From a virus, in IMG/VR virus record IMGVR_UViG_3300046542_000619, positions 1 through 25,558 of that record: a stretch of DNA of 25,558 nucleotides. One strand, written 5' to 3'. The notes beneath the pieces are model-generated. The model ran no database searches, was not told the origin of the DNA, and saw nothing but the letters and a program-made list of their open reading frames with translations. Shown piece after piece: positions 1 to 25,558 of this stretch (within the stretch, counting starts at the first letter, position 1; the number at the start of each line of letters is the position of its first letter). Both the position numbers and the translations under genes were made by a program.

Positions 1-1362
1 ATGTTTAAACCAGAACTTCTTTCGCCAGCCGGAACGCTGAAAAATATGCGTTACGCCTTCGCCTATGGCGCCGATGCTGTGTATGCGGGCCAACCGCGTT
101 ACAGCCTGCGAGTGCGCAATAACGAATTCAATCACGAAAACCTGCAACTGGGCATCAACGAAGCCCATGAGCTGGGTAAAAAATTCTACGTGGTTGTCAA
201 CATTGCCCCGCACAACGCCAAGCTGAAAACCTTTATCCGTGACCTGAAACCGGTTATCGATATGGGCCCGGATGCGCTGATCATGTCCGATCCTGGTTTA
301 ATCATGATGGTGCGTGAAGCATTCCCGGAAATGGATGTTCACCTTTCGGTGCAAGCCAACGCCGTCAACTGGGCAACCGTGAAGTTCTGGAAACAAATGG
401 GGCTGACCCGCGTGATCCTTTCCCGTGAACTGTCACTCGAAGAGATCGCCGAAGTGCGTGAACAAGTGCCGGATATGGAACTGGAAATTTTCGTTCACGG
501 CGCATTGTGCATGGCTTATTCAGGCCGCTGCCTGCTTTCTGGTTACATCAACAAGCGCGACCCAAATCAGGGAACCTGCACCAACGCCTGCCGTTGGGAA
601 TACAAAGTTGAAGAAGGCAAAGAAGATGATGTCGGTAATATCGTGCATCTTCATGAGCCGATTCCGGTACAAAATATCGAGCCAACTTTGGGCGCCGGCG
701 CACCGACTGACAAAGTGTTTATGATGGAAGAAGCCAAACGCCCAGGTGAATACATGACCGCGTTCGAAGACGAACACGGCACTTACATCATGAACTCGAA
801 AGATCTGCGCGCCATTGAACACGTTGAACGCCTGACCAAAATGGGCGTGCACTCACTGAAAATCGAAGGCCGCACCAAATCCTATTACTACTGCGCGCGT
901 ACCGCTCAGGTTTATCGCCGCGCGATTGACGATGCCGCTGCCGGTAAGCCATTCGACCCAACGCTGCTGACCACACTTGAAGGTTTGGCACATCGCGGCT
1001 ACACCGAAGGTTTCTTGCGCCGTCACAATCACGATTCGTATCAGAATTATGATTACGGCCATTCGGTTTCTGAAACCCAACAGTTTGTCGGCGAATTTAC
1101 CGGTGAGCGTCGTGGCGAGCTGGCGGCGGTAAAAGTGAAGAATAAATTCCTGCTCGGCGACAGCCTGGAATTAATGACGCCGCAAGGTAACGTCACTTTC
1201 ACCCTCGAAGTGCTGGAAAATACTAAAGCGCAGCCGATTGACGTGGCTCCGGGCGATGGTCACACCGTATGGATGCCTGTGCCGGAAGATGTCTCGCTGG
1301 ATTATGCGCTGCTGATGCGCAATTTGGCAGGTCAGACCTCACGCGATCCACACGCTAAATAG
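1..1362 (+). CDS. trhP: tRNA U34 hydroxylation protein TrhP (YegQ), peptidase U32 family
   Basis: TrhP carries out prephenate-dependent hydroxylation of uridine 34 in tRNA anticodons, forming ho5U, the precursor of cmo5U. The 453-aa product matches the E. coli length and is recognisable throughout, from the MFKPELLSPAGTLKN start to the C-terminus. The U32-family Cys cluster expected to hold an Fe-S centre is present: C170 and C177 in the HGALCMAYSGRC stretch, then C193 and C197 in GTCTNAC. The frame begins at the first base of the window, so promoter and SD are not visible. The gene is the host flank of the prophage; in E. coli the cyaR sRNA and the P2 locI attachment site also lie just downstream. 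Identification is from family knowledge; nothing looks truncated. Confidence 0.96.
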   Translation: MFKPELLSPAGTLKNMRYAFAYGADAVYAGQPRYSLRVRNNEFNHENLQLGINEAHELGKKFYVVVNIAPHNAKLKTFIRDLKPVIDMGPDALIMSDPGLIMMVREAFPEMDVHLSVQANAVNWATVKFWKQMGLTRVILSRELSLEEIAEVREQVPDMELEIFVHGALCMAYSGRCLLSGYINKRDPNQGTCTNACRWEYKVEEGKEDDVGNIVHLHEPIPVQNIEPTLGAGAPTDKVFMMEEAKRPGEYMTAFEDEHGTYIMNSKDLRAIEHVERLTKMGVHSLKIEGRTKSYYYCARTAQVYRRAIDDAAAGKPFDPTLLTTLEGLAHRGYTEGFLRRHNHDSYQNYDYGHSVSETQQFVGEFTGERRGELAAVKVKNKFLLGDSLELMTPQGNVTFTLEVLENTKAQPIDVAPGDGHTVWMPVPEDVSLDYALLMRNLAGQTSRDPHAK

Positions 1363-1397
1363 TTAATTTAGGGGATTTTTTAGCGCAAGAGGATTTC

Positions 1398-1440
1398 TTA
1401 GAAACCGATCACATACCGCTTCGTTAGATGCGGTTATTAT
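1398..1440 (+). promoter_or_regulatory. cyaR promoter with CRP site
   Basis: A CRP-like site (TTAGA-N6-TCACA, 1398-1413) has one perfect half and one 3/5 half. Its centre is exactly 41.5 bp upstream of base 1447, the expected first base of CyaR, which is class II spacing. A -10 hexamer TATTAT (1435-1440) ends six bases before that start. CRP-cAMP activation of CyaR is established in E. coli. The promoter therefore looks intact even though the transcribed region is interrupted. Confidence 0.75.
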
Positions 1441-1474
1441 CGCTGAGCTGAAAAACATAACCCATAAATTCAAG

Positions 1475-1601
1475 CTATACCCTAAATAATTCGAATTGTA
1501 GAAAGGCGGCAACGCAGTGAATCCCCAGTCACTTATTCAAGTAAGTGACTGGGGTGAACGAGGAAAGCCAACGCATCTACAATTTGAAGTATGATGGGTA
1601 T
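1475..1601. repeat. ERIC (IRU) element, 127 bp
   Basis: This matches the enterobacterial repetitive intergenic consensus. It contains the conserved GTGAATCCCCAG and AAGTAAGTGACTGGGGTG blocks used for ERIC typing primers. A perfect 13-bp inverted repeat (1523-1535 with 1542-1554) lies at its centre, and the outer ends CTATACCC and GGGTAT are near-complementary. The ends abut TA dinucleotides, as is usual for this element. Transcribed through, it would fold into one long imperfect hairpin. It interrupts cyaR. Confidence 0.93.
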
Positions 1602-1621
1602 GTACCAGGAACCACCTCATT

Positions 1622-1658
1622 GGCCTGTGCAATCTCCCTTGCGCAGGCCTTCTTTTTT
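1622..1658 (+). terminator. Rho-independent terminator of cyaR
   Basis: A GC-rich stem, GGCCTGTGCA (1622-1631) with TGCGCAGGCC (1640-1649), encloses TCTCCCT-type loop sequence. It is followed by a T-rich run TTCTTTTTT (1650-1658). It corresponds in position and sequence to the E. coli CyaR terminator and overlaps the phage attachment core. Confidence 0.85.
1631..1658. other. Prophage attachment site (attR), P2 locI-like core
   Basis: Read on the minus strand, 1658-1631 gives an A6 run followed by a GCGCAAGGGAGATT tail. It aligns with the 27-base P2 attP core, which ends GTGTAAGGGAGATT, with about one gap and a few mismatches. In E. coli this core lies in the terminator of cyaR beside yegQ (locI). 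Phage sequence (terminator, ogr) begins within about 65 bp. The partner attL and the integrase are outside the window, so exact core boundaries cannot be proved. Confidence 0.72.
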
Positions 1659-1722
1659 GTTTGTATTTAGTTGAAATAAAAGGATTTATTTCAGGTCACG
1701 TCCACACATTGACCACATCGAT

Positions 1723-1752
1723 AAAAAGGCACCCCATTTGAGGTGCCTTTTT
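1723..1752 (-). terminator. Terminator of the D-ogr operon end
   Basis: An 11-bp perfect stem, AAAAAGGCACC (1723-1733) with GGTGCCTTTTT (1742-1752), ends in T-runs on both strands. It lies immediately after the ogr stop codon, so it should end rightmost late transcription on the minus strand. It could also stop host transcription arriving from cyaR/trhP. Confidence 0.85.
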
Positions 1753-1974
1753 TTACATCCAGTGGATTTGTTGCTGGCCACCTTGCATCGGGTGAGGCAG
1801 TACCGGTGTTCTCTCGCCAGGCTTAACTATGTAGTGCTTTACGGTCTCCAGTGTCACAAAAGTCGCGCTGCAATTCACATTCTGGCACTGGTGATAACGC
1901 TCTTTTGTTTCGGTGGAATGATAGCGGCTTGTACGGGCGTGGGCTGCGGTTTGACACAATGGGCAATGGAACAT
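1753..1974 (-). CDS. ogr: Late gene transcription activator Ogr/Delta
   Basis: Ogr is the zinc-binding activator that recruits host RNA polymerase (via the alpha subunit) to P2 late promoters. The 73-aa product (P2 Ogr is 72) begins MFHCPLC and has the zinc ligands C4, C7, C30 and C35 (C-X2-C-X22-C-X4-C). The C-terminus PHPMQGGQQQIHWM also follows P2. The frame stays open 27 codons upstream, but the start at 1974 is chosen because it matches the family N-terminus and is preceded by a GAGGT SD. It lies 73 bp downstream of D, as in P2, and is the phage gene nearest to the attachment site. Confidence 0.93.
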   Translation of the reverse strand: MFHCPLCQTAAHARTSRYHSTETKERYHQCQNVNCSATFVTLETVKHYIVKPGERTPVLPHPMQGGQQQIHWM

Positions 1975-2047
1975 TTCAACACCTCGACTGATTTCGTTTG
2001 ATGTTGTTATTTTACCCATTAAACCATTACATAACAACGAGTTATAA

Positions 2048-3217
2048 TTATTCATTCGCGCCCCCCTCCTCCTGATACTCTACATCAATAAGCCTCACCT
2101 CAAGCTCTAACGACGTCGTGAAGCCGCTATTACTGAGTGAGTGCATCACCTTAGTGATTGTCCATACCTGCTCGTCGATGACGCGCTTAAAGCCTGTGAC
2201 GGTGACCGGTGTTTCCGGGTAAAGATCTGCGCGCCCCATCGCGAGGCCAATCGAAAACTCTGCCACCCCGCGTTGCAGTTTGTCCCATTTGGCCTGAGCC
2301 GCGCGCATCGCCTGCGTCTTGCTGGCAAAGATGGTGGTGAGCGCAAACACGTTATCCTCCTCACCGGCCATATACTCGCCCTCGCGCGCCTCCTTTTCTT
2401 TGGGTGTCTTCTTCTCTTTCACCGGCTTCGCTTTCGGATGCTGGAGGGCACGCAGGTTCTGCGGTTTGGCCTTACGCCTGAGTTTGACCTGCTGCTTTTG
2501 CTCTTTCGGCTCTTTGGTGTGCAACCATTTGGCGGTCACGCCGGTATAAGCACCCCGATCAGCAATCGCAAACTGGTGACGGTCACCGTCGCGGCGCTCG
2601 ATGCTCATCTGCGCAATGGGTTTGCCGCTGGCGGTAACACCGGCACCCGCTTTCAGGAACAGCAGTTTCCCCGCCTTGACCGACACCTCCGCGCCGTTGC
2701 GTTCTGCCAGGCGGGTGAGGAATTTCGCATCGGATTCCTGCGTCTGGTCGATATGCGGGATGGCAATTCCGGTGAACTGCGGGGCGACACTGGCGGTCAG
2801 TTTGTTGCGGCTGGCGATAGTGTTGAGCACTTCCCCGAGGGTGGTGTCGTGATAGGACGCCTCGCGGCGTGAGTTGAGTGTGCCACGAAAATCTGCACTG
2901 CGCGCCCGGATGGTCAGCGTATCCGGCGTGCCCCGGTGTTCAATTTCATCAACGGTGAACTGGCCTTTCCCCAGCAGCGCCGAACCCTGCCAGCCGAGAA
3001 ACAGTGACAGCACCGCCCCGCGCACCGGCAACTCAATCAGGCCGTCAGTGTCATCGAGTTCGATATCGAGCTGGTCAGCTTCAAAGCCCCGGTTATCCGT
3101 CATGCTGAGGCTAATCAGCCGGTCGCTGATATTACGGGTGATGTCCTGCTGGTTGAGGGTGAGCATAAACGCCGGTGCCATGCTTGCCCCGGTATCGAGT
3201 GTCATTCCGGTCAGCAT
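2048..3217 (-). CDS. D: Tail protein gpD (baseplate/tail hub, late control D family)
   Basis: The 389-aa protein corresponds to P2 gpD (about 387 aa), a gp27-like hub protein of the contractile tail that sits above the spike. Visible family stretches are the N-terminal MTLDTGASMAPAFMLTLNQQDIT and the central REASYHDTTLGEVLNTIASRN. A Lys/Glu-rich linker (around residues 225-285, many KEKK/PKAK) separates the hub domains from the C-terminal domain with PVTVTGFKRVIDEQVWTITK. Its start overlaps the U stop by one base (TAATG), which indicates translational coupling. It is the penultimate gene of the F-D tail operon. Confidence 0.93.
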   Translation of the reverse strand: MLTGMTLDTGASMAPAFMLTLNQQDITRNISDRLISLSMTDNRGFEADQLDIELDDTDGLIELPVRGAVLSLFLGWQGSALLGKGQFTVDEIEHRGTPDTLTIRARSADFRGTLNSRREASYHDTTLGEVLNTIASRNKLTASVAPQFTGIAIPHIDQTQESDAKFLTRLAERNGAEVSVKAGKLLFLKAGAGVTASGKPIAQMSIERRDGDRHQFAIADRGAYTGVTAKWLHTKEPKEQKQQVKLRRKAKPQNLRALQHPKAKPVKEKKTPKEKEAREGEYMAGEEDNVFALTTIFASKTQAMRAAQAKWDKLQRGVAEFSIGLAMGRADLYPETPVTVTGFKRVIDEQVWTITKVMHSLSNSGFTTSLELEVRLIDVEYQEEGGANE

Positions 3218-3678
3218 TAAAATAACCCTCCGATTTTACTCTGCATGTTGCCGACCAGGCTTTTGGCCTGCTTCTCAATATCACCAAACATCGCCGTCAG
3301 CGACTCATCCACGCGTGTCAGGCTGACGGTGAAATCAATTTTCATGGCTGAGCCGTCGGCAAAAAATTCGCTGTGGGTTTCACTGACTGAATTAATCACA
3401 AACATGCCGTAAATGGTGCCGCTGCCATCGAGCAGCGACCAGGCGCGCCCCTCATCCGCCATCAGGTTGAGTGCCAGCAGTGACAGCCTGCCGCCGGTGA
3501 TTTCCGGCAGCAGGCTTCCGCTTAAGACAATTTTTTCCTCATTCACGCCGAGGAACTGCATCGCCGGTCGCAGGCCGACGCGGCTGTTGGATGGCCAGCG
3601 ATAATCCACATCCCGTTGCAGGCTCTGATAAGGCAGTGTCTGTAACTGAAAAACAAACATGCCAAGGGCAAGCATCAT
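3217..3678 (-). CDS. U: Tail protein gpU
   Basis: The 153-aa protein resembles P2 gpU (about 159 aa), needed for tail assembly and placed near the tube/baseplate. Characteristic text is MFVFQLQTLPYQSLQRDVDYRWPSNSRVG near the N-terminus and DFTVSLTRVDE in the second half. Two adjacent ATG codons could start it; the outer one is given. The family also fits a start at the ATG beginning MFVFQLQ. It lies 12 bp after T and overlaps D, within the tail operon. Confidence 0.92.
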   Translation of the reverse strand: MMLALGMFVFQLQTLPYQSLQRDVDYRWPSNSRVGLRPAMQFLGVNEEKIVLSGSLLPEITGGRLSLLALNLMADEGRAWSLLDGSGTIYGMFVINSVSETHSEFFADGSAMKIDFTVSLTRVDESLTAMFGDIEKQAKSLVGNMQSKIGGLF

Positions 3679-3690
3679 GGTGATTCCTCC

Positions 3691-6096
3691 TTAGTCGTGC
3701 ATCATGCTGGCACGCTGTTTCGCTCGTTTCTCGCGCTCGTATTTTTCCAGGCTGTCGCGCAGCTGGCGGTCAAGTTCACCGCCGTTCTGCACACCACCGC
3801 CAATGGCGATGTGATATTCGTTGCGGCTCTGGTCGGTGTAGGTTTTGCCACTGCTGGCGGTGACCGGCTGATAACCCCCGGCTCCGCTGGCATAAGCGTT
3901 AACCTTTTCGGCCTGCACACTGAGCTGACCGGACTCCTGATTAATGAGACCGAGCTTGTCGAGTACCCACTCGATACCGTCACGCAGGGCGGTAAATGGT
4001 GTCATGGCGAGCCGGAAAGCACCGGCCAGTGCCTGACCAAACGCCACACCAGATTCCTTACAGCTGTCGAGCGTGTCTTTGCTGGCTTTCACCGGAGCAA
4101 TCAGCTCTTTGAACCACTGCCAGACCCCCTGAACTTTCTGCCCGATAGCGTCAAACACCGGAGCCAGTGGCGCGAACATCTCAGCCACCGGCGCAAAGGC
4201 GGCTTTCAGTCCTTCCACCACACCGCTGAAGAAGGCGCTCAGCGGCTCCCAGTATTGATAGATGAGCAGCGCACCCCCGGCGATGGCGGCACCGATGGCG
4301 ACAATCGGCCAGCTGAGTGCGCCGAGTACCGTCATCATCGCCCCACCGGCCACGGTAAATGCGGTGCCGAGCAGACCGGCTGCGGCAATCAGGGCATTGA
4401 CACCGGCAATCACCGGCCATGCCACCAGACCAATCGCCCCAACCAGGCCAATGACCGCCAGTGCCACACCACCGACCTTGAGCAGGGTCTGTGCGAGTCC
4501 TTTGTTCTGCACAATCCAGTGGTCGAGTTTGAGCACATATTTGGTGGTGGTTTGTGTCAACTGGCGCAGGGAAGATTCCTGCTGGTCAAACAGGTCAGTC
4601 CCCACCGCCTCATACGCCGACTGAAACTCTTTAAAGTCGCCGCCGAGGTTGTCCTGCATTACCTTCACCAGTTCGGCGGTTTTCCCGTCCGAGGCTTTAA
4701 AGGTGGCGGTGAGTTTGTCGAGTTTGCCGGTCATGGCATCGGTCATCAGTACCGCCGCTGCCGAGCTGGCTTCCTCGCCAAAGATGACCTTCATGTACTC
4801 CGCACGCTGCGCCGTACCGAGTTTGTTTTTCTCAAATTTGCCCTGCATTTCTTTCAGGATGGTAAACAGCGGGCGCATGTTGCCCTTGCTGTCGGCGGTG
4901 CTGACTTTCAGCTCAGTGAGTGCCGTTTTCGCCTGGCCGACCGGTGCCTGCAAACGGCTGATGACCGCGCGGCTTCCGGTACCGGCCATCGAGCCGGTGA
5001 TTTTTGCGTCGTGCAGCGCACCGGCCATCGCGGCGGTTTCCTCGATGCTGATACCGGCATTTTTCGCCACCGGCGCGATATAGGTGAGTGCGTCACTCAG
5101 GCCGTTAAAGTCGGCGGCGGTTTTGTTCATCGTGGTCGAAAGCACATCGCCAATGTGCGCGACCTTTTCGTCAGAAAGCTGGAACGCCGAGCGCATCCCC
5201 ATCAGCAGCGCGGCGTTTTCTTCCATGGTGCGCTGGTTGGCGAGCGCCATATTCAGCGTGACCGGTGTCGCTGCCTGAATGGCCGCCGCATCCCCGCCGG
5301 ATTTGGCGATAATAATTTGCGCACCGGCGGCATCATCTGCCGAGGCAGCGGTGTTATCGCCGAGCTGGCGCGCCTGTTTACGCAGGGCTTCCATTTCCGG
5401 TGAGGTTTTTTCCACCCCGAGTACGGCCTGCAACTCGGAATTTTTCTGCGCAAAGTCGTAGCCGGGTTTCAGGATACCCACACCTGCCGCCACACCGGCG
5501 GTTGCCATGCCGATACCCGCAGCCCCGACCGCGCCCGCCGTTCCGGCCAGCTGTTTACCGGCCTGATAACGGTTGTTGACGGCGTTGAGTCTGTCCTGCT
5601 GTCGGCTGACCCGCGCCAGGGCTTCCCGCTGGCGATTAAGCTGCGAGGTGGTTTCGCTGAGCGAGTTTCTCAAACGGCGCTCGTCGGCTGACAGGGTGCG
5701 GGTGTTAATCCCCGCCTGTGCCAGCTCCTGCCGCTGGCGCTGGACCGACTGACGCAGCCCGTTATATTTGGTCTGCAATTCCGAAGCCGAACGCTTTGCG
5801 GCTTCCAGCGCCTGCGCCTGTGCACGCGTCGGGCTGGCGGTATTCCGGAACTGTACCGCCAGCGCGGCGGCTTCCTGTTTGGCTTTTGCCAGTGACTGAC
5901 CGGTGACCGCAAGCTGCGCGCTGGTTTTACGAAAACCGTCAATACGCGATGCCTGGCCGTTTAAATCCTTGAGGGTTTTCTGCGTGTTGCGGATATCCCC
6001 CGCCAGCGCCTTGCTCGCCGTCTGGATGTGTTTAAACGGGCGCGTTGCCTGGTCAACGGCTTTAAGCAGCACTTCGATTCTGACGTTATTACTCAT
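3691..6096 (-). CDS. T: Tail tape measure protein gpT
   Basis: The 801-aa protein (P2 gpT about 815) sets tail length and is thought to pass into the cell on injection. The N-terminal ~180 residues are Gln/Ala/Arg-rich with heptad character (coiled coil). A Gly/Ala-rich stretch follows around 185-205. A block of hydrophobic segments, LLKVGGVALAVIGLVGAIG to GGALLIYQYW (about residues 537-612), is typical of tape measures. The start ATG lies inside the last codons of E' (8-bp overlap), the arrangement known for P2 and many tails with frameshifted chaperone genes. The 568-codon open frame on the opposite strand is a composition shadow. Confidence 0.95.
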   Translation of the reverse strand: MSNNVRIEVLLKAVDQATRPFKHIQTASKALAGDIRNTQKTLKDLNGQASRIDGFRKTSAQLAVTGQSLAKAKQEAAALAVQFRNTASPTRAQAQALEAAKRSASELQTKYNGLRQSVQRQRQELAQAGINTRTLSADERRLRNSLSETTSQLNRQREALARVSRQQDRLNAVNNRYQAGKQLAGTAGAVGAAGIGMATAGVAAGVGILKPGYDFAQKNSELQAVLGVEKTSPEMEALRKQARQLGDNTAASADDAAGAQIIIAKSGGDAAAIQAATPVTLNMALANQRTMEENAALLMGMRSAFQLSDEKVAHIGDVLSTTMNKTAADFNGLSDALTYIAPVAKNAGISIEETAAMAGALHDAKITGSMAGTGSRAVISRLQAPVGQAKTALTELKVSTADSKGNMRPLFTILKEMQGKFEKNKLGTAQRAEYMKVIFGEEASSAAAVLMTDAMTGKLDKLTATFKASDGKTAELVKVMQDNLGGDFKEFQSAYEAVGTDLFDQQESSLRQLTQTTTKYVLKLDHWIVQNKGLAQTLLKVGGVALAVIGLVGAIGLVAWPVIAGVNALIAAAGLLGTAFTVAGGAMMTVLGALSWPIVAIGAAIAGGALLIYQYWEPLSAFFSGVVEGLKAAFAPVAEMFAPLAPVFDAIGQKVQGVWQWFKELIAPVKASKDTLDSCKESGVAFGQALAGAFRLAMTPFTALRDGIEWVLDKLGLINQESGQLSVQAEKVNAYASGAGGYQPVTASSGKTYTDQSRNEYHIAIGGGVQNGGELDRQLRDSLEKYEREKRAKQRASMMHD

Positions 6097-6546
6097 GAGA
6101 ATTTCCGCTACGTTTAAGCGCCATCTCGCGCCAGCTGATGAGGTCGCTCAGGCTCAGGGCGTAGAGTTCTGATGGCGGCCAGTGGAAGATCACCGCAATA
6201 TCCGCCATCAGGTCGTCGACCGATAAACCCGACGGGAAGCTTAAGCCGCCGAAGCCGGAGCCAAAAAACCGATCACCTTCGCGGCCAGCGTCATCATGTC
6301 CGGCAGCTCCAGTGCGGCAACATCTGACTCGGTCAGGCTCGGGTAAGTCATACGCGGCAGCACTTTAATCAGTGCGTTCACATCTGAGCTTGCCACATCG
6401 GCCAGACTCACCCCGCGCAGGGTACCTGCGGTTGGCTTAATCAGGGTGACCGTTTCAATCACAATGTCACCGCGTTTAACCGGCTTCACCAGGGTCACAA
6501 TGTTCGGGTTTTCAGAGGTGTTCTTGTATTTTTTTGCGTTGCTCAT
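6089..6546 (-). CDS. E': Tail assembly chaperone gpE+E' (-1 frameshift product)
   Basis: Reading E from 6546 to the TTTTTTG heptamer, slipping back one base and continuing to a TAA at 6089-6091 gives about 152 aa: 95 from E and 57 from E'. The E' part begins GSGFGGLSFPSGLSVDDL and contains IFHWPPSELYALSLSDLISWREMAL. This is the G/GT-type chaperone that coats the tape measure during tube assembly. E' has no start codon of its own and overlaps the T start by 8 bp, as in P2. I infer the frameshift from the conserved heptamer and the open, family-like -1 frame. Confidence 0.87.
6241..6546 (-). CDS. E: Tail assembly chaperone gpE
   Basis: The 101-aa unshifted product is the E protein (P2 about 91 aa), made in excess over E+E'. 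The protein is acidic in the middle and ends FLAPASAA just after the slippery site. A GGAG SD lies upstream of the ATG at 6544-6546. It sits between FII (tube) and T (tape measure), the standard place for tail chaperones. Confidence 0.92.
   Translation of the reverse strand: MSNAKKYKNTSENPNIVTLVKPVKRGDIVIETVTLIKPTAGTLRGVSLADVASSDVNALIKVLPRMTYPSLTESDVAALELPDMMTLAAKVIGFLAPASAA
6262..6268 (-). promoter_or_regulatory. -1 ribosomal frameshift heptamer T TTT TTG
   Basis: The minus strand reads GGT TTT TTG GCT in the E frame, containing TTTTTTG, the same heptamer P2 uses. Slippage gives ...TTG GGC TCC..., entering the E' frame. It lies six codons before the E stop. Confidence 0.85.
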
Positions 6547-6608
6547 GGGGTATATCTCCGGGAATTAAAAAAGGGTTAACCGGGCAGCAAACCTGACCGG
6601 CAATGGTA

Positions 6609-7130
6609 TTAAGACAGGCCGATATTGCGGCGGCGCTGCTCAAGACGGTCGACGCCGTTCACTTTCTCAATCATGTTGAGGGTGTCGATTTCAATCAGCT
6701 CTTTGCCGTTCATCGTCAGCTTGTAATAGGTGCACACCGTGGTGATTTTGGTTTCGGTGTCCTCACCCTGTTTGCTGTCACCGCCGTCAAATTCTTTGTG
6801 ACGGCCACGCACCACCACCTCGACGGCGGTTTCTTCTTCGGTGTCGTCGCGCTGGTAGGAGCCTGCAAAACGCAGCGGCACACTGGACGCTCCCGGCAGT
6901 GCGTACTGCGCCCAGAGTTCTTCATCCGGAAAACCGCCGAGTGTCCACTCAATCGTGAGTGCATCATCGTCGAGACCAAAATCCACCTGCGCGGCACCGT
7001 TCATGCCGCCGCCGCGATAATTTTCCAGCTTGCGGGTGAGCTTCGGCAGCGTCACCGAGGACACCACGCCCATGTAACTGAGGCCGTCGTTAAACAGGTT
7101 GAGTGATTTAAGCTTGCGGGGCATTGCCAT
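6609..7130 (-). CDS. FII: Major tail tube protein gpFII
   Basis: The 173-aa product matches P2 FII (about 172 aa), which polymerises into the inner tube of the contractile tail. MAMPRKLK at the start, VTLPKLTRKLENYRG, GLDDDALTIEWTLGG and the end IEKVNGVDRLEQRRRNIGLS are near-identical to P2. An AAGGAG SD precedes the first ATG. It follows the sheath gene FI by 13 bp and will be co-transcribed with it. No irregularities seen. Confidence 0.96.
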   Translation of the reverse strand: MAMPRKLKSLNLFNDGLSYMGVVSSVTLPKLTRKLENYRGGGMNGAAQVDFGLDDDALTIEWTLGGFPDEELWAQYALPGASSVPLRFAGSYQRDDTEEETAVEVVVRGRHKEFDGGDSKQGEDTETKITTVCTYYKLTMNGKELIEIDTLNMIEKVNGVDRLEQRRRNIGLS

Positions 7131-7143
7131 GATTCAGCGCTCC

Positions 7144-8331
7144 TTATCCGTTGACCGAGGCGATCAGGTTCACCAGATATTTATCGGTGATGCGCTGACG
7201 CAGGGTGAGGTTTTCCAGTGGTGGCACCGGCGTGTAGTCGTAATCGAGATAGAGTTTCCCGGCTTTCAGGGATTCTTTATCGTTGGCGGTTTCGTCAAAC
7301 CAGCAATCGGCATCGACGATGTAACCAGCGGTTTTCAGCTCGCGGAATTTGGCCTTGATGCCGTCAACAATGTCGCGGATAAGCACCGGTGTGATCGGTT
7401 TATCCACCGCCCACATATGCCCCTCGGCCATCGTGTCGGCGATGACCTGTGCGGTGCGGGTGTAGTTCTCAAACAGGAATAACGGGTCGTCCGAGCAGGT
7501 GCGGTTACCCCAGAAGCGGAAGCCATCCTTGCGGATAAGCGTTGTGACTCCTGCCTCATTGAGCAGGTCAGCATCGGTACCGGAGGCCTGTAAATCCCAG
7601 AACACCGAAGCACTGATACCGGTGACACCCTGCACCCCGACGTTAGACAGGGTTTTGTGCCAGCCGACCGTCTGGTCGATGAAGGCACGCAGACCGAGCG
7701 CACGTGCCGTGGCATACGCCGGAGCACTGGCATTCGTCTCCGTATCCCAGGCGATAAAGTCCGGCCAGATAACCATCAGCTCACGCTGACTGAAATTGTC
7801 GCGATACTTGATGGCATCAGAAATCGTTTTGCACTTCCACGCACTGACATAGCCAAAGGCGCGCAGGCTGACGCACACGGAGGCCAGCGCAACCGCCACT
7901 TCCTGTGAATCCAGTCCCGGCACGCCGAGAATGCGCGGTTTCACACCGGTTACGGCTGAAGCGGTCAGCAGTGCTTTAATGCCGGTGTATTTACCGTTCA
8001 CATCGGTGCCGCCGATGATATTGGTGATGGTCTGCGCGCGGGCGGCGTCCTCATCTTCGTCGTCGCCTTCCTCGACACGCACCACAATCGTCACCGGTTT
8101 GCACTGGTCAGCAATCGCCTGCAAAGAGGCTGCAAGGGTGCCTTTGGTTCCGGCTTTGCCAATGGCCGTCTGCACATTAGTAATTAACACCGGCTCATTA
8201 AGGGGAAAGGTCTGCGCGTCGGCATCGCTGGCGGTACACACCATACCGATGACCGCCGTCGAGACCGTGGAAATAACACGCGTGCCGTCATTGATTTCAA
8301 TAACCTGCACGCCGTGGTGATAGTCAGCCAT
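7144..8331 (-). CDS. FI: Contractile tail sheath protein gpFI
   Basis: The 395-aa sheath protein (P2 FI about 396) begins MADYHHGVQVIEINDGTRVISTVSTAVIGMVCTASDAD and ends KYLVNLIASVNG. It contains the sheath-family segments RILGVPGLDSQEVA and ASVFWDLQASGTDADLLNEAGVTTLIRKDGFRFWGNRT. The frame is open another 62 codons upstream with a hydrophobic, non-family sequence. The start at 8331 is chosen because it matches sheath N-termini and has a GGAG SD eight bases away. It is the first gene of the FI-FII-E-T-U-D-ogr unit; its promoter must lie in 8332-8571, but I could not find an exact Ogr site there. Confidence 0.95.
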   Translation of the reverse strand: MADYHHGVQVIEINDGTRVISTVSTAVIGMVCTASDADAQTFPLNEPVLITNVQTAIGKAGTKGTLAASLQAIADQCKPVTIVVRVEEGDDEDEDAARAQTITNIIGGTDVNGKYTGIKALLTASAVTGVKPRILGVPGLDSQEVAVALASVCVSLRAFGYVSAWKCKTISDAIKYRDNFSQRELMVIWPDFIAWDTETNASAPAYATARALGLRAFIDQTVGWHKTLSNVGVQGVTGISASVFWDLQASGTDADLLNEAGVTTLIRKDGFRFWGNRTCSDDPLFLFENYTRTAQVIADTMAEGHMWAVDKPITPVLIRDIVDGIKAKFRELKTAGYIVDADCWFDETANDKESLKAGKLYLDYDYTPVPPLENLTLRQRITDKYLVNLIASVNG

Positions 8332-8467
8332 CCGGGTCACTCCGTAGTTTTCAGAAGTGTCTATTTTCAGGTGTTGTGCCGTCAGCGTGCGAGCAATCAG
8401 CGCTCGCTCATATAAGGCACAACAAACCAGAAAACAGAGCAAAATCAACGGGGGAAATGTGACGGTG

Positions 8468-8506
8468 ATTGATCGGCGAGAGCGATCAATTAACGAGAAT
8501 TGATCG
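8468..8506. promoter_or_regulatory. Cluster of three GATC-containing half-sites (two alternative dyads)
   Basis: ATTGATCG (8468-8475), CGATCAATT (8483-8491) and AATTGATCG (8498-8506) alternate in orientation. The second pairs perfectly with the third over 9 bp around a 6-base loop, and with the first over 8 bp. Each contains a Dam site GATC. The cluster lies between divergent FI and the small plus-strand gene, and the third copy overlaps that gene's -35. It could be an operator, a Dam-methylation switch or alternative hairpins. Confidence 0.6.
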
Positions 8507-8527
8507 TTTATATCCATTATCTATAAA
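8500..8527 (+). promoter_or_regulatory. Putative sigma70 promoter of the small membrane-protein gene
   Basis: TTGATC (8500-8505) and TATAAA (8522-8527) are separated by 16 bp, giving a predicted start near 8534, about 38 bases before the start codon. The -35 coincides with the third GATC half-site, so anything bound there would affect transcription. Inference from motif and spacing only. Confidence 0.5.
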
Positions 8528-8571
8528 GGCGTATTGCCGTTATCGTTTCCGGCATTAAGGGAGATGACGCG

Positions 8572-8691
8572 ATGGAATATGTTTTATGGGGCGTGGTGGC
8601 ACTGGTCGGCTGGTTGTTATTTGGCTACTTTTGGTGCCTGTGGTTTGTCGATGATGAAGAAGATGATTATCAGGAATGTCCGTATGACTAG
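8572..8691 (+). CDS. Small single-pass membrane protein (39 aa), cargo gene
   Basis: The 39-aa product has one hydrophobic segment, about residues 4-26 (VLWGVVALVGWLLFGYFWCLWFV), followed by a strongly acidic tail DDEEDDYQECPYD. The start has a good SD (AAGGGAG, about 8 bases upstream). It has its own promoter-like sequence and a strong terminator directly at its stop codon, making a self-contained transcription unit opposite in direction to the late genes. It is at the position of P2 Z/fun (lysogenic conversion). I do not recognise a family; exclusion, membrane stress or lysis modulation are possible roles, all speculative. Confidence 0.72.
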   Translation: MEYVLWGVVALVGWLLFGYFWCLWFVDDEEDDYQECPYD

Positions 8692-8713
8692 CCCGCTTTG
8701 CGCGGGCTTTTTT
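8691..8713 (+). terminator. Rho-independent terminator after the small membrane gene
   Basis: The stem GCCCGC (8691-8696) pairs with GCGGGC (8702-8707) and is followed by six Ts (8708-8713). The hairpin begins at the last base of the stop codon. The minus-strand side has no T-run, so it serves the plus-strand gene rather than the oncoming G transcript. Confidence 0.88.
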
Positions 8714-8720
8714 GTGCCTG

Positions 8721-9245
8721 TTACTTTGTATCTGGCGCGACCGGCCAATCAATATCAGGCGCAAGCGTGGTGTCCACACGACTGACCATCACCCGGAAGC
8801 GTTTCCACTCGGTCAGCAGTGCGCTTTCTTCCCCGGTTGCCATACCCACATCAACCGCGTCCTGAAGTGGCGCGATCGCTTTAGTGGCCTGAATCAGCAG
8901 TTCGTTTTGGGTGATGCCCGCCAGTTCCTGCGGGGGTAACGTAAACGCGGTAATTTTCCCGTCTTTGAAAACATAGGGCTTGCTCCCGATATCAGCCTGG
9001 TAGTCAGCCGCGTTAATTTCGTAAACGCTCAGGCCTTCATGAAGCGTCAGGAAATTGGGATTCAGTGCACCGGTAGTGATAAACCCGTCTGGTGCAACCG
9101 CGATAAATGCCGTTTTACCTGTCCAGGTTTTATCACGCAGTGTGTACCAGTCTCGCCCCTTGTCATCCTCAAAATAGATAAAGGGTAAGGCCATGCCTTT
9201 CTCAATCACCCGCTTTGAAATACAGATATTTTTAAACTGGATCAT
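8721..9245 (-). CDS. G: Tail fiber assembly chaperone gpG
   Basis: The 174-aa protein is a Caudo_TAP-family tail fiber chaperone (P2 gpG about 175 aa) needed to fold or attach the H fibre. It has the family features PFIYFEDDKGRDWYTLR, a proline/aromatic-rich first half and the C-terminal helix LIQATKAIAPLQDAVDVGMATGEESALLTEWKRFRVMVSRVDT. Its ATG overlaps the H stop by one base (TAATG). Base composition is more mixed than the tail core genes, in line with frequent exchange of H-G modules. Confidence 0.9.
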   Translation of the reverse strand: MIQFKNICISKRVIEKGMALPFIYFEDDKGRDWYTLRDKTWTGKTAFIAVAPDGFITTGALNPNFLTLHEGLSVYEINAADYQADIGSKPYVFKDGKITAFTLPPQELAGITQNELLIQATKAIAPLQDAVDVGMATGEESALLTEWKRFRVMVSRVDTTLAPDIDWPVAPDTK

Positions 9246-11170
9246 TACGCAATACTCCCGACCTGCCGCCAGCTGCCGCTATAAGTACGCACTACAAGAG
9301 CGCGATAATATTTACCCATGTTTCGGCAATCCCCCAGGTCACTACGCATGGATAGTCCAGTCATAAAGCACCCGTCCGGGGTTTCCCAGACCTGTTCCTG
9401 ACCGTGACCGGGATTTGACATCGCCTGCCCGCCGCGTGCCACGTCCATGATGTAACGACCATCGGACTGATTGACCACATCATTGACACGTCCATTGACC
9501 CAGTTTTGCACTTCACCTACACGCCCGTTGACCCAGTCCTGAAAAGCGACACTTCTGCCACCCGCCTGGTTGAAATAAGAAATGCCTCCTGATGCGAAAT
9601 CAAACATCCATCGTGCCCACTGACCATTATCCCCAATAGCCGTAATAACCGGGCAGCCGAACCCAATGCCAGCAGGAATGTATTGACCAAACGAGGTAAA
9701 GGTAGGGAAACCGGTATTTTTTTGCACTCCTCCCGTCATCATCGGGCACCACGTATCACCATCACCGACATTTAAATACGAGGCATTAAAGGGTGAGTGG
9801 GTTTGGTTACCATATTCCGTATTCCAGGCACCCGCAGCAGCCAGTCCGATATACTTCCCCTGGTTATTAAGGATTGCTCTGCCGCTTCTGCTTTGCAGCA
9901 GTAACTGATTATCGGCATCGTTGTAGAGTCTGACGTTAAAATCATCGGAGTCGTTTCTCAGGTGGAAGTCGACAATCGCATTCCCCCCTGTCAGCTCAAT
10001 TGCCGGCGTCTGCAATCCGGCATTAGCCAGAAAATATCTGTCGAGTACAAATTTGCTGCTGTTCCACCAACCAATATTGGTATTGTCAGCACGAATAAAC
10101 GTGCTCCCGTCATCATTTGCCAGGAAGCCGGTGTCACTGTCGCCGATGTTAATCGCGCGCGTAGCGGTGAAGTCGCCATTATCGCTAAACCGGAAGCTGG
10201 CATCCCCCACCAACATTTGAACCTGATTAGCGCCAATGGTGAATGTACCTCCGTTGACGAGCACGCGTCCGGGAGTGACATCCTTGCCAGACGACTGAGC
10301 GTCACACAAGGCGGCGGATTTCAGCCCGAGGTTTTCCCGCGCCTGTTCCTTGTTTTCCACATCAGAAAGGTTTTTGTCTTTCTGCAGGGCGTTAACAATA
10401 CGCGCATCGTCTCCCGCCGCCACCGTTCCCGCCGTGGTGCCGGTATCCATCACCGCCGCACCTTTCAGCCCGAGATGCTGGCGAGCCTGACCAGCATCAG
10501 GCACATCTGACAGGTTGTTTTCTTTGAGCAAGCGGCTGTCGGCATTTTTGTTCGCCTTATCGCCCATATCAAATGCGGCTTTCACCGCTTTAGGCGTGGC
10601 GGCCAGCACCTCGCTGTCACTGTTGAGCGCGCTGCTCAGTTGGGTAAAACCCTTAGCCTCCAGCGTGGCATCAGGATGTCGGCGCGAGCGTTCATGTTCC
10701 GCGAGTTGATTATCGACGTAGTCCTGGGTCGCCATCACCGTGGTGGTGTCGATGGTCAGGTCAACCGACTCAATGGCACTGACCATAATCACCATACGCA
10801 CGGTTTGCGCGCGGCCTGACCCCTCAGCCAGTTTCGGCTTGTAACTTTCGGCCATATTGGCAATGGCGATGAGTGTGCCATCAGCATCAAACAAGCCCAT
10901 TTCCCGCATCCAGAATCCGCCCCGTTCCGGCGGAATAACCAGCTCGGCCACCACGTAATTATCGTGATTGACATCGATGCTGATTTTATTCAGTTCTGCG
11001 CGCCATTTTTCACGGATGAGGGCTGTCTGGCTGACATCCGGCTCCGGCAGCGAGCCGCCGCCATCCCCGACAGCCATGTGTGTCAGGCTAATCAGTGTGC
11101 CGCCTGCGGTGGCAGCAGCCAGTTTTGCCGCCCCGGCGGTGGTCAGCAGTGTTTTATATTTCACGGTCAT
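9245..11170 (-). CDS. H: Tail fiber protein gpH
   Basis: The 641-aa protein binds the host receptor. The N-terminal ~200 residues are conserved P2-type baseplate-binding sequence (TVKYKTLLTTAGAAKLAAATAGG, ELVIPPERGGFWMREMGLFDADGTLIAIANMAESYKP, then ATPKAVKAAFDMG). Two copies of a NLSDVxxxxQARxxLGLK repeat follow (about residues 220-290). The distal half is Gly/Asn/Asp-rich beta-type sequence with NWVNGRVGEVQNWVNGRVNDV and an end of GMSMRSD-like and SGSWRQVGSIA character. The distal part is not P2's and probably sets a different host range. A GAGG SD precedes the start; G downstream is its chaperone. Confidence 0.92.
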   Translation of the reverse strand: MTVKYKTLLTTAGAAKLAAATAGGTLISLTHMAVGDGGGSLPEPDVSQTALIREKWRAELNKISIDVNHDNYVVAELVIPPERGGFWMREMGLFDADGTLIAIANMAESYKPKLAEGSGRAQTVRMVIMVSAIESVDLTIDTTTVMATQDYVDNQLAEHERSRRHPDATLEAKGFTQLSSALNSDSEVLAATPKAVKAAFDMGDKANKNADSRLLKENNLSDVPDAGQARQHLGLKGAAVMDTGTTAGTVAAGDDARIVNALQKDKNLSDVENKEQARENLGLKSAALCDAQSSGKDVTPGRVLVNGGTFTIGANQVQMLVGDASFRFSDNGDFTATRAINIGDSDTGFLANDDGSTFIRADNTNIGWWNSSKFVLDRYFLANAGLQTPAIELTGGNAIVDFHLRNDSDDFNVRLYNDADNQLLLQSRSGRAILNNQGKYIGLAAAGAWNTEYGNQTHSPFNASYLNVGDGDTWCPMMTGGVQKNTGFPTFTSFGQYIPAGIGFGCPVITAIGDNGQWARWMFDFASGGISYFNQAGGRSVAFQDWVNGRVGEVQNWVNGRVNDVVNQSDGRYIMDVARGGQAMSNPGHGQEQVWETPDGCFMTGLSMRSDLGDCRNMGKYYRALVVRTYSGSWRQVGSIA

Positions 11171-11181
11171 AATTGCCTCTT

Positions 11182-11712
11182 TTATCCGGGGTACACGGTA
11201 ATAATGTCGCCGTCATAGCTCAGGCCACCGACGTAAAATTCGCCCCTGACATCCTGGGTAATATTCAGGCCAGTCAGGTGACGGCTGGCGGCTTTTGCAT
11301 CAGCAATCAGGCGCTCCATTTCGAGGTACATTTCCTCGGTAATGCCGCTTTCCAGCACGCCAATATCAAGACGAAACGTGCCAGGCTCATCGTTGCTCTG
11401 CCACCACTCGGTGACATTAATCAGATAGCCGAGCGGCTCCACCACACGGCGGATAGCGCCGATGGTGCCTTTGTGTTTGTGAATGTATTTGGCGGTCTGG
11501 ATCACGTTGCGTTTGGCATCCTCCGTCCAGTTCTCATCCCAGCGGTCAACCGAAAACGCCCACGCCAGATACGGCAGCAGCGGTGCGGGGCATTCCAGCG
11601 GGTTCCAGAGCTTGCGCAGCGGCACCGGTACGCGCGTCAGTTCGGCACAGGCTTTTGCGGCGGCCAGCTCAAGCTCAGAGGAGCCAACCGGCAGCAGCCG
11701 GACGTTATTCAT
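11182..11712 (-). CDS. I: Baseplate protein gpI
   Basis: The 176-aa product equals the P2 gpI length and is a baseplate wedge component. It shares NVRLLPVGSSELELAAAKACAEL, WNPLECPAPLLPYLAWAFSVDRWDENW, HKGTIGAIRRVVEPLGYLINVTEWW and the end DGDIITVYPG. The open frame runs 37 codons further upstream inside J, but the ATG at 11712 gives the family N-terminus and an 8-bp ATGAATAA overlap with the J stop. It is 11 bp before H. Confidence 0.94.
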   Translation of the reverse strand: MNNVRLLPVGSSELELAAAKACAELTRVPVPLRKLWNPLECPAPLLPYLAWAFSVDRWDENWTEDAKRNVIQTAKYIHKHKGTIGAIRRVVEPLGYLINVTEWWQSNDEPGTFRLDIGVLESGITEEMYLEMERLIADAKAASRHLTGLNITQDVRGEFYVGGLSYDGDIITVYPG

Positions 11713-12613
11713 CAGCACCCCCGATAACGATTTGATAATCAGCACAGTACGAGGCCTGAGTGTCATCGAGCACGATGTCGGCCAGCGGTTTTGCCAGCTC
11801 GACACGCTGCACACCTTCCACATGCAGGGCGGCGTAAATGGCTGATTTGCGAATATCGCGCCCGAGGCGGTGCTGCGCGCTGATATAGGCTTTCAGTTTG
11901 GCCTCGGCGGCCTGCCTGACCGGCTCCAGTTCGGGTCCAGGGTAAAGGTAAAGTGTCGCGTCAATTTCATAGTCGACAATGACCGCCGACTGCACCGTCA
12001 CACGGTCAGCCACCGGGCGCACGTTCTCATCATTCAGGGCAAGGCTGACAATGTTCACCAGCTCATCACTGGCGGTGCCGTTCCCTTCACGCGAGAGCAC
12101 CGAAATGGTGACGCAGGCCGGTGACGGGCTGATCACCGACACATCCGCGACACGCCCGTCAGCACTGCGGCCATGAAACTGATACGCCCCGACCGGCCCC
12201 GCGACGCTCAGCCCTTCAAACGACTGCTGAATACGCAGACGGAAATCACTGTCCGACTCCATCACCGCCGCCACCGGCGGAATGACGGTGTCATCGGCAG
12301 GGGTGATCACCAGACGTGCGACGTTATTGTTAGCACCGAGCACATCAAGGTCGTTTGCCCTAGAAAATGCCAGCATCACGGCCAGCGCCGACTCGTTAAC
12401 ACGCTGGCGCAGTATCAGCTCACGATACGCGTTCTCCTCCAGCAGTTTGACGATGGGGTCGGATTCCAGCGCAAGCGTGCGCGCGATGGCTTCCTGCTCC
12501 TCCTCCGGATACAGGGAAATCAGCGTCGCTTTACGCTCAGCCAGCAGGGTTTCATAGTCCAGTACCTCGACCACATCCGGCGGCGGTAACTGGCTCAGGT
12601 CAATGGTTGCCAT
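11705..12613 (-). CDS. J: Baseplate wedge protein gpJ
   Basis: The 302-aa protein has the same length as P2 gpJ, a gp6-like wedge protein of the baseplate. Markers are MATIDLSQLPPPDVVEVLDYETLLAERKA, ARTLALESDPIVKLLEENAYRELILRQRVNESALAVMLAFSRANDLDVLGA and the late segment ISAQHRLGRDIRKSAIYAALHVEGVQRVELAKP. It follows W by 4 bp and overlaps I by 8 bp, within the V-W-J-I-H-G operon. Confidence 0.95.
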   Translation of the reverse strand: MATIDLSQLPPPDVVEVLDYETLLAERKATLISLYPEEEQEAIARTLALESDPIVKLLEENAYRELILRQRVNESALAVMLAFSRANDLDVLGANNNVARLVITPADDTVIPPVAAVMESDSDFRLRIQQSFEGLSVAGPVGAYQFHGRSADGRVADVSVISPSPACVTISVLSREGNGTASDELVNIVSLALNDENVRPVADRVTVQSAVIVDYEIDATLYLYPGPELEPVRQAAEAKLKAYISAQHRLGRDIRKSAIYAALHVEGVQRVELAKPLADIVLDDTQASYCADYQIVIGGADE

Positions 12614-12617
12614 AATC

Positions 12618-12968
12618 TCAGCTCAGGGGAATGGTTAAGGAAAAAGGCGCGCCACCGGTACCGGTACGCGTGCCGGTGATATCGACGAATAACGCGCCTG
12701 CGGTTGTGCTCTCAAAGGTGATGGCCGTCAGCCGGATACGCGGCTCCCATTTAAGAATTGCCATGTAGCAGGCCGACATAATTTGCAGGCGTAATGCGGG
12801 GTTATCAGGCTGGTCAATCAGTGCTGATAACAGCGAGCCGTAATCGCGGCGCATCACGCGTGAGCCGATGGGGGTGATAAGAATGTCGCGCACGCTTTGA
12901 CTGATATGTCCGGAATCGGACAAACTCAGGCCGGTGGCACGATCCATGCCGAGATAACGAGCCGTCAT
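12618..12968 (-). CDS. W: Baseplate protein gpW (gp25-like)
   Basis: The 116-aa product (P2 gpW about 115) is the gp25/GPW lysozyme-fold baseplate wedge subunit. It shows the conserved ITPIGSRVMRRDYGSLLSALIDQP block, with the EPR motif in KWEPRIRL. The start overlaps the V stop by four bases (ATGA). Confidence 0.95.
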   Translation of the reverse strand: MTARYLGMDRATGLSLSDSGHISQSVRDILITPIGSRVMRRDYGSLLSALIDQPDNPALRLQIMSACYMAILKWEPRIRLTAITFESTTAGALFVDITGTRTGTGGAPFSLTIPLS

Positions 12969-13606
12969 TGTGTGCCCTCCGTCAGACTTCCGCCGCGCTC
13001 AACGCCGCCATGCTTATGCTTATCCACCTGCACGCCGTTGGATTTAAACGTACCGCCGCTGTGCTCGATGTTGCCGCTCATCTTGCCGCCCTGTTTCACC
13101 TCCAGCGTGCCGGTGGTCAGCTTGTTGGTGCAGACCACTTCCGGCGTATCGAGGGTGATGCGGGTCTCGGCTTTGACCAGCACCAGCGGCACCGTGGTGG
13201 TGATGGACTCGGACGCGGTGACATCAGCGGTTTTAATCCCACTCACGGTCAGCGAACCGGTATCCGGCTCGTACTCGATAACGGCACCATCAGGGAAAGA
13301 AATGTGCAGCGCGTCGGCGGAGATTGACGGTGCGGGATGGTCATCGGAATAAATGCCAGGCAGTACAAAAGCGGTATCCAGCTCGCCGCCAATTGCCAGC
13401 ACTAACACCTGCTCACCGACAGACGGTGCCCACCATGTGCGCGAACGACCGGCGCGGGACGTCAGCCAGTGCAGCCAGTCGGTTGTAATACCGCCGGTTT
13501 CGACCCGACATAACGCCTTATCGGTGTCGACTTTCGTCACGACACCGATGCGAATAAGGTTGCGCAGCAGGCGCGCGAGATCCTGGATGGATGAGAGTGT
13601 ATTCAT
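12965..13606 (-). CDS. V: Baseplate central spike protein gpV
   Basis: The 213-aa protein (P2 gpV about 211) is the membrane-piercing trimer tip of the tail. It has the OB-fold portion (LHWLTSRAGRSRTWWAPSVGEQVLVLAIGGELDTAFVLPGIYS) followed by a beta-helix part. A His-X-His motif (HKHGG) near the C-terminus is the known iron-binding tip of P2 gpV. It is the first gene of the V-W-J-I-H-G unit. The SD is weak, and the upstream DNA turns AT-rich immediately before the start codon, where the foreign insertion begins. Confidence 0.95.
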   Translation of the reverse strand: MNTLSSIQDLARLLRNLIRIGVVTKVDTDKALCRVETGGITTDWLHWLTSRAGRSRTWWAPSVGEQVLVLAIGGELDTAFVLPGIYSDDHPAPSISADALHISFPDGAVIEYEPDTGSLTVSGIKTADVTASESITTTVPLVLVKAETRITLDTPEVVCTNKLTTGTLEVKQGGKMSGNIEHSGGTFKSNGVQVDKHKHGGVERGGSLTEGTQ

Positions 13607-13864
13607 GTAATAGAGGATGCATCTTAATTTAGTGTATTTCTAAAGACATCATTAGTATGAGCGCTGGAACAACATGTCGTGTATGTAGCTAGACGATGTT
13701 TTAGTTTTTTTAAAACTGCAACAAATTTATAGGCAAATTTGATTAGTGTATTCCTCTTAACAAGAGTACTGTTAATATCAAAAATGACTCACTATTAACT
13801 AGCTGCTCATGTTTAGATGATCTGCTTGAGCACGGGGTGTATTCAAATACAAGAGGAAGAAACT
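13607..13864. other. AT-rich divergent intergenic region (V promoter side and HEPN-gene leader)
   Basis: These 258 bp separate minus-strand V from the plus-strand HEPN gene and contain no convincing gene. They must hold the V-operon promoter and that of the HEPN gene. I see a GTTTTA/TAAAAC dyad near 13695-13715 and a CTCTT/AAGAG dyad near 13753-13766. I see no exact TGT-N12-ACA Ogr site and no clear sigma70 pair. The composition contrasts sharply with V, marking the edge of acquired DNA. Confidence 0.55.
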
Positions 13865-15229
13865 ATGCAACTATCGATGGATTTCAAAAAAACAATAGCT
13901 GAGTTAGTTAAGGAGTTTCTACGAACTGATTATGTATTCCAGAATAACCCAAATGAGTACTTTAACGAATTTAAGGGTAATGGAGGATTTTTCACTACTA
14001 TTAACGCACCTGATGATTTATTTCATGAAATGCATAAAAAAAGAAAAGAGAATGCACCCTGCTATTATCAATTGCACCATTCAGAATTATCCCTATGGCT
14101 TATACGAAAACTGGCAGAGAGTGTTAAAAAAACAAGTCAACTCCAATGCAAACCTAGTGAGCTCATTCCCGTGCTCGAAGCTTCACTATATGAATACATA
14201 AATTATCACTTTGAAAATTATTTACAATCCTCAAAAAATGATGATGAGACTGATGAGGTTGAATACAATAAAGTTTTAGAGATTCTGACAAGAAGAATCG
14301 CAGTGCTAAAAAAAGAAATGTCACAGCATACATTCAGATTCCCAGTGACAATATTTGGATTTGAGCATCAGATTCAACTAAGTAAAAATATTTCTCTTAT
14401 TCCTATTGCTTCACACGATAAAGTTGAGGAGGAATTAACTCAACTCAAGAAAACAAGGTTATATGATATAAATTTTTGGCTTGAGATCCAGATTAAAGGA
14501 AAATGTACTGAAGCATTAGCACTTCAATTAGCTGAGAAAGCAAGAGAGTCGACCTTTAATATCCTTCGATTGTTAGCAACCAGATTGTCACCTAACGCTA
14601 TCCCACTATTGTCATCTAGTGACCTACGCCGACATCAATATGATTTCCATATGCACGGAAAATTCAATAATGACTTGGGAAAAAATACAACACGGCACTT
14701 CCCTACAATACACGCAGACTCGGAAGAGTTCTGGAAGAGATTTCATGAGGCTAGAAAAGATAAAAATAATATAATTGATATATCTCTGGAAATATCAGAA
14801 TCACTCCTGTCACTCACTCCATCTAAACCTAGAGTTGTTGAGATTATAGAACGCGCACTTGTATGGTATGGTGATGCAGTAGTTGAACAAAACTCACAGC
14901 AACAAATTCAAAAGTTAGTTATTTCCCTTGAGGCAATAGTTAATTTCAATGATGACGACACAACTGAAACTTTTTGTAGAAGGGTTACCAACTTAAATAT
15001 ATTACACTCTGGATTTAATGATGAAGCCAGAAAAAAAGCAGAAGAGCTTTACAAGGTTCGTTCAAATATTATCCATGGCTCATCAATTAATGAACGACTT
15101 ACATATTGTGCAATAGAGTTCTGTTCAGAAACTTTAATAAGAGCGATTTATTACCTTTATTTATTTGGCTTCACTGAGGTTGAATTTAAAACAAAAGTCG
15201 CCAATCTTTTAGATAATGCCTGTGATTAA
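13865..15229 (+). CDS. Apea-like HEPN domain protein, candidate anti-phage cargo
   Basis: The 454-aa protein ends in an Apea-like HEPN domain. LVISLEAIVNF (around 355-365) is its first helix signature, and YKVRSNIIHGSS carries the RX4H catalytic-type motif (R399, H404). HEPN proteins of this class are typically RNA-cleaving effectors; ApeA is an established anti-phage example. The N-terminal ~330 residues are not recognised; they include acidic and helical stretches such as SSKNDDETDEVEYNKVLEIL. The ATG at 13865 is preferred over one 48 bases upstream because AGAGGAAG lies just before it. The gene is strongly AT-rich, on the opposite strand to its neighbours, and sits where P2 has orf30, so it is foreign cargo. 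Function is inferred. Confidence 0.8.
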   Translation: MQLSMDFKKTIAELVKEFLRTDYVFQNNPNEYFNEFKGNGGFFTTINAPDDLFHEMHKKRKENAPCYYQLHHSELSLWLIRKLAESVKKTSQLQCKPSELIPVLEASLYEYINYHFENYLQSSKNDDETDEVEYNKVLEILTRRIAVLKKEMSQHTFRFPVTIFGFEHQIQLSKNISLIPIASHDKVEEELTQLKKTRLYDINFWLEIQIKGKCTEALALQLAEKARESTFNILRLLATRLSPNAIPLLSSSDLRRHQYDFHMHGKFNNDLGKNTTRHFPTIHADSEEFWKRFHEARKDKNNIIDISLEISESLLSLTPSKPRVVEIIERALVWYGDAVVEQNSQQQIQKLVISLEAIVNFNDDDTTETFCRRVTNLNILHSGFNDEARKKAEELYKVRSNIIHGSSINERLTYCAIEFCSETLIRAIYYLYLFGFTEVEFKTKVANLLDNACD

Positions 15230-15336
15230 ACACTACCATTTATAATCTGTAAGTTTGCTAATTAAGAAATATAAATTAGCCAAGTGAGTCAAGATGCTTA
15301 ATATGCGACTCAAATTCGAGTCGCCATTTAGGTTTT
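15230..15336. other. Convergent spacer with two hairpins (HEPN gene / S)
   Basis: The spacer between the convergent HEPN gene and S holds two dyads. One is GCTAATT (15257-15263) with AATTAGC (15274-15280); the other is GCGACTC (15305-15311) with GAGTCGC (15318-15324), a 7-bp stem with a 6-base loop. Neither is followed by a long T-run, so they are at best weak terminators for either strand. Confidence 0.4.
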
Positions 15337-15795
15337 CTAAAATAATTTCTGCCGAAATAAACTAATAACAATTTCCTCTATGCTATTTTTCTCGTCCAGA
15401 TTCAACCCCAATAATTGACGCCTTTCATACTGCACCCCCTCGCTGTAACGGTTTGGTTTGTCCCGTAACCCGTCCTGATGCACCCGCGCCATACGCTGCA
15501 CACGTCCGGTAAACTCGACCACCGCCGCCTCATTGGTGCCTTTCGCTTTCATATAGCGATTGGTGCGCAGTTTGGTAAACATCTCACGTTTCACCCGGCC
15601 TTTTTTGCCTTTAACCGGCTGGCGTTTACGCGCGGCATAAGGCGTGCCGTCGGGTGCCTGCTGGCGTTTGATGCGCTGCTGCTGTGAGGCTCTTAGTTCC
15701 TTCGCAATTTCAGCCGTCATTTTGCGGCGCGCTGTCGGTGATAGTACTGCAATCAGTCCGGCGAGCTTGTCCTCAAAAGGTTTGAACTCATTCAT
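15337..15795 (-). CDS. S: Tail completion protein gpS
   Basis: The 152-aa protein (P2 gpS about 150) acts late in tail maturation, before head joining. It shows a basic N-terminal half with APDGTPYAARKRQPVKGKKGRVKREMFTKLRTNRYMKAK and the C-terminal RRQLLGLNLDEKNSIEEIVISLF, equivalent to the P2 tail LLGFTGEDVQMIEEII. Its ATG overlaps the R stop by 8 bp. The last ~80 bp are clearly AT-rich, unlike the rest of the gene, suggesting that the junction with the inserted HEPN cargo lies inside its 3' end. Confidence 0.92.
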   Translation of the reverse strand: MNEFKPFEDKLAGLIAVLSPTARRKMTAEIAKELRASQQQRIKRQQAPDGTPYAARKRQPVKGKKGRVKREMFTKLRTNRYMKAKGTNEAAVVEFTGRVQRMARVHQDGLRDKPNRYSEGVQYERRQLLGLNLDEKNSIEEIVISLFRQKLF

Positions 15796-16255
15796 GCCAC
15801 TGACTCACCAGCTCACCGTGAGCGTAGAGTTCCGTTGGCCGCGTGACGTTCTCCGGCAGGGGCGGCTCAGGAACGTGCTTCACGTGCAGCGCTTCACCTT
15901 CCTGCCTGACCAGTGTGCGCTCGGTCAGCAACAGGCTGATACTGACATCAACGCTTTCGTCGTCGTTGATATCGGCGATATAGGTGAAGCCTTTTTTGCG
16001 CCCTTCATCGGTGGTCATGATGTCGGGCTGATTTTCCCGCAGCCAGGCGTTGACCGGCACGATGAGATAATCGAGATCCCCGTGATAATCGGTGACCACG
16101 ACATTCAGCGTGTACTGATTTTCAAACGACAGCGAGGTAGCAAGTGTTGAGGCAATTTTCCCGCTGTCGATAAAAATGCGCAGCATGTCGGGATTATTGC
16201 GCAGCACCGGTGCTGCATCACAGAGGGCTTTGCGTAAACTGGCTGGCTTGAGCAT
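15788..16255 (-). CDS. R: Tail completion protein gpR
   Basis: The 155-aa product matches the P2 gpR length and pairs with gpS in tail completion. The family text MLKPASLRKALCDAAPVLRNNPDMLRIFIDSGKI and VVTDYHGDLDYLIVPVNAWLRENQPDIM is clear. An AGGA SD lies nine bases before the ATG. The 5' end overlaps lysC by 38 bp, and the 3' end overlaps S by 8 bp. Confidence 0.94.
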   Translation of the reverse strand: MLKPASLRKALCDAAPVLRNNPDMLRIFIDSGKIASTLATSLSFENQYTLNVVVTDYHGDLDYLIVPVNAWLRENQPDIMTTDEGRKKGFTYIADINDDESVDVSISLLLTERTLVRQEGEALHVKHVPEPPLPENVTRPTELYAHGELVSQWHE

Positions 16256-16508
16256 CGAGTTTATCCTGGCAGTGTTTTATGGTTTCAGACTGGGCAGCGC
16301 AGCTGATCAGCGCCGCCTCAAGCTGGCGAATGTCCGCGCTTAAATCACCGTTAGTGCGTGGCTGGCTTGCCGGTATCTTGCACAGCGCCACTTTCGGACA
16401 GCCACTGTAAATAATCAGCGGTGGTGGTGAAGGCGGGGCGGGTGTGCAGCCGGATAATGTCATCAGGCAAATCAGACTCATACCAGTCACGCAGTGCTTT
16501 ATTTTCAT
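16218..16508 (-). CDS. lysC: Outer-membrane spanin subunit LysC (Rz1-like lipoprotein)
   Basis: The 96-aa protein starts with a lipoprotein signal ending in the lipobox LSGC (Cys21). A proline-rich segment TPAPPSPPPL, typical of Rz1, follows. It pairs with LysB to bridge and fuse inner and outer membranes in the last step of lysis. The start lies inside lysB in another frame, the embedded arrangement known for Rz/Rz1, with a GAGGTT SD. It is unusually long for a pure Rz1 because its 3' half runs past the lysB stop, as in P2 LysC (about 96 aa). Confidence 0.9.
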   Translation of the reverse strand: MKIKHCVTGMSLICLMTLSGCTPAPPSPPPLIIYSGCPKVALCKIPASQPRTNGDLSADIRQLEAALISCAAQSETIKHCQDKLDAQASQFTQSPL

Positions 16509-16776
16509 TGAGTAACCTCGTCACGGTGTTGCCACGGTTCGCCGCCAGGGTGTTTGCGGTGGCGAGCCGGTTGCGTAAATCGACCTGCGCCTGTTCATTC
16601 CGCTGCCTGAGTTTTGCAGCAACATCGAGCTGATTGCGCAGCATGATGATCTGGGTTTTCTGCTCACCGGCGACACGATTTGCCTTTTCAAACGAGCGGG
16701 TCAGCGTGTTGTTTTCGCGCTTCATCCACATCAGACCGGCGACGGCCAGCAACAGCAAAATCATCAGTGTTTTCAT
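16351..16776 (-). CDS. lysB: Inner-membrane spanin subunit LysB (Rz-like)
   Basis: The 141-aa protein (same length as P2 LysB) has an N-terminal membrane anchor (residues ~2-18, KTLMILLLLAVAGLMWM) and a long periplasmic coiled coil (about 22-90, rich in Q/R/N/E). The end resembles other Rz proteins: LPDDIIRLHTRPAFTTTADYLQWLSESGAVQDTGKPATH. The start codon overlaps the endolysin stop (ATGA). No lysA homologue is present between the endolysin and lysB. Confidence 0.92.
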   Translation of the reverse strand: MKTLMILLLLAVAGLMWMKRENNTLTRSFEKANRVAGEQKTQIIMLRNQLDVAAKLRQRNEQAQVDLRNRLATANTLAANRGNTVTRLLNENKALRDWYESDLPDDIIRLHTRPAFTTTADYLQWLSESGAVQDTGKPATH

Positions 16777-17282
16777 TCCATCCCCCTGAGACAGTAAGCC
16801 CGCTCACGTGCGCGGCGGTTTTCCAGCCCGGTATTTCTGACGCCATTCACAAACACCCAGCGCGGGAACTGGTCACACACCTGCCACCACTGGTGACGCT
16901 TGATGTAGCTCACCATCGTCGAGCGACAGGCCGCGCCGGTGCCAACGTTAAACGCAAAACTCACCACCGCGTCATACACCGGCTGCGGCATATCGACCGG
17001 CACACAGACGGCGAGGCGGCGCTCGACATTCAGCACGTCGCTGACCAGGTTCTGCGCGGCCTGTCGCTCGGTAATATCGCCTTTTGGCGTAACGCCTGCG
17101 GTGTGACCGATGCCTGACGTCCAGACACCAGCGCTGCACTGGTACGGCTTCAGGCGACACCCTTCGAGGTCGGCAATCAGTGCCAGCCCGTCGGGTGAGG
17201 TTTTCAGTAATGAGAAATCCGGCAGCAGAACGGCAAGAGCCAGCACTACCGCGACACTGCAACGTTTAACGATTGATACCAC
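16773..17282 (-). CDS. SAR endolysin, GH24 lysozyme (P1 Lyz-like)
   Basis: This GH24 muramidase degrades peptidoglycan. With the start used here it is 169 aa. Residues 9-20 (SVAVVLALAVLL) form a short, weakly hydrophobic signal-anchor-release segment. The active-site line EGCRLKPYQCSAGVWTSGIGHT gives E40, C49 and T55 at T4-lysozyme spacing, with Cys in place of the Asp, as in phage P1 Lyz. C8 beside the anchor and C42 are placed like the P1 cysteines that switch disulfides. The GTG at 17282 is chosen because AGGAGG lies six bases upstream; an ATG at 17297 in the same frame overlaps that SD. It replaces the unrelated K endolysin of P2. Confidence 0.85.
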   Translation of the reverse strand: MVSIVKRCSVAVVLALAVLLPDFSLLKTSPDGLALIADLEGCRLKPYQCSAGVWTSGIGHTAGVTPKGDITERQAAQNLVSDVLNVERRLAVCVPVDMPQPVYDAVVSFAFNVGTGAACRSTMVSYIKRHQWWQVCDQFPRWVFVNGVRNTGLENRRARERAYCLRGME

Positions 17283-17487
17283 GCACCACCTCCTCATTCA
17301 GCCCCATTGCGCGCAGATAGCGGAAGGTCTGGCGGCGATACCAGAAATTCACCAGCGCGGTGAAAATCGCACAGCCCCCGCCGACATACAGCGCCAGTTT
17401 TTCCGGCGTCTGCGTACCGAAATACGCCAGCGCCACCGACAGCCAGTAAGTGACAAACGTGGTGATTTTTTCCATTGTCAGTCCCAT
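17266..17487 (-). CDS. Phage holin (small two-TM protein)
   Basis: The 73-aa protein has two membrane segments (about residues 11-24 and 31-50) and a basic, hydrophilic C-terminus (RRQTFRYLRAMG), the pattern of a class II-like holin. It lies between tail gene X and the endolysin, overlapping both, at the position of P2 Y but differing in length and topology. The ATG at 17475 (MEKITT) has a GGGA sequence six bases upstream and is an equally good start. With a SAR endolysin, a pinholin-type role is possible; the sequence cannot prove this. Confidence 0.8.
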   Translation of the reverse strand: MGLTMEKITTFVTYWLSVALAYFGTQTPEKLALYVGGGCAIFTALVNFWYRRQTFRYLRAMGLNEEVVRGINR

Positions 17488-17681
17488 AAATTCAGGGTCT
17501 CCGTGACCGGTGAGGAATCGACATCCGGCAGTTCAACGGCGGTGCCGTGTGGCAGCTCCTCACCGAGTTCTGCAAGACCTGGATTGGCGAGTAGGACCGC
17601 TTCGACCACACCCTCGGTGCGCCGGTAATGGCGCACACACAGTGCATCGAGCGTGTCGCCCTGTAGAGCCGTCACCCGCAT
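17478..17681 (-). CDS. X: Tail protein gpX (LysM-like)
   Basis: The 67-aa product equals P2 gpX. It has a LysM-like fold signature (GDTLDALCVRHYRRTEGVVEAVLLANPGLAELGEELPHGTAVELP) and is required for tail formation. It starts one base into the L stop region and overlaps the holin by 10 bp. Despite being a tail gene it sits between head gene L and the lysis genes, as in P2. Confidence 0.95.
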   Translation of the reverse strand: MRVTALQGDTLDALCVRHYRRTEGVVEAVLLANPGLAELGEELPHGTAVELPDVDSSPVTETLNLWD

Positions 17682-18181
17682 CAGATTTGCCCGATGATGC
17701 AGCGGGATTTATCCTGGAGGCGCGACACCGCCCAGCGCATATCCCGCCACATCTCATCAATGGTGCTCTCGATGCTGTCGGCTTTTTTATCCCCCTTAGC
17801 GCTCGCATCCACGCCGCGATAGTTCTCATAAAGCTTCGCGGTGGTCATCGCGGTCACGGCTTGCAGGTAGTAAAAACACCGCACACTTTCACCATCAATC
17901 GCGTCAGCCGGTACGGCGTCCAGGCTGTCATACCCGAGTGCCATCTGCTCACGGCGGTAGTCACGCAGCTCGGCGTTGGTTTCGGCCATCCCGTCAACAA
18001 TGGCGGCGCGCAGCCGAACCGGTGTGATGGTGTGCTCAAGGCGTAGCAGCTCGCGAATGCGTAGCGGCTCAACGTCGGGGAAAAAAGCCGTATTGGTAAT
18101 GGCCGCTTCCGCGACCGGGCGCGGGGGAATCACCACCCCAGCCTGCGGGCTTTCAGGCTTGCTGATAATCACTGTCGTCAT
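17681..18181 (-). CDS. L: Head completion/stabilisation protein gpL
   Basis: The 166-aa product (P2 gpL about 169) completes DNA-filled heads. The second half, MAETNAELRDYRREQMALGYDSL and YENYRGVDASAKGDKKADSIESTIDEMWRDMRWAVSRLQDKSRCI, is nearly identical to P2. The frame is open 30 codons upstream, but the ATG at 18181 matches the family and has a GAGGTT SD. It lies 92 bp after M and overlaps X by one base. Confidence 0.94.
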   Translation of the reverse strand: MTTVIISKPESPQAGVVIPPRPVAEAAITNTAFFPDVEPLRIRELLRLEHTITPVRLRAAIVDGMAETNAELRDYRREQMALGYDSLDAVPADAIDGESVRCFYYLQAVTAMTTAKLYENYRGVDASAKGDKKADSIESTIDEMWRDMRWAVSRLQDKSRCIIGQI

Positions 18182-18273
18182 GACAACCTCAAAATAGGTG
18201 GACGGTGGACGCCGGTATCGATGAGGAATAAATCCAGTCTCAACCGGCGTGCCGTCCGGCGCGGGGCGCATTC

Positions 18274-19026
18274 TTAAGCGGTGGTGTTAGCCACTTTGCG
18301 GGGGCGACCGCGTTTGCCTGGTGTGGTCGCAGGTTTACGCGGTCGCGGTTTTGTCTTTGGCTTATTCACGATGACGGGCTTCGGTTTGAGAGCGGTTTCA
18401 AGGCGCTCAATGTCCTTTTTCACCCCCGCCTGTGCATCGAGCTGCATCGCCCTTCTGAGATGGGTGATCGCCTCCACCTGCTGACCGAGGTCACGCTGTA
18501 CCAGCCCGGTGATTTTGTGCAGTTTGGCGCGCACCTTATCGGGCATATCCGCTGCGGCAGTCAGTGACAGCGTGGAGAGCAGCAGACCCACATCGACAGG
18601 CTCACCGGCAGCGTGCGTGCGCATGGCCGCCAGTGCCACATCCTCTGCCAGCACATACGGCGTAGTGCGTCTGAACTGGGCTGGCATGGTCAACCCGTAG
18701 CGCAGCGCATAACGGGCAATTTCCAGCGCACCGGCAATGTCACCGGCATCGAGCTTCCACAGCATGACAGTCATCACGATGTCATCCTGCGCACCTTTGC
18801 CCTCAGCCAGCACACCGTTAACCCACGGCGCATAAAACGGCAGCAACTCGCGCTTTTTGTCGGCCTTGCGCTCGATGGAGTGGATATTTTTTAGCGTGCG
18901 GTGGTCTGCGGCCAGCTTGACCAGCATCTGCTCGTAAGCAGAGGCATGGCGCAGCGGAATATTGTCCCGCTGCGCGGTCACAATGGCCGAGACCCGCATC
19001 ATGTGACGTGCGGCGGGACTCGTCAT
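18274..19026 (-). CDS. M: Terminase small subunit gpM
   Basis: The 250-aa protein (P2 gpM about 247) recognises cos and works with gpP to cut and package DNA. The body carries QMLVKLAADHRTLKNIHSIERKADKKRELLPFYAPWVNGVL, conserved in the family. The C-terminal ~40 residues are Lys/Arg/Pro-rich with an AT-hook-like GKRGRPRKV (about residues 237-245), suited to minor-groove DNA contact. A strong AGGAGG SD is placed at the end of N, three bases away. Confidence 0.93.
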   Translation of the reverse strand: MTSPAARHMMRVSAIVTAQRDNIPLRHASAYEQMLVKLAADHRTLKNIHSIERKADKKRELLPFYAPWVNGVLAEGKGAQDDIVMTVMLWKLDAGDIAGALEIARYALRYGLTMPAQFRRTTPYVLAEDVALAAMRTHAAGEPVDVGLLLSTLSLTAAADMPDKVRAKLHKITGLVQRDLGQQVEAITHLRRAMQLDAQAGVKKDIERLETALKPKPVIVNKPKTKPRPRKPATTPGKRGRPRKVANTTA

Positions 19027-19029
19027 GGC

Positions 19030-20115
19030 TTACGCCTCCTGCGCCGGTGCGTCAGCTTTTGTTTCTTCCGGCGGCTCAGGGAACTTACCGAGCGTGATGT
19101 TTTCAATCAGGCAACCGGCGGCGTAGTCCTCGATCACATAATCAATGTTCATGGATTCGTAGTTTTCGATGCGGTCGAGCTTGCCGTTCTCATCAATGAT
19201 GCGGCGGTGGCTGTCATCCATGTAGTAAATCGACAGGTTTTCCAGCGTCGTCACCATCAGGCCATTCGCCGGGAAGAACGGCACGCGCACCGCTGGCAGG
19301 TTGCCGATGCGTTTCTGGCTAACAATTACATCCGCCGCCATCGCTTCGGTGTTGGCCTGCTCCTGGTTCACAATCGGGAAATATTTGTCGGCCAGCAACT
19401 GACGACCACAGATGACGACAAGGTCGGGATCTTCCTGATACCACGGTGCAATCAGGTTGTTGGTCGCATCCATCACCAGCGCATCGAGGTTGGCGAAATC
19501 CCCATTTTTCCCCACGCGGATCACATCCGAAATCACGGTGCCATCTTCAGCGGTGATTTTGTCCATCACGCGCGCGGGCGCTTCGATGCGGTACTTCTGC
19601 AACCAGCCGACCGCCACGTCCTGCAACAGTGGATTTTTGCTGCGGTCAGAGGTTGCCGCACGTTTAATGCCGTTGAAACCGGCCATCATTAAATCGAGCG
19701 ACTGACGTTTGATAATGGCGTTACGAATACGCAGCTGGAAGTCCTGGAAACGCGCCCATAAATCGAGGGTGCGAAAACGAATATGGAAATCGAAGTTAAT
19801 CTGATCACATTCGTATTTGTTGGACTCCAGCGCGGTGAAATCTTCGGTCTTACGCTCATCACCACTGGCGGTATCGGCGGTGCTGGCAATCGAACCGGAG
19901 ACGCCGACACCAATTTTTTCACCCTTCATTTCAACAACCGGCACCATATTGATGCGGGTCAGAAAGTCGGATGACTCCTGCATGGTGTCCATCAGCGTCT
20001 GCGTGACGGATGGGTTGACATTGAATTTTTAATTCATGTCACCGGCGTCGATGTTGTTGAGTTTTGCGACCTGGGTGAGGTAGGCATTAAATTTAAAACG
20101 AGTCTGAGCGCGCAT
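19030..20115 (-). pseudogene. N: Major capsid protein gpN, interrupted by TAA at codon 29
   Basis: The reading frame from ATG 20115 gives 361 codons plus stop, near P2 gpN (357 aa). Its N-terminus MRAQTRFKFNAYLTQVAKLNNIDAGDMN matches P2 without gaps. Codon 29 (20029-20031) is TAA where P2 has Lys (AAA); the next codons K-F-N-V-N-P-S-V-T-Q-T-L-M stay in register, so this is a single-base nonsense change. In P2 the first 31 residues are removed by the gpO protease, so the stop lies two codons before the maturation site. The next in-frame ATG (19992, codon 42) lacks an SD, and starting there would lose part of the mature N-arm. The rest, from DTMQESSDFLTRINMVPV on, looks intact. Expected outcome: no capsid, unless suppressed or a sequencing error. 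Confidence 0.88.
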
Positions 20116-20165
20116 AGTTTTTCCTGAGTAATCAATTCGGGTTTATTCGGGCGGTTTGTCCGGGC

Positions 20166-20987
20166 TTAACAGTTGGTCACCATCGAGTCACCATTGCCGC
20201 CGCTGGCAGGGTCACGACGGCGCTGCGTAAAGCTCTCGGTGTTATCGAGGGAGGTTTCCAGCGTGGAGAATTCACCTTTCAGGGTGCTGAATTGCTGCTC
20301 CATCGCAGACAGGCGCTGCTCAGTGGCATCGTGGTTGGCCTGCACCTGCTCGGTGACGACCGTCACCGCTTCATGCACATCGCTGAAACGTGCGTCATCA
20401 TCAGCCTGTTTACGGCTGAAAATGCCTTTGACGGTGTCGGTCAGTTTGTTCAGCAGGGTGTCGGGCTGCTCTTCAAATTCCAGATCAGCCAGCGTGGCAA
20501 CCGAGAACAAATCTTCCGGACGTTCTTTGCGACCCGCGAGCGGATTGGTTTTGGCACGCGAGCAGAATTCCAGATATTCAGTGCCGAGGCTTGCCGGGTC
20601 ATCAGTGACCGCGAGGCCAATCAGATAGCACTTGCCGGAGTTGGAGAAATTCGGGCGGATCTCCATCGAGGTGTAAACCTTCTGGCCTTTGCCGACCATT
20701 TCCACCAGATTCGCCAGCGGGGTGATGCGGGCGAACAGCGCGAGCTTGCCGTTGAGCGCGGAATCATCATCGATGGTCTCGGCTTTCAGCTCGGTGACAT
20801 CGCCGTAACGGCAAAACGGGCTGTCAGGTAACACACTGGTGATGTGCTCGAGATTGATGCGTGCGCCGTAGACACGCGGGTCGAATGAATCGGCCATTTC
20901 CTGAATATCGGTGCCGCTGATCACGCGACCGTCGCAGGTGTCACCTTCGACGCCGATGCGGAACCATTTAGAAACTTTCTTTGCCAT
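20166..20987 (-). CDS. O: Capsid scaffolding protein and protease gpO
   Basis: The 273-aa protein (P2 gpO about 284) is both internal scaffold and maturation protease. The serine-protease residues described for P2 are at identical positions: D19, H48 (in ARINLEHIT) and S107 (in KVYTSMEIRP). The C-terminal ~90 residues are helical scaffold (VHEAVTVVTEQVQANHDATEQRLSAMEQQFSTLKGEFSTLE). The frame is open 23 codons upstream; the ATG at 20987 matches the family (MAKKVSKWFRIGVEGDTCDGR). It is first in the O-N-M-L-X-lysis-R-S unit and diverges from P across 165 bp that hold both promoters. Confidence 0.95.
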   Translation of the reverse strand: MAKKVSKWFRIGVEGDTCDGRVISGTDIQEMADSFDPRVYGARINLEHITSVLPDSPFCRYGDVTELKAETIDDDSALNGKLALFARITPLANLVEMVGKGQKVYTSMEIRPNFSNSGKCYLIGLAVTDDPASLGTEYLEFCSRAKTNPLAGRKERPEDLFSVATLADLEFEEQPDTLLNKLTDTVKGIFSRKQADDDARFSDVHEAVTVVTEQVQANHDATEQRLSAMEQQFSTLKGEFSTLETSLDNTESFTQRRRDPASGGNGDSMVTNC

Positions 20988-21152
20988 GTTCAGGAGTCCT
21001 GAGTGTGGGGTGATTGGGTCAGGCTTAGTTTCCTGACTCTGCACCCGGCCTGCCATTCATCCCGGATGGCTTACCCCTGACACAACAGCACCTTAGCGCG
21101 CATCGCACCCCGCTTCAGTAGCCTTGCCTCTGTCGAATAACGCGAGGCAAAC

Positions 21153-22925
21153 ATGACCATCACCACCGATACCTCCATTCTTAAAGATCCACGACGACAG
21201 GCGTCACTGCTCTACTGGCAGGGGTTTTCCGTGCCACAGATTGCCGAAATGCTCGGACAGAAACGCCCGACAGTGCAGAGCTGGAAACAGCGCGACGGCT
21301 GGGACGGCATCGCGCCGATCACCCGAGTCGAAAACAGCCTCGAAGCACGATTAATTCAGCTGATTACCAAGCCGAAAAAAGACGGCGGCGACTTCAAAGA
21401 AATCGACCTGTTAGGCCGACAGATTGAGCGGCTGGCTCGGGTGAATCGCTATAACCAGACCGGCAGTGAGGCCGATTTAAATCCCAACGTGGCGAACCGC
21501 AATAAAGGCGAGCGTAAGAAGCCGAAAAAGAACTATTTCAGCGACGAGGCTATCGAAAAGCTTGAGGAGATTTTCTTTGCCGAATCCTTTGAGTATCAGC
21601 TCGGCTGGCATCAGGCAGGACTGCAACACCGTATCCGCAATATCCTCAAATCCCGCCAGATTGGCGCAACATTTTATTTCTCGCGTGAATCGCTGTTACG
21701 CGCCCTGAAAACCGGCCATAACCAGATTTTCCTCTCAGCGTCCAAGACGCAGGCGTATGTGTTCCGCGAGTACATCATCCAGTTTGCGCGCCTGGTCGAT
21801 GTTGACCTGACCGGCGACCCGATTGTCATTGGCAACAACGGCGCAAAGCTGATTTTTCTCGGCACCAATTCCAACACCGCGCAGAGCCATAACGGCGACC
21901 TGCTGGTCGATGAGATTTTCTGGATCCCCAACTTTCAGAAGCTGCGCAAAGTCGCCAGCGGCATGGCATCCCAGCAACACCTGCGCTCGACCTATTTTTC
22001 CACACCTTCCACGCTGGCGCATGGCGCTTACCCGTTCTGGTCAGGCGAGCTGTTTAACAAAGGGCGTGCGGATAAAAGCGAGTGTATTGACCTCGATATC
22101 AGCCATGCGGCATTAAAAAATGGCATGGCCTGCGCCGATGGTCAGTGGCGACAGATTGTGAACATTGAGGACGCACTCGCCGGGGGATGTGACCTGTTTA
22201 ATCTGGACACACTGAAACGCGAAAACAGCGCCGATGATTTCCGCAATTTATTCATGTGTGAATTTGTCGATGACAAGGCTTCGGTATTCCCGTTTGAAGA
22301 GCTGCAACGTTGCATGGTCGACAGCATGGAAGCCTGGGCGGATGACTGGCAGCCGTTCGCCACACGTCCGTTTGGCTATCGCCCGGTGTGGATTGGTTAC
22401 GACCCTTCACACACCGGCGACAGTGCCGGTTGTGTGGTGCTGGCACCGCCAGTGGTGGCCGGAGGTAAATTCCGCATTCTGGAACGCCACCAGTGGAAGG
22501 GCATGGACTTTGCGACACAGGCCGAGTCCATCAAAAAGCTGACCGAAAAATACCACGTCGAATATATCGGTATCGATGCCACCGGTATCGGCCAGGGTGT
22601 GTACCAGCTCGTGCGCGCGTTCTATCCGGCAGCGCGTGAAATTCGCTACAGCCCCGAGGTGAAAACCGCGATGGTGCTCAAAGCCAAAGACACCATTGCT
22701 CGCGGATGTCTGGAATATGACGTGAGTTATACCGACATCACCGCCTCGTTTATGGCTATCCGCAAAACCATGACCAGCAGCGGGCGCAGCGCCACCTATG
22801 ACGCCAGCCGCAGCGAAGAAGCCAGCCACGCCGATGTCGCGTGGGCAACCATGCACGCCCTGTTAAATGAGCCATTAACTGCCGGTAGCGGCAACGCATC
22901 AATCTCAATTCTGGAGTTCAACTAA
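21153..22925 (+). CDS. P: Terminase large subunit gpP (ATPase)
   Basis: The 590-aa product equals P2 gpP, the packaging motor. An N-terminal helix-turn-helix (about residues 20-50, LLYWQGFSVPQIAEMLGQKRPTVQSW) precedes the ATPase. A Walker A-like KSRQIGAT (166-173) and Walker B LLVDE (D253, E254) follow. A C-terminal nuclease-type domain has the acidic residue in GYDPSHTG (D417) and IGIDATGIGQG later. GAGG six bases before the ATG serves as SD. It is co-transcribed with Q, whose start overlaps the P stop (TAATG). Confidence 0.96.
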   Translation: MTITTDTSILKDPRRQASLLYWQGFSVPQIAEMLGQKRPTVQSWKQRDGWDGIAPITRVENSLEARLIQLITKPKKDGGDFKEIDLLGRQIERLARVNRYNQTGSEADLNPNVANRNKGERKKPKKNYFSDEAIEKLEEIFFAESFEYQLGWHQAGLQHRIRNILKSRQIGATFYFSRESLLRALKTGHNQIFLSASKTQAYVFREYIIQFARLVDVDLTGDPIVIGNNGAKLIFLGTNSNTAQSHNGDLLVDEIFWIPNFQKLRKVASGMASQQHLRSTYFSTPSTLAHGAYPFWSGELFNKGRADKSECIDLDISHAALKNGMACADGQWRQIVNIEDALAGGCDLFNLDTLKRENSADDFRNLFMCEFVDDKASVFPFEELQRCMVDSMEAWADDWQPFATRPFGYRPVWIGYDPSHTGDSAGCVVLAPPVVAGGKFRILERHQWKGMDFATQAESIKKLTEKYHVEYIGIDATGIGQGVYQLVRAFYPAAREIRYSPEVKTAMVLKAKDTIARGCLEYDVSYTDITASFMAIRKTMTSSGRSATYDASRSEEASHADVAWATMHALLNEPLTAGSGNASISILEFN

Positions 22926-23959
22926 TGGCGAAGAAACGCAAACATCACGCAGCAAAAAATACCATCACAACACCGGCTGCGGCACCGCAAAAAATGGAAG
23001 CCTTCACCTTTGGTGAGCCGTCGCCGGTGCTCGATCGCCGTGACATTCTGGATTACACCGAGTGCGTCGGGAACGGCAAATGGTTTGAGCCGCCGGTGAG
23101 TTTTACCGGGCTGGCTAAAACGCTGCGCGCCGCCGTGCACCACAGCTCACCGATTTATGTGAAACGCAATATTCTCGCCTCGACCTTTATCCCGCACCCG
23201 CTGCTTTCGCAGCAGGATTTCAGCCGTTTTGCGCTGGATTTTCTGGTGTTCGGCAATGCGTTTTTAGAAAAGCGCATGAGTGTCACCGGCAAGCTATTAC
23301 GGCTGGAAACCTCACCGGCCAAATATACCCGCAAGGGTACCGGCGAGGATGCGTACTGGTTTGTGCAGTCGTTTGTCACCCCGCATGAGTTCGCGCCGGG
23401 TTCTGTGTTTCATTTGCTGGAGCCGGACATTAATCAGGAGCTGTACGGCCTGCCGGAATATCTCAGCGCGCTTAACTCCGCCTGGCTGAATGAATCGGCA
23501 ACGCTTTTCCGTCGCAAGTATTACCAGAACGGCGCGCACGCCGGTTACATCATGTATGTGACGGACGCCGCGCAGAGCAGCACGGATGTGGAATCCCTGC
23601 GCGAAGCGATGCGCAGCTCAAAAGGGCTGGGGAATTTTAAAAACCTGTTTTTCTACGCACCGAACGGCAAACCAGACGGCATTAAAATCGTGCCGCTCAG
23701 TGAGGTGGCGACCAAAGATGATTTCTTTAACATCAAAAAAGCCAGCGCCGAGGATTTAATGAGTGCACACCGTGTGCCGCCGCAAATGATGGGTGTCATC
23801 CCCAACAATACCGGTGGTTTCGGTGACGTAGTGAAGGCCGCACAGGTGTTTGTGCGTAACGAGCTGACGCCGCTGCAGGAGAGAATTAAAGAGGTAAACG
23901 AATGGATTGGTGCCGAGGTGATCCGCTTTAAACCTTACGAGCTGACACCCGCCGAATAA
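22925..23959 (+). CDS. Q: Portal protein gpQ
   Basis: The 344-aa product has the same length as P2 gpQ, the dodecameric portal through which DNA enters the head. Conserved segments include WFEPPVSFTGLAKTLRAAVHHSSPIYVKRNILASTF, LEPDINQELYGLPEYLSALNSAWLNESATLFRRKYYQNGAHAGYIMY and SAHRVPPQMMGVIPNNTGGFGDV. It is the last gene before the cos site and is followed by a hairpin terminator. Confidence 0.96.
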   Translation: MAKKRKHHAAKNTITTPAAAPQKMEAFTFGEPSPVLDRRDILDYTECVGNGKWFEPPVSFTGLAKTLRAAVHHSSPIYVKRNILASTFIPHPLLSQQDFSRFALDFLVFGNAFLEKRMSVTGKLLRLETSPAKYTRKGTGEDAYWFVQSFVTPHEFAPGSVFHLLEPDINQELYGLPEYLSALNSAWLNESATLFRRKYYQNGAHAGYIMYVTDAAQSSTDVESLREAMRSSKGLGNFKNLFFYAPNGKPDGIKIVPLSEVATKDDFFNIKKASAEDLMSAHRVPPQMMGVIPNNTGGFGDVVKAAQVFVRNELTPLQERIKEVNEWIGAEVIRFKPYELTPAE

Positions 23960-23970
23960 CTTCCGATTGC

Positions 23971-23994
23971 AGCCGCTGATATAGCGGCTCTTTT
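23971..23994 (+). terminator. Terminator after Q
   Basis: AGCCGCT (23971-23977) and AGCGGCT (23983-23989) form a 7-bp stem around a 5-base loop, followed by CTTTT. P2 has a comparable hairpin after Q. The T-run is short, so it may be only partly efficient. Confidence 0.7.
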
Positions 23995-24017
23995 ACACCC
24001 TCGCCTCACGCCCTCAG

Positions 24018-24035
24018 ACGCACCACACGGTGCGT
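24018..24035. repeat. Inverted repeat in the cos-proximal region
   Basis: ACGCACC and GGTGCGT form a perfect 7-bp dyad around ACAC, about 100 bp before cos on the Q side. Its place, between the Q terminator and cos, makes it a candidate terminase-binding feature; this is inference only. The rest of 23995-24134 holds no gene. Confidence 0.4.
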
Positions 24036-24134
24036 ACACCGCCAACCACACCCAAGCGAAACGGCACCCCCAAAAACGCTATCACGATGTGCTCAGGCGC
24101 AAATTAAATAAAATAAATACCACGCCAGCGCGCA

Positions 24135-24153
24135 ATGCTATCCCCGCCACGCC
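24135..24153. other. cos site (cohesive-end sequence)
   Basis: ATGCTATCCCCGCCACGCC matches the complement of the 19-base P2 cohesive end at 16 of 19 positions. The flanking CAGCGCGCA to its left is also shared with P2. It lies between Q and the old/tin-position gene, as in P2, so this is where gpM/gpP would cut the genome. The 166 bp to its right carry no gene that I recognise. Confidence 0.87.
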
Positions 24154-24319
24154 TGCCCGCTTCATGGGTCGGTTTTAATGCAGTTGCCTGACATATCGTA
24201 ACCCGTATGACGCCTGGCGCTTTAGAGTGAAAAATTAGTAGATGGATTAATGCAATTTGATGCGTACGGTGCATGCATGACTCATATGGGATCTAAGTCA
24301 TGGAAAATGAACGTTTATT

Positions 24320-25558
24320 ATGGAAGATCGCTCTTCTATCTCAAGTAATATGGATTTTATGATGAGTCGGTCAGCTAAGCAGATTCAACTGGTTTGTGCG
24401 TTACGCGAATACGAACGTGATAATAAAAATTTTACGATAGGCGATTTAGTGGCCAAAACAGGCTACAACGAAAACAGTGTACGGAAATATATTAATGAGA
24501 AATTAAATGGCGTACATCTACACCAAATAGACGAAAAACTGTGGCGAGCCGAAGGGGTGCTCAAGCTTTCTGATGACGATTTCTGCCAGTTGATGTCACA
24601 GTCTTTAAAAGCGAAAGCTCTAACGCCCGACATGCGCCTAAGTCGTAGCTTGATGAAACGTAGCCTTGATGCTTTTACACTTGCATTAGAAGTATACAAT
24701 CGTCCTAGCTTAGAGAACCGAGTTGAGGCTTTTTGCATTTTTTCTGTCAATGCTTGGGAACTGATGCTGAAGGCCATTCTGATAAAAACATCCGGCTCGG
24801 AAGCTGTTTTTCAAAAGAATAGACGCTCGATTTCTATTACCGATGCGGTAAATAAAACTTTGCAGCAGAATGACCCCATTAGAAAAAACATTGAATCATT
24901 GATTGAGCTCCGAGATAGCGCCATTCATCTGCTGATCCCAGAGCTACAACCTCAATTGTCCCGCTTATTTCAAGCTAATGTACTGAACTATCAACAAAGA
25001 TACACCCTCGAAATGGGTTGTTCGCCACTTTCTGGCCAAAGTGTTGGCATGCTCAGTTTAGTTGTAGATGGAGCTCATAGTGAAATCGCGATGATTAAGG
25101 AAAACTATGGAGAGATGACAGCAGATGCCGTGGCTGAATTTTTAGATAAATTTAATAAAACTGCAGCGGAAGCTAATTCCTTTGAGTTCAGTATTCCGAT
25201 GGATTACCGTTTGACATTAAGTCGCAGTAAGAAAAATAGTGATTTGGTGCTGAGTACAGGTGATAACGGCCAAAAGGCCATTATCATTAGGGAAACAAAG
25301 GACCCTGACACAACTCATCCACATTATAGCACTGGTGCAATTGCACTTATAAATTCAAAGCAAGATGTCAATATAACCACGTATTCATTTCAGGCCGTAA
25401 TAAAAAAACATGGTATTCAAAAAGATAGAAAATCTGAAATGCACTATGAAATTGATAGCCGACACCGTTATTCAGATAAATTCATCAATTGGTTCATTTC
25501 TAATCTATCACAGCCTAACTGGTTAGATGATGCAATTGCATCATACAAAAGAAAATAG
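24320..25558 (+). CDS. wHTH-HEPN (DUF3644-type) protein, candidate anti-phage cargo
   Basis: The 412-aa product has an N-terminal helix-turn-helix (about residues 36-60, FTIGDLVAKTGYNENSVRKYI). The middle is of DUF3644 type, a HEPN family: SVNAWELMLKAILIK (about 144-158) and LRDSAIHLL with the RX4H motif R198-H203. A C-terminal ~130-residue domain ending NWFISNLSQPNWLDD is not assigned. HEPN RX4H proteins are usually RNases; an anti-phage or phage-exclusion role is inferred from motif and place. It is AT-rich, unlike Q, and sits just past cos at the old/tin position. The start is uncertain: ATG 24320 and 24359 are in frame and neither has a good SD. The TAG ends at the last base of the window. 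Confidence 0.78.
   Translation: MEDRSSISSNMDFMMSRSAKQIQLVCALREYERDNKNFTIGDLVAKTGYNENSVRKYINEKLNGVHLHQIDEKLWRAEGVLKLSDDDFCQLMSQSLKAKALTPDMRLSRSLMKRSLDAFTLALEVYNRPSLENRVEAFCIFSVNAWELMLKAILIKTSGSEAVFQKNRRSISITDAVNKTLQQNDPIRKNIESLIELRDSAIHLLIPELQPQLSRLFQANVLNYQQRYTLEMGCSPLSGQSVGMLSLVVDGAHSEIAMIKENYGEMTADAVAEFLDKFNKTAAEANSFEFSIPMDYRLTLSRSKKNSDLVLSTGDNGQKAIIIRETKDPDTTHPHYSTGAIALINSKQDVNITTYSFQAVIKKHGIQKDRKSEMHYEIDSRHRYSDKFINWFISNLSQPNWLDDAIASYKRK

Follow-up and report, generated by a model that had tools for sequence, protein, structure and literature searches.

Several described systems resemble the gene discussed here, each in only part of its features. In a 2013 survey of HEPN proteins, Anantharaman et al. 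described the EC042_2821 family as a wHTH, a HEPN domain and a novel restriction endonuclease (REase) C-terminal domain (CTD), found in an R-M operon (PMC3710099). Related profiles, namely PHROG 9605 and PDC-S19, which is a single-gene candidate defence system of PADLOC with candidate status only, match a HEPN domain and a CTD. As for location, Rousset et al. 2022 reported that the slot between gpQ/cos and gpA in P2 is a hotspot of anti-phage systems, carrying old-tin and validated defence genes (PMC9122126). Finally, Tha, a tail-activated HEPN protein of S. aureus prophages, is an abortive-infection RNase whose RX4H histidine is required for defence (PMC11087260). In the literature that we searched, we found no functional tests of any DUF3644 protein, the family to which the HEPN domain described below belongs.

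We analysed a virus record of IMG/VR, 25,558 bp long and hereafter called the window. It starts at the host gene yegQ/trhP, covers the late genes of a P2-like prophage and terminates on the stop codon of a DUF3644 gene. The host yegQ/trhP shares 81% identity with its E. coli counterpart, so the host is likely an enterobacterium, but not E. coli. Both gene order and BLAST put the prophage beside phage P2; for instance, a P2-type P gene that matches phage P2 by BLAST lies at 21153-22925, upstream of the features collected in the table. A 19-mer as similar to cos as the one listed there would be expected by chance 0.005 times in the window, counting both strands. The DUF3644 gene begins 166 bp from cos, and in phage P2 the equivalent place is occupied by old and tin. 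Like the systems of Rousset et al., the gene thus lies in the gpQ/cos-gpA slot in the orientation of old; unlike them, DUF3644 is not named in the main text of that publication. Between genes S and V, in a cargo slot of the orf30 type, the window also has a 470-aa ORF of 34.5% GC at 13817-15229 (+). It is an orphan cargo gene: Pfam, PADLOC, NCBIfam and PHROG gave no significant family match, and neither named phages nor IMG/VR yielded a relative.

Table. Features of the hotspot and of the DUF3644 gene in the window
Feature	Position	Strand	Evidence and remarks
Portal gene gpQ, flanking the hotspot on the left	22925..23959	+	75% in blastn against Q of P2 and of other P2-like phages
Stem-loop downstream of gpQ with CTTTT behind it, corresponding to the tQ terminator	23971..23989	+	Read from the sequence; equivalent found in the sibling locus by scan; tQ is annotated in P2
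Segment identical to sibling prophage L002 (putative exchanged cassette)	24091..25558		Alignment to L002, 100% identity
P2-type cos site, GGCGTGGCGGGGATAGCAT	24135..24153	-	3/19 mismatches to P2 cosL; same position as cos in phage P2
wHTH-HEPN(DUF3644)-PF18740 gene	24320..25558	+	412 aa, ATG start, intact; candidate single-gene abortive-infection effector
N-terminal winged helix, residues 15-90	24362..24589	+	AlphaFold2 pLDDT mostly 87-96; common to five homologues from other bacteria
HEPN domain, residues 101-235	24620..25024	+	DUF3644 profile; HEPN structural matches
RX4H motif R198-H203 (RDSAIH), predicted RNase active site	24911..24928	+	Invariant, 60/60
C-terminal domain, residues 326-409, PF18740 (EC042_2821-like), modelled as MerR-type winged helix	25295..25546	+	Profile; 60/60 relatives; structural matches

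The right flank of the hotspot lies outside the window, and we therefore read the downstream context from a sibling prophage (L002, contig 2833053935_000008) that carries an identical DUF3644 gene and in which gpA follows downstream. The DNA identity between the two is 100% from 24091 to the end of the window, compared with 94% for the full 9.3-kb alignment; thus, the segment looks like a cassette exchanged at cos, with its boundary 44 bp before that site. This hotspot appears to have the DUF3644 gene as only a rare occupant, given that none of 5,426 complete E. coli genomes had a DNA match to it and that the 46 records from named phages comprised only distant Gram-positive relatives with less than 60% identity, none of them enterobacterial by name.

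The initial annotation had described an AT-rich gene next to cos in the old/tin hotspot, encoding a wHTH and a HEPN core with an RX4H motif, and each of these points was borne out. The ORF is uninterrupted. Its GC content is 39.5%, lower than in genes P and Q (54%) and in the window as a whole (53.4%). Translation may in fact begin at M15 (24362), the point at which a Vibrio homologue with 56% identity starts. An antisense ORF at 24463-24777(-) overlaps it. The DUF3644 profile matches residues 111-280 (E=7e-44; 150 bits against a gathering score of 27.6), PDC-S19 matches residues 107-398 (E=4e-72) and PHROG 9605 matches residues 107-403 (E=3e-64), although the last two models begin at the HEPN domain and have no N-terminal wHTH. 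Its membership in the family of PDC-S19 makes a defence role for the protein probable. We found no credible sequence relative with a solved structure for the 412-aa protein, and its whole AlphaFold2 model (mean pLDDT 84) had no PDB match in Foldseek at E<=0.001 and one short, unnamed match in the viral library. When the domains are considered separately, most of the six best PDB entries for the helical bundle carry the name of a HEPN domain or of the HepT toxin, with Z values of 8.5-9.5, which are modest for a helical bundle, and rmsd of 3.0-3.9 over 112-122 residues (4nqf, Z 9.5; 2hsb, Z 9.3; HepT 6m6u, Z 8.9; sacsin HEPN, Z 8.6). The N-terminal domain, in turn, resembles CymR (3t8r, Z 8.4), IdeR, MarR and Z-alpha. 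In an alignment of 60 sequences, from which all our conservation counts are taken, N144-K151 (NAWELMLK) is as invariant as the RX4H motif, and all 60 match both Pfam families, PF18740 at E <= 0.01.

Most of these relatives come from Firmicutes (prophages, satellites and genomes), others from Actinobacteria, Gammaproteobacteria and further phyla. The vast majority are around 320-350 aa long and have no N-terminal wHTH. Those that bear a wHTH are, in addition to the protein of the window, homologues from Vibrio sp. D404a (L082), two Gammaproteobacteria (L229 and L230), Catenovulum (L227) and a Legionella plasmid (L226). The N-terminal extension of a further relative (L003) was considered as a possible wHTH and dropped, given that its peptides recur in otherwise non-matching contigs. 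The Vibrio homologue (403 aa, aligned over its full length) shares the wHTH, the RX4H motif and the CTD but lies outside any P2 prophage: in the region L082 5070-9212 (+), parA/parB-like genes are immediately upstream of it and a transposase-like gene is its neighbour. The copy on the Legionella longbeachae plasmid (L226 5980-6540, +) stops at residue 186, just before an IS3 transposase gene, and is apparently truncated, while another wHTH-bearing relative (L229/L240) sits amid housekeeping genes with no obvious mobile element.

The initial annotation had left residues 280-412 as an unassigned domain, but the region matches PF18740 both in all the relatives and in the protein itself, with 27.0 bits when the CTD is scanned alone and 23.2 in the whole-protein scan, for a cut-off of 24.9. 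Folded separately with AlphaFold2 from 58 relatives (mean pLDDT 83), the CTD for the most part matched DNA-binding domains of MerR type (HiNmlR, Z 5.7 and rmsd 2.0; CarH, 5.6; RacA, 5.5; TnrA, 5.1), below a top row for an Xrn1 domain (Z 6.9). None of these Z values is high enough to be trusted singly, but the MerR rows are consistent among themselves and fit the secondary structure. This weak but consistent evidence suggests that residues 326-409 form a MerR-type winged helix rather than the restriction endonuclease of the Pfam name. A CTD of this type was also observed fused to a Schlafen AlbA_2 domain in another contig (L235 847-1791, +), where residues 328-393 of our query match at 37%; thus, the CTD would be a mobile module used with different effectors.

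The three-part architecture of the protein is not new, since the EC042_2821 family was already described as such in the 2013 survey, and, judging from that published description, the domain set and order are the same (wHTH, RX4H HEPN, PF18740). The differences lie in the setting, which is a P2 prophage hotspot rather than an R-M operon, and in the CTD, which is modelled as a MerR-type winged helix rather than an REase. Our main reading, to which we give a probability of about two in three, is that the gene is a moron (lysogenic-conversion) gene of a P2-like prophage and a candidate single-protein abortive-infection effector. In its favour are the invariance of the RX4H motif, the HEPN fold, the PDC-S19 match, the location in a slot for defence genes, the low GC and cassette-like exchange of the DNA, and the lack of a recurrent partner gene. 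According to this proposal, the HEPN domain would dimerise, with R198 and H203 of both chains sharing one RNA-cutting cleft. The protein would be kept inactive in the uninfected lysogen until some feature of an incoming phage freed it, after which RNA would be degraded and the infection would fail along with the cell. The terminal winged helices would most likely hold the resting dimer and read the trigger, which might be a nucleic acid or a phage protein. By analogy, Tha offers a precedent for RX4H-dependent defence by a prophage-borne protein, although it is a different HEPN protein, set apart by its description: its HEPN domain is C-terminal, it has no discernible N-terminal domain and it has an overlapping antisense inhibitor.

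A reading that we regard as tentative is that the family as a whole is a self-contained nucleic-acid-sensing RNase, sensor and effector in one polypeptide, in which the HEPN dimer carries wings at both ends, the C-terminal one being a MerR-type wHTH misnamed REase-like, and the binding of phage DNA or RNA would switch the RNase on. The initial annotation had likewise suggested a self-regulated or nucleic-acid-sensing effector, a proposal that gains no backing from the rarity of the wHTH among the relatives or from the region upstream of the gene. The only notable inverted repeat before the start codon (CATGACT-N13-AGTCATG, 24276-24302) lies directly upstream of it, but we rejected this repeat as an autoregulatory operator, given that 17% of shuffles equal it, which is within chance, and that none is reported upstream of three homologues.

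Several points count against the abortive-infection reading: the family has only candidate status in PADLOC, the papers searched yielded no functional test of a DUF3644 protein, the HEPN Z values are modest, the wHTH-bearing relative L229/L240 has housekeeping genes around it, and some RX4H HEPN proteins are the toxins of toxin-antitoxin systems. It is conceivable, though unlikely, that this protein acts as the toxin in a toxin-antitoxin or addiction pair whose role is to stabilise the prophage, the toxicity of its HEPN RNase being restrained by a partner. HEPN proteins are often toxins (PMC3710099), and HEPN toxins such as HepT are among the structural matches. However, the possible partner gene beyond the stop codon that the initial annotation had raised is not seen in the sibling prophage: the gene is followed by 340 bp without a gene, then by a convergent cassette that encodes a RelA/SpoT protein (220 aa) and a ParA-like ATPase (369 aa), and then by gpA, cox and the integrase, with no co-directional neighbour. 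Nor is there an MNT gene nearby, and no recurrent partner was found in the four Gram-positive phages and satellites that we inspected. In these elements, the HEPN-PF18740 gene is single and within about 2 kb of the integrase, and in two of the four it lies just downstream of repressor-type genes.

The convergent cassette deserves a separate comment. Its RelA/SpoT gene overlaps the ParA-like ATPase gene (L002 9579-11347, -) in the same cos hotspot, and an ORF for a KGGVGK ATPase is directly upstream of the RelA/SpoT relative in 10 of 11 IMG/VR contigs, the sibling included, the eleventh contig being cut short. The two genes together resemble a cassette for toxic-synthetase defence or a toxin-antitoxin cassette.

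We also consider it improbable that the protein is a dual nuclease in which the HEPN RNase is combined with a PF18740 REase-like DNase that cuts incoming DNA. Both the Pfam name and the 2013 annotation call PF18740 REase-like, an E325-x-K327 pattern follows a hydrophobic stretch, and residues 286-327 are modelled at low confidence, which leaves room for a catalytic core. On the other hand, residues 326-409 adopt a MerR-like winged helix in two AlphaFold2 models, neither of which has an REase core, and no REase structures appeared among the structural matches of the CTD, although this is not proof of absence. The E-x-K pattern is only partly conserved, with an acidic residue at 325 in 90% of the sequences (R, K, Q or V in others) and lysine at 327 in 47 of the 60 (Q, R, V or H in others), and the CTD has no invariant acidic residue. 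Given the partial conservation of the pattern and the low confidence at 286-327, the dual-nuclease explanation is only weakened by these observations. Least probable is that the protein is a prophage transcriptional regulator that uses HEPN only to dimerise and binds DNA through the two wHTHs, as might be read from the two predicted winged helices and the inverted repeat before the start. This repeat is within chance and without reported counterparts upstream of three homologues, no regulatory target is apparent, and the fact that R198 and H203 never vary points to catalysis.

In conclusion, the protein family had already been described from sequence, and what is new is a DUF3644 HEPN gene as an occupant of the P2 hotspot. 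Genes of this type are common in prophages and satellites across many phyla, and a member located in a P2 prophage constitutes a system that is easily cloned in laboratory E. coli; thus, the function of the DUF3644 family and its trigger become directly testable. Furthermore, if the C-terminal winged helix is true, the misleading REase-like name of the Pfam entry would be corrected for the whole family.
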